From Colwellia psychrerythraea 34H (GTDB lineage Bacteria; Pseudomonadota; Gammaproteobacteria; Enterobacterales; Alteromonadaceae), in contig NC_003910.7 of NCBI RefSeq assembly GCF_000012325.1, forward strand, positions 1,736,001 through 1,800,000: DNA of 64,000 nt, written 5' to 3'. The notes under the pieces were generated by a model. The model had not been told where the DNA came from. It searched no databases and worked only from the letters and a program-made list of their open reading frames with translations. Position numbers and translations under genes: made by a program. Of this stretch, positions 1 to 64,000 are shown in pieces; position 1 is the stretch's first letter, and each line of letters starts with the position of its first letter.

Positions 1-248
1 GTGCGCGTTATCGAGATGAGTTTGTATCAGAGCAAGTAGCGGTTGAAGCACAAACGGTTAATTACGATGACGAACTAGTCATCGATTATCAGGCTTCTTA
101 TCAGTTTAATGACAATTTAGGTGTGGTTTTTCAGGTGAACAACGTAACCGACGAACCGACTAAAAGTTACTTTGGCGTACAAAGCCAAACGGGCACCATT
201 CAGTACTTTGGTCGTCAATTCTTTTTAGGCATGACCTACGCGTTATAG
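1..248 (+). CDS. TonB-dependent receptor, C-terminal end (partial)
   Basis: An open frame enters from the left edge (first full codon at base 3) and stops at 246-248. It encodes about 81 residues. The end resembles the last strands of an outer-membrane TonB-dependent receptor: the segment VVFQVNNVTDEPTKSYFG is the usual 'NVTDE' turn, followed by YFGRQFFLGMTYAL, a last beta strand ending in alternating aromatic and hydrophobic residues. The next gene is a pullulanase-type lipoprotein, so maltodextrin or starch uptake is a reasonable guess for the substrate. Only the C-terminus is visible, so the substrate is inferred from context. Confidence 0.8.
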   Translation, partial: ARYRDEFVSEQVAVEAQTVNYDDELVIDYQASYQFNDNLGVVFQVNNVTDEPTKSYFGVQSQTGTIQYFGRQFFLGMTYAL

Positions 249-302
249 CGGCAGTTAGTTTTGAGTTATTAACCAGTATTTATTAGTCAGGAGTTATTCA
301 AA

Positions 303-404
303 ATGAATGAAATTAACTATTCAAATAAAAAAAATCTAATAATTTCCGTCTTAATTCCGGTATTAACTCGCCAATTATTCATTTGGAGTAAAAGTTATGT
401 TTAG
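303..404 (+). CDS. possible 33-aa upstream ORF overlapping the pullulanase start
   Basis: A short frame begins with ATG seven bases after AGGAG (291-295) and stops at 402-404, inside the first codons of the pullulanase gene (ATG at 397). The peptide starts MNEINYSNKKNLIISVLIPV, a basic N-terminus followed by a hydrophobic stretch. I recognise no family. It could be a leader peptide coupled to the downstream gene, or the remains of a decayed gene. The ribosome binding site is its only real support. Confidence 0.25.
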   Translation: MNEINYSNKKNLIISVLIPVLTRQLFIWSKSYV

Positions 405-3400
405 TCAAAAATCGGTGTTAAGAGTTATTGTCTTAGCATCAGTATCAATGGTACTTGTCGCGTGTGGTGGCTCAGAGTCTACCGAGCCAGGTGAAGTACT
501 ACTTAGTTGTGATGTGCCAATGGTTTCTGATGCTGCTGGCACAAGTTGTGTTGCGCCAGAGCCTATTGAATGTCCCGTTCCAACGGTGCCTGATGCATTA
601 AATGAAAGTTGTGTTGTTGGTATAGATCCCAAGGCACCTGAGCCTATTATTTTTGCAGGCGAAAATCAGGCGTTGCTATTTTATAACCGTGCAGACGGTG
701 AATACAGTGACTACAAAATGCATAATTGGAACAGTGCTGAATGTGATGCGTATGCGGCAGATTCTTTGGCGCCTTCTTGGGATAATGGCTTAGCGCATAC
801 CGGGGTTGATCCTGTGTACGGTGCGTATTGGTTATTAAATCTTAAAGACGATCATAACGAATGTGGTCACTTTATTATTCACAAAGGCACTGATGACGCA
901 GGAAAAGAGTTTGGTGGTGGTGATTTTAAAATGCCACTGTTTCAGGATGATGAAACATACCAACGTATGAATTTCACCTTTTCAGGTGTCGCTTCTATTT
1001 TTGAATATCCTGTTGTAACTTTGGGTAAACAAGCATTAGCAATTAGTGGTTTTTCAGCACATTGGATTGATAGCAATACCTTTACATGGAATGTTAATTT
1101 TGATCTGGTTACATCGGTAAAATTACACCATTCAGCGACTGCAGGTATTGGTGCCGATGAAGCTAACGAAGACGTTATCACAGGGACGGTTGTTGAGTTG
1201 TCGGAAGTTGATTTAACTGACGAACAAAAAGCTGCGGCGCCTTTAGTTGCAGACTGGCCTGCTTTTTCGGGTAATTGGTCAATTGAAGAAGCAAAAGCGA
1301 TTGCTAAAAATCAATTGGTTTTAGTTGGTTATAACGCAGAAGGGCTAGCGGTTGCTGCCACTAATGTGCAAGCTGATTTAGTATTAGATGATCTTTATAC
1401 CAAAGGCGAAATGGATGCTAATGAAGCAACGTTAGGTGTTGTTTATGACAATGGAACCGTTAAAGTTTCTGTGTGGTCTCCAACCGCTCAACAGCTTAAA
1501 TTGAATGTCTATAACGCGGATAAAGAAATGGTTTCAAGTCATGATATGACTGAAGACTCAATGACTGGTGTTTGGAGTTATACGGGTGATGCAAGTCTTG
1601 ACCGTCAATTTTATCGTTTCGCGTTAACGCTTTATCATCCAGAAAATAAAGCGATTGAAGAAATAGAGAGCACAGACCCATATTCGTTAAGTTTATCAAC
1701 CAATGGTGAATATTCTCAGTTTGTAAATTTATCTGATGAAGATCTACAACCTGAAGGCTGGGATGGCCATGCAGTATCTACCATTGAAAACTACGAAGAT
1801 GCGGTAATTTACGAAGGGCATATACGTGATTTTAGTGCACAAGATGAAAGTACTTCAGTTGAAAATAGAGGTAAATTCTTAGCGTTTACTGAAATTAACT
1901 CTGCACCTATGCAGCATTTACAAAAGCTAGTCGCTAACGGTTTAACGCATTTTCATATGTTACCTGCGAATGATATAGCAACTATTGATGAAGATGCAGA
2001 CAAGATTATCGATTTGGATAGTACGGTCTTAGCGTTATGTAAAGTCAATTTCAAAGCACCACCTTGTTATCAGAATCTAGATGACCAAACATTGCGTGCT
2101 GTTTTTGAAAGTTATTCTCCTTATTCAAACGAGGCAGTAAAACTAACAGAAGCGATGCGTGATACGGATAGTTTTAATTGGGGTTATGATCCTAAACATT
2201 TTAATGTGCCTGACGGTATTTATGCTTCAAATCCAGACGGAGTAAGCCGGATTAAAGAAATGCGTGCGATGATCAAATCCTTGCATGACATTGGCTTACG
2301 TGTGGTATTAGATGTTGTTTATAACCATACTAACTCTGCTGGTTTATGGGATAACTCGGTACTTGATAAATTTGTACCTGGCTACTATCACAGCCGTGAT
2401 GTTACTACTGGCGCTGTTCAAAATAGTACTTGTTGTAGTGATACAGCCCTTGAACATCGCATGATGGACAAGTTGATGGTCGACTCACTTAAACAGTGGA
2501 CTGAACAATACCAGTTTGACGGGTTTCGTTTCGATATTATGAGCCAAGGCTCTAAAGAACAGATGTTAGCAGCACGTGATGCTATTCAAGCGATAGACCC
2601 TGATAATCATTTTTATGGTGAAGGTTGGTACAAAGATTCTCGAGGTTTTGAACGCGCTGACCAAGAAAATATGGCCGGTACTGAAATTGCCACCTATAAC
2701 GATCGTATTCGTGACGGTATTAGAAATGCGACTTTGTTTAACAACGAAAGTGATTCAGACTACCCGTTTGAGCAACAAGATATTGTTAAATTTGGCATGG
2801 CAGGCACGCAAACTGACTATGTATTGAAAACCTTTAAGGGCACTGACGTAGTCGGTAGCTCTGCAGGTATGTATGCCAAGGACCCTGCTGATATTATTAA
2901 CTATGTTTCAAAACACGATAATGAAACCTTGTGGGATATCTTACAATTTAAGTTAAGCCCTGAAATGAATAATAGCGAACGTGTTCGTGCGCAAAACATT
3001 TCTCAATCAATCGTATTATTGTCACAAGGTATTCCATTTTTACAAATGGGTGGTGATTTCCTTCGCTCTAAGTCGTTAGACCGTAATACTTATGATGCCG
3101 GTGATTGGTATAACCTAGTTGATTTTACATTTGAGTTAAATAACTGGAATAAAGGTTTGCCTCTAGATAATGGTGGTCGAGACTACGATGACATAGTTTC
3201 TCTAGCGTCAAGTTCATCAAGTACTGTTTCAATGACGGATATATTATTCGCATCAAATGTGTTCAATGAGTTTTTGTCGATTCGTACAAGCAGTCCATTA
3301 TTTAGATTGACCACTGCGACAGATATTATCAATCGCGTTGGTTTTCATAATATTGGTAAAAATCAAACGCAAGGTTTGATTGTGATGAGTATAGATGACG

Positions 3401-4686
3401 GATCAACTCTTACTGATATCGACCCAAATTATGATGCATTAGTGGTTGTGGTAAATGGTACTAATAGCGAACAAACACATACTATTGCCTCCGCAAGTAA
3501 TTTTACCTTGCATCCATTATTAGCTGGTTCTGTTGATGGTACCGTTGCTAGCGCTACCTTTGAGCAGGGTACAGATGAAGGCAGCTTTACGGTTCCTCCG
3601 CTAACTACCGCTGTTTTTGTGAAAGTACAAGGTGAAAGCCAAGCAAGCGGTTTATCCGCTTATGTAACAGCAGGCGCACCTGATGTGGTTCCTTATGGCG
3701 ATACCGTTGCTTACGTTCGTGGAGAGATGAATGGTTGGAATCCTGATGATGCATTTACTTATATTGGAGATGGAGTCTACCAAGCTAAAATTACCCTTGC
3801 AGCAGGATCTTATGGTTTCAAGGTGGCAGATTTTGATTGGTCATCAAACATTAACTTAGGTGCTCCAGGATCAGGTGGTGAAGTATTAGAAGATCAAACT
3901 TTTAATTTATTACCGGGCAGTAATGACAATTTAAGTATTACTGTTGCGATTGATGGGACTTACTTCTTTACCCTTGATGCCTCTAATACCGACGCTCCTA
4001 CTTTGTTAGTAGAAAATGAAGAGCCGTTTGTTGGAACACCGATATTTATTCGTGGCGACATGAATGGTTGGGGTGAAGATAACGAATTAATTTATATAGG
4101 TAATGGTAAATATCAAGCCACTATAACCATTAGTGTTTCAACGCCTAGCTTTAAAATAGCTTCCGCTGATTGGTCTACAGTAAATATGGGCGCACCAGCT
4201 GATGATATGGAAATAACTGAAGGTGAAAATCAATTATTGTTATCAGGTAGTGGTGATAACTTCAGTATGAACTTTACTGTCGATGGAGATTACACTTTTG
4301 TTTTTGACGCCTCTGATTTAGCTGAAGCAACGTTGAGTATATATTCAGCTGAAATATTTGGTGCCACACCGGTATTTATTCGTGGTGACATGAATGGTTG
4401 GGGTGAAGTTGATCAGCTTAGTTATGCTGGTGCAAGTAGTTATTCAGTGGAATTAAACCTAACCGCAGGTGACTATGGCTTTAAAATTGCCTCGGGTGAT
4501 TGGTCAACATTCAATTTAGGTGCGCCGGCGGACACTAGCGTTGTTGCCCTGGATTCTCCGTTAACATTATTACAAAACTCACAAGATAATTTGAGTGTCA
4601 CTATTGTAGATGATGGTGTTTATATTGTTACGGTTACAGGGCCTGATCCGACAACACCGACTATCAATATTAGCAAAAAACTGTAA
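397..4686 (+). CDS. pullulanase-type alpha-glucan-debranching lipoprotein (GH13)
   Basis: 1429 aa. It probably hydrolyses alpha-1,6 branches of pullulan, starch or glycogen at the outer membrane. The lipobox LVACGG lies near residue 22. A Cys-rich segment with duplicated CPVPTVPDA-like pieces follows (about 37-75). The pullulanase signature appears as FNWGYDP (about 594-600; usual form YNWGYDP). GH13 motifs follow in order: DVVYNHTN (about 638), FRFDIM with the nucleophile Asp (about 710), FYGEGW with the acid Glu (about 740) and SKHDNETLWD (about 837). Three repeats sharing VRG-MNGW and SFKIA/YGFKVA blocks occupy about 1101-1195, 1213-1305 and 1323-1415; they resemble SusE/SusF-type starch-binding domains. 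GGAG precedes the ATG. The TonB receptor just upstream suggests a glucan-use locus. Confidence 0.88.
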   Translation: MFSQKSVLRVIVLASVSMVLVACGGSESTEPGEVLLSCDVPMVSDAAGTSCVAPEPIECPVPTVPDALNESCVVGIDPKAPEPIIFAGENQALLFYNRADGEYSDYKMHNWNSAECDAYAADSLAPSWDNGLAHTGVDPVYGAYWLLNLKDDHNECGHFIIHKGTDDAGKEFGGGDFKMPLFQDDETYQRMNFTFSGVASIFEYPVVTLGKQALAISGFSAHWIDSNTFTWNVNFDLVTSVKLHHSATAGIGADEANEDVITGTVVELSEVDLTDEQKAAAPLVADWPAFSGNWSIEEAKAIAKNQLVLVGYNAEGLAVAATNVQADLVLDDLYTKGEMDANEATLGVVYDNGTVKVSVWSPTAQQLKLNVYNADKEMVSSHDMTEDSMTGVWSYTGDASLDRQFYRFALTLYHPENKAIEEIESTDPYSLSLSTNGEYSQFVNLSDEDLQPEGWDGHAVSTIENYEDAVIYEGHIRDFSAQDESTSVENRGKFLAFTEINSAPMQHLQKLVANGLTHFHMLPANDIATIDEDADKIIDLDSTVLALCKVNFKAPPCYQNLDDQTLRAVFESYSPYSNEAVKLTEAMRDTDSFNWGYDPKHFNVPDGIYASNPDGVSRIKEMRAMIKSLHDIGLRVVLDVVYNHTNSAGLWDNSVLDKFVPGYYHSRDVTTGAVQNSTCCSDTALEHRMMDKLMVDSLKQWTEQYQFDGFRFDIMSQGSKEQMLAARDAIQAIDPDNHFYGEGWYKDSRGFERADQENMAGTEIATYNDRIRDGIRNATLFNNESDSDYPFEQQDIVKFGMAGTQTDYVLKTFKGTDVVGSSAGMYAKDPADIINYVSKHDNETLWDILQFKLSPEMNNSERVRAQNISQSIVLLSQGIPFLQMGGDFLRSKSLDRNTYDAGDWYNLVDFTFELNNWNKGLPLDNGGRDYDDIVSLASSSSSTVSMTDILFASNVFNEFLSIRTSSPLFRLTTATDIINRVGFHNIGKNQTQGLIVMSIDDGSTLTDIDPNYDALVVVVNGTNSEQTHTIASASNFTLHPLLAGSVDGTVASATFEQGTDEGSFTVPPLTTAVFVKVQGESQASGLSAYVTAGAPDVVPYGDTVAYVRGEMNGWNPDDAFTYIGDGVYQAKITLAAGSYGFKVADFDWSSNINLGAPGSGGEVLEDQTFNLLPGSNDNLSITVAIDGTYFFTLDASNTDAPTLLVENEEPFVGTPIFIRGDMNGWGEDNELIYIGNGKYQATITISVSTPSFKIASADWSTVNMGAPADDMEITEGENQLLLSGSGDNFSMNFTVDGDYTFVFDASDLAEATLSIYSAEIFGATPVFIRGDMNGWGEVDQLSYAGASSYSVELNLTAGDYGFKIASGDWSTFNLGAPADTSVVALDSPLTLLQNSQDNLSVTIVDDGVYIVTVTGPDPTTPTINISKKL

Positions 4687-4755
4687 TGACTACTGTCAGT
4701 TAATAGCAGTGGAATAAAGCGTTACATTTAAACTGTCTCGACCTAGAATACGTTA

Positions 4756-4786
4756 AAAGCTCTCTACTTGTTAGGGAGCTTTTTTA
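4756..4786 (+). terminator. rho-independent terminator after the pullulanase gene
   Basis: AAAGCTCTC pairs with GGGAGCTTT (one G-T wobble) and runs into a T tract. It lies about 70 bases after the stop codon. Confidence 0.75.
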
Positions 4787-4959
4787 TAGGTAAAAAACTA
4801 TTTGTATCGATTCATACTGTTTGTGGAGATCCAAAAATAATAGCTAAAGCAAATAAGTATAACCGGGCATCAATTAGAGTTAATGCTCAGTAATTAGCAA
4901 GAAAGCTTGCTATAATAAGCCTTACTATTTTAGATATACATTTTACTTAAAGGCTTTTT

Positions 4960-5337
4960 ATGCGCTTTCTTTCCCGTCGTCTTGTTATGCCCAACGATTT
5001 AAATTACGCAAACTCTCTATTTGGTGGTCGCGCACTCGAATGGATTGATGAAGAGGCTGCTATTTACGCTATCTGTCAATTAGAAACCAACTGCTTAGTA
5101 ACAAAACATATAGGTGCAATTAGTTTTGAGTCGGCCGCTATGCAAGGTGATGTAGTAGAGTTTGGTTTAGAAACTAAAAAAGTAGGTCGTACCTCTATTA
5201 CTGTGACGTGTTTAGTCCGTAATAAAGTGACTAAAAAAACCATTTGTTTGGCGGATGACATTGTTTTTGTACAAGTTGATGCGAAAACACGTTTACCTAT
5301 TCCACACGGTAAAACACTGGAATCACTAGATCAGTAA
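4960..5337 (+). CDS. acyl-CoA thioesterase, hotdog fold (YciA-like)
   Basis: 125 aa. Hydrolyses acyl-CoA thioesters in the cytoplasm. The N-terminal block VMPNDLNYANSLFGGRALEW is the conserved hotdog active-site region of the YciA/acyl-CoA hydrolase family (MPxDxNxxGxLFGG, with the Asp of ALEWIDE beginning the central helix). The middle segment with GDVVEFGLETKKVGRTSITV matches the strand that builds the dimer sheet. The size is normal for a single hotdog domain. It is monocistronic, about 270 bases after the pullulanase terminator. The substrate chain length cannot be read from the sequence. Confidence 0.85.
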   Translation: MRFLSRRLVMPNDLNYANSLFGGRALEWIDEEAAIYAICQLETNCLVTKHIGAISFESAAMQGDVVEFGLETKKVGRTSITVTCLVRNKVTKKTICLADDIVFVQVDAKTRLPIPHGKTLESLDQ

Positions 5338-5502
5338 ATTAGACTAAAGCTATTTTAAACTGAATCATGCCGTTTGAAGTTGTTCGGGTATAGCGTAAAA
5401 AAAATACCCTTAATCAGTAGTATTCCTTTATATCCAGCTATTGCTAAGCTTCGCGCTTAGCAATACACTAGTAATATAATTTATTTACCTTCTTATATTC
5501 CT

Positions 5503-5847
5503 ATGTCCTCAGATCGCTTTGGCACAAGTGCCAACTACAAACAACAAGAAAAAGGTTATCGTGACCGAGCATTAAAATTATTCCCTTGGGTATGTGGTCG
5601 CTGTGCCCGTGCTTTTGAGTTTTCTAACTTAAGAGAATTAACCGTGCATCATATGGATCATGATCATACCAATAATCCAAATGATGGTAGCAATTGGGAA
5701 CTATTGTGTATTTACTGTCACGATAATGAGCATGCTAAATATACTGACCATGCTAATTATACAACCGAAGTAAAAGCGGGCGATACCAACCAAGATACTG
5801 CCACGTATAATCCCTTTGCGGATTTAAAATCAATGTTGAAGAAATAA
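5503..5847 (+). CDS. yajD: YajD-family HNH nuclease
   Basis: 114 aa, close in length and sequence to E. coli YajD. Two Cys pairs (CGRCARAF near residue 31 and CIYCHDNEH near 78) should bind a structural zinc. Between them lies the HNH-type core ELTVHHMDHDHTNNPNDGSNWELL. The C-terminal ATYNPFADLKSMLKK is the conserved YajD tail. The family is annotated as putative HNH nuclease, and its cellular role is not established. A strong hairpin (5441-5463) sits upstream without a T tract. Confidence 0.9.
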   Translation: MSSDRFGTSANYKQQEKGYRDRALKLFPWVCGRCARAFEFSNLRELTVHHMDHDHTNNPNDGSNWELLCIYCHDNEHAKYTDHANYTTEVKAGDTNQDTATYNPFADLKSMLKK

Positions 5848-5850
5848 CTC

Positions 5851-6060
5851 TTACTTCAATACATCTTCTTGCGTTAGATACTGCTGATAAGTCGCTATGC
5901 CAAAAAAGCGAATGGATTTTTTAATTTTTAATTTTTTGGCAATCAGTAATTCACCACAATAAATTTTGACGACCTGCTTTTCTCCATTACTATCGGTTTC
6001 ATAATCATGTAGAGGATTGACTCTGAGGTTATCAAATTCAGTTTTCATTATGAGTTTCAT
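5851..6060 (-). CDS. small hypothetical protein (69 aa)
   Basis: A short cytoplasmic protein with a Lys-rich middle (AKKLKIKKSIRF) and no membrane segment; I recognise no family. GGAG lies about 10 bases before the ATG at 6060; a second in-frame ATG four codons later is also possible. The gene ends three bases from the stop of the convergent yajD gene, which supports it as a real compact gene. Function unknown. Confidence 0.55.
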   Translation of the reverse strand: MKLIMKTEFDNLRVNPLHDYETDSNGEKQVVKIYCGELLIAKKLKIKKSIRFFGIATYQQYLTQEDVLK

Positions 6061-6154
6061 TGCATCAGCACTCCGTCAATAATAGGTGAAGTTTGTACCT
6101 ATAAGTTATGCCTATAATTTATAGCTAGTCTTATAGTTTACCTTTTAGATTACT

Positions 6155-6391
6155 TTAAAGTTTATTAATATCTTTTTGCACTTGGTAGCCTTCGTCGGTG
6201 ACAATTTTTTCTAATACTTGTACGCGCTCGGTGAGTGCTATAATTTCTTTTTTTAGTTCATCATTTAGTGAGTCAGTACTATTGTTATGGCTAATCGTTT
6301 TCGCTTTAAACTCTAAATGTTTGTTATACATTTTATATAAAATACCGAAGACGACACAGACAATAACAACGACCATAGTTGTTCCACTCAT
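6155..6391 (-). CDS. small membrane protein, PspB-like
   Basis: 78 aa. One N-terminal membrane segment (about 5-20, MVVVIVCVVFGILY) is followed by a basic stretch. A predicted coiled coil (about 44-68) contains LTERVQVLEKIVTDEGYQ, which resembles the C-terminal part of phage-shock protein B (pattern L-ERV--LE-I-D). No pspA or pspC lies nearby, so this is a lone PspB-like peptide rather than part of a psp operon. A role in envelope sensing is an inference from that resemblance. Confidence 0.6.
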   Translation of the reverse strand: MSGTTMVVVIVCVVFGILYKMYNKHLEFKAKTISHNNSTDSLNDELKKEIIALTERVQVLEKIVTDEGYQVQKDINKL

Positions 6392-6467
6392 AATTACATC
6401 CTTCTTTTTTTATTGATTTAAGGTTCTCGACCATAATACTTTAATTCGATTGGTATAAATTATAGTC

Positions 6468-7736
6468 TTAATTAGTTTTCAGCATATTCAATGTTAACTT
6501 TTTCTGATGTTTATGATAAAAACCAACCACAGTAAACAGTACAAGAATAAAGGGGAGACTCGTTATCACAACCCAGTGCCAACCCGCATTAAACAATACC
6601 CAACCAGCTAATAGAGAAGCTACTGCTTGAAAACCAAATAAGACAAAGTCATTGGTTGCTTGAACTTTATGACGCTCGCTGGCGTGATAACTCTCGGGTA
6701 ATAAAGAGGTGCCAGTTAAGAATAAGAAGTTCCAACCAATACCTAATAAAATAAGTGCCCACCAATAATGCATCACTTCATGGCCTGATAAGGCTATCAG
6801 AGCAACTACAGCATAAATTGATATGCCAATGACCATCAGCCCTTTTAGTTTTAGATATTTTACTAACCAAGGGGTGAATAACGACGGAATATACATGGCG
6901 GCAATATGGCTTTGTATGACCCATTTAGTTTCTTGTAAGCTGTGTCCTTGTATATGGTGCATGCTAATAGGTGTCGCGGTCATTAAATAACTCATTAATG
7001 CATATCCAATGGTCGCGGTACAAACAGCAATTAAAAAGATAGGCTGTTTAGCTATAACCTTTAATTCTCTTGGCTCTCCAATGGTCTCATTTGCACTAAC
7101 GGGAGGATTTTTAAAGGCTAACATCATTATCATGGCGCAAAGGATCAGCGCGGCTAAAAATAGAAAAGAGCCCGCATAACCATAAGGAGAGTTTAGCCAA
7201 TCTTTTCCCGCTACAGCTACTTCAGGACCTAGAAATGCAGCAAAGACGCCACTTAGCATTAAAATAGATAATATTTTAGGGACATCTTCCTTATTCAAGC
7301 TACTCTCAATTGCTGCAAAGCGTAACTGTTGTGTGAAGGCTCCACCGATGCCAATTAACATGCTAGCAAAACAAAAGAGTTCAAACAGCGCTAGTTTTGC
7401 TGAAAATAACGCAACAATTACGGCAATTAAAGAGCAACTTAATCCGGTGTAAACGGCAAACTTTCGGCCTTTATTTTTAGCTAACATAGCAGCAGGAATA
7501 GAGCCTGCAGCGACACCTAAAATCATTAAGGTAATTGGCAGGGTTGCTAGCGAAGGATCGTTGGCCATTTTACTGGATAAAATACCGCCAATAAAAACAA
7601 TAATAGGCGATGCAGACATCACTAAAGGCTGAGAGATAAATAATATCCAAATGTTTCTCGGTAAGGTAAATACGCGAGAGAGAACAAAGGCTGTTATTAA
7701 TAATAACGTAATAGTAATTAGGATATTCGTTAGCAT
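6468..7736 (-). CDS. MFS transporter
   Basis: 422 aa with about 12 hydrophobic membrane segments in two halves. The loop after segment 2 reads LAKNKGRKFAVYTG, a variant of the MFS motif with the basic GRK cluster. A central cytoplasmic stretch (about 205-220) links the halves. Drug or metabolite efflux is likely for the family, but no feature identifies the substrate. It stands alone, between the PspB-like gene and the RNase H gene, all on the minus strand with their own spacers. Confidence 0.8.
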   Translation of the reverse strand: MLTNILITITLLLITAFVLSRVFTLPRNIWILFISQPLVMSASPIIVFIGGILSSKMANDPSLATLPITLMILGVAAGSIPAAMLAKNKGRKFAVYTGLSCSLIAVIVALFSAKLALFELFCFASMLIGIGGAFTQQLRFAAIESSLNKEDVPKILSILMLSGVFAAFLGPEVAVAGKDWLNSPYGYAGSFLFLAALILCAMIMMLAFKNPPVSANETIGEPRELKVIAKQPIFLIAVCTATIGYALMSYLMTATPISMHHIQGHSLQETKWVIQSHIAAMYIPSLFTPWLVKYLKLKGLMVIGISIYAVVALIALSGHEVMHYWWALILLGIGWNFLFLTGTSLLPESYHASERHKVQATNDFVLFGFQAVASLLAGWVLFNAGWHWVVITSLPFILVLFTVVGFYHKHQKKLTLNMLKTN

Positions 7737-7846
7737 ATTCTCATCAGTTTAATTAAGATCTGGTTAGCTCAGCTCTATTATTGTTCATTTAGTTTAGTTC
7801 AACTCAGCTTAAGTTATGGTCAATTAACGTAGGCATCAACATCAGT

Positions 7847-8665
7847 CTAACCAGAGTCCATAGCAAGAATAGCTTTTATGTTGATTGTTTCGCTATAGCG
7901 GATCATATTAACTTGTTGCTGCTTTCTAGCAAGTACTGCCATTCTATCTGCCAGTTCATTGCCTTCTATATTTGCGTGACCTTTAACATGGCGAATGGTT
8001 ATTTTGGTATGCATGGTTTTATAAAGCGCATAACATTGTTGTATTAATGCTAAGTTTTTAATCTCCTCACCTTTACCACGGGTCCAGCCTTTTGCTTTCC
8101 AACCTTTCGCCCATTTTGTAATTGAATCGATAGAGTATTTAGAGTCGGATAAGATACAAATACTTTGCTCGCTGTTTTTATCGATAAAGTGTTGTGCAAT
8201 TTGAAAAGCAGAAAGCATACCGCTTAACTCGGCAGTATTATTGGTACCATTAGGCAAATACAAACCGTAATACAGCGAGGTAACTTTGCCTAATTCATAA
8301 ACCGCAAGGCCCGTGCCTGATTTACCTGGATTAGGAGAGCAAGCACCATCACAGTATATTTCAATATCGCTTGGACCATTTGGACTAACAGCGGTAGTTT
8401 TAGCGCTAGCACTTTTACTGGTTTTTTTGCTGGTTGCTGTGCGACTCGAGGTAGGTGCAGAACTTGCTGTACCTTTCTTACTTAAAGAGCGTTGCATCAA
8501 TGCTTTTGTGTAAGTTGTTGCGAAAGCTTGCTCGGCAGCACTTTTTGATTCAAAGCCCATATACTGAGCATCTGAGCGACCCGCAGTATGTTGCTGAACT
8601 TCTGGCCACGTGGTAAATATACCTGTTTTCGCGCCTTTCCAGATCACATAGAATTTTTTACTCAT
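7847..8665 (-). CDS. ribonuclease H with N-terminal viroplasmin domain
   Basis: 272 aa. Cleaves the RNA strand of RNA-DNA hybrids. Residues 1-50 (KKFYVIWKGAKTGIFTTWPE) form the viroplasmin or hybrid-binding domain of eukaryotic-type RNase H1. A Ser/Thr/Lys-rich linker follows (about 60-95). The catalytic domain (about 98-245) shows the acidic residues in IEIYCDGACSPNPG, NNTAELSGML, ICILSDSKYS and GHANIEGNELAD. The domain order fits RNase HI of the viroplasmin type, distinct from the short rnhA of E. coli; whether the genome also has a short rnhA cannot be seen here. Confidence 0.88.
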   Translation of the reverse strand: MSKKFYVIWKGAKTGIFTTWPEVQQHTAGRSDAQYMGFESKSAAEQAFATTYTKALMQRSLSKKGTASSAPTSSRTATSKKTSKSASAKTTAVSPNGPSDIEIYCDGACSPNPGKSGTGLAVYELGKVTSLYYGLYLPNGTNNTAELSGMLSAFQIAQHFIDKNSEQSICILSDSKYSIDSITKWAKGWKAKGWTRGKGEEIKNLALIQQCYALYKTMHTKITIRHVKGHANIEGNELADRMAVLARKQQQVNMIRYSETINIKAILAMDSG

Positions 8666-9060
8666 AACTTAATAGCTAGCTCTTATTTGAAGATATTTAA
8701 TGATAAAGATACTTAATGATTTGCATTATCAGCAATAAGTTAATGCTTAGCTACTAAAAAATAGGAAGAAAGGGATTATATACCCGTTATCATTCAAGAT
8801 GCATGTTTCAGAGTACTTGAGTAATTTCAATTCAAGGCGCTGTGATGAAATAATGGTTGTTCCATTATAAGTCACAGCAACGATGAAGTGATGTTGCTCA
8901 AGTGCTTATACCCATGAAACTTCAAGATAGGATTTTCAGGATGCCCGAGCAATTCATGACCGAAGCACATTTTTTTATTAAGGGTGCTCCCTCAAAAAGA
9001 GAGGGGACATAGGGGAACTTTTTGCTTTTACCTTGGTTTGAATGTTTACGGCTATAAGAA
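8666..9060. other. 395-base intergenic stretch
   Basis: This gap upstream of the RNase H gene and downstream of the DUF3422 gene holds the palindromic repeat at 8780-8930. It also has a short G-rich dyad near 8985-9010 (CTCCCTC facing GAGAGGGG). No open frame with a credible start was seen. Confidence 0.5.
8780..8930. repeat. palindromic intergenic repeat
   Basis: The stretch can fold into nested imperfect hairpins. The inner stem pairs 8839-8856 (GCTGTGATGAAATAATGG) with 8862-8878 (CCATTATAAGTCACAGC) around a loop of about five bases. Farther out, AGTACTTGAG (about 8813-8822) faces CTCAAGTGCT (about 8897-8906), and copies of TTCAAGAT occur near both ends. It looks like an interspersed extragenic palindrome of marine gammaproteobacteria. 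No second copy is seen in this window. Confidence 0.55.
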
Positions 9061-10407
9061 CTATTTTAACCCTTTCATCAAGCGCTTATGTATTAAGCGT
9101 GTGCCAACAAATACAATGCCAATGACAATAGGTACAGCAAAACCACTCACTAGTTCATGATTATATTCAACACCTAAGGTTGGTAATGAGGTGAGCATAG
9201 TTTCGAATAATTGCATGCCATAATAACTTATTGCAGCAACAGATAAACCTTCAACGGTTTGTTGCAAGCGCATTTGCACGTGAGCACGATGATTCATTGA
9301 TTTTAATAAGGTTTGGTTTTGCTCCTGTAGTACCATTTCAACACGGGTGCGTAATAAATCACTGGCACGGGTCACTCTTTTAGAGATATCTTCTAAATGA
9401 TTTGACGCTGTTTGACAGGTTTTAACTGCCGGGGTAATTCGACGCATTAAGAATTCTTGCAAGGTCATATAACCAGGGATTTCTTCTTCTTTTAATTCTT
9501 CCATTCGTTGCAATGCCACGTCGTAATAGGCATTTGTAGCAGAAAATCGGTAAGTGCTTTGGCTACGATAATCTTCCACTTTTGCTGCTATTTTAGAGAC
9601 TTGTGTTAGTAGCTCTCTATCACTTTTTTCAGTACCTAACGCGATGTAAGTTGTCACTTGTTGCAGTTGGATGTCGAGTTGATTCAGCTCACTATTAATT
9701 GCTTGTGCTAGCGGTAAACCCAGTGTTGCCATTAAACGGTAGGTATCAAGCTGTAATAATTGCTGTGCTAGGCGCCCAAGCTGTGCAGGTGACAAGTCTT
9801 CTTGGTATATCAGAAAACGACCAAAACCATCTTCATGTAATTTAAATGAACTCCAGACTTTCGCCTGTGAATGTACGGGAGCACTGGCGATCAATGACAT
9901 ATTGTCAAAAAATTGTTCAACCTTGTGTGTTTTCGCTTTATCTATATTCTCAGATTCAATAATCAAATGAACTGCCGCGATAACTTGACCGGGCATTTGC
10001 TCAAACCAATTGCTGGGAACATAATCAATCGCATTTTTAACAAAAGGTTGGTCAGTTAATGGCGCTTGGTGGATAAAGGTATAGGTGGAATATTCTAAAT
10101 GGCGCTCCCAGCGAAGACTGAATAAACCAAAGTCTTGATAGAAACATGGCATTGACTTAGCGGGAGAGTTTACTTGAAATCTATTACATAAAAGTGAGAT
10201 GAAATCATGCTCTTGCTGCTTTAATTCCCCTTGATGCTGAATAGCAATATGCGTGAGCTGAGCGGGCGATGATATTGATTGAAAAGGTCTATTATGCAAT
10301 TCGTTATAAAGTTTTTCACGTAACGGATGAATCGCTATTTTATGCAACGAAGATAAAGGTAGTACTGTATTTTCAGATAATTCATTAGATATTAATTTAT
10401 TTAACAA
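9061..10407 (-). CDS. DUF3422 family membrane protein
   Basis: 448 aa. The N-terminal HPLREKLYNELHNRPF (about 28-43) is the conserved opening of DUF3422 proteins. A long soluble, helix-rich region follows, with several coiled-coil-like stretches (about 240-390). Two hydrophobic segments near the C-terminus (about 388-408 and 422-440) should anchor it in the inner membrane. The biochemical role of the family is unknown. It stands alone: about 395 bases separate its stop from the RNase H gene, and about 570 bases lie between its start and the divergent GTPase gene. Confidence 0.75.
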   Translation of the reverse strand: MLNKLISNELSENTVLPLSSLHKIAIHPLREKLYNELHNRPFQSISSPAQLTHIAIQHQGELKQQEHDFISLLCNRFQVNSPAKSMPCFYQDFGLFSLRWERHLEYSTYTFIHQAPLTDQPFVKNAIDYVPSNWFEQMPGQVIAAVHLIIESENIDKAKTHKVEQFFDNMSLIASAPVHSQAKVWSSFKLHEDGFGRFLIYQEDLSPAQLGRLAQQLLQLDTYRLMATLGLPLAQAINSELNQLDIQLQQVTTYIALGTEKSDRELLTQVSKIAAKVEDYRSQSTYRFSATNAYYDVALQRMEELKEEEIPGYMTLQEFLMRRITPAVKTCQTASNHLEDISKRVTRASDLLRTRVEMVLQEQNQTLLKSMNHRAHVQMRLQQTVEGLSVAAISYYGMQLFETMLTSLPTLGVEYNHELVSGFAVPIVIGIVFVGTRLIHKRLMKGLK

Positions 10408-10934
10408 AGTACAACTCTCGACGCTATTTGTGTTTTTGTATTGAGTATATGTTAGCCGTTATACCCGTTTAGTTATATCCCCCTTAGGGAGGATTTTAAA
10501 ATTACTGCCAACGGACATAGTAAGTCATTTTTCAATAACGGGGGTATTTTGGCGCTGAATAAACGGTATATACTCTCCAGAAAGCTTGAAAGAAGGGGGA
10601 TAGTTATCTAAGGAAATAACGAGGAACATTCCTTTAAAGCGAGTGAATACACAAGCTGACGGATTAATCTGTAAATTTACTCTTAGTTGAGTATTGATCT
10701 AATACCATTTTATGGATTTCATAATCAGCAGCTGATTCTTACATCTACCAAACGTGAAATTAGCAATCAATCCAAGGATATTTTTCACTAGATGAAACCA
10801 ATATTAACTATATCAGTCACAGCTTTAATCAGCTTTAACGTATCAAAACCGTCAGTACAAAGAGCATTACTTAACCCATTAATGAATTCGTTTAGTATTA
10901 TTAACGAGTATGGCTAGCCACGTTAGCTAAAAGC
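10408..10934. other. intergenic stretch between divergent genes
   Basis: About 530 bases between the DUF3422 gene and the GTPase gene. The only frame with any appeal is a 41-codon ORF at 10792-10917 (MKPILTISVTALISFNVSK...). It has no convincing ribosome binding site and I recognise no family. No repeat, RNA gene or terminator was identified. Confidence 0.4.
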
Positions 10935-10976
10935 TTGTTAAAATTGCGCCATTATAATAGTTACATTAGGATTTTC

Positions 10977-11909
10977 ATGGCGATTAACTGGTTTCCAGGC
11001 CACATGCACAAAGCACAAAAAGAAATAAAAGAAATATTACCGCAAATTGATGTGGTGATTGAAGTGTGTGATGCGCGTTTACCCTTTAGTAGTGAAAATC
11101 CTATGATCACTGAGATCAGAGGTGATAAACCACTGATAAAGATCCTTAATAAAAGTGATTTAGCTGATCCTGAAAGCACCAAAGTTTGGTTAGATTATTT
11201 AGAGTCGCAGCATAATGTAAAAGCGATTGCTCTAACCACAGAGCAGCCGAGTGTAGCAAAGAACCTTGTCAACTTAATACGTAAACTTGTGCCGAATAAA
11301 GATGAAGAAGGTAAGCAAATTAACGCGATGATAATGGGGATACCTAACGTTGGTAAATCGACATTACTCAATACCTTAGTAGGCAAAGCAAAAGCAAAAG
11401 TGGGTAATGAACCCGCGGTAACTAAGGGGCAGCAACGTATTCGTCTTGAAGAGGGGTTATACCTTTTCGATACCCCAGGTATGTTATGGCCTAAAATAGC
11501 GAATGAAAATTCTGGCTATCGTTTAGCGGTATCAGGTGCGGTAAAAGATACAGCATTTGATCATGATGATATTGCTTATTTTGCTGCGGATTACCTACTT
11601 AAGAATTATCCTAAACGTATAATGGAGCGTTATAAACTTAGCGAGTTACCTGCACACGAAGAAGACTTAATTGAAGCGATTGGCCGTAAACGCAGCTGTA
11701 TTAAAAGTGGCGGTCGTGTTGATTTGCATAAAGCGTCTGTCATTTTGATAAATGAAATCCGTGATAAAACCTTGGGTGCTATTTCCTTTGAATTACCGGA
11801 TATCATCGATGCTGAGAACGCGCACTTCACTGAACTTGAAGAGAAACGCATTGCCGCTAGAGAAGCTAAAAAGGCAGCCCGTGGTCGTGGTCGTAAAAAT
11901 AAACGTTAA
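10977..11909 (+). CDS. rbgA: ribosome biogenesis GTPase, YlqF/RbgA type
   Basis: 310 aa. A circularly permuted GTPase acting in assembly of the large ribosomal subunit. The start at 10977 gives the conserved N-terminus MAINWFPGHMHKAQKEI; an in-frame ATG 14 codons earlier lacks this support. The permuted order is visible: G4 (KILNKSDL) precedes G1 (GIPNVGKST, about 123-131), which precedes G3 (LFDTPGMLWP, about 164). The basic tail KKAARGRGRKNKR probably contacts RNA. The family has been studied mainly in Bacillus; the gammaproteobacterial protein is assigned by similarity. Confidence 0.88.
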   Translation: MAINWFPGHMHKAQKEIKEILPQIDVVIEVCDARLPFSSENPMITEIRGDKPLIKILNKSDLADPESTKVWLDYLESQHNVKAIALTTEQPSVAKNLVNLIRKLVPNKDEEGKQINAMIMGIPNVGKSTLLNTLVGKAKAKVGNEPAVTKGQQRIRLEEGLYLFDTPGMLWPKIANENSGYRLAVSGAVKDTAFDHDDIAYFAADYLLKNYPKRIMERYKLSELPAHEEDLIEAIGRKRSCIKSGGRVDLHKASVILINEIRDKTLGAISFELPDIIDAENAHFTELEEKRIAAREAKKAARGRGRKNKR

Positions 11910-12002
11910 TTAGTTGTATAGTCAGTTTTTAACGGCAAGCTATTTAACGGTAAATTATCATAGTCAATTTACATAATATGTATTCATAACAAGGTATTTA
12001 TA

Positions 12003-12437
12003 ATGAGTGAAGTAACAACATTTAATTTACACCCTCAACTAGCAACAGATGGTATTGAGTTGGCTGATTTTCCTTTGTGTAAATTACTACTATGTAATGA
12101 TAGTGCTTACCCTTGGTTTATTTTAGTACCTAAAGTTGCCGATATTAGTGAAGTGTTCCAACTTGAGTGGGACCAACAGCAACAATTGCTTAATGAGTCG
12201 AGCTTATTGAGTGAGTTATTAATGCAAGTCTTTGCTGGTGACAAAATGAATGTTGCTGCGTTAGGTAATGTTGTTGAGCAACTGCATGTTCATCATGTTG
12301 TACGTTTTAAAGATGATGCACAATGGCCGAAGCCAATTTGGGGCCAACAACCATTAACACCTTATTCTGATGAAGAAATAGCGACACTCAAAGAAAAGTT
12401 ATTACCGCAATTAGCGGTTATTTTCTCTGATAAATAA
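12003..12437 (+). CDS. HIT-domain protein
   Basis: 144 aa. The histidine triad is seen as QLHVHHVVRFKDD (about 94-106). The upstream block LCNDSAYPWFILVPKVADI matches the beta hairpin of the HIT fold found in this gammaproteobacterial subgroup. HIT proteins hydrolyse nucleotide substrates such as dinucleoside polyphosphates or AMP conjugates; which one is used here cannot be told. It lies about 90 bases after rbgA and could be co-transcribed. The convergent methionine gamma-lyase gene shares its terminator. Confidence 0.82.
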   Translation: MSEVTTFNLHPQLATDGIELADFPLCKLLLCNDSAYPWFILVPKVADISEVFQLEWDQQQQLLNESSLLSELLMQVFAGDKMNVAALGNVVEQLHVHHVVRFKDDAQWPKPIWGQQPLTPYSDEEIATLKEKLLPQLAVIFSDK

Positions 12438-12528
12438 TTGGTCAGTAATTGGTAAATAGATAATGGTCAGTTGGTATGCAATGACTAAAAGCTAGTTTGT
12501 TATTCTATATATCACCGATGATTGTAAT

Positions 12529-12568
12529 AAAAAGCCTCAACAAGCTAATTGCTTATGGAGGCTTTTTT
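12529..12568. terminator. bidirectional terminator between HIT gene and mgl
   Basis: AAAAAGCCTC (12529-12538) pairs with GAGGCTTTTTT (from 12558), with a loop of about 19 bases. It has A and T tracts on both sides, so it can stop transcription from both convergent genes. Confidence 0.75.
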
Positions 12569-12615
12569 ATAATTAACTTATAACATTTATCTTGAATGAA
12601 TATCGCTACAACTCG

Positions 12616-13857
12616 TTATGCTGCATTATTTGCTTGATTAATATTGGTAACTTTATCGCTGCTTGGCAGTTTCACTTTTTCCAAAGCTTGGGTTAAATCA
12701 CTGATAATATCATCGACATTCTCTAAACCTACAGAGATTCTAATTAAACTATCACTGATGCCCGCATCTGCTCTTTCTTCGGGGGTATAAGGCGAGTGTG
12801 TCATTGACGCAGGGTGTTGAATTAATGACTCTGCATCACCTAAGCTGACGGCAATTGAAAAAAGCTCCATTGCATCAATAAAGGTTTTTCCACCCGTCAA
12901 GTCGGTATTTAATTCAAAAGCAATTACACCACCTGCGGCTTTCATTTGATTACCCACAAACTTGTTCCCAGAGTGACTTTTAAGACCAGGATAGTAAACT
13001 TCATCAACCATAGGGTGTTGTTCTAAAAACTCTGCGACTGTTTGTGCATTGCTACAATGTCTATCCATTCGAATCGGCAAAGTTTTAAGGCCGCGCATAA
13101 TCAACCAAGCATCATGAGGACTTATGGTGGCACCGATATCTTTAAGGGTCGTCATTTTTATTTCGTTGATCATTTCAAAATTAGCACAGACGACACCGGC
13201 GACAACATCACCATGACCATTAAGGTATTTAGTTGCACTATGCACCACAATATCAGCACCAAATTTTGCAGGCTGTTGTAATACAGGGGTAAGGAAAGTA
13301 TTGTCTACTATTGATAATAAGTTGTGCGCTTTGGCAATGGCGCAAATTTTTTCCAAATCTAATACCACTAAGTTTGGATTGATGGGGGTTTCTAAAAAGA
13401 CTAACTTAGTATTTTCTTTGATGGCTGCTTTGATATTGTCAGGCTCAGTCATATCGACAAACGTCACCTCGATATTAAACTTCTTCAGCATGTGATTCAT
13501 TAGCGCGAATGAGCAACCATAAACAGCTTTAGATGAAATCATATGATCGCCAGCTTGCAAGTTAGTCAGTAACGCTGCTGAGACAGCAGCCATACCTGTT
13601 GCGGTTGCAGCTGCATCATCCATGCATTCCATAGCCGCAACGCGCTGTTCTAATTGGCGAGTTGTTGGGTTACCTAAGCGCGTGTAAATATAACCTTCGC
13701 TTTCACCGGCAAAACGGTCGCCACCTTGCTGAGCATTATCAAAGATGAACGTAGATGTTTGATATAAAGGCGTAGCAAGCGAGCCAAACTGTGTATCATT
13801 AATTCTGCCGGCATGAATAGCGTTAGTTTCAATATTTTTGCTCTTAAATTGGGTCAT
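12616..13857 (-). CDS. megL: methionine gamma-lyase (PLP enzyme)
   Basis: 413 aa. Splits L-methionine into methanethiol, 2-oxobutanoate and ammonia. It belongs to the Cys/Met metabolism PLP family. The PLP-binding lysine lies in VVHSATKYLNGHGD (about 208-221). YTRLGNPTTRQLE holds the Tyr and Arg that contact the neighbouring subunit's PLP. The active-site YGCSFA (about 115) keeps the Cys that marks true methionine gamma-lyases, where sulfhydrylases and cystathionine enzymes usually differ. SLGDAESLIQHPASMTHSPYTPEER closely follows the Pseudomonas enzyme. O-succinylhomoserine sulfhydrylase is the main alternative. A sigma-54 promoter and TyrR-type boxes lie upstream. Confidence 0.85.
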   Translation of the reverse strand: MTQFKSKNIETNAIHAGRINDTQFGSLATPLYQTSTFIFDNAQQGGDRFAGESEGYIYTRLGNPTTRQLEQRVAAMECMDDAAATATGMAAVSAALLTNLQAGDHMISSKAVYGCSFALMNHMLKKFNIEVTFVDMTEPDNIKAAIKENTKLVFLETPINPNLVVLDLEKICAIAKAHNLLSIVDNTFLTPVLQQPAKFGADIVVHSATKYLNGHGDVVAGVVCANFEMINEIKMTTLKDIGATISPHDAWLIMRGLKTLPIRMDRHCSNAQTVAEFLEQHPMVDEVYYPGLKSHSGNKFVGNQMKAAGGVIAFELNTDLTGGKTFIDAMELFSIAVSLGDAESLIQHPASMTHSPYTPEERADAGISDSLIRISVGLENVDDIISDLTQALEKVKLPSSDKVTNINQANNAA

Positions 13858-13906
13858 AGTTTCTCTTCTATAAGTTGTAATTATTATTATGCTTTATTTG
13901 ATGGAG

Positions 13907-13985
13907 GAAACATGGGTTTCAGTGATATAGACAGAATGATTTGTTGCAGCTATATCACTAAGCAGCCATGTAGAACTCATGTTTC
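13907..13985 (-). promoter_or_regulatory. structured 5' leader of the methionine gamma-lyase mRNA
   Basis: Within the roughly 170-nt leader (if transcription starts near 14028), AGTGATATAG (13921-13930) pairs perfectly with CTATATCACT (13950-13959). Around it, GAAACATG (13907-13914) can pair with CATGTTTC (13978-13985). Alternatively ACATGG (13910-13915) can pair with CCATGT (13966-13971); the two choices exclude each other. It matches no SAM-riboswitch consensus that I recognise. An operator dyad is the alternative. Confidence 0.45.
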
Positions 13986-14037
13986 TTCTTAATCTATTGA
14001 TTTCTTCATTCTTTCATTTATTCTTTATTTACTAGCC

Positions 14038-14053
14038 TGCAACTATGTTGCCA
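14038..14053 (-). promoter_or_regulatory. sigma-54 (-24/-12) promoter of the methionine gamma-lyase gene
   Basis: On the minus strand the sequence is TGGCAACATAGTTGCA, against the consensus TGGCACRNNNNTTGCW. The invariant GG and GC are present with exactly ten bases between them. Predicted start of transcription is near 14028, giving a leader of about 170 nt. Confidence 0.6.
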
Positions 14054-14115
14054 ACTAAATAAAACGTTTATTTAACAAGTAGATACAGGCTTTTTAAAAT
14101 AAACTTAATAATACT

Positions 14116-14133
14116 TGTACTAAAATAATTACA
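14116..14133. promoter_or_regulatory. TyrR-type box 1
   Basis: TGTACTAAAATAATTACA fits the dyad TGTAAA-N6-TTTACA at 9 of 12 half-site positions. It is centred about 97 bases upstream of the predicted sigma-54 transcription start, a typical enhancer distance. Confidence 0.5.
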
Positions 14134-14206
14134 AAATGATAGTGTGTTTTCCTATTGCATCCTCGAAGCACTAGTTATTCACTGTTTTAATGGGATAAAT
14201 ACAGCT

Positions 14207-14224
14207 TGTACTAATTTTATTACT
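14207..14224. promoter_or_regulatory. TyrR-type box 2
   Basis: TGTACTAATTTTATTACT is a weaker match to TGTAAA-N6-TTTACA. It shares the TGTACTAA left half with box 1 and is centred about 188 bases from the predicted mgl start. Confidence 0.4.
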
Positions 14225-14225
14225 G

Positions 14226-14243
14226 TGTAATATTTGTAGTACA
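14226..14243. promoter_or_regulatory. TyrR-type box 3
   Basis: TGTAATATTTGTAGTACA has the outer TGTA and TACA of the TyrR dyad with the right spacing. It is one base from box 2 and 24 bases before the regulator's start codon, so it may also serve autoregulation. Confidence 0.45.
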
Positions 14244-14267
14244 CTATATCTGTAGATGTGTCATCTT

Positions 14268-15866
14268 ATGCGTGTTGTTATTGAATCAAGCGATAGAATA
14301 GGTATTTCCCAAGAAATATTAGCTATATTTGCCAAGCAAGCTTGGAATTTAAAAACCGTAGAAATTACCAGCTGTTTTACCTATGTGCATGTTGAATATG
14401 CTGCGTTAACGCTTTCGTCAATTAGAGAATGCTTAGCCTCAGTTATTGGCGTTAACAGTGTAGAGGTGATTAATTTATTACCTAGTGAACAACGAGAGAG
14501 TCATTTACAAGCCTTATTAGATAAAATGCCTGAGCCTATTATCGATGTTGATAGTAATGGACTAATTTTGGCTATGAACAAGGCAAGTCATAAGCTTAAG
14601 CCGTCAAAGGATGCAACTGAGCCTGAGTTGGTTACAACGGATTACTTGGGCAAGCCAATCGAAGCGTTTCTTGGGCAAATTAATAAAACTATGCTCACCA
14701 ATGCCGCTACCAGCCAAGCCGTGACTATTGAAGGGAGGGCCTACATTCTTGATGTAAGTCCCGTAATATCAAGTAACAGTTCAACCTTAGAACAAGACAA
14801 TACTGGGCAAGTAAGTGGCTCAGTGCTACTTTTTCGCTCAATGAATACCCTAGGGCGTCAAATTTCATTAATGCAAAGTCATCAAGATCACAGTTTTGAT
14901 AGCATTATTGGTCAATCAAAAAGTATCAGTTTAATTAAGGCGCAAAGTAAACGTTTTGCGGAATTAGATTTACCGGTATTAATCAGTGGTGAAACCGGTA
15001 CAGGTAAAGAGTTAATCGCTCGAGCATTACATCAAGCGAGCTCAAGATCTAAAGCGCCTTTTTTAGCGATAAACTGCTCAGCACTACCTGAACATTTATT
15101 AGAAAGTGAGCTATTTGGTTATGCTAGTGGCGCATTTACGGGGGCCCAAAAAGGCGGTAAACCTGGATTAATTGAACTAGCTGAAGGTGGCTGTTTATTT
15201 TTAGATGAAATTGCAGAAATGTCACCGTATTTACAAGCAAAATTGTTACGATTTTTACAAGATCTCACTTATCGTCGTGTTGGTGGTACTAAAGAACTGG
15301 TTGCTAATATACGTATTGTCAGTGCCAGTCACCAAGACTTAGCCAAACTCATTAGTCAGAAAACCTTTCGAGAAGATCTTTATTATCGCTTAAATGTGCT
15401 GAGTATCGATTTACCACCACTAAGAGAGCGTATGGCAGACATGAGTCTCTTGGCTAACTTGTTTATTGAAAATGCGGCTAAACAAGTCAGTAACAGTCAA
15501 CAAACAGATATTGCAAAGCCAAAACTTACTGCACAAGCACTTAGTTTATTACAGGGATTCGCTTGGCCAGGAAATATTAGGCAACTACAAAATGTTTTAT
15601 TCAGTGTTGTTGCTTTGAATAATGGCGGTGATATTTGTGCTGATGACTTGTTACAAGTCCTCAATAAGCATGCTGGTAAACAACAGCTTAGTAATGATAT
15701 AGATATTCAAACAATTAAAGATTGGTCTAGTGCTCAAGCTGATTTTGAAGCTAAATTACTTGAACATCTCCATCCGTTATTTCCGACAACACGAAAATTG
15801 GCTGAGCGTTTAAATGTCTCACACAATAAAATAGCGATGAAACTAAGAGAACATGGCATAAAATAA
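14268..15866 (+). CDS. TyrR-like sigma-54 transcriptional activator (ACT-PAS-AAA+-Fis)
   Basis: 532 aa from the ATG at 14268, which gives the TyrR-like N-terminus MRVVIESSDRIGISQEIL; an ATG four codons earlier is possible. Domains: ACT (about 1-70), PAS (about 78-165), AAA+ (about 205-440) with Walker A GETGTGKE and Walker B GCLFLDEI, and a Fis-type HTH (about 490-530, TTRKLAERLNVSHNKIAMKL). The sigma-54 contact loop GAFTGA is intact (about 288-293), unlike in E. coli TyrR, so it should activate sigma-54 promoters. It is divergent from the methionine gamma-lyase gene. Its ligand may be an amino acid bound by the ACT domain; which one is unknown. Confidence 0.85.
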   Translation: MRVVIESSDRIGISQEILAIFAKQAWNLKTVEITSCFTYVHVEYAALTLSSIRECLASVIGVNSVEVINLLPSEQRESHLQALLDKMPEPIIDVDSNGLILAMNKASHKLKPSKDATEPELVTTDYLGKPIEAFLGQINKTMLTNAATSQAVTIEGRAYILDVSPVISSNSSTLEQDNTGQVSGSVLLFRSMNTLGRQISLMQSHQDHSFDSIIGQSKSISLIKAQSKRFAELDLPVLISGETGTGKELIARALHQASSRSKAPFLAINCSALPEHLLESELFGYASGAFTGAQKGGKPGLIELAEGGCLFLDEIAEMSPYLQAKLLRFLQDLTYRRVGGTKELVANIRIVSASHQDLAKLISQKTFREDLYYRLNVLSIDLPPLRERMADMSLLANLFIENAAKQVSNSQQTDIAKPKLTAQALSLLQGFAWPGNIRQLQNVLFSVVALNNGGDICADDLLQVLNKHAGKQQLSNDIDIQTIKDWSSAQADFEAKLLEHLHPLFPTTRKLAERLNVSHNKIAMKLREHGIK

Positions 15867-16023
15867 TGTTTGAGTGTAGATTTAAATTTACTAAATCAGT
15901 AAAAGAAAAAGCTGAAATTTCATTCTAATCTTGTAGTTTAAAACAATAATCGGTAGCGTATTCAGCAAGCGTTATTTTCTTTTACTGAATATTTTTCTTA
16001 CCTCATAACAATAGAAACAACTT

Positions 16024-17859
16024 GTGACTAATAAAAAATTACAGCATTTCTACATTGCCCAAGAGCAATCCATTTACTTACTCAGTCATAAAGATGCGAC
16101 TAAGTTAAAACAATGGGTTGATCTTTGTCAGCAGCAATTAAAGCAACTCGGCTTTGAGGATGTTGCACTGTTAGGTAAAGGAGCCTATGGCTTTGTTTTC
16201 TCAGGTATCAAGCGCAAAGGTAGTTCAGCAGATCAATTGCCCGTTGTCTTTAAGTTTTCTCGCATTAATTTACCTCAACATGTGCAAGATAGGTTGGCAG
16301 AAGAGGCCGAGATTCAAGGGCAACTTAGCCACCCACAAATTCCAGAAGTAATTGATTATCAGAAAATAAAGCGACAATCAATTCTGCAAATGACGCGAGC
16401 CCCTGGCATAGATTTAGAGCAATTGTCGTTGCAAGTAGGGCCATTAGCACCAGAGTTGGTGGTCAGTATCGCATTGCAATTAGCCGATATATTACTGTAC
16501 TTACGCCAAGCTAATAATCACCGACAGTTAAAACCTATTGTGCATGGCGATATAAAGCCTTCAAACTTGGTTTACGATAAAAGCACAGGCAAGGTACAAC
16601 TTATTGATTGGGGCTCATCCGTTAGTGCACAACTTGATTGTGACAAGCAAAGCACTAGTACTAATGTGATGGACCTAATGAGCAGTGACTTACAACATAG
16701 CAATGCACGTTTAGGAGATGTTTATTTTATTGGGCCTGAACAGCTCAATGGTGGTCTATCTAGTCCTCGTTTTGATGAACAGGGCTTAGCAGCGACGTTA
16801 TATGCACTCGCTTCAGGTCAGTCATGCCGATATGGCGTAAAAGTGATACCACCGAATGCCTTGGGTTTACCAAAATTACTGGCTCAAGTCTTAACGGGGA
16901 TGTTAAGCGATGATGAGAAACTTAGAGCGCAAGCAGGTGATTACTTTTTTAATAATCTCACTTACCTTAAACAAGTTGTTCTGGCAGATAAACCAACCAA
17001 GATTAACGCCATTGCACAAATTCCAGTTTGGGTAAAACCTCAAGGTGAGCAAATTGATACCGTAGTATATGGTTCACGAAAATCATTTTTACGCGAGCAA
17101 ACAGGGCATGATAGTTTATCGAACATTGATGATGCTCAGTTGGACAAATACTATAAAAACTATCTTATGGGTATGGGGGATAATGAAAAAGCGTTCATTG
17201 CTGCATTAAGTCGGCTTGGTAATTTTCCTGTGGTAGGCGGCATTGCGATTCGTTGGGCGAAAGAGGGGGTTTACATTGATTCTAACTTAACGTTATTTGA
17301 TGAAGCACTCAAAACCGCGTTTACTAGTGCAGTGAACAATATTATTTATTTGGCTCAGGGCATATTTCGTGTCGGTATGTTCAAAAGTTGTTTATTTAAC
17401 GCCCGAAACACGCTTCACGTAGAACGTATTAAAGAAAATCAGCCCTTTGTTGCCGATGAAACTCAAGTGATACAGTTTGAAGTGAGTGATGTACCTGATG
17501 TTGATGATATAACCCGCTTACATTCTTATTTTGAGGATGGTAAAGATCCTGATGAATACTTACACCTACCAGATGAGTTAATGTCTGTTTTGGCCGAGCT
17601 CAATTTAATTCATCATACTGGTTGTATTATTTTTGAAGTGCTACCCAAGCATTTAAAGATTCATAGCTATTTAATGTTGTTGAATCATGAGAAAGAAGCC
17701 GAGTTTACAGACTGTTTAGCGAAGGTACTGACATTGTTACCGACTATTGACGGTGTTGGCATTTCAGGTTTTATGAAACTTCCCTACAAAGATACCCGTT
17801 TTTTTGAACACATCAGCAGTATGCCAGACAAGTTTTATCCAAAAAACCCTAAACTTTAG
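16024..17859 (+). CDS. Ser/Thr protein kinase-like protein
   Basis: 611 aa, GTG start. The first half is a eukaryotic-type kinase: Gly loop GKGAYG (51-56), Lys in VVFKFSR (K77), catalytic loop HGDIKPSN (174-181, HGD in place of HRD), metal site DWG (195-197, in place of DFG) and GPEQL in the APE position. All residues needed for ATP and metal binding seem present. The C-terminal half (about 330-611) is soluble and not recognised; it has no membrane segment or PASTA repeats. About 160 bases separate it from the TyrR-like gene. Its substrate is unknown. Confidence 0.75.
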   Translation: MTNKKLQHFYIAQEQSIYLLSHKDATKLKQWVDLCQQQLKQLGFEDVALLGKGAYGFVFSGIKRKGSSADQLPVVFKFSRINLPQHVQDRLAEEAEIQGQLSHPQIPEVIDYQKIKRQSILQMTRAPGIDLEQLSLQVGPLAPELVVSIALQLADILLYLRQANNHRQLKPIVHGDIKPSNLVYDKSTGKVQLIDWGSSVSAQLDCDKQSTSTNVMDLMSSDLQHSNARLGDVYFIGPEQLNGGLSSPRFDEQGLAATLYALASGQSCRYGVKVIPPNALGLPKLLAQVLTGMLSDDEKLRAQAGDYFFNNLTYLKQVVLADKPTKINAIAQIPVWVKPQGEQIDTVVYGSRKSFLREQTGHDSLSNIDDAQLDKYYKNYLMGMGDNEKAFIAALSRLGNFPVVGGIAIRWAKEGVYIDSNLTLFDEALKTAFTSAVNNIIYLAQGIFRVGMFKSCLFNARNTLHVERIKENQPFVADETQVIQFEVSDVPDVDDITRLHSYFEDGKDPDEYLHLPDELMSVLAELNLIHHTGCIIFEVLPKHLKIHSYLMLLNHEKEAEFTDCLAKVLTLLPTIDGVGISGFMKLPYKDTRFFEHISSMPDKFYPKNPKL

Positions 17860-17890
17860 CATTAGTTGGTTAAGTGAAATAGAGGGGATA

Positions 17891-17930
17891 AAAAAGCCAG
17901 CGAGGCAAGTTATGCAAAGCTGGCTTATTG
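17891..17930 (-). terminator. terminator after the TonB receptor gene
   Basis: GCCAGC pairs with GCTGGC, with an A/T-rich outer stem. Read on the minus strand it is followed by a run of seven T. It probably serves the receptor gene, and may also stop the convergent kinase transcript. Confidence 0.7.
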
Positions 17931-17949
17931 TTTGATTTACTAATTAACG

Positions 17950-20403
17950 TTAGAAGTTATATGAAGCTCTTACGTAATATTCACGTCCTGCAAGAGAGAA
18001 CGGGAAACTAGTCCAACCATATTTGAAGCCAAGGTCAGTAAATGGAGAACCATTTGTGCCCCATTCATCAGGATATTCATCAGTTAAGTTAAGAACACCA
18101 CCGCTAATATTAATATTATCGGTAACTTCCCATTGAGCCGTTACGTCAAATAAACTTTTAGCACCCCAAGTATTTTCAGGCGTACCGTAAGAAGCTGAAG
18201 TTACTTCACCGTAATAAGTCATGCGACCTGTTACCGACCAGGTGTCCATATCAAACATGGCTGATAAAGAGGCTCTGTCTTGAGGTTGTGCTTTTTCTAC
18301 TAATAGTCTTTGTGCGTTATCAAAAACAACTTCATTTGGTACAATAGAAGAAGAAGTATTGATCGCACTTACTTCAGTATTGTTATGGTGATAAGAAAGC
18401 TCATAGACAACATCCATACTGCTCAGTTCTTGCGTATATTGGTTTACCCAATCAAGACCAAAGGTTTCACTATCTATTGCGTTGGTAAATATTGAAGCAT
18501 TTTTTACGCCATCTAACGAGTCACCAGGACCAGAGTGACGATCGAAGAAAGCATCAATCTCATCGTTAATTCCGCGAGAAATATTACCTGAATAAACAAT
18601 ACGATCATCGATGTCTATTTGATAAACATCTAGAGTCGATGAATAGTTACCATTAGTGTAAATAACACCAACCGAGAAGTTAGTAGAATTTTCTTCTTTA
18701 AGGTCAGTAAAACCTAATTCTTCAGCCAATTCTTCATTTGGACGTAAAGTTACTAAATCGGCAAGTTCACCATTATCTAACGAAATTGAACGTTGAGTGA
18801 AGTTAGCTTGTTGCATACCTGGTGCACGGTAACCTGTCGATGCTGAAGCTCGAATAGCAAGATTCTCTGTTAAGCTTAAATGGGTCGATAACTTACCAAT
18901 AACCGTGCTACCAAAGTCATCATAGTCTTCATAACGAACGGCTGCAGCAACTAACCAGTCTTCAGTAACTGCTGTTTCAGTATCAAAATATAACGCAAAA
19001 CTATTTCTGTCGGTATCTATTGCCATTGCAGGGCTATATCCTTGGAAACCTTGCATACCAGGTGTAGTGATATCACCACCCATACAACCAGTCATTAATG
19101 GGTCGCCCGTTGGATTTACTGATTCTGCACAAAGGGTATCACCACGTGCATACGTAACCATGTCACCAGCTTCTTGAGCAAAACCATCTATACGAAACTC
19201 AGCACCAAAAGCTAAAGAGGTTTCATCAAAAAATCCTAAGTCTACAGCGGTTACTGCATCAAGATTAAAAGTGGTTTGACTATAAATTAGCGCGCCATCA
19301 TAAGCTGATGTTGGGCTATCTGGACCATAACTTGCGTTTAAAGATTCTAAGTTACTAAATTCAAATCTATTTTCACCCGTTACTACACTGGCATCTATAT
19401 CCCAGTCTGCAACTTGTGTTTTAAAACCAACAGCGACTGAATAATCTTCTGATTTTGAGCCAAGCTTAGGTGTTACACCTTCAGGGTATAATGAACTCCA
19501 TACGCGGTTATCATCGGCAGGACGATAAAAGCCTAAAGATTCACCTTCTTTAGTGGTGAAACCACCAAAAGCGTATAATTCACTGCTTTCGCCTAATTCA
19601 TAAGAAAAGTTTGCCCAGAGGCTAGTCATCTCTGTAGCTGCTTCACCAACAAGTAATAATTGGCGAGGTTCGTCAATTGCGTCAAACCATGTGGTTGGCG
19701 TTGCTCGGTTCATCTCTCCATTATCAGCATATTCAAACGTTAAGTTTAATGTGCCTTTATCACCAACGCCAAAGCCATAGTTGCCACCAAATTCAGTTGA
19801 TTCACCATCGCCTTCACTTGTTTGGCCATATTGTGCCCAAACACTACCGCCTAAATCGTCTTTTAGTACGATGTTAATAACACCAGCAATAGCATCAGAG
19901 CCATACTGTGCTGCAGCACCATCACGTAAAATTTCAATGTGTGAAATAGCTGTCATAGGGATAGAGCTTAAATCTGTACCTGCACTACCGCGACCAACAT
20001 TCTCTTGTACTGCAACTACTGCTTGTTGATGACGACGCTTGCCGTTGATTAATACTAATACTTGATCTGGCCCTAAGCTACGTAATGTAGCGGGACGCAT
20101 TAAATCTTGTCCATCAGACGTGGTGGTATTATTCATATTAAATGAAGGTGCCAACTTTCGTAACATATCAGGCGTACTGGTTGCGCCTGAATTTTTAATT
20201 GCTTCTGATGAAATAATATCTATTGGAGAAGGGCTGTCGGCAACAGTACGGTTAGATATACGTGTACCAACACTGACTATACGTTCAATGTCAGCATGTT
20301 CTGCGCCAGCAGAAGTGTCCTTTTCCGCTGCAAAAGTTACTGTGCTACCTAAAGATAGGCAGACAGACAGTGCTAGCGTACTGTAGTTAAAACGTTTTTT
20401 CAT
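17950..20403 (-). CDS. TonB-dependent receptor
   Basis: 817 aa. Outer-membrane beta barrel importing an unidentified ligand with energy from TonB. A signal peptide (about 1-25, ending TFAA) is followed by a plug domain (about 45-175) with the motifs RSLGPDQVLVLINGKRRHQ and IEILRDGAAAQYGSDAIAG. The barrel ends in YYVRASYNF, with the usual terminal aromatic. A Cys pair sits in an extracellular loop (about 423-438). The substrate is not evident: no sugar, siderophore or vitamin gene lies next to it. Two similar short dyads occur upstream (20531-20544 and 20627-20637). Confidence 0.9.
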   Translation of the reverse strand: MKKRFNYSTLALSVCLSLGSTVTFAAEKDTSAGAEHADIERIVSVGTRISNRTVADSPSPIDIISSEAIKNSGATSTPDMLRKLAPSFNMNNTTTSDGQDLMRPATLRSLGPDQVLVLINGKRRHQQAVVAVQENVGRGSAGTDLSSIPMTAISHIEILRDGAAAQYGSDAIAGVINIVLKDDLGGSVWAQYGQTSEGDGESTEFGGNYGFGVGDKGTLNLTFEYADNGEMNRATPTTWFDAIDEPRQLLLVGEAATEMTSLWANFSYELGESSELYAFGGFTTKEGESLGFYRPADDNRVWSSLYPEGVTPKLGSKSEDYSVAVGFKTQVADWDIDASVVTGENRFEFSNLESLNASYGPDSPTSAYDGALIYSQTTFNLDAVTAVDLGFFDETSLAFGAEFRIDGFAQEAGDMVTYARGDTLCAESVNPTGDPLMTGCMGGDITTPGMQGFQGYSPAMAIDTDRNSFALYFDTETAVTEDWLVAAAVRYEDYDDFGSTVIGKLSTHLSLTENLAIRASASTGYRAPGMQQANFTQRSISLDNGELADLVTLRPNEELAEELGFTDLKEENSTNFSVGVIYTNGNYSSTLDVYQIDIDDRIVYSGNISRGINDEIDAFFDRHSGPGDSLDGVKNASIFTNAIDSETFGLDWVNQYTQELSSMDVVYELSYHHNNTEVSAINTSSSIVPNEVVFDNAQRLLVEKAQPQDRASLSAMFDMDTWSVTGRMTYYGEVTSASYGTPENTWGAKSLFDVTAQWEVTDNINISGGVLNLTDEYPDEWGTNGSPFTDLGFKYGWTSFPFSLAGREYYVRASYNF

Positions 20404-21090
20404 GTTATAGACCCTTAAGTATTTTTATTAGGCTTGCTTTATAAGTGATAAATATTCATTTTTTGTTACTCATTAATCTTTTATGAGTTGTTCTATTTGA
20501 ATTTATTATCGCAAGTAATGTGTAACATAAATGAAAACTTTCATCGGCGCAATACTCATAGTAGTGAATTATTATTAAGTCATACTGAATGGTTATTTAG
20601 TCAGCGATACGTTAGTGCATAGAGTGTGAAATTTTCATTACAGCATCTGGTCTGATCTGATCGGTATTTTGTGTGTCAGTGACGTTAAATGTTAAATTTA
20701 GAAATGAATGCATAGTGAATAACTAAACAAAGTGGGCTGGATATACTTGTTTGTGCAAATTAAGTTGAAGCTTGATAGCTTTCATCTGTCCGTATAAGGA
20801 TGGCTGTGTGGATATAGACCTATGAAAGCAATGGTGGGTGTTGTGATTATTGTATAACGATATTATTCAAATTAAGGAGGGAAACACTTACAGGTTATTA
20901 TTTACTCAAACAAATAAGCACAACTAACGCTAAGTGTTAATCTTGCTGATAGGAGGTAATCAAACTGTTGTATGTTAATGTTTACAATTGTGTGGGGAGT
21001 AAAGTTTACAAAGGTAAGTTATTTGTGTTTGTATTGTTTTACATCAATGAATTTTTCAGGTAAAAATGCTTACGATTTTTAGTTGTGAAC
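20404..21090. other. long upstream region of the TonB receptor
   Basis: About 690 bases without a credible gene. It contains dyads ATGAAAACTTTCAT (20531-20544) and TGAAATTTTCA (20627-20637), which may be operators for the receptor gene. It also holds an isolated TyrR-like sequence at 20969-20986. Nothing else was recognised. Confidence 0.4.
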
Positions 21091-21091
21091 T

Positions 21092-21119
21092 AAAAAAGCC
21101 AGTAGTGCTACTGGCTTTT
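21092..21119 (-). terminator. terminator after lipA
   Basis: AAAAAAGCCAGTAG pairs with CTACTGGCTTTT, with a two-base centre. On the minus strand it ends in six T, about 55 bases after the lipA stop. Confidence 0.8.
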
Positions 21120-21174
21120 CAATTATATAGATCAGATTTTTGTACTTTTCTAGCTAGGTTATAAAAGTTAAAGC

Positions 21175-22161
21175 TTACTTAACTTCTTCACCAGCAGCTT
21201 GTTTGTCAGCATGGTAGCTCGAACGAACAAGTGGACCACAAGCAGCGTGTTCATAGCCCATTTTCTTTGCTTCACGTTCAAACATAGCAAAGTCATCAGG
21301 GTGAACGTAGCGCTCAACGGCAAGGTGATCTTTACTTGGTTGAAGGTACTGACCAACGGTAAGCATAGTTACACCATGATCGCGTAAGTCTTGCATTACT
21401 TCTAAAATTTCTTCGTTAGTTTCACCTAAACCAACCATCAAACCAGATTTAGTGGTTACGTCTGGGTTTGCTTCACCAAAACGTTTAAGTAAGTCTAATG
21501 ACCATTGATAGTTAGCGCCTGGACGAACTTTAGTATAAAGACGTGGTGCTGTTTCCATATTATGGTTGAAAACGTGTGGAGGGTTTTGATTCAGTATTTC
21601 AAGCGCACGGTCCATACGACCACGGAAGTCAGGTACTAATATTTCGACTTTAGTATTTGGCGCTTGTTCACCAATTTCTTTCACACAATCTGCAAATTGC
21701 TGTGCGCCACCATCACGTAAATCATCTCTATCAACTGAAGTAATAACGACGTACTTTAAGCCCATATCTTTAAGGCTATTGGCTAACTTTTTTGGTTCAT
21801 CACTTTTTGGAGCCAGTGGACGACCATGGCCAACATCACAGAAAGGGCAACGACGCGTACAAATATCACCTAAAATCATAAAGGTGGCAGTACCATGGTT
21901 AAAACACTCAGATAAATTAGGGCATGATGCTTCTTCACAAACAGAATGAAGGTCATTTTTTCGTAAATTAGCTTTGATGTTATCAATACGTTCACTAGAT
22001 TTTGGTAACTTGATACGTAACCAACTTGGTTTACGTAACATGGTCGCTTTTGTTGAACTAACAACTTTAATAGGGATGTGAGCTAATTTATCTGCATCGC
22101 GAAATTTTTCGCCAGCAGCACGGTTGGCTGTTTTTGATTCTGATGTTAAGTCGTTACTCAT
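21175..22161 (-). CDS. lipA: lipoyl synthase
   Basis: 328 aa. A radical-SAM enzyme that inserts two sulfurs into protein-bound octanoyl groups to form lipoyl cofactor. The N-terminal auxiliary cluster motif [12 protein letters not shown] (about 75-86) and the radical-SAM motif CTRRCPFC (about 101-108) are complete. The Arg-Ser-Ser-Tyr signature RSSYHAD near the C-terminus supplies the cluster serine ligand. It overlaps lipB by eight bases, so the two are translationally coupled in the standard pathway order: LipB transfers octanoyl, LipA sulfurates it. Confidence 0.97.
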
Positions 22162-22861
22162 GATACTTATTATTCTCGTTTGGTAAGCCTACTTGATGGC
22201 TAACATTATTAGCTTTAAGCAAGTTTATTAAATGTTTCACTAACGCAGTACTTGCACTAGCGGTATCTTTCGGGCCTTGTAAATCGGCAGTTTGTACCAT
22301 TTCTAGACCAGCATAACCACAAGGGTTAATACGAAGAAATGGTGATAAATCCATATTCACATTCATAGCTAAACCATGAAAAGAGCATCCTTTGCGAACT
22401 CGTAATCCTAATGAGGCAATTTTTTTCTCATCAACATAAACACCTGGCGCGTCAGCTTTAGCGTAAGCGGCGATATCATAATCGGTTAAAGCGGACACTA
22501 TACTGTTTTCGATCAAAGTTACTAATTGTCTTACACCAATTTTTTTACGGCGTAAGTTAATCATAACGTAAACCACTAGTTGACCTGGTCCGTGATAAGT
22601 TACTTGACCACCTCGATCAACTTTTACCACTTCAATATCACCTGGTACTAATAAGTGTTCAGCTTTACCTGCTTGCCCTTGGGTAAAAACGGCAGGATGC
22701 TCTACTAACCATAGTTCATCGGCAGTAGTGTCATCACGATTATCGGTAAAATCTTTCATGGCGTGCCAAACTTGGCTGTAATCCATGGTATTTAGCTGAC
22801 GGATGACCAATGAATCAGCAAGGCTGTTAACACTTTTTTCGATTGTTGAATTTGAGTGCAT
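22154..22861 (-). CDS. lipB: octanoyltransferase
   Basis: 235 aa. Transfers octanoyl from acyl-carrier protein to lipoate-dependent enzymes. Conserved blocks are [31 protein letters not shown] (about 84-100) and [18 protein letters not shown]. The last includes the Lys (K of RVRKG) used in catalysis. [14 protein letters not shown] holds the catalytic Cys. Length is normal for the family with a short N-terminal extension. It sits between ybeD and lipA as in E. coli. Confidence 0.97.
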
Positions 22862-22913
22862 TCAGCAAACCTCGTCAATCTAGATTTTCAAAAATTAATG
22901 GTATTAAACGGGG

Positions 22914-23177
22914 TTATAAAACGTATCGAACCTGATCAATAGCGGTTAATGTTTTATAAATAGTTTCAATATGCTCTTTGCTGGTAACTGTTACGGCAAT
23001 AGAAACAGAATGATAGGTGCCTTTTGAACTTGGTTTTATTTTAGGTACGTAATCACCAGGTGTATGCTTTTGTAGTTCAGCTATGATCAAATCAGGCAAC
23101 TCGTCACAGGCAACCCCCATGATTTTAAAGTTCAATACTGTAGGAAATTCTAATAATTCGTCAAACTTGGTATTCAT
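22914..23177 (-). CDS. ybeD: YbeD-family protein (DUF493)
   Basis: 87 aa from the ATG at 23177, giving MNTKFDELLEFPTVLNFKIM, which matches YbeD of E. coli; an in-frame ATG 15 codons upstream is less likely. It is a small ferredoxin-like, ACT-resembling domain whose function is not settled. Its place between dacA and lipB is conserved. It is separated from dacA by that gene's terminator, so it probably starts the ybeD-lipB-lipA transcript. Confidence 0.9.
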   Translation of the reverse strand: MNTKFDELLEFPTVLNFKIMGVACDELPDLIIAELQKHTPGDYVPKIKPSSKGTYHSVSIAVTVTSKEHIETIYKTLTAIDQVRYVL

Positions 23178-23282
23178 TTTATTTACTTCTTTTAGCGCTA
23201 GGTTGAAACGTAATAGCGGCATTTTATCATTAAAAATTCAGGGCTGATATTATTTTGTTTATAACTCTTTATTACAAAATAT

Positions 23283-23311
23283 AAAAAAGCCTCAATAAAG
23301 AGGCTTTTTTT
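23283..23311 (-). terminator. terminator after dacA
   Basis: AAAAAAGCCTC pairs with GAGGCTTTTTTT, with a loop of about six bases. The T and A tracts allow function in either direction; it lies 20 bases after the dacA stop. Confidence 0.8.
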
Positions 23312-23330
23312 GATGTGTTTTTAGCTTTTT

Positions 23331-24530
23331 TTAGTTAGCAAACTGCAACTTAACATAATCTACTAAACGGCTAAATAAGCTACCTTCGTTAACTTCTTCT
23401 AATGTTACTAATGGGTACTGAGCTATATCTTCATCATCTAGCTGTAGAAATAATGTTCCGACAACAGTTCCTTTAGCTAGTGGTGCCGTCAGCTGCTGGT
23501 TTAACTCAAAGTTAGCTTTTAAGTTTTTACGTTGGCCACGAGGAATGGTAATTGGCGTATCAGAGATAATGCCTAAATCTACATTCTCTTTGTCACCCAT
23601 CCAAACTCGATTAGCAATAAATTTTTCACCTGCTTTATAAGGTGTAATAGTTTCAAAAAATCGGAAGCCATAGTTCAACAATTTTTTACTTTCTACTTTT
23701 CGAGCTCGCTCACTTGCAGTGCCCATTACTACGGTAACCAAACGCATGTCACCTTTTGTTGCTGAGGTAACTAAGCTATAACCCGCATTAGAAGTGTGAC
23801 CAGTTTTCATGCCATCAACATTTAAGCTTTTATCCCATAACAAGCCATTACGGTTATACTGCTTAATGTTGTTATATGTGAACGATTTCTGTTTATAAAT
23901 TGCATATTCTTCAGGTACTTCGCGAATAAGCGCGATAGCCAGTGTTGCCATATCTCTTGGTGTAGTCATATGTGAAGTACTGTCTAAACCATGGCTATTT
24001 TCAAAAAAGCTGCTAGACATACCTAATTGCTCAGCATGTGCATTCATTAAATCAGCGAAAGCACTTTCACTACCGGCTATATGCTCAGCCATTGCAACAC
24101 AAGCATCATTACCAGAGGCAACAATAATCCCTTGATTTAATAGGCTAACAGGTACTTCAGTACCTACTTCAATGAACATTTTGGAAGAGTCAGGGAATTT
24201 TTTAGCCCAAGCCTTTTCACTGATCATTACTTTATCAGTATTTTTAATATTGCCATTTTCAAGCTCTTTACCAATAATATAACTGGTCATTATTTTGGTT
24301 AAACTTGCAGGAGCTAACTGGGTGTCAGCATTTTCTTCAGCAATGATTTTACCCGTGGTGTAGTCAATTAAGATAAAACCCTTGGCATTGATTTGTGGCG
24401 CATCGGGGATAATAGTAATAGCGTGTGCGGCCGGTATAAGTACAATTGCTGTGCTAAATAGAGCGCCAGTAAAAAAGGCAAATACTTTATTGGTAGAATA
24501 TTTGCCAGAGAATTTTATTTTTTTAGTCAT
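23331..24530 (-). CDS. dacA: D-alanyl-D-alanine carboxypeptidase (PBP5/6 type)
   Basis: 399 aa. Removes the terminal D-Ala from peptidoglycan stem peptides in the periplasm. After a signal peptide (cleavage near HAITI, about 38) come the three penicillin-binding motifs: SLTK (nucleophile Ser), SGN (in VASGNDACVAMAEH) and KTG (in DGMKTGHTSNAGYS). The C-terminal region has the PBP5 beta-domain and ends in the amphipathic helix LFSRLVDYVKLQFAN, which peripherally anchors the enzyme to the inner membrane. It follows rlpA in the conserved cell-wall block. Confidence 0.96.
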   Translation of the reverse strand: MTKKIKFSGKYSTNKVFAFFTGALFSTAIVLIPAAHAITIIPDAPQINAKGFILIDYTTGKIIAEENADTQLAPASLTKIMTSYIIGKELENGNIKNTDKVMISEKAWAKKFPDSSKMFIEVGTEVPVSLLNQGIIVASGNDACVAMAEHIAGSESAFADLMNAHAEQLGMSSSFFENSHGLDSTSHMTTPRDMATLAIALIREVPEEYAIYKQKSFTYNNIKQYNRNGLLWDKSLNVDGMKTGHTSNAGYSLVTSATKGDMRLVTVVMGTASERARKVESKKLLNYGFRFFETITPYKAGEKFIANRVWMGDKENVDLGIISDTPITIPRGQRKNLKANFELNQQLTAPLAKGTVVGTLFLQLDDEDIAQYPLVTLEEVNEGSLFSRLVDYVKLQFAN

Positions 24531-24726
24531 AGTGTTAGTCGTATGTGGGGAAATTAAGGAAAATCAACTGGACGAAAGTATACCACTTCTAAAAAACTTG
24601 GCTATGGGCAAAAAATAGATATTGTGCATAATTTCGCAGAAAACACGTTAAAAATGTAACAACGTTTATAATATTTGGTGTTAATCGACGCTATTGCCTT
24701 CTCTATTGGATATTTGTGCTTGATGT

Positions 24727-25617
24727 TTATTTTGGAGAGGTTCGCGGGTAAGCATTAGGGTAGCCATTTTCTTTTAATGACAGCAATAAGGCATTCAATG
24801 TTGCAATATCTCCAATAGGACCGATTTGAATGCGGTAAAGCCCTTGATGTTCAGGGTAACTGGTCTGTTGTTTATACTGAATTTCTAGTTTTTTAGCTGT
24901 GTTCATAGCAAGCTCTTTTTTGCTAGTTGCCAATACTTGAATATAGGGGGTAGTAATACCCATAGTAGTCTCTTTTTGGAGAGCACTTTGTTTTGGAATC
25001 GCTGATTTAACAAGGGCAGGGGTTACCGAACTAACTACAGAGGACGCTGGTTTTATTGCTGGAACTATAACCTTGCCTGTTTTTTTATCAAAATCAGTTA
25101 TTGCGGTGATTTTTACTTGTGCAGTACCCGTTTTTAACATATCAAGTTTGTAAGCAGCACTATAGGATAAATCAATAATTCGTGATTGATGAAAAGGACC
25201 GCGATCATTGACGCGTACAATAACTGATTTATTATTCGCGGTATTGGTGACTTTTAAATAGGTCGGTAAAGGCAAGTTCTTATGAGCGGCGCTCATGGTA
25301 TACATATCATAAATTTCACCATTAGAAGTGAGATGACCATGAAATTTTTTGCCGTACCAAGAGGCCGTACCTGTTTGTTCAAAACCTTGTGCACTTGCTA
25401 ATACCTTATAAGGTTTGCCAAAAACACGATAGTCTTTATTACCACCGCGGCTATGTGGCTCTGCGCGGGCAAGGGCATCTTTTAGCTCCGCTTGGCTTGG
25501 TATACGTGTCGGTGTGCTGTCATGTTTTTGTTGATAACGATCAGAGCTACAAGCACTTAATAAAGAAATCAGCACAATAAAATACAGGTGTTTAATAGCT
25601 TGGTTCATAACGTTCAT
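24727..25617 (-). CDS. rlpA: RlpA-family septal ring lipoprotein
   Basis: About 296 aa. The start is uncertain: ATG at 25617 or 25608, or GTG at 25635; none has a strong ribosome site. A lipobox (LLSACSS) marks an outer-membrane lipoprotein. A double-psi beta-barrel domain follows (about 75-165: GTASWYGKKFHGHLTSNGE, VRVNDRGPFH). A C-terminal SPOR domain (about 220-296) should bind denuded septal glycan. In Pseudomonas RlpA is a lytic transglycosylase acting on such glycan. It lies directly after rodA in the elongation gene block. Confidence 0.9.
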   Translation of the reverse strand: MNVMNQAIKHLYFIVLISLLSACSSDRYQQKHDSTPTRIPSQAELKDALARAEPHSRGGNKDYRVFGKPYKVLASAQGFEQTGTASWYGKKFHGHLTSNGEIYDMYTMSAAHKNLPLPTYLKVTNTANNKSVIVRVNDRGPFHQSRIIDLSYSAAYKLDMLKTGTAQVKITAITDFDKKTGKVIVPAIKPASSVVSSVTPALVKSAIPKQSALQKETTMGITTPYIQVLATSKKELAMNTAKKLEIQYKQQTSYPEHQGLYRIQIGPIGDIATLNALLLSLKENGYPNAYPRTSPK

Positions 25618-25679
25618 AACTTTTATAAGTTTCACAATAAAGAGTAAGGCTTCAGTTGAATAGACCCGTTTATTTTAAT

Positions 25680-26795
25680 CTAAACATGGAAGCGTCGATG
25701 CGTACTAATAGCCATTAATATGCCAAAACCTAACATTAATGTCACCATTGAAGTTCCACCATAACTAACTAAGGGGAGCGGTACGCCAACCACAGGTAAT
25801 AATCCAGACACCATACCAATGTTAACAAAAACATAAACAAAAAAGGTTAGGGTAAGGCTACCAGCGAGTAATTTTGTGAAGGCATGCTGAGCATTGACCG
25901 CGATCCACAAGCCGCGCATTACCACAAATAAATACACGGCAAGTAAGGCAGCAACACCAATCAAACCAAATTCTTCACTAAATACTGAGAAGATAAAATC
26001 GGTATGGCGTTCAGGTAAAAATTCTAATTGTGATTGTGTACCTTGCAACCAACCCTTACCTTCAATACCTCCAGAGCCAATAGCTATTTTAGACTGAATT
26101 ATATGGTAACCCGAACCAAGGGGGTCTTGCTCAGGGTTTAAAAAAGTAAGTACGCGTTGTTTTTGATAAGGCTTCATCAAAAACATCCATAAAATAGGAA
26201 CGAATGCAGAGGCCAAACCAACACAAGCAGAAATCAGTTTCCAACTTGCTCCAGCAAGAAAAATAACAAAAATACCTGAACTGGCAATAAGCAGAGAGGT
26301 CCCTAAATCAGGCTGTTTGGCAATAAGTAAAGTGGGTAGTAGCACTAGGATAAAAGCAAGTACTACCGTGGATATTTTTACAGGTAAGTTATCTTGGCTA
26401 ACAAACCAAGCAATCATAATAGGCACTATGAGTTTCATGATCTCAGAAGGCTGAAATTTTATAAAACCTAAATCAAGCCAGCGTTGAGCACCTTTACCAA
26501 CATGACCAAACAGCAATACACTTACCAGCATTAATAAACCTAATACAAATACCGGTACTGCCCATTTTCGATACACTAATGGTGGTATTTGCGCCACAAT
26601 AAACATTCCTAGCAGGGCAACACCAATGCTTCTAGCCTTTCGATAAACAACGGCTATATCTTGACCACCTGCGCTGTACACAAGAAACAGCCCTAAAGCC
26701 AATAATGTTAATAGACCTATTAATAGAGGAACATCGATATGAAGTCGTTGCCAAAGGGTGTGGATTTTTTGTTGGTCTTGTCCGCTACTGCGCAT
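25680..26795 (-). CDS. rodA: peptidoglycan glycosyltransferase RodA
   Basis: 371 aa. A SEDS-family membrane glycosyltransferase that polymerises lipid II for side-wall growth together with PBP2. About ten membrane segments are seen. Conserved SEDS stretches are QPDLGTSLLIASSG, LQGTQSQLEFLPERHTDFIFSVF with the essential acidic loop, and the C-terminal GVPLPLVSYGGTSM. Its stop lies 60 bases from rlpA, and its start overlaps the last base of mrdA, the gene of its partner transpeptidase, so the two are translationally coupled. Confidence 0.96.
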   Translation of the reverse strand: MRSSGQDQQKIHTLWQRLHIDVPLLIGLLTLLALGLFLVYSAGGQDIAVVYRKARSIGVALLGMFIVAQIPPLVYRKWAVPVFVLGLLMLVSVLLFGHVGKGAQRWLDLGFIKFQPSEIMKLIVPIMIAWFVSQDNLPVKISTVVLAFILVLLPTLLIAKQPDLGTSLLIASSGIFVIFLAGASWKLISACVGLASAFVPILWMFLMKPYQKQRVLTFLNPEQDPLGSGYHIIQSKIAIGSGGIEGKGWLQGTQSQLEFLPERHTDFIFSVFSEEFGLIGVAALLAVYLFVVMRGLWIAVNAQHAFTKLLAGSLTLTFFVYVFVNIGMVSGLLPVVGVPLPLVSYGGTSMVTLMLGFGILMAISTHRRFHV

Positions 26796-28753
26796 CAGTC
26801 AGCCTCTTGATGTTTGGTTGCTGTGGCTGAATTTACTTTTGCTTTAGCTTTATGTGTTTGGCTGGTAATGACTCTATCACCGAAATACTGATCCATCACT
26901 TGCCTTGCTACAGGCCCTGCATTGGTTCCACCACCACCTTTAGCTACATTTTCAATGGCAACGGCAATAACAATTTCAGGTTTATCAAAAGGTGCAAAAG
27001 CTATAAACATAGCGTTATCGCGTTTATTTTCCGAAGTGGTTTTTGCATCATATTTTTCATTTTGTTTTATGCGTGCAACCTGCGCTGAACCGGTTTTACC
27101 TGATGCATCATAGGTAGACCCTTTAAATGGCTTATATGCGGTAGCACCAAATTTTTGTACGGTATTATGCATAGCATGTAACACAACATCCCAATTTTTA
27201 TCATCTTTAAGCTTTAATGGCGCACGTGGTTCATAGATTGTTGGCGTAATTTGGTGATAAGCGTTACCACTACTCTCAATGATCAATTCACTATTGGCTT
27301 TTAATAAATGTGGCACCTTGCGCTCACCATGATTTACCAAGGTGGTTAGCGCTTGGGTTAATTGTAGTGGTGTAACCGTCCAGTAACTCTGGCCAATACC
27401 AACAGAAAGCGTTTCGCCTGTGTACCAAGACTTATTGTATCGTTCACGCTTCCAAGCAACGCTCGGCATTATAGCTTTACTTTCTTCGTGGATATCGATG
27501 CCGGTATAGTCACCAAAGCCAAACCTTTCCATCATATTACTGATTTTAGTGATGCCTAATTTAAAGGCCAAATCATAAAAATAGATATTACAGGACTGCT
27601 CTATAGCCTTGGTTAAGTTAACCATGCCATGTCCCCAAGGCTTCCAATCTCGGTATTTATTAGGCAAGCCATCTAGTTGATACCAACCAGGATCGTAAAT
27701 TTCGGTAGTTGGCGTAACAACATTTTCTTCTAAACCTGTTAACGCGAGAAAAGGTTTAACGGTAGAGGCTGGAGGATAGCCTTGCACACTTCTATTTATT
27801 AGAGGTAAATCTTTTGATTCAAGTAATTTTTTATAATTTTTACTACTGATACCGTGCACAAATAAGTTACCGTCGTAGCTTGGGTTGGAATACATGGCTA
27901 AAATTCCACCTGTACGAGGATCCATTGCTACAATTGCGCCGCGCTTACCTGATAAAGCACGTTTAGCAATCATTTGTAATTCAATATCTAAGGTTAGTGT
28001 GAGGTCTTTACCTGGCACTGGCGGAGTATAATTGAGGGTACGAATTATTCTGCCTTGGTTATTTATCTCAACCTCTTGATGGCCAATGGTGCCATGAAGC
28101 ATATCTTCATAGTATCTTTCGATGCCTAGTCTACCAATGCCATAAGTCGCAGCATAATTTTCAGATTTACCTTCTCGTTCTAATTTATTAGCATCTTTTC
28201 TGTTTATGCGAGCAACATAACCTAGGTTATGCGTGGTTAAGTCGGAAAAAGGGTAATAGCGCTTTAAGCGAGCGCTTACAAAAACACCAGGGAACTTATG
28301 CTGATTAACTGAAAATAATGCAACTTGTTGATCACTTAAACGCGAGTGTAATTCTACCGGTTTAAAACGACGTTTACTTTTCATGGATTTGAAAAATTTA
28401 GCTTGTCTTTCCGGACTAATACTGAGTAACAGACTGACTTGCTCAATGCTGGCTTTAATATCATCAACATCTTCAGCGATGACTTCTAAACTATATACCG
28501 GTTTATTGTCGGCGAGTAAGACACCATTTCTGTCATAAATTAAACCGCGATTTGGCGCAACAGGCAGTAACTTAATTCGATTAGAGTTGGAGCGTGTTTG
28601 ATATTTTTCGAAAGATTCAACTTGTAAGTTAAATACATTGCCAAAAAGCACTAATATGACCAGCACAACGCCAGCAAAAGCGATGAAGGTACGTCGAGCA
28701 AATAAATTTGCTTCAGCGGATTGATTTCGAATAACAATGCGACGTGGAGACAT
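26795..28753 (-). CDS. mrdA: penicillin-binding protein 2
   Basis: 652 aa. Class B transpeptidase that crosslinks side-wall peptidoglycan with RodA. One N-terminal membrane segment (about 24-46) precedes the pedestal domain (RGLIYDRNGVLLADNKPVYS). The transpeptidase domain shows PPASTVKP with the catalytic Ser, SCN in EQSCNIYFYD, and KTGSAQ. Length is normal for gammaproteobacterial PBP2. The partner RodA gene follows directly. About 60 bases separate the start from the rlmH gene. Confidence 0.96.
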   Translation of the reverse strand: MSPRRIVIRNQSAEANLFARRTFIAFAGVVLVILVLFGNVFNLQVESFEKYQTRSNSNRIKLLPVAPNRGLIYDRNGVLLADNKPVYSLEVIAEDVDDIKASIEQVSLLLSISPERQAKFFKSMKSKRRFKPVELHSRLSDQQVALFSVNQHKFPGVFVSARLKRYYPFSDLTTHNLGYVARINRKDANKLEREGKSENYAATYGIGRLGIERYYEDMLHGTIGHQEVEINNQGRIIRTLNYTPPVPGKDLTLTLDIELQMIAKRALSGKRGAIVAMDPRTGGILAMYSNPSYDGNLFVHGISSKNYKKLLESKDLPLINRSVQGYPPASTVKPFLALTGLEENVVTPTTEIYDPGWYQLDGLPNKYRDWKPWGHGMVNLTKAIEQSCNIYFYDLAFKLGITKISNMMERFGFGDYTGIDIHEESKAIMPSVAWKRERYNKSWYTGETLSVGIGQSYWTVTPLQLTQALTTLVNHGERKVPHLLKANSELIIESSGNAYHQITPTIYEPRAPLKLKDDKNWDVVLHAMHNTVQKFGATAYKPFKGSTYDASGKTGSAQVARIKQNEKYDAKTTSENKRDNAMFIAFAPFDKPEIVIAVAIENVAKGGGGTNAGPVARQVMDQYFGDRVITSQTHKAKAKVNSATATKHQEAD

Positions 28754-28812
28754 TAGCGCACTCTATTAAAAATATTTACTAAAAGTATGGCTAAGGTAGT
28801 CATTAACAAAAG

Positions 28813-29283
28813 CTATTCTCTATGATAAGGGTGGTTAGTGTTTACGCTCCAAGCACGATACAAGCTCTCAGCTATGAGTATTCGAACCATTGGATGAGGT
28901 AGCGTAAGTGCTGATAATGACCACTTTTGCTCTGAAGCTTTAATACAAGCGGGCGCTAAACCTTCGGGTCCACCTACAAGTAATGCGACATCTCTGCCAT
29001 CAAGTTGCCACTGTTCAAGCTGTTTGGCAAGTTTTGGTGTTGTCCAGGATTGCCCTTCAACTTCAAGGGTAACTATACGATTTCCCTTAGGAATTGCAGC
29101 AAGTAATAACTCACCTTCTTTAGCGAGTATACGGCTGATGTCAGCATTTTTACCACGTTTTCCTGCAGGAATTTCAACTAAGTTAAAACTTAAATCGCGA
29201 GGGAAACGACGGCTGTATTCTGCAAACCCTTGGCTAACCCATGCAGGCATTTTACTACCAACGGCATATAAAGTGAGTTTCAT
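28813..29283 (-). CDS. rlmH: 23S rRNA (pseudouridine1915-N3)-methyltransferase
   Basis: 156 aa, the standard size. A SPOUT-fold dimeric enzyme methylating pseudouridine 1915 in helix 69 of 23S rRNA. The knot region is visible as [12 protein letters not shown] (about 102-113), followed by [20 protein letters not shown]. The C-terminus [15 protein letters not shown] carries the conserved Tyr-His end needed for activity. It sits between rsfS and mrdA, as in E. coli. Confidence 0.97.
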
Positions 29284-29493
29284 AAATCTATGTGGACTAT
29301 TAGGTTTATTATCATGAAAGGTTTTTGAGCTACTTAGCCGATTGAAATAAGTCGATTTAAGTAACTAGGTTGAAGTTGACTAGATCGAAATTTTGATAAA
29401 ATAACGAGAGCAGGGGCTATAGAAGAGTAATCGTCTATTTAGATTTACACCGCACTACACTCGTTTTATTATTAAACAATGTTAACAAGTAAC

Positions 29494-29814
29494 TTATTCA
29501 GCCCAAAGCTGCTCAAGGTTATACTTATCACGTTGTTCGTCAGTCATTACATGAACGATGATATCGGCTAAGTCGACTAATGCCCATTCACCAACATCGT
29601 TACCTTCCATGCCACGTGGTTCAGTACCTTGAGCACGACACTCCATAGCAACTGATTGGGCAATAGATTTTACATGACGGTTTGAATTACCTGAACAAAT
29701 AATCATGTAATCAGCAAAGCTTGCTTTGTCGCTAATATTAAGAGCGATGATATCTCTGCCTTTCATGTCTTCAAGTTTTTCTATGACAAATGCTTTAAGT
29801 TGTTCAGTTTGCAA
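29494..29814 (-). CDS. rsfS: ribosomal silencing factor RsfS
   Basis: 106 aa. Binds L14 (uL14) on the large subunit and blocks subunit joining when nutrients run low. The core FADYMIICSGNSNRHVKSIA and the block GNDVGEWALVDLADIIVHV match the family closely, with the usual WALVDLGDIVVH variant here reading WALVDLADIIVH. It lies between nadD and rlmH in the conserved order, about 95 bases after nadD and 210 before rlmH. Confidence 0.96.
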   Translation of the reverse strand: MQTEQLKAFVIEKLEDMKGRDIIALNISDKASFADYMIICSGNSNRHVKSIAQSVAMECRAQGTEPRGMEGNDVGEWALVDLADIIVHVMTDEQRDKYNLEQLWAE

Positions 29815-29908
29815 GGTGTTATTCCTATCGTTAATCGTAACTTTTGATGTGCTCTTTATCGAGCGACTATAAATAATAGTGCGATATTAACACTTTTTGC
29901 GCGCAGGG

Positions 29909-30619
29909 TTAACGGTAAAGATTATTTTTGTTAATAAATTCTGAAATTGAAGGGAGTAATTGATGATTACAACTTTGTTTTTGCACCAATTCTTGACGAA
30001 TATGTGTTGATGAAATATCAAAAAAACATTTATGGACAAAATATATCTTACCTGATTCATGTTGCATTAATTCAGTCATGTCAGTTGTTTGATGATTATT
30101 CAGTAATGCCTTTGTTTCATCATTTAATCGTTCAACAGGATAATTTGGTCGAGTATTAACGACCAGATGACATAAGGACAAAATTTCTTGATATCGATGC
30201 CAATGAGTAAATGACATCAGAGAATCCATGCCAATAATAAAATATAAAGGCTGATTAGGATATTGCTGTTTCAGTTCATTGAGCGTATCTACCGTGTAAG
30301 AGTGTCCCGAACGCTTTAATTCTCGTTGGTCACAGGTAAATAATGTACTATCTTCACAAACAATCTCAACCATAGCTGCACGTTGCTCGGCACTTGCGTG
30401 GGGGACTAAGTCAGGTGAGATTTTATGGGGTGGAATGTGTGCCGGTATTAATAGTACTTTTTGTAAATCGAGCTCATTGGCAACGGCTTGAGCTGATCGA
30501 GTATGGGCTAAGTGAATAGGATCAAAGGTTCCACCTAAAATGCCAATACCTTTATCTAGGCCAAGTTTGTCTGAATTGTTTTCTTTACTTTTATTAGCCA
30601 TTTTTCGATTCGTCATCAT
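29909..30619 (-). CDS. nadD: nicotinate-nucleotide adenylyltransferase
   Basis: 236 aa, with an N-terminal extension of about 24 residues compared with E. coli; the start could also be the ATG at 30601. It joins nicotinate mononucleotide to AMP in NAD synthesis. The nucleotidyltransferase motif GGTFDPIHLAH (about 29-39) and the C-terminal ISSTHIRQ (consensus ISSTxxR) are intact. FIIGMDSLMSFTHWHRYQEI is the substrate-binding block. nadA, for an earlier step in the same pathway, lies about 18 kb away on the plus strand. Confidence 0.95.
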   Translation of the reverse strand: MMTNRKMANKSKENNSDKLGLDKGIGILGGTFDPIHLAHTRSAQAVANELDLQKVLLIPAHIPPHKISPDLVPHASAEQRAAMVEIVCEDSTLFTCDQRELKRSGHSYTVDTLNELKQQYPNQPLYFIIGMDSLMSFTHWHRYQEILSLCHLVVNTRPNYPVERLNDETKALLNNHQTTDMTELMQHESGKIYFVHKCFFDISSTHIRQELVQKQSCNHQLLPSISEFINKNNLYR

Positions 30620-30653
30620 CTCTTTAGCTATATCTGCATTTTATATTGTGGCA

Positions 30654-31718
30654 TTAGCCATAATTAAGACTAAAGGCTGCTGTTTTTTCACCGTGATACA
30701 AGGTGATGCACAAATCAGCTAATAGAATAAAAATATTAAACTCGCTGCTGGTTTTACTTAATAAGTCTATATCAGCAATACGCATCATGGCTCGCTTTAC
30801 GTTATCAAGTTTGATGTGAGTTAAGGCATGTTGGTACAAAGGTTTACGTTTATCCCATATACGGTATTGTTTATAAATATTAGCAATACTTTCACCTTGG
30901 GCTAACTGATTTAACATGGCGTATAACTGGTTTATCTCTTTATGGAACACCCAAATCAGTTGCGCGGGCGCCATGCCTTCTTGCTGCAGTTGATCGAGCA
31001 TAGTGATACATTTAGCACAATCACCACGCAATAAAACTTCGATGACCTGAAAAGGATTAAACTTCGCTTGTTTAATGATTAACTGCTCTGCTTGTTCAAC
31101 ACTAATTGTTTGTGAACCAAAGAGTAACACCAGTTTATCTAGCTCTTGGGCAAGGGCAAGTAAATTACCTTCAAACAGTTCAATAAGTAGCGCGTTTAAT
31201 TCGGGAGAGATGTTAAGTTTCAACTGTCTGGCTTGATTATTCAACCATTGAGGCATGAGCTTTAGCTCGATATCATACAAGGGTAAATAACAGCCTAATT
31301 GGGTTAGACTTTTAAACCATTTTCTATTTGCACTAGCTGCATCAAGTTTTGCGCCATGGAATATAAAAATAACATCCTGTGGAACATGACCGCTATTAAT
31401 GTCTTGCGTTAAGCGCTCAGCCAAAGCGAGTAAAGCCTTGTTTCCTGCATCGCCAACTTTTACCGTTGTTAACTCTACTTCAATGATACGTTGGCTGGCA
31501 AAAAGGCTTAGTGATTGATATTCATCAAGCAACTGCTGCCAATCAAAAGCAGTATCACTACTAAAACGAATGATCTCACTAAATCCTTGGCTTTTAGCAT
31601 TATTTTTAATAGCAGCTAAGCTGTTATCTTTTTGCCATGGCTCATCACCAAAAACCAACCACACAGGTTTAAAACCCTGTCGTAGCGTATTGTCTAGTTG
31701 GTTATGGTAAATTTTCAT
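30654..31718 (-). CDS. holA: DNA polymerase III subunit delta
   Basis: 354 aa. Clamp-loader subunit that opens the beta sliding clamp. Family features are the N-terminal MKIYHNQLDNTLRQGFKPVWLVFG with GDEPW, the sensor-like FIFHGAKLDAASANRKWF (about 116-133), and the helical C-terminal domain with the segment QAKFNPFQVIEVLLRGD. It lacks a Walker A motif, as delta normally does. It lies between lptE and nadD in the standard order. Confidence 0.95.
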   Translation of the reverse strand: MKIYHNQLDNTLRQGFKPVWLVFGDEPWQKDNSLAAIKNNAKSQGFSEIIRFSSDTAFDWQQLLDEYQSLSLFASQRIIEVELTTVKVGDAGNKALLALAERLTQDINSGHVPQDVIFIFHGAKLDAASANRKWFKSLTQLGCYLPLYDIELKLMPQWLNNQARQLKLNISPELNALLIELFEGNLLALAQELDKLVLLFGSQTISVEQAEQLIIKQAKFNPFQVIEVLLRGDCAKCITMLDQLQQEGMAPAQLIWVFHKEINQLYAMLNQLAQGESIANIYKQYRIWDKRKPLYQHALTHIKLDNVKRAMMRIADIDLLSKTSSEFNIFILLADLCITLYHGEKTAAFSLNYG

Positions 31719-31799
31719 GAAGGCCTTTGTTATCTATAATAACTTGCTATAAATTTTTTACAGTGAGTTGTAAAACTAATCAAAATTTAATGACTTTAA

Positions 31800-32303
31800 C
31801 TAGCGTTGAATTCTTGCCAAATCACGTAATATTTTATCGGCAGCCGATGTTCTCATTTCACTTAACAATAAAGATAACTCTCGGCTTTTTGCTAGAGCGA
31901 TATTAGGATCATCTTGATAATCGCGATAAAGTTCAAAGCGAAAATCTCTCGCATCTTCACCAGTAAAACGGACCTGATAATGCACTGAATAGATCAGTTC
32001 ATACTCTGCTACTTGACCATTAGAAAATAACGATAACGTTCGTCTATCTAATTTATCAGAAAGAATACGCAATTCAGGAACGTCAGCTTTTGAATGCTTT
32101 AATACGTTAACTTGGTTGCGTGTTAAATTGAGTTTAACTAGGCGCGTTAACTCTCCATGAATATCACTTGAGCTAACATAAAGCGTTTGTAAGTCATCAT
32201 CGAGCAAGTAATCACCACGTAGTTGAAAACCACAAGCGGACAATAAGCTTGTGGTCAACAATGCGATAATTAAGCTTTTAATGACAAGGCTTAATTTATA
32301 CAT
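31800..32303 (-). CDS. lptE: LPS-assembly lipoprotein LptE
   Basis: 167 aa. An outer-membrane lipoprotein that plugs the LptD barrel and helps insert lipopolysaccharide. The lipobox LLSACGF (Cys near residue 24) is followed by QLRGDYLL, the conserved start of mature LptE. The remainder has the alternating pattern of a small alpha/beta protein with DKLDRRTLSLFSNGQVAEYEL. The gene follows leuS by 30 bases and is probably co-transcribed with it. Confidence 0.94.
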   Translation of the reverse strand: MYKLSLVIKSLIIALLTTSLLSACGFQLRGDYLLDDDLQTLYVSSSDIHGELTRLVKLNLTRNQVNVLKHSKADVPELRILSDKLDRRTLSLFSNGQVAEYELIYSVHYQVRFTGEDARDFRFELYRDYQDDPNIALAKSRELSLLLSEMRTSAADKILRDLARIQR

Positions 32304-32333
32304 TTATCTATAACCTGTTAGTTGCTGCATACG

Positions 32334-34925
32334 TTAGTTGGCGACAATATTAAGTAATTTACCTGGAATATAAATAACTTTGCGTATGGTGTTACCATCA
32401 GTAAATTTCAAAACGCTTTCATCATTTAAGCCAAGTGCCTCAACATCTTCTTTACTCGCATCGGCGGCAACAGTTATTTTTGCACGTACCTTGCCGTTAA
32501 CTTGTACAATGATAAGTTTTTCATCTTCAACTAAAGCACTATTGTCGACGACAGGCCAGCTAGCATCTTCAACATTCTCATCACTACCGCCAACTAATTG
32601 CCATAAATGGTGACATAGATGTGGGGTAATTGGCGTTAACATTAATACCACTGCGCGAACAGCTTCTTGCATTACCGCTTTATCTTCATCACTGTTTACT
32701 TTAGCTTTGCCCAAATGATTCATTAACTCCATAATGGCAGCAATGGCGGTATTGAAAGTATTGCGACGACCTATATCGTCGGTCACTTTCGCAATGGTCT
32801 TATGTAACTCACGACGCAGCTTTTTATGATCAGCGTTTAATGTTAACTCAGCAATATCGACCACGGCAGAGTTATTGGTACTTTCAACAAATTCATGCGC
32901 TAATTTATAAACACGTTTCACAAAACGATGTGCGCCTTCAACACCGGCATCAGACCATTCTAAGGTTTGCTCTGGTGGTGAAGTGAACATGATAAATAAA
33001 CGTACCGTATCAGCACCGTATTTCTCGATAACTTCTTGTGGGTCAATACCGTTGTTTTTCGATTTAGACATTTTGCTCATACCTGCAGATAACACAGGTT
33101 GGCCGTCAATTTTACTAATGGATGAAGTTATTTGACCTTTTTCGTCACGCTCAACTTCAACATCCGTTGGTGCAATCCACTCTTGTGCGCCGTTGTCAGC
33201 TTCACGATAGTAGGTTTCAGCTAACACCATGCCTTGACATAAAAGCTTTTTAAACGGTTCGTCACATTTAACTAAACCGACATCTCGCAATAACTTATGG
33301 AAGAAGCGAGAGTATAATAAATGTAGGATTGCATGTTCGATACCACCAATATATTGATCTACTGGCAACCAGTAGTTTGCTTTGGCAGGATCAATCATTT
33401 GGGTGTCGTCATTTGGTGAACAATAACGTGCGTAATACCAAGAAGACTCCATGAAGGTATCAAAGGTATCGGTTTCACGAAGGGCTTCTTCACCGTTATA
33501 AAGGGTTTTTGCCCATTCTGGATCTGCTTTAATCGGTGAAGTGGTGCCATTCATTACCACATCTTCTGGCAATACTACCGGTAATTCATTTGTCGGTACG
33601 GGTACTGACTCACCATTGGCAAGGTTAATCATTGGAATTGGCGTACCCCAATAACGTTGACGAGAAACACCCCAATCACGTAAGCGGTAGTTAGTCGTCG
33701 TTTTACCTTTGTTTTCGCTGATTAACTTGTCGCTGATGGCTTTAAACGCTTCTTCAAAATCTAAGCCATCAAATTCACCAGAATTGATTAAGGTAGATTT
33801 TTCAGTGATAGCAGCCTTGTTAATATCATCAGCCTCTTGCCCAGCAATAACTTGCTCAATAGCCAAACCATATTTAAGCGCAAATTCATAATCGCGTTGA
33901 TCATGTCCTGGTACAGACATTACAGCACCTGAGCCATAATCCATTAGCACAAAGTTAGCGGCCCAAACGGGCACTAATTTACCGGTAAGCGGGTGAATGG
34001 CTTTAAGACCGGTATCAACACCTTTCTTTTCCATTGCAGCCATATCAGCTTCAGTGGTTTTACTGTTTTTACATTCATCAATAAAAGCAGCTAAATCTGC
34101 ATTATCCACGGCGGCAGCTACTGCTAAAGGATGCTGAGCGGCAAGCGCAACATAAGTAACACCCATTAACGTATCAGGTCGAGTGGTGTAAATATCAAAG
34201 CTTTCAGTCGAGTCAGCAACGGCAAAAGTCATCTCAACACCTTGAGAGCGACCAATCCAATTACGTTGCATGGTTTTTACTTGCTCAGGCCATTCGGTTA
34301 ATTGATCTAAATCATCAAGTAATTCTTCGGCGTAATCAGTGATTTTAATAAACCATTGTGGAATTTGTTTACGCTCAACTAGAGCACCTGAACGCCAGCC
34401 TCTACCGTCAATCACTTGTTCGTTTGCAAGTACAGTTTGATCGACTGGATCCCAGTTTACCGTGGCATTTTTCTTATACACTAAACCTTTTTCGAAAAGC
34501 TGGGTAAAGAACCACTGTTCCCAGCGATAGTAATCAGGTTTACAGGTAGCTAACTCACGGCCCCAGTCATAACCAAAACCTAGTGATTGTAATTGATTAC
34601 GCATGTAGTCAATATTTTCATAGGTCCATTTCCCTGGCGCTGTTTTGTTTTTAATCGCAGCATTTTCAGCGGGTAAACCAAAAGCATCCCAACCCATTGG
34701 TTGCATGACATTTTTGCCTTGCATACGTTGGTAGCGAGAAATAACATCACCTAAGCTGTAATTACGTACATGACCCATGTGCAATCGACCACTTGGGTAA
34801 GGGAACATAGCTAAGCAGTAAAATTTTTCTTTGTCTGGGTTTTCAATAGCTTGAAAAGTGTTGTTATCAGTCCAAAATTTTTGTACTGTTGCTTCAATCG
34901 CTTGGGGATTATAAATGGCTTCCAT
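32334..34925 (-). CDS. leuS: leucine-tRNA ligase
   Basis: 863 aa from the ATG at 34925 ([18 protein letters not shown]), the family's usual N-terminus; an in-frame ATG 18 codons upstream is less likely. Class I synthetase with HMGH in [14 protein letters not shown] and KMSKS in [15 protein letters not shown]. The editing (CP1) domain is present, with [16 protein letters not shown]. The anticodon and C-terminal domains complete normal length. It begins the leuS-lptE-holA-nadD-rsfS-rlmH-mrdA-rodA-rlpA-dacA run, with only small gaps to lptE and holA. Confidence 0.97.
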
Positions 34926-35131
34926 TAAGACTTTCTCTAATGCTTTTAAGATGTTACCGAATTGCCTGCTATGCGACATAAAATTGCATAAACTGCGGTC
35001 AAATCGATGTTAGATTATCGCTGTAGAATACCTTATATAACTGGGTAACAACAAGCATAATTAAGCGTAAACTATAACTTTTCCTATACTTGAACCTATA
35101 GTTAAAGTAATACTCTTAAGGGAGAATACTA

Positions 35132-35617
35132 ATGTCACAACAAAATGATTACTTTGCCGATATTTATCAAAAGCTGAACGACTGGTTGGTCGAGATAAAA
35201 GTTGAGCAAAAGCCACATATTGACGAGTTTATCAAGCAGGCTAAGTTATATGCGGGTGCTGCTGAAACAATGTCAGAAGAAAAACTGCAACAATTTACCG
35301 ATAACTTAAAGTATGATTTACATGACTTTTATCAATTAAATCGAGCACAAGCCAAAAATTCGGTCTATTTAGGTTTATTAAATGAAACATTATGGGATAA
35401 CCTCGCTCAATTAACCGATAAATCCCAAGTAGAATGGGCCGAGCTTGTTGATGACTTTAATCATGACGGTTTATACAAAAGTGGTGATTTCATTGGTTTT
35501 GGTGAGCTGCAATGTGAACAATGTGATGAAAAAACAACAATTATGCATTTTAGTGAAATTAGTGACTGTGTTCATTGTGGTTCAAAAGAGTTTGTTCGCC
35601 TCCCTCTCAAACCTTAA
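35132..35617 (+). CDS. ybeL: zinc-ribbon protein, YbeL type (DUF1451)
   Basis: 161 aa. The N-terminal two-thirds are helical and acidic (WVEI-like start, ETLWDNLAQLTDKSQVEWAELVDDFNHDG). The C-terminal zinc ribbon has two Cys pairs, CEQCDEK (about 128-134) and CVHCGSK (about 149-155). The architecture and the block HDGLYKSGDFIGFGELQC match E. coli YbeL, which is also next to leuS. GGGAG precedes the ATG. The function is unknown. Confidence 0.88.
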   Translation: MSQQNDYFADIYQKLNDWLVEIKVEQKPHIDEFIKQAKLYAGAAETMSEEKLQQFTDNLKYDLHDFYQLNRAQAKNSVYLGLLNETLWDNLAQLTDKSQVEWAELVDDFNHDGLYKSGDFIGFGELQCEQCDEKTTIMHFSEISDCVHCGSKEFVRLPLKP

Positions 35618-35765
35618 CTTTACAATTACTTGTTAGCATAAATGTTAGCAAGTACACTAGCGCCAAAATTTCGATGCGCATATTTAGAAATGTTAATTTC
35701 GATATGCTAAGTTCGATTCTTTCATTATTAGGAGCGTGACTCATAACGCTCTTTAAAGGATTTAT

Positions 35766-38183
35766 ATGACTAAAATGCCTACTTGCCTTGCAGATCAAAC
35801 CCGTCTGGGTATTGATGACCTCACTTCTTCTTTGTCAGCTTCATTATTTTCCGATGGGATAAAACCAGTCAATAAAGGCAATGAATTTGACGCACAGGGA
35901 TTTGTCGGTCATGAAAGAGCAAAAGAGGCTTTAGAATTTGGCTTATCTATGTCTGCTATTGGCTTTAATGTTTTTGCTATGGGGGAACATGGCACAGGGA
36001 GGCAAACATTAATTAAACAAATGTTAACTTCGCTCGCTAGTGCGAAAACGGCACCAGATGAATGGTGTTATACCAATAACTTTGACGAAAGTCATATTCC
36101 GTTAACGTTGTCGGTTAAGCCTGCTGATGGTAAAAAATTATTAGTAAGCATGAATAAATTTATTGATGGCTTACTGAGTTTATTTCCAGAGGTTTTTGAT
36201 AATCCGGGCTACCAAAGACAAAAATCAGCCATTGATCGAGAGTTTAATCAAAAATACGATCAAGCTATTTCAGTGGTTGAAGAGCTTGCTCTAAAAGAGA
36301 ATGTGGTTCTGTATGAAGAAAATGGCGAAGTAGGTTTTTCACCTTTAGTTGAAGGCAAGCCATTAAGTGATAAAGAATTTTCTAATCTAAATGAAACAGA
36401 TAGAGCTAATTTTTATAAATCATTAAATGAATTAGAAAACGTGCTGTCTGAGCAACTATTAGAGTTACCCTTATGGAAGCGGCTTTCTTTTGACCAGTTA
36501 CGAAAACTTAAAAGTGATACCGCCGAGAGTGCTATCAAACCTTATATAACTGAATTAGAAAAAGAGTTTAGTAATAACGAAGGCGTACTAAGCTATTTAG
36601 GCAAAGTGAAAAGCCACGTAGTCGATGCCGTTTTAGAGATTTTAGTAACCGAGTCTGATGATACCCCTACAGATAAAGAATTACGTAAATTAATGGTTGA
36701 ACGATTTTTACCAAACCTACTGGTACCAAGAGATAACACACAAGGGGCACCGGTAGTTTATGAACAAAACCCGACTTATCAAAACTTATTTGGTCATGTC
36801 GACTTTGCTAGTTTTCAAGGGAGTAGCTATACCAGTTACCGCTTGATCAGACCAGGCGCATTGCACAAAGCTAATGGTGGTTACTTACTATTAGATGCTG
36901 ATAAAGTGTTAAGCCAACCTATGGTGTGGTCACGCTTGAAGTTAGCGTTAAAAACTCAACAGATCACCATTGAAAATCCTTATTCAGAATATAGCCCACC
37001 TAGCGGATATAGCTTACAGCCAGAAAAAATCCCGCTGCAAGTTAAAGTAGTACTACTTGGTGATGCAGAAATTTATTACACCTTACAAGATTACGACCAA
37101 GAGTTTACTGAGTTATTTAGAGTCTTAGCCGACTTTGACCGCCATCTTGATAAAACGGATAGTAATTTAATTGCGTTTGGACAATTAATCAGACAACGTG
37201 CTGATAAACATAATTATCCTGAAGTGAGTGATGATGCAGTTTTAGAACTAGTTCGTTATGCCCTTAGACGAGGCGAACATAAATATAAAGTGTCAGCAAA
37301 TATTGTACAGGTGAATGATTTACTCGACGAAGCAAATTACTGTTGGCAAAAGCAGGGTAGCGAAGGCCCATTAAAGGCTCAACATATTGCTTTAGCACAA
37401 GCCGCTAAAAAACGTCGTATCGGTCGGTTGAGCGAAACATGGCTCAGTGAAATTAAAGAGCAACAAGTACTGATTAATACCGAAGGTGGCTTTATCGGTA
37501 AAGTGAATGGCTTAACGGTACTTGAGATAGGAGATAGTGTTTTTGGTACTCCTGCACGTATAACGGCAACCGTTTATGCCGGTAGTGAAGGCGTTACAGA
37601 TATTGAACGAGAGGTTGACTTAGGTAAGTCTATTCACTCCAAAGGTGTTTTACTGTTAACGGGTTATTTGGGCCACAAGTATGGACAAACATTCCCTGTA
37701 AGTATTTCTGCCAACATTGCCATAGAACAATCTTACGGACATATAGACGGTGACAGTGCTTCTATGGCTGAACTCTGTGCTCTTATTTCTGCTATTACTT
37801 TATTACCAATAGATCAAAGTCTTGCGATAACTGGTTCCATTAACCAACACGGTGAAGTGCAATCAATTGGCGGTGTAAATGAGAAAATAGAAGGCTTCTT
37901 TCAGTTATGCCAAGATAAAGGTTTAACAGGAACACAAGGAGTTATTATTCCGAAAACTAACGTCATTAACTTAATGCTTAATGATGAAGTGATTAATGCT
38001 GTAGCTCGCGGAGAGTTTTCAATACATGCCGTTGAAAGTATTGATCAAGCACTGGAGTTATTGATGAATGTGGATGCTGGCATTATCAGTAAGACCGGTC
38101 GTTATCCGCGTAAATCTATTCATGGCCTGGCGCTTGATAAGTTAGAGAATTTTTCCGATATACTTAATGGCTCTGAAGAGTAA
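35766..38183 (+). CDS. Lon-like ATP-dependent protease (LonB/YcbZ group)
   Basis: 805 aa. The C-terminal Lon protease domain (about 560-780) has the catalytic Ser in DGDSASMAELCALISAI (about 672-677), and the Lys in VNEKIEGFFQLC fits the dyad. The N-terminal AAA-like region begins VGHERAKEALEFGLSM and has GEHGTGRQT where a Walker A would be, with Arg in place of the usual Lys. A helical insert (about 120-290) interrupts the ATPase module. The group is related to E. coli YcbZ and is cytoplasmic. Its substrates are not known. Confidence 0.85.
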   Translation: MTKMPTCLADQTRLGIDDLTSSLSASLFSDGIKPVNKGNEFDAQGFVGHERAKEALEFGLSMSAIGFNVFAMGEHGTGRQTLIKQMLTSLASAKTAPDEWCYTNNFDESHIPLTLSVKPADGKKLLVSMNKFIDGLLSLFPEVFDNPGYQRQKSAIDREFNQKYDQAISVVEELALKENVVLYEENGEVGFSPLVEGKPLSDKEFSNLNETDRANFYKSLNELENVLSEQLLELPLWKRLSFDQLRKLKSDTAESAIKPYITELEKEFSNNEGVLSYLGKVKSHVVDAVLEILVTESDDTPTDKELRKLMVERFLPNLLVPRDNTQGAPVVYEQNPTYQNLFGHVDFASFQGSSYTSYRLIRPGALHKANGGYLLLDADKVLSQPMVWSRLKLALKTQQITIENPYSEYSPPSGYSLQPEKIPLQVKVVLLGDAEIYYTLQDYDQEFTELFRVLADFDRHLDKTDSNLIAFGQLIRQRADKHNYPEVSDDAVLELVRYALRRGEHKYKVSANIVQVNDLLDEANYCWQKQGSEGPLKAQHIALAQAAKKRRIGRLSETWLSEIKEQQVLINTEGGFIGKVNGLTVLEIGDSVFGTPARITATVYAGSEGVTDIEREVDLGKSIHSKGVLLLTGYLGHKYGQTFPVSISANIAIEQSYGHIDGDSASMAELCALISAITLLPIDQSLAITGSINQHGEVQSIGGVNEKIEGFFQLCQDKGLTGTQGVIIPKTNVINLMLNDEVINAVARGEFSIHAVESIDQALELLMNVDAGIISKTGRYPRKSIHGLALDKLENFSDILNGSEE

Positions 38184-38233
38184 TATTATAATCTTTAGTT
38201 ATGGTTGATAAGTAGGCGCAAATAGTTCGAAAA

Positions 38234-38899
38234 TTGCTCTTGTTAGTGCTTTTGTTTATAATAGTAAAACAAAACAACAAGTCGCATGGAATTCAAGTGG
38301 AATTTTCGACGGAAGAATTGGAATTTTTCAACAATATCTTTGCTGAAAAATCAACAGATTGTATGACTAGTGACTCACATCACAAGCTTGGTGTGAAATC
38401 AGGTGTGCCTCAGAATTTAAGACAAGTTTTAGTGGGTAGTCAATTAACGCTATTAGCAGAAATTGGTCATTACCAATTATGGTTCCCTATCTCTCTATCA
38501 ATAAATGAGCAAGGTGATTTCTCACCTAAATTAGGCACTCCTGAAGTTATTGATATAAGAGGGCACGAGCGTAGCTGGCGAATAAAAACGCCTAAAAATG
38601 TAGCCGTTATTGATATTTTTCATGATCAAAAAATTGAAATTTTGTCACTTTCGGCCACAGGGTTAACGTTAAAAGTACCTAACTCAGGTAACAATTATAT
38701 TGATCTACAGCAGTATTCGTTTGAAATGAGTTTAGCAGGTGAAGAACCGCTGAAGCTTGAGCTAGACTTAGTCAGACGTGATAAAAATATTGTTGCAGCT
38801 AAATTTAAAGATTTACAAGAGGGGAAGGAAGCATTAAGAAAATTCCTATTCAACTCACATCAACTGAAGTACTCCAACCTTTATCAAGACGTTATTTAA
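38234..38899 (+). CDS. PilZ-like protein
   Basis: 221 aa if the TTG at 38234 is used; a GTG at 38297 with GGA seven bases upstream gives a shorter protein (MEFSTEELEFFNNIF) without the odd hydrophobic start, and may be the true start. The C-terminal half resembles a PilZ domain: VAVIDIFHDQKIEILSLSATGLTL has the LS-GG/G pattern, and VRRDKNIVAAKFKDL the closing strand. The canonical RxxxR motif is not clear, so c-di-GMP binding is uncertain. It follows the Lon-like gene by 50 bases and could share its transcript. Confidence 0.65.
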   Translation: MLLLVLLFIIVKQNNKSHGIQVEFSTEELEFFNNIFAEKSTDCMTSDSHHKLGVKSGVPQNLRQVLVGSQLTLLAEIGHYQLWFPISLSINEQGDFSPKLGTPEVIDIRGHERSWRIKTPKNVAVIDIFHDQKIEILSLSATGLTLKVPNSGNNYIDLQQYSFEMSLAGEEPLKLELDLVRRDKNIVAAKFKDLQEGKEALRKFLFNSHQLKYSNLYQDVI

Positions 38900-38907
38900 T
38901 AAAGTTC

Positions 38908-38935
38908 TTGTCAAATAGCAATATCTCTGTATAAT
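38908..38935 (+). promoter_or_regulatory. sigma-70 type promoter of the DEAD-box helicase gene
   Basis: TTGTCA (38908-38913) and a perfect TATAAT (38930-38935) are separated by 16 bases and followed by GCGCGC. Transcription would start near 38942, leaving a leader of about 380 nt before the helicase start codon. Confidence 0.65.
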
Positions 38936-38941
38936 GCGCGC

Positions 38942-39321
38942 CTCGATAACAGGTTGAATGAATTTCAGCCAAAGTTAGTCCAATAAGCGACTTACTTATA
39001 CTAACTAGCAATAGTTTAATGGATGTATAAGTATATTGAGATGAGTGGGGTTTTACCGCCCAATAGACTTCCCAGCTAATTCGCCCCTAGAATTAGCAAG
39101 AAATATAGCGTCAATAGAACGCTATGCGCCTTAAGTCTTCCTGGTGGTTTCCTCGTATATATTTTACGCAGGTTAAGACTTAGCAATTTAAATCAAATGC
39201 TATTAAGTGCAGCTAATTAACACCCGTTAATTTGGCGGCAGCTTTGTGATTGATTTTTATAATTACGCCCAAGTAATTATGCTCAAGTAATGCGCCTGCC
39301 TTGCGAAGATGAAAATTATTT
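38942..39321 (+). promoter_or_regulatory. long structured 5' leader of the DEAD-box helicase mRNA
   Basis: About 380 bases without a gene. Three strong hairpins follow one another: GCTAATTC/GAATTAGC (39075-39082 with 39090-39097, loop GCCCCTA), ATAGCGT/ACGCTAT (39105-39111 with 39119-39125), and TAAGTCTT-CCTG/CAGG-TT-AAGACTTA (39132-39143 with 39169-39182). Long leaders are known for cold-induced mRNAs, including the E. coli csdA and cspA genes; a matching cold-control role here is inferred. Confidence 0.55.
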
Positions 39322-41157
39322 ATGACTGATCAAAAAACTGAAACTGTAACAGAACCTGAAGCTGTAGCTTTTGCCTCTTTAGGCTTACCTGAAAACTTAT
39401 TATCTGCCGTTCTTTCTATTGGCTTTACTTCTGCTACCGATATTCAAGCACTAACTATACCACCATTACTTGCTGGTAAAGATGTGTTAGGTGAAGCTCA
39501 AACAGGTACAGGTAAAACTGCTGCCTTTGGTTTACCTGCATTAGCAAAAATTGATACTTCAATTAAAAAACCACAATTAATGGTTTTAGCACCGACTCGT
39601 GAATTAGCAATGCAAGTTGCTGAAGCAATCGAATCTTTCGGTAAAGACATGAAAGGTTTACGTGTTGCTACATTATACGGTGGCCAATCTTATGGACCAC
39701 AATTTCAACAACTAGAGCGTGGCGCACAAGTTGTTGTTGGTACTCCTGGTCGTTTAATGGACCACTTACGTCGCAAAAGCCTTAAATTAGATGAATTACG
39801 TGTTTGTGTGCTTGATGAAGCAGATGAAATGTTAAACATGGGCTTTTTAGAAGACATCCAGTGGATTTTGGATCATATACCAAAAACTGCACAAATGTGT
39901 TTGTTCTCTGCGACCATGCCACCAGCGATTCGTAAAATTGCTAACCGTTTCTTAAAAGATCCTGAGCACATTAAAGTTGCTGCTGTTAAAAAAGCAAAAG
40001 CTAACATTACTCAGTACGCATGGAAAGTTAGTGGCATCACTAAAATGACTGCGTTAGAGCGTATTGCTGAAGTAGTTGAATACGATGCAATGATTATCTT
40101 TGTTCGTACTCGTAACGATACTGTTGATATTGCTGAAAAATTAGAACGTGCCGGTTACCCTGCATTAGCACTAAATGGTGATTTGAACCAAGCACAACGT
40201 GAACGTTGTATTGACCAAATGAAATCTGGTAAATCATCTATCCTAGTTGCTACAGACGTTGTTGCTCGTGGTTTGGATATTCCTCGTATCTCTTTGGTAA
40301 TTAACTATGACTTACCGGGCGATAACGAAGCATATGTTCACCGTATTGGTCGTACTGGTCGCGCTGGTCGTGAAGGTATGTCAATTGCTTTTGTACGTCC
40401 ACGTGAAATGTACTCAATTCGTCATTATGAGCGTTTAACGAATGGTACTGTTCTTAATTACGATTTACCAAATATCCAAGATATTGGTAAAATACGTATT
40501 GAGCGTACTCGTGTTGAAGTAGCAAAAATTGTTGCTGATAAAGATATCTCAAGCATGCGTGAAATTGTTGAAGGCATGGCTGCTGAATCTGAAGTTTCTA
40601 TGATTGATCTTGCTGCTGCATTGCTTTTCCAAAAGCAAATGAAGCAACCACTTCAACCAAAAGAAGATCCTAAGCCTCGTCGTGATGCACGTGAACGTAC
40701 TGATCGCAATGACCGTGGTAACGACCGTAATAGCCGTGGTAATGATCGCAATAGCCGTGGTAATGATAGCCGTAGTGCTGGTCGTGATTCACGTGGTGGT
40801 GAGAACCGTAGTAACCGTGATGAAAAACCACGTAAAGCTAAAGTTAATCGCAGTGATGTTGATTGGCAAACTTACCGCCTAGAAGTCGGTAAAGAACATG
40901 GCGCTCGTCCAGGTGATATTGTTGGCGCTATCGCTAATGAAATATCGCTTGATAGTAGCTACATCGGTGCTATTAATTTACATGACAAACATAGTTTTGT
41001 TCAGTTACCTAAAGGTATCCCAACTGACTTGTTTAACCAGTTGAAAGGAGTACGCGTTCGTCGTCAACCTCTTTCAATCACTACTTCAGATGAAGCAGTT
41101 GTTAGCCAACAACAGCGTCCAGCTCGTCGTACTGAAAAAGCACCACGTCATACTTAA
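39322..41157 (+). CDS. deaD: DEAD-box ATP-dependent RNA helicase DeaD/CsdA
   Basis: 611 aa. Unwinds RNA during ribosome assembly and decay, most needed in the cold. The helicase core (about 10-370) has AQTGTGKTA, PTRELAMQVA, VLDEADEML, SAT in LFSATMPP, and HRIGRTGRAGR. After it come an RNA-binding helical region and a repetitive Arg/Asn/Gly/Asp linker (about 450-510, built from NDRNSRG units). A DbpA-like RNA-binding domain follows (about 515-590, RPGDIVGAIANEISLDSSYIG). The linker is encoded by near-identical DNA repeats. Confidence 0.95.
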   Translation: MTDQKTETVTEPEAVAFASLGLPENLLSAVLSIGFTSATDIQALTIPPLLAGKDVLGEAQTGTGKTAAFGLPALAKIDTSIKKPQLMVLAPTRELAMQVAEAIESFGKDMKGLRVATLYGGQSYGPQFQQLERGAQVVVGTPGRLMDHLRRKSLKLDELRVCVLDEADEMLNMGFLEDIQWILDHIPKTAQMCLFSATMPPAIRKIANRFLKDPEHIKVAAVKKAKANITQYAWKVSGITKMTALERIAEVVEYDAMIIFVRTRNDTVDIAEKLERAGYPALALNGDLNQAQRERCIDQMKSGKSSILVATDVVARGLDIPRISLVINYDLPGDNEAYVHRIGRTGRAGREGMSIAFVRPREMYSIRHYERLTNGTVLNYDLPNIQDIGKIRIERTRVEVAKIVADKDISSMREIVEGMAAESEVSMIDLAAALLFQKQMKQPLQPKEDPKPRRDARERTDRNDRGNDRNSRGNDRNSRGNDSRSAGRDSRGGENRSNRDEKPRKAKVNRSDVDWQTYRLEVGKEHGARPGDIVGAIANEISLDSSYIGAINLHDKHSFVQLPKGIPTDLFNQLKGVRVRRQPLSITTSDEAVVSQQQRPARRTEKAPRHT

Positions 41158-41227
41158 TTGATGCGATAGCTTTATACCATTACGCATAAGAGAGTGAATA
41201 CTTTTTTATGCGAGATGGTGTCACTTT

Positions 41228-41255
41228 AAAAAGCGCCTTATGGCGCTTTTTTTGT
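41228..41255 (+). terminator. terminator after the helicase gene
   Basis: AAAAAGCGCC pairs with GGCGCTTTTTTT around TTAT, about 70 bases after the deaD stop. Confidence 0.85.
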
Positions 41256-41390
41256 TTTTCGCAATGATAAAAGCTGGTTTAGGGCTTTTTATGCTAAAAA
41301 GTGTAAGTTTTTATCTCCGTCGCCTTGTTTGCCTATTGCTTTATCTATTACTATAGAGCCCAAAGTACAATAAAAATAATTCTAATAGTA

Positions 41391-41825
41391 ATGTCTGAAA
41401 TAACATCCCAACCAAACGTTGAATCAGCCCATCATTTCGCAATTCGTGTCTATTACGAAGATACCGATGCCGGTGGAATTGTCTATTATGCGAACTATTT
41501 GAAATTTTTTGAACGCGCGCGAACAGAGTGGCTTAGAAAAATAGGCATAAACCAAGAAGTATTTTTGCAACAAAAGTTGGGTTTTGTGGTCAGAAAGGTT
41601 GAAATGGACAATGTTGCCTCGGCAAAACTTGATGATTTACTTGAAGTGAGTTCAACCATCATAACGCTGAAGCGTGCAAGTTTAGTGTTTCAACAACAAA
41701 TTACCAACCAAGAAAAACAAGTATTGTGTACTGCTAAAATACGTATAGCGTGCGTTGATTTTAGTCAAAATAAACCCTGTGCTATTCCCGAATTAATACT
41801 AGGAGCGTTTAAACGTGTCAGCTGA
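41391..41825 (+). CDS. ybgC: Tol-Pal-associated acyl-CoA thioesterase YbgC
   Basis: 144 aa from the ATG at 41391 ([12 protein letters not shown]); an in-frame ATG 22 codons upstream is unlikely. A 4-hydroxybenzoyl-CoA thioesterase-type hotdog protein, shown by [29 protein letters not shown], whose Asp in DTDAGG is the active-site residue. First gene of the ybgC-tolQRAB-pal-cpoB cluster; its end overlaps the tolQ start by 11 bases. It probably acts on acyl chains of lipid metabolism near the envelope. Confidence 0.94.
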
Positions 41826-42501
41826 AATATCTATTTTCCATTTGTTTTTAGAAGCAAGCATATTAGTGCAATTTGTAATGCTTGTTTTGCTTACTTTTTC
41901 TATTGTCTGTTGGGCGATGATATTTCAACGTAGAAAAATTTTACGTACCGCCGCGGCTGAATTGAAAGCATTCGAAGATAAATTCTGGAGTGGGGCTGAT
42001 TTAAGTAAGCTTTATAGCGAAACTTCTGCAAAGTCACAAATACAAGGCATTGAAAGTTTATTTATAGCAGGCTTTAAAGAGTTTGCCCGTTTGCGAAAAA
42101 GCCATATTGATAACCCTCAAATTATTGTTGATGGTACGCACAGAGCTATGCGTGTTGCTCTATCACGTGAAGTAGATAGTCTAGAAACGCATTTACCTTT
42201 TATGGCAACAGTAGGCTCTATTAGTCCTTACATTGGCTTGTTCGGTACAGTTTGGGGCATCATGAATTCATTTATTGCTCTAGGTGCGGTAAAGCAAGCC
42301 ACGCTTGCTATGGTTGCTCCAGGTATTGCGGAAGCATTGATTGCCACCGCAATGGGGTTATTTGCTGCCATTCCTGCGGTAATTGCCTTTAACCGTTTTA
42401 GTCATAAAGTTGAGAAGTTAGAAAATAGCTACGGTAATTTTATGGATGAATTTTCGAGTATTTTACAACGACAATCAGCCGCCGAGCAATCTACTAAATA
42501 G
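41815..42501 (+). CDS. tolQ: Tol-Pal system inner-membrane protein TolQ
   Basis: 228 aa, GTG start overlapping ybgC. Part of the proton-driven TolQRA motor that maintains the outer membrane during division. Three membrane segments (about 15-36, 133-160, 168-192) are seen, with the conserved [27 protein letters not shown] spanning segment 2. Thr and Gly positions facing the ion path are present. It is followed by tolR after nine bases. Confidence 0.96.
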
Positions 42502-42510
42502 GGTATTACT

Positions 42511-42936
42511 ATGTACCAAAGAGTTAGACGCCGCAAAGTGGCTGAAATAAATGTGGTTCCGTATATCGATGTAATGTTGGTATTACTCATTATTTTTATG
42601 GTTACCGCACCTTTAATAACCCAAGGGGTTAAGGTTGATCTACCGCAAGCAGATGCAGAGCCGCTTGATGAAGACAGTAAAACACCTCTGGTTGCCAGCG
42701 TAGATGCGCAAGGGCGTTACTATTTGACCGTTGGAGCCAATGATAAAGAGCCAATGTCTGCTGAAGAAGTTGCGATATTAGTTAAAGCACACCTAGCTAT
42801 TGAACCGGGTACTCCGGTAGTTGTTAATGGCGATGGCGCGGTATCATATGATGCAGTTATACAACTGATGGTGATGTTACAGAACGTTGCAGGTGTTCCT
42901 TCGGTTGGTTTAATGACAGATTCGGTGGGGGAATAG
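42511..42936 (+). CDS. tolR: Tol-Pal system protein TolR
   Basis: 141 aa. One membrane segment (about 17-38) carries the proton-relay Asp in VVPYIDVMLVLLIIFMVTAP, the key motif shared with ExbD. The periplasmic part, about 100 residues, has the usual DLPQA start. The gene is coupled to tolQ (9 bases) and tolA (1 base), so the three motor components are made from one message. Confidence 0.96.
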   Translation: MYQRVRRRKVAEINVVPYIDVMLVLLIIFMVTAPLITQGVKVDLPQADAEPLDEDSKTPLVASVDAQGRYYLTVGANDKEPMSAEEVAILVKAHLAIEPGTPVVVNGDGAVSYDAVIQLMVMLQNVAGVPSVGLMTDSVGE

Positions 42937-42937
42937 C

Positions 42938-43882
42938 GTGGTCCAGCAATCAACTTCTCCTTTTAATATGAAGTCACCTTATTTTAAAGCTGTGTGGCTA
43001 AGTATCGCATTGCATGTTGTTTTACTCGTTGGTTTATTGTCAGGAGACTTTTCTTCAGAGCCTAAACCGTTACCTACGCCAACAAGCCAATCAGCTGAGC
43101 CAATTAAGGCAGTAGTTATTGATAAGGCAAAGTTTGAGCAAGCAGTAAACAAAATTAAGAGACAGAAAATTAATGAGCGTGATGCTGAGAAAAAGCGACT
43201 GAAAGCCGTTGAAAAACGTGCGTCAGATGCTAAAAAGCGTCGTGTACAAGAACAAGCACGCATTAAAAAATTAGAGAAACAACGTAAGCAAAAAGAACAA
43301 GAAAAGATTAAGGCAGATAAAGCGGCTAAATCATCAAAAGCTAAAGCAGCTAAAGCTGAAAAAGTACGTAAACAAAAAGAGCAGGAGAAACAAGTTGCTG
43401 AAAAGGCCGCTGCTGCTGCCAGAAGTAAACGTATAAAAGAAGAAGCGGATGCCAAAAAAGCAGAGGATTTACGCCTTAAAAAAATTGCAGATCGAAAACG
43501 TCAAGAAATAGCAGCAAAAGAACAAGCTATTCAAGATGCTATGTTAGCAGAGCAAATGGCTGATGAAATGGCGACCCGTAATAAAGCAAGACACCAACAA
43601 GTGATGACGGAAGTACAACGTTATTCAGCGTTGATTCAACAAAGTATTAATCAACGTATGATTACAGATCGCAGCACTATGGCAGATAAATCTTGTCGAT
43701 TAACGCTCACGCTGGCACCTTCTGGCTTCGTTATTGATGTAAAAGTAGGGCAAGGCGATAAAGTGGTGTGTGATGCCGCCAATATAGCCATTGGTAAAGC
43801 AGGTACGTTACCAGTTTCTAAAGATCCTGAAGTATTTAAAGAAATGCGAGAAATTGCGGTTACGGTAGAACCCAAATTTTAA
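42938..43882 (+). CDS. tolA: Tol-Pal system protein TolA
   Basis: 314 aa, GTG start. An inner-membrane anchor (about 14-34, AVWLSIALHVVLLVGLLSG, with the SHxxS-like SIALH) is followed by a long Lys/Ala/Glu-rich helix (about 60-220). The C-terminal domain III has its Cys pair in DKSCRLTLTLAPSGFVIDV and VVCDAANIAI. It links the motor to TolB and Pal across the periplasm. The helical domain is somewhat shorter than in E. coli (421 aa in total there). Confidence 0.94.
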   Translation: MVQQSTSPFNMKSPYFKAVWLSIALHVVLLVGLLSGDFSSEPKPLPTPTSQSAEPIKAVVIDKAKFEQAVNKIKRQKINERDAEKKRLKAVEKRASDAKKRRVQEQARIKKLEKQRKQKEQEKIKADKAAKSSKAKAAKAEKVRKQKEQEKQVAEKAAAAARSKRIKEEADAKKAEDLRLKKIADRKRQEIAAKEQAIQDAMLAEQMADEMATRNKARHQQVMTEVQRYSALIQQSINQRMITDRSTMADKSCRLTLTLAPSGFVIDVKVGQGDKVVCDAANIAIGKAGTLPVSKDPEVFKEMREIAVTVEPKF

Positions 43883-43995
43883 CTGATATTATTTATCAGT
43901 ATATTTTAATAGAGATTATAGGACCGTGTTTGGCTACATGGTTTTATTAAAATATTAAACCAGTTAATTTAATAGCAATACCTCAAGCTATTTAA

Positions 43996-45363
<1,368 letters not shown>

Positions 45364-45426
45364 TAATAAGATATACAAATAACTAATTGAATTTTAACTT
45401 ATAATTTTAGAACAAAGGAAAATAAA

Positions 45427-45981
45427 ATGCGCTTTAATAACATAGTAAAATGCTTAGCAATTGCTTTACCTCTTACCATTCTATCTGCTTGTAGCTCAAA
45501 CTCTGACACCGATGAGCAAAGCCAAGTCGATACTAATGCCCAAATTACTAAAAATGCGGAAGATGCTCAAAAAGCTCAAGAAGCAGTTCAAGTTACAGCG
45601 GCAAAACGTGCTGCAGAAATTGAAGAACAAAAACGTCAAGAATTAGCGCAATTACGTTCAGAACACATCATTTACTTTGATTTTGATGTTTCTAACGTAA
45701 ACGACCAGTTCTCAGCTATTTTAGATGCACATGCTAAATTCTTAAATGCTAACTCAGATGTAAAAGTATTAATTGAAGGTCATGCCGATGAACGTGGTAC
45801 ACCTGAATATAATATTGCACTAGGCGAACGTCGTGCTAAGTCAGTAGTTACTTATTTAGAAAACATGGGTGTTGCTGCAGGCCAACTTACTGTAGTTAGC
45901 TACGGTGAAGAAAAACCAATGGTTAAAGATCGTAGCGAAAATGCTTTCTCTAAAAACCGTCGTGCCGTACTAGTTTACTAA
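45427..45981 (+). CDS. pal: peptidoglycan-associated lipoprotein Pal
   Basis: 184 aa. Lipobox LSACSS (Cys near 22). An Ala/Gln/Lys-rich helix (about 35-75) precedes the OmpA-like peptidoglycan-binding domain with IYFDFDVSNV, IEGHADERGTPEYNIALGERRA and AFSKNRRAVLVY. The Asp and Arg that hold diaminopimelate (in HADERGT and GERRA) are present. AGGAAAATAAA precedes the ATG. The linker helix is longer than in the E. coli protein. Confidence 0.96.
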   Translation: MRFNNIVKCLAIALPLTILSACSSNSDTDEQSQVDTNAQITKNAEDAQKAQEAVQVTAAKRAAEIEEQKRQELAQLRSEHIIYFDFDVSNVNDQFSAILDAHAKFLNANSDVKVLIEGHADERGTPEYNIALGERRAKSVVTYLENMGVAAGQLTVVSYGEEKPMVKDRSENAFSKNRRAVLVY

Positions 45982-46034
45982 TACTTACTAATACTTACTA
46001 AGACTTAATAAGTCTCAACTAAGCAGGTAACTGA

Positions 46035-46826
46035 ATGAAACTGAATAAAGTTTTATTTGGCATGATGTTTACAGCTAGCGCCGTTAGTGCGTTAGCTGTA
46101 GCTCAAGCGCCAGTCATTGATGTTAACGCCAATTCTATCGACTCTTCCGCGTTAACAGAGCAATTAACAACCTTGTCACGTAAGTTAGACTCACGTAATA
46201 AGGCACAAGTGAATATACAACGTCAGTTGGATCTTTTACAAAATGAAGTGAATGAACTTCGTGGCGTGACTGAATTGCATACCCACAAATTAAGTCAAGT
46301 ATTAGAGCGTCAACGAGAGCTGTATAAAGAAATTGATAGACGAGTTAATGAAGTACTTAAATCAACAAGTAAAACTGCTTCAGTTACTATGAGCCCAGTT
46401 GCGACGATTAGCACCGCAGGCAATGCCACTAGTTACAGTAATAACTTAACTGAAAATGAAACTTATGACCATGCACTTAATCTCGTTTTAAAAGATAAAC
46501 GTTACCAGCAAGCTATTGTTGAATTTAGAGCCTTTAATAAAAGCTTTCCAAATTCAAGCTATGCACCTAACGCCCATTATTGGTTAGGCCAATTACTCTT
46601 TAATCAAGGCGAACTTGCACAAGCTGAACAAGAGTTCTTAATTGTTGTTAACAAACATAAAGACTCAACTAAGCGTCCTGATGCACTATTAAAGCTTGCT
46701 ATGGTTGCTCAAAAGCAAAATAATGCTAAAAAAGCGATTTCAACCTATCAACAGTTGATAAAAGAGTACCCAGAATCAACAGCGGCAAAACTTGGCAAGC
46801 CACGTTTAGCCAGTTTAACTAAGTAA
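46035..46826 (+). CDS. cpoB: cell division coordinator CpoB (YbgF)
   Basis: 263 aa. Periplasmic protein that couples outer-membrane constriction to septal cell-wall synthesis. Signal peptide (about 1-23), N-terminal coiled coil (about 35-90, LTTLSRKLDSRNKAQVNIQRQL) and a C-terminal block of TPR repeats (about 140-260: YDHALNLVLKDKRYQQAIVEF, SYAPNAHYWLGQLLFNQGEL, STYQQLIKEYPESTAA). It follows pal by about 50 bases and ends the tol-pal cluster, upstream of the tRNA array. Confidence 0.94.
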   Translation: MKLNKVLFGMMFTASAVSALAVAQAPVIDVNANSIDSSALTEQLTTLSRKLDSRNKAQVNIQRQLDLLQNEVNELRGVTELHTHKLSQVLERQRELYKEIDRRVNEVLKSTSKTASVTMSPVATISTAGNATSYSNNLTENETYDHALNLVLKDKRYQQAIVEFRAFNKSFPNSSYAPNAHYWLGQLLFNQGELAQAEQEFLIVVNKHKDSTKRPDALLKLAMVAQKQNNAKKAISTYQQLIKEYPESTAAKLGKPRLASLTK

Positions 46827-46936
46827 AGTATTTATAGGCTATTGGCACTAAATTGCTTTTTGTTGATGATAAAACTAGCGCATTGCTGACAAATTGCTCG
46901 AACAGTAAATTATATTAAGAAAAACGAAGTTTATTG

Positions 46937-46964
46937 TTGCACTTAAATAAATTATGAGTATTAT
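46937..46964 (+). promoter_or_regulatory. probable promoter of the tRNA-Lys array
   Basis: TTGCAC (46937-46942) and TATTAT (46959-46964) are 16 bases apart. The GC-rich discriminator GCCCCGC follows, typical of stringently controlled stable-RNA promoters. The first tRNA starts 35 bases later. Confidence 0.5.
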
Positions 46965-46998
46965 ATGCCCCGCATTGAGGCAGTGACTCAATGCATGT

Positions 46999-47074
46999 CG
47001 GCCGTTAGCTCAGTTGGTAGAGCAGTTGGCTTTTAACCAATTTGTCGAAGGTTCAAATCCTTCACGGCCGACCA
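46999..47074 (+). tRNA. tRNA-Lys(TTT), copy 1
   Basis: 76 nt with encoded CCA. Acceptor CGGCCGT/ACGGCCG, D-arm GCTC/GAGC, anticodon loop CTTTTAA with anticodon TTT, T-arm GAAGG-TTCAAAT-CCTTC. All stems pair. Confidence 0.97.
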
Positions 47075-47183
47075 ATTTCTAAGGTAAAATATTCGCTTGT
47101 TGAAGTGATGTTTTATTTTGAATAAAAAGTCTCTTTATCGTAAAGATAATGGAGCAAGTAAATTTATAATGTAACTCTTGAAT

Positions 47184-47259
47184 CGGCCGTTAGCTCAGTT
47201 GGTAGAGCAGTTGGCTTTTAACCAATTTGTCGAAGGTTCAAATCCTTCACGGCCGACCA
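47184..47259 (+). tRNA. tRNA-Lys(TTT), copy 2
   Basis: 76 nt, identical in sequence to copy 1, including the encoded CCA. It is preceded by a spacer related to that before copy 4. Confidence 0.97.
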
Positions 47260-47295
47260 ATTCAAGAACGATTAATATTTACTTATAAGATAAAA

Positions 47296-47371
47296 CGGCC
47301 GTTAGCTCAGTTGGTAGAGCAGTTGGCTTTTAACCAATTTGTCGAAGGTTCAAATCCTTCACGGCCGACCA
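47296..47371 (+). tRNA. tRNA-Lys(TTT), copy 3
   Basis: 76 nt, identical to copy 1. It is separated from copy 2 by 36 bases beginning ATTCAAGAACG. Confidence 0.97.
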
Positions 47372-47464
47372 CTTTCTAATTCAAAGTAATAACTTTGAGT
47401 TTGAATTAAAAGTCTCGTTATTATAATAGATAATTGAGCATGTAAATCGAAACAAATCTTGAAT

Positions 47465-47540
47465 CGGCCGTTAGCTCAGTTGGTAGAGCAGTTGGCTTTT
47501 AACCAATTTGTCGAAGGTTCAAATCCTTCACGGCCGACCA
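47465..47540 (+). tRNA. tRNA-Lys(TTT), copy 4
   Basis: 76 nt, identical to copy 1. Its upstream spacer (AAAAGTCTC...CTTGAAT) is a diverged copy of the one before copy 2. Confidence 0.97.
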
Positions 47541-47573
47541 TTTCAAGAAAGTAAAAGTGTATATTATTAGGAA

Positions 47574-47649
47574 CGGCCGTTAGCTCAGTTGGTAGAGCAG
47601 TTGGCTTTTAACCAATTTGTCGAAGGTTCAAATCCTTCACGGCCGACCA
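47574..47649 (+). tRNA. tRNA-Lys(TTT), copy 5
   Basis: 76 nt, identical to copy 1. It is followed by a 73-base spacer that is repeated twice more downstream, and then by a decayed tRNA piece. Confidence 0.97.
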
Positions 47650-47722
47650 CTCCTAATCTAAAGAACAGCAATAAGCTTCATCATATTTCTACAGTGATAA
47701 AACTTCTTAGAATTAAAGCCAA
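47650..47722 (+). repeat. tRNA-array spacer repeat, unit 1
   Basis: Begins CTCCTAATCTAAAG and ends TTAAAGCCAA. It is related to units 2 and 3 with several substitutions and a short deletion. Confidence 0.8.
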
Positions 47723-47780
47723 GGCTTTTAACCGTTTAAGCTAAATTTATTCAAAGCTTAAAATTCTTCACGGTTGACCA
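47723..47780 (+). pseudogene. decayed tRNA-Lys fragment A
   Basis: Starts GGCTTTTAACC like the anticodon region of the intact genes and ends TTCTTCACGGTTGACCA, close to their 3' end. The part between is diverged and about 11 bases longer. It has no 5' half, so no functional tRNA can form. Confidence 0.75.
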
Positions 47781-47816
47781 ATTCAAGAACATTTATCATT
47801 TATTTATAGTTAGGAA

Positions 47817-47892
47817 CGGCCGTTAGCTCAGTTGGTAGAGCAGTTGGCTTTTAACCAATTTGTCGAAGGTTCAAATCCTTCACGGCCGACCA
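47817..47892 (+). tRNA. tRNA-Lys(TTT), copy 6
   Basis: 76 nt, identical to copy 1, with encoded CCA. It lies between decayed fragments A and B. Confidence 0.97.
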
Positions 47893-47967
47893 CTCCTAAT
47901 TTAAAGAATAACGATAAGCCTCATCATAAATTTCTACAGTGATATAACTTCTTAGAATTAAAGCCAA
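47893..47967 (+). repeat. tRNA-array spacer repeat, unit 2
   Basis: 75 bases beginning CTCCTAATTTAAAG. It is identical over its whole length to unit 3. Confidence 0.9.
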
Positions 47968-48025
47968 GGCTTTTAACCGTTTAAGTCCAATTGATTCAAA
48001 GCTTAAAATCCTCCACGGCCGACCA
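47968..48025 (+). pseudogene. decayed tRNA-Lys fragment B
   Basis: 58 bases. GGCTTTTAACCG at the start and CACGGCCGACCA at the end match the 3' half of the intact tRNA-Lys. The middle shares the diverged sequence of fragment A. Confidence 0.75.
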
Positions 48026-48100
48026 CTCCTAATTTAAAGAATAACGATAAGCCTCATCATAAATTTCTACAGTGATATAACTTCTTAGAATTAAAGCCAA
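48026..48100 (+). repeat. tRNA-array spacer repeat, unit 3
   Basis: 75 bases identical to unit 2, which points to a recent duplication or gene conversion. Confidence 0.9.
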
Positions 48101-48125
48101 GCCTCAAACCCTGCACAGCTATCCA
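48101..48125 (+). pseudogene. most decayed tRNA-Lys remnant
   Basis: Only a short stretch ending CCTGCACAGCTATCCA still recalls the 3' end of fragments A and B. The assignment rests on its position after spacer unit 3. Confidence 0.4.
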
Positions 48126-48130
48126 CTTTT

Positions 48131-48174
48131 AATTCAATCAGTAATTCAATCAGTAATTCAATCAGTAATTCAAT
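48131..48174 (+). repeat. 12-bp tandem repeat
   Basis: AATTCAATCAGT is repeated three times perfectly, followed by a partial fourth unit (AATTCAAT). It lies between the tRNA remnants and nadA. Confidence 0.9.
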
Positions 48175-48317
48175 AACTATTCTAAATACCCTTTAAGATT
48201 CACATAACTCATAACCAAAGCGTTTAACCGTTTAAGCTGACCATTCTCCACTACACATTAGTATTACTTTCCCTTATAATTACCGCGTTTTTACGTGTCC
48301 TGAATTAGAGAGAATCC

Positions 48318-49376
48318 ATGAGTATAAGTAATACTGCGGTAGATTTTGATTTTCAATTTCCAGCCAAACCAAAACCTTTAGCCAATGATGAAAAGGCACA
48401 ATACATAGAGAAAATTAAACTGCTCTTAATTGAAAAGAATGCCGTATTGGTTGCGCATTATTATACTGACCCTGAGATTCAAGCTCTTGCGGAAGAAACC
48501 GGTGGTTGTGTCGCTGATTCTCTAGAGATGGCTCGTTTTGGTAAACAGCACTCGGCAGAGACCTTAATTGTTGCTGGTGTGAAGTTTATGGGCGAAACGG
48601 CTAAAATTTTAACACCAGAAAAAACTGTTTTAATGCCTGAGCTTGAAGCGACCTGTTCGTTAGACTTAGGTTGTCCTATTGAAGAGTTTTCTGCTTTTTG
48701 TGATGAGCATCCAGACCATACGGTTGTTGTTTATGCAAATACCTCAGCAGCAGTTAAAGCTAGGGCTGATTGGGTGGTAACATCGAGTATTGCACTAGAA
48801 ATAGTTGATATGCTTGAGAGTGAAGGTAAGCCTATTCTATGGGGGCCAGATCGTCACTTGGGTTCATACATCGAAAAAGAAACAGGTGCCAAAATGCTGA
48901 TGTGGCAGGGCGCTTGTATCGTTCATGATGAATTCAAAGCAAATGCACTTCGTGATCTCAAGCTACAATACCCCGAGGCAGCAGTACTTGTTCACCCAGA
49001 GTCACCTGCTAACGTTGTTGAAATGGCCGATGCTGTAGGCTCAACCAGCCAGCTAATTAAAGCAAGCCAAGACATGCCTAATACCCACTTTATCGTCGCA
49101 ACGGATAAAGGTATCTTTTATAAGATGGAACAAGCTAACCCTGGAAAGACCTTTGTAGCCGCTCCTACAGGCGGTAACGGTGCAACCTGTAGAAGTTGCG
49201 CTAGTTGCCCTTGGATGGCAATGAATGGTCTTAAATCTATTCATGATGCGTTAGTCAGCCCTGTTGGTAAAGAAATCAACGTTGATGAAAATCTAGCTGC
49301 ACAGGCCTTAATTCCTTTAAATAGAATGCTTAACTTTGCCGCAGAAAATAAATTAAAAGTAAAAGGTAATGCCTAG
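48318..49376 (+). CDS. nadA: quinolinate synthase A
   Basis: 352 aa. Condenses iminoaspartate with dihydroxyacetone phosphate to quinolinate in NAD synthesis, using a [4Fe-4S] cluster. Three cluster cysteines fit the E. coli type: one near 120 ([10 protein letters not shown]), one near 208 ([11 protein letters not shown]) and one in the C-terminal [29 protein letters not shown] is the substrate-binding start. The gene follows the tol-pal-tRNA cluster as in E. coli. Confidence 0.96.
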
Positions 49377-49460
49377 CTTTGTCGTGTAATTCATTCATTT
49401 TTAATATTTATGAATAAATAAACAGCACTTAAACCATTTTTTAACGATAAAATTAAAATA

Positions 49461-49487
49461 GCCTTGCACCAGCAAGGCTTTTTTTCT
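49461..49487 (+). terminator. terminator after nadA
   Basis: GCCTTGC pairs with GCAAGGC around ACCA, followed by eight T. Confidence 0.88.
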
Positions 49488-49623
49488 ACCATAGCGCCTG
49501 TTGACGATAAGGTACCTAGCTTAATGGTTAGTATGGTGATTTTACATGTATAACGTGTATATCAACTGAGTACTGAATTGGAAGCAATGATGAAGATAAC
49601 ATTTTAAATATCATACAAAATTT

Positions 49624-49713
49624 GGTGAGCTGGCCGAGTGGCTGAAGGCGCACGCCTGGAAAGCGTGTAAAGGTTTATCCCTTTCGAGAGTTCGAATCTC
49701 TCGCTCACCGCCA
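49624..49713 (+). tRNA. tRNA-Ser(GGA)
   Basis: 90 nt with the long variable arm of serine tRNAs and an encoded CCA. Acceptor GGTGAGC/GCTCACC, anticodon loop CTGGAAA (anticodon GGA), T-arm GAGAG-TTCGAAT-CTCTC. Confidence 0.96.
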
Positions 49714-49725
49714 TATTCTATAGAT

Positions 49726-49752
49726 AAGCCTCTGTTTTACAGGGGCTTTTTC
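49726..49752 (+). terminator. terminator after tRNA-Ser
   Basis: AAGCCTCTG pairs with CAGGGGCTT (wobble pairs), followed by a T run, starting 13 bases after the tRNA. Confidence 0.75.
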
Positions 49753-50038
49753 GTTCTTAACTACGGTAAAAATTCTGCCACAAAAAAGACAAGTTATATT
49801 GCTACTTCCAAATTACTTAGCTCAATCCCCACTCATCAGTAAAGCATACATCTAAACCTAGATGGGCATTTCAACGTTCATTTAAACGATTGTTTGTTGA
49901 CACCCATCATATTAATAACTGAACTAACTTGTTATATTGTATAAAAAAGGATTTAGCCATCGGTGGAAAAGGGCTTTCTAAATAAAATATCCTTAATATA
50001 GTTCTCTTATAAAAAACTTATCTGAGTGAAAGATATTT
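49753..50038. other. intergenic stretch before the GGDEF-EAL gene
   Basis: About 290 bases between the tRNA-Ser terminator and the signalling gene. No repeat, RNA gene or clear operator was recognised. The downstream start codon has GAGTGAAAG about 7 bases away as a likely ribosome site. Confidence 0.4.
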
Positions 50039-52198
50039 ATGAATGTTCATCGAATAACAAGTATCGTAAAAAGCATTTCAGACATCAATAGTGATAATTT
50101 TTTTGATGAAATTTGTTTGTCACTAAGTCGTGCCATTGATGCAGATTTTGTTTTTATAGCGAGTATTGATGACTCCAAAACCAATGCAACCTCTATTGCT
50201 GTCGCTAATAGAGGTTGCATAGTTGACAACTTTACTTATGCACTTAAATCTTCTCCCTGTGCTGAAGTTTCTAATGAATCTATTTGTACCCATCGTTGTA
50301 ATATTCAACATCTGTATCCAGATGACCTCTTACTCAAAGATATGAAAATTGATGGTTATGTAGGCATTCCTTTAAAAACGAGTAAAGGGCAAGTTAGTGC
50401 AATTTTGGTCGCTTTGTTTGAAGATAATATTAGTAATGTTCTGGAAGTGGAAACACTCTTTATGCTTTTTTCTGGTTTGATAGAGAAAGAAATACATAAA
50501 AGTAGCTACTTAAAAAAAATAGAATTTTCTAATAATATCATTGCTAATACTCACGAAGCTATCATGGTGTGCGATAAAGACAAATTTATCACTTATATCA
50601 ACCCGTCATTTACGCGTATGACTGGGTACACACAAGCTGATTTGCATGGCAAAACACCCAAAATTTTAAATTCTGGAAAGCAAACTAAAGCCTTTTATCA
50701 GACCATGTGGGCAGACATCAATAAAAATGGTCACTGGCAAGGTGAGATTTGGAATAAATGTAAAAATGGTAGTGAATATTTAGAATGGCTTTCTATTACT
50801 GCTATTGTAGATGAGTCTAATGAATTGACACATTACACCGCTTTTTTTTCTGATATCACAGAGCAATATATAGCGAAAGAAAAAATAAAATTTCAAGATT
50901 CATATGACGATTTAACCAAAACAGCCAATAAAAAAACATTATTCACCTTTATCGAACGGTCAATAATACAATACTCAAATCAGCTTGAATGTACTACTCC
51001 TGCGGCCTTACTCGTTATAGATATTGATTTTTTTAATAAGTTTAATAGTCTTTATAGTCATGCATTCGGTGATGAAGTACTTATGCAAGTCTCTAGTAGG
51101 CTCCAGTCATTGATTAGATCAAGCGATATTGTAGCGCGTACTAGTGGCGATAATTTTGCATTATTTATTAACCACATAACTAATCAGGATTCGATAGTTT
51201 ATTTTATCGACAAAGTGACGCATGCATTCTTAAAACCCTTTGTCATAGAAGGTATTAATATAAAAATAACATTGAGTATCGGTGTTGCTTGCTTTAGACA
51301 AGATACACAGGATGTACATCGGTTATTTGAAAAAGCAGAACAAGCTATGTTTGCTGCTAAAGACAATGGCCGAAATTCTTATGAATTTTATAGTCAACTG
51401 CTATCTGATAAAGCAAATAAAGAAGAACAATTAAAGCTATCGCTAGAGTCCGCTATTGAAAATAATGACTTTTGTGTGGTTTACCAACCTATCGTATCAC
51501 TGAAAAATAAATCGGTTACTAAATTTGAAGTCCTAATTCGATGGAATATGCATGGCAAATGGGTTTCTCCTGTAGATTTTATTCCGACAGCCGAAAAGTT
51601 TGGTTTGATATCGAAAATAGGAGACTTGGTTTTAAATCTAGCCTGTACCGAATTATGCAAGCTGAGAAAAATGGGCTTTAGTGATATCGTTTTTAATGTA
51701 AACCGTTCTATCTATGAATTCTCTTCTGGAGTTAATGATATTTCATGGCTTGATACGATAAAAAAATATGACCTTAACCCTGAAAGCATATGTTTTGAGT
51801 TAACTGAAAGTGTTCTTGCGCCTGAAAATGATAGATGCATAACTTTACTCAATAAACTGCAAAGCGCGGGTTGTACCATCGCATTAGATGACTTTGGTAC
51901 TGGCTATTCGTCATTAAACTATTTACGTAGGTTTCCAATAGATACTTTAAAAATAGATAGAGGTTTTATTTCTGAAATGACAAAAGTAGAAGGTGATAAA
52001 GTGCTTGTGTCAGCTATTATTTCAATGGCTAAAGCACTTGGTATCTCTGTTGTTGCAGAAGGTGTCGAATTAAAACAAGAAGTTGATATTCTTGTCTCAT
52101 TAGGTTGTGATTATATCCAAGGTTATTACTTTTCAAAACCATTAGCACCTGAGTTACTTTCTCAGTACTTAACTGACTTTGAATATGGTAATCAGTAG
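50039..52198 (+). CDS. GAF-PAS-GGDEF-EAL signalling protein, probable c-di-GMP phosphodiesterase
   Basis: 719 aa, no membrane segment. GAF-like sensor (about 1-155), PAS domain (about 170-285, ending ITEQYIAKEK), GGDEF domain (about 290-450) and EAL domain (about 465-715). The GGDEF signature is degenerate (SGDNF), so cyclase activity is unlikely. The EAL domain looks active: FEVLIRW (EVL), ELTES, DDFGTGYSSLNYL, KIDRGFI and VVAEGVE supply the metal-binding and catalytic residues. It should degrade c-di-GMP in response to an unknown small ligand. Confidence 0.88.
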   Translation: MNVHRITSIVKSISDINSDNFFDEICLSLSRAIDADFVFIASIDDSKTNATSIAVANRGCIVDNFTYALKSSPCAEVSNESICTHRCNIQHLYPDDLLLKDMKIDGYVGIPLKTSKGQVSAILVALFEDNISNVLEVETLFMLFSGLIEKEIHKSSYLKKIEFSNNIIANTHEAIMVCDKDKFITYINPSFTRMTGYTQADLHGKTPKILNSGKQTKAFYQTMWADINKNGHWQGEIWNKCKNGSEYLEWLSITAIVDESNELTHYTAFFSDITEQYIAKEKIKFQDSYDDLTKTANKKTLFTFIERSIIQYSNQLECTTPAALLVIDIDFFNKFNSLYSHAFGDEVLMQVSSRLQSLIRSSDIVARTSGDNFALFINHITNQDSIVYFIDKVTHAFLKPFVIEGINIKITLSIGVACFRQDTQDVHRLFEKAEQAMFAAKDNGRNSYEFYSQLLSDKANKEEQLKLSLESAIENNDFCVVYQPIVSLKNKSVTKFEVLIRWNMHGKWVSPVDFIPTAEKFGLISKIGDLVLNLACTELCKLRKMGFSDIVFNVNRSIYEFSSGVNDISWLDTIKKYDLNPESICFELTESVLAPENDRCITLLNKLQSAGCTIALDDFGTGYSSLNYLRRFPIDTLKIDRGFISEMTKVEGDKVLVSAIISMAKALGISVVAEGVELKQEVDILVSLGCDYIQGYYFSKPLAPELLSQYLTDFEYGNQ

Positions 52199-52243
52199 GT
52201 TTTAAGTTAATAGGCTTTAAGTTAGGACGTTTGAAAATGCTAA

Positions 52244-53350
52244 TTATTGAATACTTTTAGTACAACCACGGCCATTTGATTTAGCAGAATAAACCCCGTC
52301 ATCAGCAGCTTTCATCAGATCTTCAATACTTGTCATCTGTGCGGTTTTTGTTGCAACGCCGATACTGGTGCTTAGTGAAAGTTGGCTGTCAGATATATCA
52401 ATACTTAGCGACTCTACTTGTTCATTTATTAACTCAGCAATAAGTAAACCACCTTCCAGCTCCGTAGCGGGACAAATTATAAAAAATTCATCGCCACCTA
52501 AACGACAAGCAATATCGTCCGTTCTTATCGCATGTTGAAAAACTCTGGCTAATTCAATTAACACTACATCGCCTATATCATGACCATGTGTGTCGTTAAT
52601 TTGCTTAAAGTAATCAACATCTATCATCAAGCAGCTAAGTGGTAAATTATTATTGACTGACTCTTCCCATAACAAGGTTAACTGTTGCATAGCATGACGA
52701 CGGTTTGCCATGTTAGTTAATGGGTCAGTTAATGATAAGATCGCTAACTCTTTATTACGCTCACTTAATTGTTGGGTGCGTGAAATAACTTTGGCTTCAA
52801 GGGTTTTATTAAGCTCCATTAAATCTTTGTTTCTTTCGGAGATTTGAATAAATAGTGCATTAAGTGCTTCAAGTAATGGCTCTGTGGACTTGTCTTTAAT
52901 TTTCTCTTCAAAGTCATAGGCATCGCGTGCTGAGAGTCCTCCTTGTATTGCTTTCATTTGTTTTGCCATATTCATATCTGTGCCCAGAATGTGATAAACA
53001 AGCCAGTGTATAATAAGGTCTAAAATGTAGCGTGCGATAGATAACTTATCCGTCACTTGATCAGATAACAAGGTAGATATTTCATCAAGGATATCACGGT
53101 GTAATTTTTCGTGATGCGTGATGTGACGAGTATCTAAACCCACACTGTACATCAACTGTTCCTCATCCTTAAAATGAAATTTGGTGTAATCAATGAGCTT
53201 ATTCAGTGTTAGTTCGATATCCGTTTCGGTTGTTGTATTGTTTGCTAATAAGTGACTATATTCATTAATTATTTCGACGAGACATTGGTGTTGATCATCA
53301 ACTTTAGCAACACCTGTTTCGTAATTACTATTCCAAATAAATGTTTTCAT
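52244..53350 (-). CDS. hemerythrin-GGDEF protein (diguanylate cyclase)
   Basis: 368 aa. An N-terminal bacteriohemerythrin domain (about 1-130) has the iron ligands in VDDQHQCLVE, HFKDEEQLM, HHEKLHRDI and HWLVYHILGTDM. A coiled-coil linker (about 165-205) leads to a GGDEF domain (about 210-365) with an intact CRLGGDEFFII. RTDD five residues before it is a complete inhibitory I-site. It should make c-di-GMP under control of oxygen or redox state at the di-iron site. It is divergent from the lone hemerythrin gene, with FNR-like boxes between. Confidence 0.9.
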   Translation of the reverse strand: MKTFIWNSNYETGVAKVDDQHQCLVEIINEYSHLLANNTTTETDIELTLNKLIDYTKFHFKDEEQLMYSVGLDTRHITHHEKLHRDILDEISTLLSDQVTDKLSIARYILDLIIHWLVYHILGTDMNMAKQMKAIQGGLSARDAYDFEEKIKDKSTEPLLEALNALFIQISERNKDLMELNKTLEAKVISRTQQLSERNKELAILSLTDPLTNMANRRHAMQQLTLLWEESVNNNLPLSCLMIDVDYFKQINDTHGHDIGDVVLIELARVFQHAIRTDDIACRLGGDEFFIICPATELEGGLLIAELINEQVESLSIDISDSQLSLSTSIGVATKTAQMTSIEDLMKAADDGVYSAKSNGRGCTKSIQ

Positions 53351-53414
53351 AAAGACTGTAAATATTTCATAATTAATTAAGTATTTTAGTATACATACAA
53401 ACTAAAAGTTAACG

Positions 53415-53428
53415 CTGATTTAAATCAA
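53415..53428. promoter_or_regulatory. FNR-like box 1
   Basis: CTGATTTAAATCAA matches TTGAT-N4-ATCAA at 9 of 10 positions. It is 65 bases from the hemerythrin-GGDEF start codon. Confidence 0.6.
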
Positions 53429-53452
53429 CACTTTCAAATTCCTCCTAAAACA

Positions 53453-53466
53453 TTGACTTAAATCAA
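53453..53466. promoter_or_regulatory. FNR-like box 2
   Basis: TTGACTTAAATCAA matches TTGAT-N4-ATCAA at 9 of 10 positions. It is 74 bases upstream of the hemerythrin gene and 38 bases from box 1, centre to centre. Confidence 0.6.
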
Positions 53467-53539
53467 AAACGTAGTGAACGTTAATTTAAGTATTTATTTA
53501 GTTGTATATAATGTGCTCAAAGACATTATTGGAAGCAGC

Positions 53540-53935
53540 ATGACACAGGTAATATGGCAGGATAGTTATTCTATTGGTATTGATACGATAGATACCCAAC
53601 ACAAACAGCTCTTTGACATAATGAATAAGATTTATGTCGCTTCTGAAGAAGACAGTGACATAGACGTTATTATGCCTCTATTTGATGAGCTTCAAGACTA
53701 CACAAAATACCACTTCGATGAAGAAGAGCAATACTTTACTACGTTATCTCAAGGGGGGATTGAACAGCATAAAAGTGAGCATCAATTTTTTATCGATGAG
53801 CTTGATAAAATAAAGCAGCAATCATTAAGAATAGGTACTATTTCTTTGGAGTTGCTTTACTTTTTAAATGATTGGTTAGTAAATCATATTCAAGTTGAAG
53901 ATCCCAAATACCTTGACCATGACAATATAAGTTAA
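53540..53935 (+). CDS. bacteriohemerythrin
   Basis: 131 aa from the ATG at 53540, preceded by GGAAGC; it begins MTQVIWQDSYSIGIDTIDTQHKQL. An in-frame ATG 22 codons upstream is unlikely. A four-helix oxygen-binding di-iron protein. The ligands are seen in DTQHKQLFDIM, YHFDEEEQYF, HKSEHQFF and WLVNHIQVEDPKY. It may store, scavenge or sense oxygen. It is divergent from the hemerythrin-GGDEF gene. Confidence 0.92.
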   Translation: MTQVIWQDSYSIGIDTIDTQHKQLFDIMNKIYVASEEDSDIDVIMPLFDELQDYTKYHFDEEEQYFTTLSQGGIEQHKSEHQFFIDELDKIKQQSLRIGTISLELLYFLNDWLVNHIQVEDPKYLDHDNIS

Positions 53936-54166
53936 AAGCTCAATTCGAAATTCCTAATTTTTTTGCAGTGCTGCCATCTAAAATGATAATTGGCTGAACT
54001 AACTCTTTGGTAGGAAATCATCGCAATTTATTAGAATCTACTTCTTAGATATTTGCTATCAAGTAAAGCTTACAGTGGTTAATGTTACTGGCCAATAAGG
54101 CGTTGGTTTAAACCCACCTTACTGGTTTAGTGTAACTAATGTAAACTCACCTTAGCTGATAGGTTG

Positions 54167-55717
54167 TTACTTCTCAGTGATTTCAGCAACCTGATGGACA
54201 TGTACATCGCGTTGTGGGAACGGTATTGAGACACCTTGTTTATCAAACTCTTCTTTAACTTGGCGAGTAACATCCCAATAAACATCTAAGTAATTTTCTG
54301 TTTTCACCCAAGGACGACAAACAAAGTTAACTGACGAATCAGCTAATTCATTAACTTTAACGACAGGAGCCGGGTTCTCGAGTATGAGTTCATGCCTACT
54401 TACTACATCAAGCATAATCTTTTCAGCTTTAACCATGTCATCGCCATAACCTATGCCAAATACAAGATCAACACGGCGTGTTCTACTTCCTGTCACGTTA
54501 ACAATAGTTGTACCCCAGATATTGTTGTTAGGCACCACCAAGTGTTGGTTATCAAATGTTTTGATAGACGTAGATAATAAGGTCATAGAATGAACGGTTC
54601 CAGTCACACCATCAATTTCAATGATATCACCGACATCAAAAGGGCGATAAATTAGAATGAGCATGCCGCTGGCAAAGTTACTTAGCGTACCTTGTAGCGC
54701 TAAACCAACCACTAAACCTGCGGCACCAATTAGAGCTAATACCGGGGCGACATTTATTTCAATTAAAGTCAGTGAAACAATAAAACCTATAATTAAAATT
54801 ACTCGACGAACAGATACTTTGATAAATAATTTTAGTAACGTTGATAAATTACTATTACGATTAAGTGCTGCATCAGTTATTTTTCCGGCGGTTCTAGAAA
54901 GTATGTATATAAAGAACAATGCTAAAGTGAATTTGATGATATTTGCTAACCAACGTAAGCCACCATCTTGGGATAAGAGCCAGCCTTTAATCGTTAGCCA
55001 AGCTGCATCACTATCAGTTAAATCAACGTTTGTACCTGATAGTGCGTTGGCATATAGGTGCAACTCAGTGCCATCTCCACCTTTGCTTTCCCAGCTACTA
55101 AGCACCAATTGAAAACGCTCTAACGCATCATTTTTCTTTTCTCTTAATTGAGTAAGATTTTTAATTAACAACTCGCGCCTTTTTTGCATTTTATGACTGT
55201 ACAAGTCTGCTTTTTTGGCGAGCTGGTTGAGAGATTCAGGTGTTTTTGATAGTTCATCTACCGCTTTATCTGCTTTTTTGTGCTTTATATCTCTGGCAAG
55301 CGATTTAATTTCATCCAAATCTTCTTTTAATTCTTTCGCTGCCGCTTTATCGTTTTTACTTTTATCAAGTAGGATTGCACTTTCAGTGCTGATATCAGAA
55401 ATCTCTTGGGCAGCCAAAATCTTTTTTTGTTTTTGACTAACTAGAATTTCTGCTTCACTAACAATAGTGGCTCTTGCTTTTAAAATGGCTAACCAAGCAT
55501 CTACCTCTATCGTTAATTCACCTTTAGTTAAAGGCGTAAGGGAAAACTCTAATTCGCCAAGGTCAATATTGGGGTTTTCAGTGGTAACCGCGAGGTAATC
55601 TTCATCATTATTAGCGGCCAAAGTACCTGGCACATTGACACTTAATAAAAGGATAACCACGCTAAATAAAGTAAAAAATAGCTTTTTAAAACTTTCTGAA
55701 TGGGTGAGTTTTATCAT
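54167..55717 (-). CDS. mechanosensitive ion channel, MscS family
   Basis: 516 aa from the ATG at 55717, which has AGG upstream and gives a signal-like N-terminus; a GTG 15 codons earlier is possible. A long periplasmic helical region (about 60-240, Lys/Glu-rich with coiled-coil character) precedes three to four membrane segments (about 245-375). The pore helix is seen in LALIGAAGLVVGLALQGTLSNFASG, the MscS TM3 with its Ala/Gly pattern. The cytoplasmic beta domain follows (RPFDVGDIIEIDGVTGTV). It probably releases solutes on hypo-osmotic shock. Confidence 0.88.
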   Translation of the reverse strand: MIKLTHSESFKKLFFTLFSVVILLLSVNVPGTLAANNDEDYLAVTTENPNIDLGELEFSLTPLTKGELTIEVDAWLAILKARATIVSEAEILVSQKQKKILAAQEISDISTESAILLDKSKNDKAAAKELKEDLDEIKSLARDIKHKKADKAVDELSKTPESLNQLAKKADLYSHKMQKRRELLIKNLTQLREKKNDALERFQLVLSSWESKGGDGTELHLYANALSGTNVDLTDSDAAWLTIKGWLLSQDGGLRWLANIIKFTLALFFIYILSRTAGKITDAALNRNSNLSTLLKLFIKVSVRRVILIIGFIVSLTLIEINVAPVLALIGAAGLVVGLALQGTLSNFASGMLILIYRPFDVGDIIEIDGVTGTVHSMTLLSTSIKTFDNQHLVVPNNNIWGTTIVNVTGSRTRRVDLVFGIGYGDDMVKAEKIMLDVVSRHELILENPAPVVKVNELADSSVNFVCRPWVKTENYLDVYWDVTRQVKEEFDKQGVSIPFPQRDVHVHQVAEITEK

Positions 55718-56166
55718 AATGTGAGCCTGATGATGTCCTTGATTTATTGAAGGGTTAGCCACTTAAACGAGGTATTACCTTAATTGAGAATATAGTAATT
55801 TTAATAAAACTTGTAGCTAAGGTTACAAAACCTTATTAATTATTTGAGTTATAAAGTTAGTCAATGGCCTTTTACTGTTGTTAATAACGTTTTAGTAGTG
55901 TGTTCAATAACGAGTAACTAATGTTAGATGATACATAACGGCAGTTGTCACCGATGTTGAATTAAAAGCGTTTGATGTCCATTTTTGTTAACAGTGAACA
56001 AAGATTTGAACGTTATTATTTATTAAATTCCAATTGTAGTCCTATCGCTTTTTATATAGTATGATTTTAAGTCACTTATTGTATTAACGGAATAATAACA
56101 ATTACTTACTTCAAGCTATATTTATTCGTCACCATTTTCACCCTCACTGCCGCACCTATACCAAGT

Positions 56167-56946
56167 TTGGCCCTGCCTGTCGAAGAATGCATGGAAAAAC
56201 AATGTGTCGATTATTTCAATAAATGGCAAGTTATGGCTAAAGGGAAGAGCGCTGATGCAATGTCGATGCTAGCTGAGCTTTATTATCAAGGTCATGGTAC
56301 TAAAAAAAGCCTCGAGAAATCCATTCAATACTTTCGTAAAGCGTCAATATACCAATCTGCTTATGCACAGTATCGAGTAGGAATTTTTTATTTAATGGAA
56401 GAGGACTTTATTGATACGGATAAAGGTATTAAGTATTTAAGAAAAGCCGCTAAAAATGGCAATGTTGAATCAGCCTTTTTATTAGGGGCTATTTTTGGCA
56501 CAGGCGAACTGGGCATTAAAGACGTAGGTGAATCGGACAAGTGGCTGGTAAAAGCGCTTGAAGATAAACACCTGCTCGCACAAAAATATGCTGCTTATTT
56601 GTATAAAACGGGTCAGGTTGATAAAGAACATTATATTAAAGTCAATAAAGTTATTAGTAAATTGTCAGTTCAAACTATTAAAGATGAAGAGTTTACAGAA
56701 AGGTTATCTAAACCATCGACCGAAATTCAATGGTTAAACTTGCCAAATAGCACAGCCAATAGAATGAAAAATGATTCACTTGAAAACGTGTTTAATTACG
56801 CTTCGTTTGGTATGAAAAATGTCACCACTGAGGATGACATTGTCATTGAAGCCAGCAAAATTAAATGTGGAAAGATATTTGCCTGCTATCAAGTCAATAA
56901 AGACAACTTTAGGAACTCTGCCACTACTCAGGTGACCGCTTTATAG
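56167..56946 (+). CDS. secreted Sel1-repeat protein
   Basis: 259 aa from the TTG at 56167. The reading frame stays open upstream to 56071 and encodes a clear signal peptide just before this codon (ITYFKLYLFVTIFTLTAAP, then IPSLA-LPVEE), so translation probably starts earlier, perhaps at ATT 56101 with CGGA nine bases away. Sel1-like TPR repeats (about 25-150: DAMSMLAELYYQGHGTKKSLEKS, AYAQYRVGIFYLMEE, ESAFLLGAIFGTGELG) are typical of adaptor proteins. The C-terminal 100 residues are unrecognised. Function unknown. Confidence 0.72.
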   Translation: MALPVEECMEKQCVDYFNKWQVMAKGKSADAMSMLAELYYQGHGTKKSLEKSIQYFRKASIYQSAYAQYRVGIFYLMEEDFIDTDKGIKYLRKAAKNGNVESAFLLGAIFGTGELGIKDVGESDKWLVKALEDKHLLAQKYAAYLYKTGQVDKEHYIKVNKVISKLSVQTIKDEEFTERLSKPSTEIQWLNLPNSTANRMKNDSLENVFNYASFGMKNVTTEDDIVIEASKIKCGKIFACYQVNKDNFRNSATTQVTAL

Positions 56947-57015
56947 ACAGTCAGTACTGGTAAACACAAGCGTAGTTAATTACTGGTGTTTACCGCCATA
57001 ACCAATGTTTTTATA

Positions 57016-57771
57016 TCATTTGCTCAATTCGTTGGAAAACCAAGTGACAATGGTTGTTTCTAATGCCTTATCACTAGCTAGTAATGGATAGCCATGCATG
57101 CTGCCCTTGTAGGAAATCATTTTACTACTAGGATTTTTGGCGGTTGAAAACAACTGTTGAGCACTGGTGAACGTTCTACCATCGTCTTCTGAGGCGATGA
57201 TTAAGGTAGGCGTATCAACAAGTGTTTTACCGTAGCGAGCAATGTTTTCATCTCGTTGAGAGGAAGAGAAAAAGCTGATCGCACTGATGTTTTCTTTTTC
57301 TGCTAAGTTGATAGCTTGGCTCCCTCCGCAACTAGCACCAATGATGCCTACTTTACCATTGTTACCCACTTTCTCTTTTAAATAATCAAAAGCTAATTGT
57401 ACGTCTTCAGGCCAGTGTGATGACATGTTAGACCAAGCTTTTCCTCGTTCTGCTTGTGGTAATTTCCGAACGTCTGCAACATTAAATTCGCTACTTATAC
57501 TCTCACCAAAACCTCTAAAATCTAGACTCAAGGCATGGATAGATTGCTGAGCTAGCTGAGCACCAATATTGTTATACATAGTACGGTTGTAATTACATTG
57601 ATGGAGCATTAACACGGCACGATTATTAGCGGGTTTCACGCTATTTTTACTTGGGTAATAATCAGCTTTTAAAGCGAAGTTATCTGGAGTGGTTAGCGTG
57701 ATTTCAGCAGCAAAGCTATTTGCAGTAATAAGCAGGCTTGCGAACGATAAAGTAGTGATTAGACGTAACAT
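57016..57771 (-). CDS. alpha/beta hydrolase, dienelactone hydrolase-like, secreted
   Basis: 251 aa. Signal peptide (about 1-21, ending FAA). The alpha/beta hydrolase fold is shown by VLMLHQCNYNR (oxyanion region), the nucleophile elbow GASCGGSQA (GxSxG, about 145-150), and the late Asp and His in IIASEDDGRTF and MHGYPLL. These complete a Ser-Asp-His triad. The natural ester or lactone substrate is unknown. It is a single gene. Confidence 0.8.
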   Translation of the reverse strand: MLRLITTLSFASLLITANSFAAEITLTTPDNFALKADYYPSKNSVKPANNRAVLMLHQCNYNRTMYNNIGAQLAQQSIHALSLDFRGFGESISSEFNVADVRKLPQAERGKAWSNMSSHWPEDVQLAFDYLKEKVGNNGKVGIIGASCGGSQAINLAEKENISAISFFSSSQRDENIARYGKTLVDTPTLIIASEDDGRTFTSAQQLFSTAKNPSSKMISYKGSMHGYPLLASDKALETTIVTWFSNELSK

Positions 57772-57894
57772 GACAATTCCTATTGTAGTTATTGGTATTA
57801 ATCCGTTTGGTATAAGAGCATAAAGCTATCTTTAATCTTTCGGTAATGACAGCTTAATACGACCAGTTGCCTACTTAATGCGCTACACACCCGT

Positions 57895-58163
57895 TTATAC
57901 CAATTGCACTAATTAATTGGTCAACTTAGAGTTATATTTGCGAGCTTAGAACAAGTAAAATTACTTAAACATAGTTATTCTATATTTCATTCATTCTGTG
58001 ATGTTATCAGCGTGCTAATAAACTCCCGAAGGGCGAGTTTAAAAGGCTTATATGCGGCGTTATTGATTTTGACAAGGGAATAACCATTCTCTTCAACCAA
58101 TGCCTTGCTTCTAAGCCTTTTGATTCTCGCTAAGTGGTCAATAAATTAATGCACTTGGTATTA
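57895..58163. mobile_element. MITE-like element with inverted ends and TTA target duplication
   Basis: The ends at 57896-57929 and 58130-58163 are inverted repeats of about 34 bases (TATACCAATTGCACTAATTA on the left; the right end reads the same way with a few changes). The body is 57898-58160 if a TTA duplication (57895-57897 and 58161-58163) flanks it. The interior codes for nothing and has its own dyad CTCCCGAAGGGCGAG. It would need a transposase supplied elsewhere. Confidence 0.7.
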
Positions 58164-58174
58164 GTCATTGTTAA

Positions 58175-59593
58175 TTAGGTATTACTTTTATTCTGCTTCG
58201 ATAAAGTCGGTAGGGTAATGATGACTTTAAGACCGCTTGATTCTTGATTTTGTGCAACTATGTCACCCTGGTGGAATAGTATGGCTTGTTGGGCTATTGC
58301 TAGGCCTAAACCTGTGCCTCCGCTACTTCTTTCTCTACCATCGGCCACACGAAAAAAAGGAGTGAAAAGTTTCTCTATCATTTCATTCGGTACACCAGGT
58401 CCTTGATCAGAAACGATTAACATTATCTGCTCATTTATCTGACGTAATTCAACTGTCACTACTTGGTCGTTTGGCGAATATTTTACTGCGTTATTTACCA
58501 CATTACTGATCGCACTGCTCAGCAGTTTACTGTCAGCTAAAAGAGCACAGTTAGCTTGAGTTTTGAGAACGATAGTGACATTTCTGCTGGTCGCAAAGTA
58601 TTGACAATCATTAACAACTTGAGCGACTAAAGTACTGAGATCAATATCATCAGCAGCAAAAACATTTTGGTTATGTTCTAGTCTTGAAAGGGTAAGCACA
58701 TCGGCTATCATTTCATCTAATCGCTCAACTTCAGTTTCACAGCGGTTCAAATGTTTTTGTTGTTCAACGTCATTGCCCATATTTTTTTCAGCTAAGGCAA
58801 CGGCAAGTTGTAAACGAGTTAATGGCGATCTAAGTTCATGAGACACATCACCCAATAAACGCTGATGCGCAGTAATATTATTTTCTAGTTGCTCAGCCAT
58901 TTTATTAAAGCTACGTGCAAGGGTACCAAACTCGTCAGAGCGCTGGTCAAACTTTGTTATACGAGTCGCTAATTTGCCTTCGCCTATACTCTCACTTGCT
59001 TTTTGTATGGCTATTAATGGATTAGTAAAGCTTTTCGCTAGTAACCAGCATGATAGGAAACTAATCGTTAATAACATCAATAAACGCAAAGCAACAGGTA
59101 GTTGATTGACCAAACTCACTAAACGTTTACGGTGAACTTCATTGGCAATGAACAGTTGGAACTGCTCGCCATTAATTATTATGGGCTCAGAAGACGTCAC
59201 CTTGGTAAAAGCAAAATCAACAGTGACGGGATTTTCGAGCGGATGCTTTGTTAAATAATCTCTTACTTCTGACCAGCCTCGTTTTCTTGGTGTATAAACT
59301 TTGTTGTTACTTATTTTTTTTATGAGTAAATACTGGTGATATTTACGGCGGAAGTTCTCTTGTACCTTTTTAAGTCTTACCTGATCCTTATCTGCTAGTT
59401 TTTGCGTGTATTGCTTTAATAGTTTTAATTGTTGTGGGTTAGCTTGTTCTTGGATAGGACTATGACGAAACTGCATAGTAACGAGGTAACTAATAAGCAC
59501 AGAGGTAAGTATAACTAGCCAGAAAGCCAAAAATAGCTTTAAGCTAATGCCTAAGGAAAATTTTTTAGACCATGCCGGTGGTAACTTGAACAT
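58175..59593 (-). CDS. cpxA: sensor histidine kinase CpxA
   Basis: 472 aa. Envelope-stress sensor. Membrane segments at about 16-38 and 170-190 enclose a periplasmic domain of about 130 residues. HAMP follows (about 192-245). The H box GDVSHELRSPLTRLQLAVAL is close to that of E. coli CpxA. N box NVVNNAVKYSPND, G1 DQGPGVP and G2 GGTGLGLAIAQ complete the ATPase domain. It lies two bases after cpxR, so the pair is an operon with the regulator first. Confidence 0.9.
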   Translation of the reverse strand: MFKLPPAWSKKFSLGISLKLFLAFWLVILTSVLISYLVTMQFRHSPIQEQANPQQLKLLKQYTQKLADKDQVRLKKVQENFRRKYHQYLLIKKISNNKVYTPRKRGWSEVRDYLTKHPLENPVTVDFAFTKVTSSEPIIINGEQFQLFIANEVHRKRLVSLVNQLPVALRLLMLLTISFLSCWLLAKSFTNPLIAIQKASESIGEGKLATRITKFDQRSDEFGTLARSFNKMAEQLENNITAHQRLLGDVSHELRSPLTRLQLAVALAEKNMGNDVEQQKHLNRCETEVERLDEMIADVLTLSRLEHNQNVFAADDIDLSTLVAQVVNDCQYFATSRNVTIVLKTQANCALLADSKLLSSAISNVVNNAVKYSPNDQVVTVELRQINEQIMLIVSDQGPGVPNEMIEKLFTPFFRVADGRERSSGGTGLGLAIAQQAILFHQGDIVAQNQESSGLKVIITLPTLSKQNKSNT

Positions 59594-59595
59594 AC

Positions 59596-60324
59596 CTATT
59601 CTTCTCCTTGTAAAAAGACGTAACCAGCCCCACGCACAGTTTTCATCTTATCTATGGGATCAATAGCAAGTAGTTTTCTACGAACATTGCCCACGTGTAC
59701 ATCAACAGTTCTATCGTATGGGCTGAGTTTACGTTGTAGTACTTTTTCAGATATTTCAGCTTTACTGATGATTTTACTGTGATTTTCAATCATATAAACC
59801 AGCACTAAATATTCGGTACCTGTTAATTCAAGTAAACGCTCTCGACAAGTTATTTCACGGGTTGCTTGGTTAACTTTGACCTGATTAATGGTAAGTTGTT
59901 TGGTTGGGGCATTTACTGCTAATGTGCTTTGACTTTTAACAATGGAGATACGTCTTAATATCGCTTTAATACGTGCTAATAATTCACGATGTTTAAACGG
60001 TTTTGCTAAGTAGTCATCAGCGCCTAATTCAAGCCCCAAAATTCGGTCATTATCATCACCTTTAGCCGTTAACATCAAAATAGGCGTTTTATGATTACCG
60101 CCTAGGGCCTTTAATACCTCAAAGCCATTTAATATTGGCATCATGACATCGAGTAAAATCAAATCGAAACTATCGTCAAACGCTTTTGCTAAACCACTGG
60201 CACCATCTAAACATGAAGTTACCTTGAAATTTTCACTCTCAAGGTACTCGGTTAATAATTCGGAAAGTTCGGCATCATCATCAATTAATAAAATGTGTTT
60301 AGTTTGCACTGTGGATTGTGTCAT
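59596..60324 (-). CDS. cpxR: response regulator CpxR
   Basis: 242 aa. Receiver domain (about 10-125) with the acidic pocket LLIDDDAELS, the phospho-acceptor Asp in LILLDVMMPILNGFEV, and the Lys in LAKPFKHREL. OmpR-type winged-helix DNA-binding domain (about 145-238, ELTGTEYLVLVYM, RTVDVHVGNVRRKL). The receiver follows E. coli CpxR closely. A matching CpxR box lies in the divergent gap before the cpxP-like gene, which supports autoregulation. Confidence 0.92.
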   Translation of the reverse strand: MTQSTVQTKHILLIDDDAELSELLTEYLESENFKVTSCLDGASGLAKAFDDSFDLILLDVMMPILNGFEVLKALGGNHKTPILMLTAKGDDNDRILGLELGADDYLAKPFKHRELLARIKAILRRISIVKSQSTLAVNAPTKQLTINQVKVNQATREITCRERLLELTGTEYLVLVYMIENHSKIISKAEISEKVLQRKLSPYDRTVDVHVGNVRRKLLAIDPIDKMKTVRGAGYVFLQGEE

Positions 60325-60421
60325 ATGAGTGGCTGCTTTTTAGAAATAATAAATTAGTTTTGCAATTGCTTAGTAGTAACTACCAGCTAGTTTACGTGAT
60401 TATAGTGAAGCAGAGAATAAC

Positions 60422-60436
60422 TTTACATAGCTTTAC
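60422..60436. promoter_or_regulatory. CpxR box
   Basis: TTTACATAGCTTTAC on the plus strand is a perfect GTAAA-N5-GTAAA on the minus strand, the CpxR consensus. It lies about 100 bases from both the cpxR and cpxP-like starts and could serve both. Confidence 0.75.
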
Positions 60437-60528
60437 ATAGTCTTGCACTGCTTTGCATAAAGGCTCGATATACTAACGCTGAACTTAATTATTAGTTAAA
60501 AAATAATATACCCAAAAGGAACTATCAA

Positions 60529-60987
60529 ATGAAAATCACATTCAAAAATATTGCAGTAGTCACTTCACTTTGTTCAGCATTGGTTTTAGCTCCTGCCAGC
60601 TTCGCAGGTCATAACGGTGTTAACTATCAAGGTGAGCGTGATAATAGTTATCATCAAATGAGTGAAAAAAAATTCGCGAAGCTCAGTCGTAAATTAGATC
60701 TGTCAGAAAGCCAACAAGCCGATATTAAAGCACTGAGAAGCGAAGAGAAAGCGCAGATGGAAGTCTTAAAGCCGGCGATGAAAGCTTTTAGAGAGCAAGT
60801 TAAAACGTTAATGTCTGCTGATAACTTTGACGAGGAAGCTTTTGTGCAATTACAGGCAGGCAACCAAGATGTTTTTGCTGCGATGGCGTTGACTAAAGCA
60901 AAAAGTAAATTTGCTATGAAAAGTGTATTAACTGAGGAACAATTAGCAAAATTTCGTTCAATGAAACATAAACGTTCACGTCGTTAA
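60529..60987 (+). CDS. cpxP: CpxP/Spy-family periplasmic protein
   Basis: 152 aa. A signal peptide (about 1-26, ending SFAG) precedes an all-helical domain with the LTxxQ-type repeats of the Spy/CpxP family: LDLSESQQADIKAL (about 56-69) and VLTEEQLAKFRSM near the end. CpxP proteins act as periplasmic chaperones and inhibit CpxA. The divergent arrangement with cpxRA and the shared CpxR box support this assignment over a stand-alone spy. AAAGGAAC precedes the ATG. Confidence 0.85.
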   Translation: MKITFKNIAVVTSLCSALVLAPASFAGHNGVNYQGERDNSYHQMSEKKFAKLSRKLDLSESQQADIKALRSEEKAQMEVLKPAMKAFREQVKTLMSADNFDEEAFVQLQAGNQDVFAAMALTKAKSKFAMKSVLTEEQLAKFRSMKHKRSRR

Positions 60988-61027
60988 TTAAAAAGTCACT
61001 ATTATTATCAAATTTTGAGATAAGAAC

Positions 61028-61055
61028 AAAAAATCCGATTCAGTATCGGATTTTT
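61028..61055. terminator. bidirectional terminator between cpxP and hpt
   Basis: AAAAAATCCGAT pairs with ATCGGATTTTTT around a loop of four bases, and can serve both convergent genes. Confidence 0.85.
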
Positions 61056-61083
61056 TATATGCTAAATTTACCATCAACTTTAT

Positions 61084-61614
61084 TTATTCGGTAGGTATTA
61101 CTTTACCAATATAGGGTAGGTGACGATATTTTTGTGCGTAATCAATACCAACACCAACGACAAATTCATCGGGGATTTCAAAGCCTATCCATTTAACCGC
61201 AACATCTTCTTCTCGGCGAGTAGGTTTATCTAATAACGTACAAATTTGAATAGAATTTGGTCCACGTAAATTTAAAATCTGTAATACTTTACTTAAGGTA
61301 TTACCAGTATCAATAATGTCCTCTACCAACAAAACGTCTTTGCCTTCGATGTTATCATCAAGGTCTTTAAGTATATGAACATCGCGAGAGCTCTCCATGC
61401 CATTGCCATAGCTCGATGCTGTCATAAAATCCACGCTATGATTAACAGTAATGACTCTTGCCAAATCAGCCATAAAAACAAATGATCCGCGAAGCAGGCC
61501 GACCATAACTAAGTTATCGCTGTCTTGATAATGTTCACTAATTTGAAGCCCTAATTGAGCGACACGTGTTTTGATTTTTTCTTCTGAGATCATTACTTCA
61601 ATTGTATGTTTCAT
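61084..61614 (-). CDS. hpt: hypoxanthine phosphoribosyltransferase
   Basis: 176 aa. Converts hypoxanthine (and guanine) with PRPP to the nucleotide, in purine salvage. The PRPP-binding loop [18 protein letters not shown] (about 95-112) is intact. The early [16 protein letters not shown] and the late [22 protein letters not shown] blocks match the family. It lies downstream of a purine permease on the same strand, separated by that gene's terminator. Confidence 0.95.
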
Positions 61615-61676
61615 CGTTGTCTCTTTCTTGTCGATCGTAAATAAAGATAATGAGTAACTAAAATAGTACTTAGACG

Positions 61677-61706
61677 AAAAAAGCCTTTGCTAGCAAAGGC
61701 TTTTAT
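61677..61706 (-). terminator. terminator after the purine permease gene
   Basis: AAAAAAGCCTTTGCTAGCAA pairs within itself as GCCTTTG-CTAG-CAAAGGC. On the minus strand it is followed by six T. Confidence 0.8.
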
Positions 61707-61739
61707 TCATAGTAAACATAACTTGTGCTTATTGTATCT

Positions 61740-63188
61740 TTAATTTAAAAAGATGAACTTTGCAACAAATAATACGGTTAATGCCCAAACACCGTTAGAT
61801 ACTTGGCTAGACTTACCAGCACCTACTTTTAAAACAGTGTAAGTGATGAAACCAAAGGCAATACCATTAGCGATAGAGAAGGTGAATGCCATCATAACCG
61901 TAGTACATACTGCAGGAGCATATTCAGTTAAGTCGTCCCAATCTAGGCCTCTAAGAGAGCTCATCATTAACATGGCTACATAAATAAGCGCACCATCAAC
62001 GGCAAAACCAGGTAGCATTTGTGCTAGCGGTAAGAAGAACACACCAGCAGCAAATAACAAACCGATAGTAACGGCAGTAAGGCCAGTTCGGCCACCCGCA
62101 GCAACACCAGCAGCAGACTCAACATACGAGGTAACAGGAGGACAACCAAAAGCGGTACCGATAACAGATGAAATAGAATCAGCTTTTAAAGATTTGCTTA
62201 AACCTTCAATTTTACCATTTTCGTCTTGCAAGTTAGCACGCTCAGCAACACCCATTAAGGTACCCGCAGTATCGAAGATGTTAACAAATAAGAAGGTAAC
62301 GATGACAGGAATTAAAGCAACTTCAAAAGCGCCAACAATATCAGCTTTCCACAAAATAGGTTCAAGCGCAGAAAACTCAGGAATGGCTAGTAGCCCTTTA
62401 TAGGCAACAAAACCAGAAGCGGGGGCAAATGATTTCGCCGCTTCAGCAACAACGAAGAAATCAGTAGGGAGTACCCAAGTCATCGCAAAGGCAATGAACG
62501 TTGTTACTGCTATACCGATGAGTACCGCACCAAATACTTTACGGTAGCTTAAGATAGCGATTAATAGGAAACTTAGGAAGCCTAATGCAGGGGCTTCAGG
62601 TCCAAATTGACCAAAACCAAAATGTGTCATATCAGCTAATGCAACAACATTGTCAGGGTTCGCTACAACAATGCCGGTGAAACGTAAACCTATGAAACCT
62701 AAGAAGAGACCAACACCTGCAGTCATGGCAAGGCGCAAACTCATGGGGATGCTATCAAGCATCCATTCCCTAAGTCGAGTGACACTCATTAAGACGAAAA
62801 TAACACCAGAAAGGAATACTGCACCTAAGGCTATTTGCCAACTGTAACCCATGGAACCAACGACTGAGAAGGTGAAAAAGGCATTTAATCCCATGCCTGG
62901 CGCAAGACCTACCGGCCAGTTAGCGTACATCCCCATTAAGATGGTTGCAATTGCAGCACCTAAACACGTTGCTAGAAATAATCCATCAAATGGCATGCCA
63001 GTTTTAGACATAATGATTGGGTTTAAAAACATAATGTAAGACATGGTCACGAAGGTGGTAAGACCGGCCATGAGTTCAGTTTTTACAGTGGTTTTATGCT
63101 GTGATAGTTTAAAAAGACGCTCTAACAGACCGACGCCTTCAGTTTGCTCTTCAGCTTTATTTTCGTGAGATTTGCTAACCTGTTCCAT
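61740..63188 (-). CDS. NCS2-family purine permease (AzgA type)
   Basis: 482 aa with about 12-14 hydrophobic segments. AzgA-type nucleobase transporters import guanine, hypoxanthine or adenine. Family blocks: ELMAGLTTFVTMSYIMFLNP near the N-terminus, PGMGLNAFF (about 113), NIFDTAGTLMGVAERA (about 303) and GCPPVTSYVESAAGVAAGGRTGL (about 346). The Asp in NIFDTAGT and the Glu in SYVESAAG are expected substrate-contact positions. The neighbouring hpt gene points to hypoxanthine or guanine salvage. Confidence 0.9.
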   Translation of the reverse strand: MEQVSKSHENKAEEQTEGVGLLERLFKLSQHKTTVKTELMAGLTTFVTMSYIMFLNPIIMSKTGMPFDGLFLATCLGAAIATILMGMYANWPVGLAPGMGLNAFFTFSVVGSMGYSWQIALGAVFLSGVIFVLMSVTRLREWMLDSIPMSLRLAMTAGVGLFLGFIGLRFTGIVVANPDNVVALADMTHFGFGQFGPEAPALGFLSFLLIAILSYRKVFGAVLIGIAVTTFIAFAMTWVLPTDFFVVAEAAKSFAPASGFVAYKGLLAIPEFSALEPILWKADIVGAFEVALIPVIVTFLFVNIFDTAGTLMGVAERANLQDENGKIEGLSKSLKADSISSVIGTAFGCPPVTSYVESAAGVAAGGRTGLTAVTIGLLFAAGVFFLPLAQMLPGFAVDGALIYVAMLMMSSLRGLDWDDLTEYAPAVCTTVMMAFTFSIANGIAFGFITYTVLKVGAGKSSQVSNGVWALTVLFVAKFIFLN

Positions 63189-63870
63189 AACTACAGTTCT
63201 CTAGTTGATTTATATTTAAGGTCGTTTATTTGTGTTTTTTTAAGTTTGACCTGCTTGTAATAATTTTAAAACTTATCTTTCCTATCGCTGTTCTATCAAT
63301 TAAAGCCGATAATGCCAGCGGTTGCTAATTCATTGAAAGAGACTGTGTTGTATCCAACCTCAGTGAAGCTGATTTATTAATACATAAATACTAAGCAAAG
63401 TTAACAAGTAAAACACTTTGTCAATTCCATATAGTGAAACCTGGTTAGATTTTAAGATGTTTGCTATATCTTATAAAATTAGAGGTAACTAGAGAAAATG
63501 GTGAAAGGTAAAATAGTCAAATTTTACCTCGTAAGACCTTGTTAGCTTTAATTATAAGTAATCTAAAGGTATCCGTACAGCTTCCTTAATCGTTTTACTT
63601 TACTAATATCTTTATTGGTATTTAATGTGCCTAACTAATGAACAACCCATTAATCCTATACCTAAACTAGAAAACTTGTCAATAGTGTCAAGAAATGGTT
63701 TTTAGTGTACAGTTAGTGTCTGGTTCTCTCTTGAGAGGTCGTAACAATTGTTGAGCGCTTTTTAACTGAATATTTTTATAGCACTTGTAATTTCGACTAA
63801 AATATCTAGCACGTAATACCTGAAACAGGATTAATAGTGCCATTAACTAAAACATTTAAATTAGGTAAGC
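63189..63870. other. divergent intergenic region, permease to SulP
   Basis: About 680 bases. A hairpin AGGTAAAA/TTTTACCT (63506-63529) is the only clear structure. I saw no PurR-like palindrome and no purine riboswitch consensus. No credible gene was found. Confidence 0.4.
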
Positions 63871-64000
63871 ATGCTCTCTTTATCACATTTTAATCGACAA
63901 ACAATTAAAGGCGACATTTTTGGTGCATTAACATCAACCATTGTTGCTTTACCTTTTGCTTTGGCTTTCGGGGTTACTTCGGGCGCTGGTGCAAGTGCAG
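63871..64000 (+). CDS. SulP-family anion transporter (partial, start only)
   Basis: 43 codons from the ATG at 63871 to the right edge. The peptide starts MLSLSHFNRQTIKGDIFGAL, followed by TSTIVALPFALAFGVTSGAG, which matches the start and first membrane segment of SulP-type (sulfate, bicarbonate or other anion) permeases. AGGTAAGC precedes the ATG. The rest lies outside the window, so the presence of a STAS domain cannot be told. Confidence 0.75.
   Translation, partial: MLSLSHFNRQTIKGDIFGALTSTIVALPFALAFGVTSGAGASA

Follow-up and report, generated by a model that had tools for sequence, protein, structure and literature searches.

The window, a 64,000 nt stretch of Colwellia psychrerythraea 34H (contig NC_003910.7, positions 1,736,001–1,800,000), contains two divergent genes separated by one intergenic gap. 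On the minus strand, positions 12616–13857 encode a 413 aa methionine gamma-lyase (mgl), the putative target gene. Its aa sequence scores 574.8 bits against TIGR01328 (cut-off 549.7), the best PDB matches are methionine gamma-lyases, and YGC is conserved in both alignments shown. Methionine gamma-lyase releases methanethiol. On the plus strand, the regulator open reading frame spans 14256–15866 and gives 536 aa from 14256, or 532 aa when read from the 14268 ATG. Orthologue starts favor the latter, which places the gene for this TyrR-like sigma-54 enhancer-binding protein at 14268–15866.

The original prediction assigned ACT, PAS, AAA+ and Fis domains to the regulator. The AAA+ sigma-54 interaction domain is present (Pfam PF00158, 223 bits with a cut-off of 20.2, E-value = 2e-66). 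The C-terminal helix-turn-helix (HTH) scores 26.5 bits against PF18024, slightly below the cut-off of 27, and Pfam detects neither ACT nor PAS. A phmmer match of residues 5–201 of the 536 aa form to 2jhe, the solved TyrR N-terminal fragment (E-value = 2.5e-10), indirectly supports an ACT + PAS-type sensor region encoded at 14268–14858 (plus strand). The GAFTGA loop is found intact, as predicted, at 15129–15146 (plus strand). The HTH recognition helix SHNKIAMKLR (15819–15848, plus strand) is conserved in orthologues; SHNK[IV]A[MIL]K is present in 63/65 of those paired with mgl, and the canonical TyrR sequences read carry SHTA[IV]ANK.

The 2jhe and AAA+ matches, with an HTH just under the Pfam cut-off, place the regulator in the TyrR-like superfamily (TyrR, PhhR, GcsR). 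The AAA+ domain, the GAFTGA loop, an rpoN gene in the genome and a -24/-12 site at the target are the characteristics of a sigma-54 enhancer-binding protein. With NCBIfam NF008085, the TyrR equivalog, the score is 415.6 bits and the cut-off is 576. In a quick tree with open forks the regulator forms its own group (SH-aLRT 99), separate from TyrR plus PhhR (98). Since it sits in a separate tree group, a TyrR that has regained GAFTGA is not favored. The genome holds a second TyrR (L002), which is canonical, has no GAFTGA and is found near phhA/phhB-like genes.

The gap contains an exact -24/-12 sigma-54 promoter of mgl, TGGCAACATAGTTGCA, at positions 14038–14053 of the minus strand, in agreement with the original prediction; among 20,000 dinucleotide-shuffled versions of the gap, 9 hold a site as good. 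Sigma-54 sites were scored with a weighted consensus, and a similar consensus is given in PMC6615313. Promoter numbering puts the predicted mgl transcription start at 14027 (minus strand), 12 bp from the -12 C. A promoter scan of the mgl strand from 13850 to 14280 gave no sigma-70-like match. The mgl leader yielded no known RNA, and its inverted repeat is single-copy and has a fold barely exceeding that of shuffled sequences (z −1.16, 29/200 as good).

Of three TyrR-type dyads predicted in the gap, two are exact: the proximal box TGTACTAAAATAATTACA at 14116–14133, centred near −97, and the distal box TGTAATATTTGTAGTACA at 14226–14243, 24 bp upstream of the regulator ATG at 14268. The other distal box, TGTACTAATTTTATTACT at 14207–14224, departs from the dyad at one position, with TACT in place of TACA. 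The predicted distances of −97, −188 and −207 are consistent with the coordinates. Two or more exact TGTA-N10-TACA dyads arise in 8 of the 20,000 shuffled gaps, and an equally good sigma-54 site together with at least one exact dyad arises in 0 of 20,000. Thus promoter and boxes, the parts of an enhancer-driven sigma-54 switch as predicted from sequence, do lie in one gap.

A search of 196 genomes of the family showed a close orthologue of the regulator in 65 (68 places, at least 442 bits; next match 360 bits). In 65 of the 68 places the orthologue and mgl are divergent, with 223–631 bases between them. The other three are second copies, and their genomes also hold the pair, which is found in 65/65 genomes with a close orthologue. 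A sigma-54 site is present on the mgl strand at p ≤ 0.05 in 63/65 gaps (20 genera) and on the other strand in 9/65; in L052 and L070 the scores are equalled by 7–9% of resampled sequences. Controls were drawn from the 59 of 124 mgl genomes that lack this activator. Forty of these were used, each through a 400-base region; G156 (incomplete) and 18 at 47–61% identity were left out. Only 5/40 have a sigma-54 site at 0.05. Ten of the 40 show another activator-domain match (170–193 bits) within about 3 kb upstream, which was not counted as the regulator. Nulls for family gaps and controls were first-order resamplings, at most 100 per set; those for the window gap were exact dinucleotide shuffles.

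In an unbiased count of dyads over the 65 gaps, GTAA-N8-TTAC comes top with 54 (0.7 expected), followed by TGTA-N10-TACA with 51 (1.0 expected). The conservation in relatives that had been proposed as a check is observed for gene pair (65/65), sigma-54 site (63/65) and dyads (51–54/65). Position 6 of the box is T in 91% of half-sites (85 exact dyads, 65 gaps), and the regulator's own box reads TGTAATN6ATTACA, not the canonical TyrR form TGTAAA-N6-TTTACA. This different box, the IHF-type site described below and the second TyrR were overlooked in the original prediction. A tandem box pair 17–21 bp apart is found in 40/65 gaps; in the window the box at 14207–14224 is 19 bp from its neighbor, a distance shared by 31/65 gaps. 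L066 and L077 have no strong box at the usual distance, and weak scored boxes of 7.7–10.3 bits are found in L063, L064, L070, L071 and L075.

The regulator could instead be a sigma-70-type TyrR-like repressor or activator, the -24/-12 site being a relic or a chance match. E. coli TyrR has lost GAFTGA and is reported to be sigma-70-dependent (PMC3162934), and the PhhR-like loci L148, L149, L151 and L156 read GAFEGA. However, over the 68 orthologue places the loop is GAFTGA in 59, GAFSGA in 7, GAYTGA in 1 and GAFTDA in 1, so that 66/68 carry one of the first two forms. The recurrence of the sigma-54 site in relatives, with none at 0.05 in 35/40 controls, and the lack of a sigma-70-like match on the scanned mgl strand also argue against this alternative, which is highly improbable.

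Spacing within the gap follows a pattern in the family. The proximal box of the window is 62 bp from the -24 element, within the commonest class. In the 63/65 loci that could be scored, box-to-promoter gaps are 49–51 bp (10), 61–64 bp (44), 71–74 bp (8) and 104 bp (1), and the class has changed at least 11 times on the quick tree. Between box and promoter lies an IHF-type site. With the IHF consensus WATCAANNNNTTR and the best site taken per locus, exact matches are found in 16/63 gaps (shuffle mean 0.4) and matches with at most one mismatch in 48/63 (shuffle mean 6.5). The sites of relatives have a single orientation. Forty-seven of the 48 are 17–19 bp from the -24 element, and in these 47 the box-to-IHF distance is 19–21, 30–32, 40–42 or 72 bp, near whole helical turns. 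The window itself displays a degenerate, uncertain site, TATCTACTTGTTA, at 14073–14085 (minus strand) with two mismatches to YAANNNNTTGATW; its position, 19 bp upstream of the -24 element with 30 bp to the proximal box, is shared with the conserved site of relatives. The genome contains ihfA.

Some loci depart from the pattern. L001 has a one-mismatch match 4 bp from the -24 element and a two-mismatch site in the usual place. L068 has only a two-mismatch match, 3 bp from the -24 element. The close relatives L014 and L015 yield no IHF-type site within two mismatches. L051 does fit, with two mismatches at 29 bp.

Another activator might serve a genuine mgl sigma-54 promoter, with the boxes autoregulating the TyrR-like gene only. 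Two of the three boxes do adjoin the regulator start, and the activator domain gives 20 matches in the genome, at least 18 of them at other places. Nevertheless, the proximal box keeps its stepwise spacing to the mgl promoter and the pair is retained in all 65 genomes with a close orthologue; this explanation is highly improbable. The box at 14226–14243 is possibly autoregulatory as well.

A genome search with the box alone gave 15 palindromic places, two of them at the mgl gap, and 46 for a reversed control, i.e. no enrichment. Two of the 13 other boxes were examined (L084, L086) and showed no evident link. The box plus promoter pattern hit mgl and one other place; this search proves nothing alone, because the reversed control also gave two places. 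The second place is at the end of a gene read as cysteine-desulfurase-like. These searches, which were not exhaustive, gave no clear further target; a broad regulon in this genome was rejected, and the switch probably has one main target.

The best candidate ligand is methionine itself or a metabolite derived from it. The same sigma-54 switch might instead respond to an aromatic or general amino acid signal, with mgl in a general amino acid catabolic response as predicted for Shewanella TyrR. The regulator is related to TyrR, and for TyrR of the Shewanellaceae a regulon of mdeA plus aromatic and branched-chain catabolism has been predicted (PMC5343134). In genus g37, a canonical-type TyrR gene is found about 1 kb downstream of mgl in 7/7 fetched loci, in L107, the locus read, after a phenylalanine-hydroxylase-family gene; a sigma-54 site at 0.05 is present in just 1/7. 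Against an aromatic ligand, the Colwellia genome has its separate canonical TyrR near phhA/phhB-like genes, the box differs from that of TyrR, the non-exhaustive genome searches gave no clear further target, and for GcsR of Pseudomonas aeruginosa the signal is glycine, on which its target acts (PMC4894688). An aromatic or general signal is considered unlikely.

Taken together, regulator and mgl gap very probably form a dedicated sigma-54 catabolic switch. Gene pairing, GAFTGA, the -24/-12 site with its matched control, the boxes and the helical-step spacing strongly support predicted sigma-54 control of mgl by the TyrR-like activator. These features are observed in the sequences; binding, activation, sigma-54 dependence, IHF bending and ligand are inferred. 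RNA polymerase with sigma-54 would form a closed complex at 14038–14053, and the activator encoded by the divergent gene would bind the 18 bp boxes TGTAATN6ATTACA, with the proximal one near −97 as the chief enhancer. Further dimers may be supplied by the distal tandem pair, which lies just upstream of the activator gene and may also autoregulate. IHF would bend the DNA between enhancer and promoter at a site nearly fixed from the -24 element in relatives. Upon ligand binding by the ACT/PAS part, the AAA+ ring would contact sigma-54 via GAFTGA and open the promoter with ATP.

Methanethiol is named among the volatile sulfur compounds important to atmosphere and climate (PMC10819757), and for a marine-type bacterial family the predicted switch offers a testable circuit that would control its release. 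The switch further suggests how an already known family of regulators came to act on methionine and how whole helical turns constrain enhancer spacing. The regulator family is a comparative case of keeping or losing sigma-54 dependence, as the canonical TyrRs of this comparison have no GAFTGA loop and sigma-54 sites in g37 are scarce, and the stepwise spacing makes an enhancer-IHF-promoter geometry rule visible in genomes.

A methionine-catabolic role had been called a new use of the TyrR family. This was overstated, as precedents are found in GcsR, Azospirillum TyrR-dadA and the predicted Shewanellaceae TyrR-mdeA and clostridial MdeR-mdeA systems. Canonical TyrR (L002) shares the domain order and the TGTA-N10-TACA core of the box, but has no GAFTGA, falls in a separate tree group and has the box TGTAAA-N6-TTTACA as quoted in PMC4894688. 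Shewanellaceae TyrR likewise joins the TyrR family to methionine gamma-lyase, but is TyrR itself with a broad regulon, and the available text of PMC5343134 describes no sigma-54 mechanism. In the Clostridiales, MdeR is predicted to exert sigma-54 control of mdeA-metT (PMC6615313). An enhancer-binding protein, sigma-54, an mdeA target and a TGT/ACA inverted-repeat box are common to both systems, but MdeR is from Firmicutes with an operon that includes a transporter, and the comparison is by target and sigma factor only. Azospirillum brasilense TyrR keeps GAFTGA, and TyrR boxes and a -24/-12 site are found in the tyrR-dadA intergenic region of this amino acid catabolic target (PMC6375630); it differs in acting on D-alanine and in its alphaproteobacterial lineage. 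A relative beside a gene recognized as D-amino-acid-dehydrogenase-like (L139) yielded no IHF-type site.

GcsR, which is TyrR-like too, activates the glycine cleavage operon through sigma-54 and lost its activity when rpoN was mutated in E. coli (PMC4894688). It resembles the regulator in its ACT-PAS-AAA+-HTH order, three 18 bp TyrR-like boxes and adjacent catabolic target, with an RpoN-dependent reporter in the case of GcsR (PMC4894688). It differs in its gcvH operon target, its box TGTAACG-N4-CGTTCCG and its tree group, and the regulator falls outside the GcsR class. The terms IHF and integration host factor have no occurrence in the main text of PMC4894688. Pseudomonas loci were assigned as GcsR-type by the tree and by a gcvH-like neighbor recognized in L140. 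Three of the four with a clear promoter have an exact IHF-type site 19 bp from the -24 element, and 4/4 have a box-like dyad 64–65 bp from it. P. putida MdeB, which we take to be a 2-oxobutyrate dehydrogenase E1, was used as a hint only. On balance, slightly the better guess is that TyrR-type sigma-54 activators of mgl, E1-dehydrogenase and glycine-cleavage genes share one ancestral geometry, with IHF 17–19 bp from the -24 element and the box moving by whole turns (to about 20, 31, 41 or 72 bp from IHF). Two points temper this guess: the recognition helix may covary with the box sequence, but in cases that are few and mixed, and L237, the orthologue outside the family, has no IHF-type site within one mismatch. 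If true, such a geometry would be a natural phasing experiment many times over and an aid to finding targets and ligands of unnamed members.

The methionine gamma-lyase gene (mgl, also called mdeA) is found on the minus strand of the window at 12616–13857, divergent to the regulator open reading frame, which occupies 14256–15866 on the plus strand and has 536 codons. In profile comparison the mgl product passes the TIGR01328 curated cut-off, and its nearest solved structures are methionine gamma-lyases. The regulator displays the PF00158 sigma-54 activation domain in Pfam and a C-terminal HTH that scores slightly below its Pfam cut-off; neither ACT nor PAS was detected by Pfam, and the N-terminus is similar to the solved TyrR N-terminal fragment 2jhe (E-value = 2.5e-10). 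The genome (5,373,180 bases) also encodes a canonical TyrR, 37% identical to the regulator and without GAFTGA, near genes that read as phhA-like, phhB-like and fumarylacetoacetate-hydrolase-family. There is one rpoN match and one ihfA gene above cut-off. A quick tree built from 62 proteins unites the mgl regulators with three second paralogues (SH-aLRT 99), and within this group mgl-paired L075 joins the second paralogues (96); TyrR and PhhR are grouped at 98, and GcsR, a TyrR-like sigma-54 activator of Pseudomonas, with alpha- and betaproteobacterial relatives at 99. The regulator also misses the TyrR equivalog cut-off (415.6 vs 576). The regulator is therefore a TyrR-like sigma-54 activator and not TyrR.

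The original prediction had placed a −24/−12 site (14038–14053) and three boxes in the gap between the two genes; all these positions are correct, the middle box having one mismatch. Among 20,000 exact dinucleotide shuffles of the gap, an equally good sigma-54 site appeared in 9, at least two exact TGTA-N10-TACA dyads in 8, and none combined such a site with one or more exact dyads. The mgl leader carries an inverted repeat as well (AGTGATATAG/CTATATCACT, window 13890–13999), which is single copy in the genome, shows no Rfam match and has no unusually high stability.

A close orthologue of the regulator is present in 65 of 196 family genomes searched, at 68 places with at least 442 bits (next match 360). 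At 65 of the 68, 223–631 bases separate the regulator from mgl on the opposite strand; the remaining three are second copies, whose genomes carry the regulator–mgl pair too. The loop reads GAFTGA at 59 places, GAFSGA at 7, GAYTGA at 1 and GAFTDA at 1. All 65 orthologue-bearing genomes have mgl, as do 59 further genomes without the regulator (E-value ≤1e-120), and 40 of these 59 mgl genes served as controls. A sigma-54 site significant at 0.05 is found on the mgl strand in 63/65 gaps vs 9/65 on the opposite strand; 5/40 control genes have such a site and 5/40 an exact dyad. When every gapped 4-mer palindrome was counted in the 65 gaps with no prior motif, GTAA-N8-TTAC ranked first (54 gaps, 0.7 expected) and TGTA-N10-TACA second (51 gaps, 1.0 expected). 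The pair, promoter and boxes of the original prediction are conserved in many relatives. Half-sites of 85 exact dyads (A 81% or C 15% at position 5, T 91% at position 6) give TGTAAT. Tandem dyads, each with at most one mismatch and 17–21 bp apart, are found in 40/65 gaps, with a spacing of 19 bp in 31.

When 295 genomes of the order, the family's own among them, were searched at 1e-110, one orthologue outside the family emerged (G270, locus L237), divergent to mgl. That locus (at 1190–1503) has TGGCAAGCTTTATGCT with a dyad 62 bp away, no IHF-type site at up to one mismatch, and boxes of a different type, TGTTAC/GTAACA; the recognition helix is SNATISRK. Colwellia maritima (L138) carries the regulator–mgl pair; TGGCAGTTAAATTGCT and a dyad are 62 bp apart there, and an IHF-type site with one mismatch lies at 19 bp. 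Its mgl (2010–3177) matches in three separate pieces, so either the reading frame is broken or the assembly is wrong at this point.

Scoring of the distance from the proximal box to the −24 element covered 63 of 65 loci, a few with weak boxes; L066 and L077 have no 7-bit box within 130 bp. This distance is 49–51 bp in 10 loci, 61–64 in 44, 71–74 in 8 and 104 in 1. More than one class occurs within each of genera g1, g8, g9, g28 and g52, and at least 11 changes of class are required on the tree, a quick one with open forks. The IHF-type sequence YAANNNNTTGATW is exact in 16/63 gaps (resampled mean 0.4) and present at up to one mismatch in 48/63 (resampled mean 6.5, highest of 100 trials 14). 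Searches in the opposite orientation or with the pattern reversed each gave 0 exact and 6/63, not above resampled sequence, and the 40 control genes gave 0 exact and 8 at up to one mismatch (resampled 0.4 and 6.9). Of the 48 sites, 47 sit 17–19 bp from −24, with box-to-IHF distances of 19–21 (5), 30–32 (37), 40–42 (4) and 72 (1), in steps of about 10.4 bp. The window's own IHF-type site fits this geometry only at two mismatches.

All five exact dyads of the control genes fall in genus g37. In 7/7 loci of this genus (L097, L107, L108, L111, L117, L119, L120), mgl is followed about 1 kb downstream by a TyrR gene that lacks GAFTGA. The order in L107, the one g37 locus read, is mgl, phenylalanine-hydroxylase-family gene, tyrR. 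Canonical TGTAAA-N6-TTTACA precedes mgl in L107, L111 and L120; the other four show another exact TGTA-N10-TACA (two) or a one-mismatch dyad (two). Control of mgl may have passed to TyrR in this genus. Another activator-domain match is situated within about 3 kb upstream in 10/40 control genes (L099, L109, L112, L113, L128–L132, L135). A PspF-like identity for such genes is a guess, made because PspA/PspC-like open reading frames lie upstream of mgl in L107.

The second paralogues (genomes G029, G073, G143) are divergent to other genes, at L069 (2746–3004), L073 and L079 (4524–4766). The L069 partner is E1-type 2-oxoacid dehydrogenase-like, with a match to the aceE model that falls far below cut-off; its product could plausibly consume the 2-oxobutyrate that methionine gamma-lyase forms. 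The L079 partner is a DSBA-like thioredoxin gene. All three have an exact IHF-type site 18–19 bp from the −24 of a sigma-54-like site, which by shuffling scores p = 0.003 in L069 and p = 0.034 in L079.

The recognition helix is SHNK[IV]A[MIL]K in 63/65 mgl-paired orthologues, whereas canonical TyrRs read have SHTA[IV]ANK. Members with another helix differ in part of their boxes: distal boxes are TGTATC-type in L075 (SHAKIARK) and in L069 and L073 (SHTRISRK). The promoter-nearest dyads of L069 and L073 are of CGT(A/C)AT type, not TGTATC, so the helix–box link is only suggestive.

An E. coli strain mutated in rpoN gave no activation by GcsR (PMC4894688). By this analogy, the regulator would bind the enhancer boxes, IHF would assist looping between enhancer and promoter, and GAFTGA would drive promoter opening. 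The likeliest ligand, somewhat more probable than not, is methionine or a product, since mgl is the only target that stands out and GcsR is responsive to the substrate of its own target; an aromatic ligand is possible.

Among the open-access matches listed, no description was recognised of the regulator or, for this family, of mgl being controlled by sigma-54. Related work in print includes a predicted regulation of mdeA by TyrR in Shewanellaceae (PMC5343134) and by MetR in some Shewanella (PMC4239095), predicted control of mdeA-metT by sigma-54 and MdeR in Clostridiales (PMC6615313), TyrR-dadA in Azospirillum (PMC6375630) and the loop lost in TyrR (PMC3162934), and further PMC3223726 and PMC10819757. 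The term 'IHF' is absent from the main text of PMC4894688. A clear promoter is found in 4/6 GcsR-type Pseudomonas loci (L140, L142, L144, L145) and not in L141 or L143. Like the mgl gaps, all four carry a box-like dyad, 64–65 bp from −24, and L140, L144 and L145, though not L142, an exact IHF-type site 19 bp upstream of −24. The betaproteobacterial L147 fits the geometry, its IHF-type site having one mismatch and lying 19 bp upstream of −24; neither L146 nor L139 fits it. The regulator half-site TGTAAT differs from that of TyrR, TGTAAA as quoted in PMC4894688.
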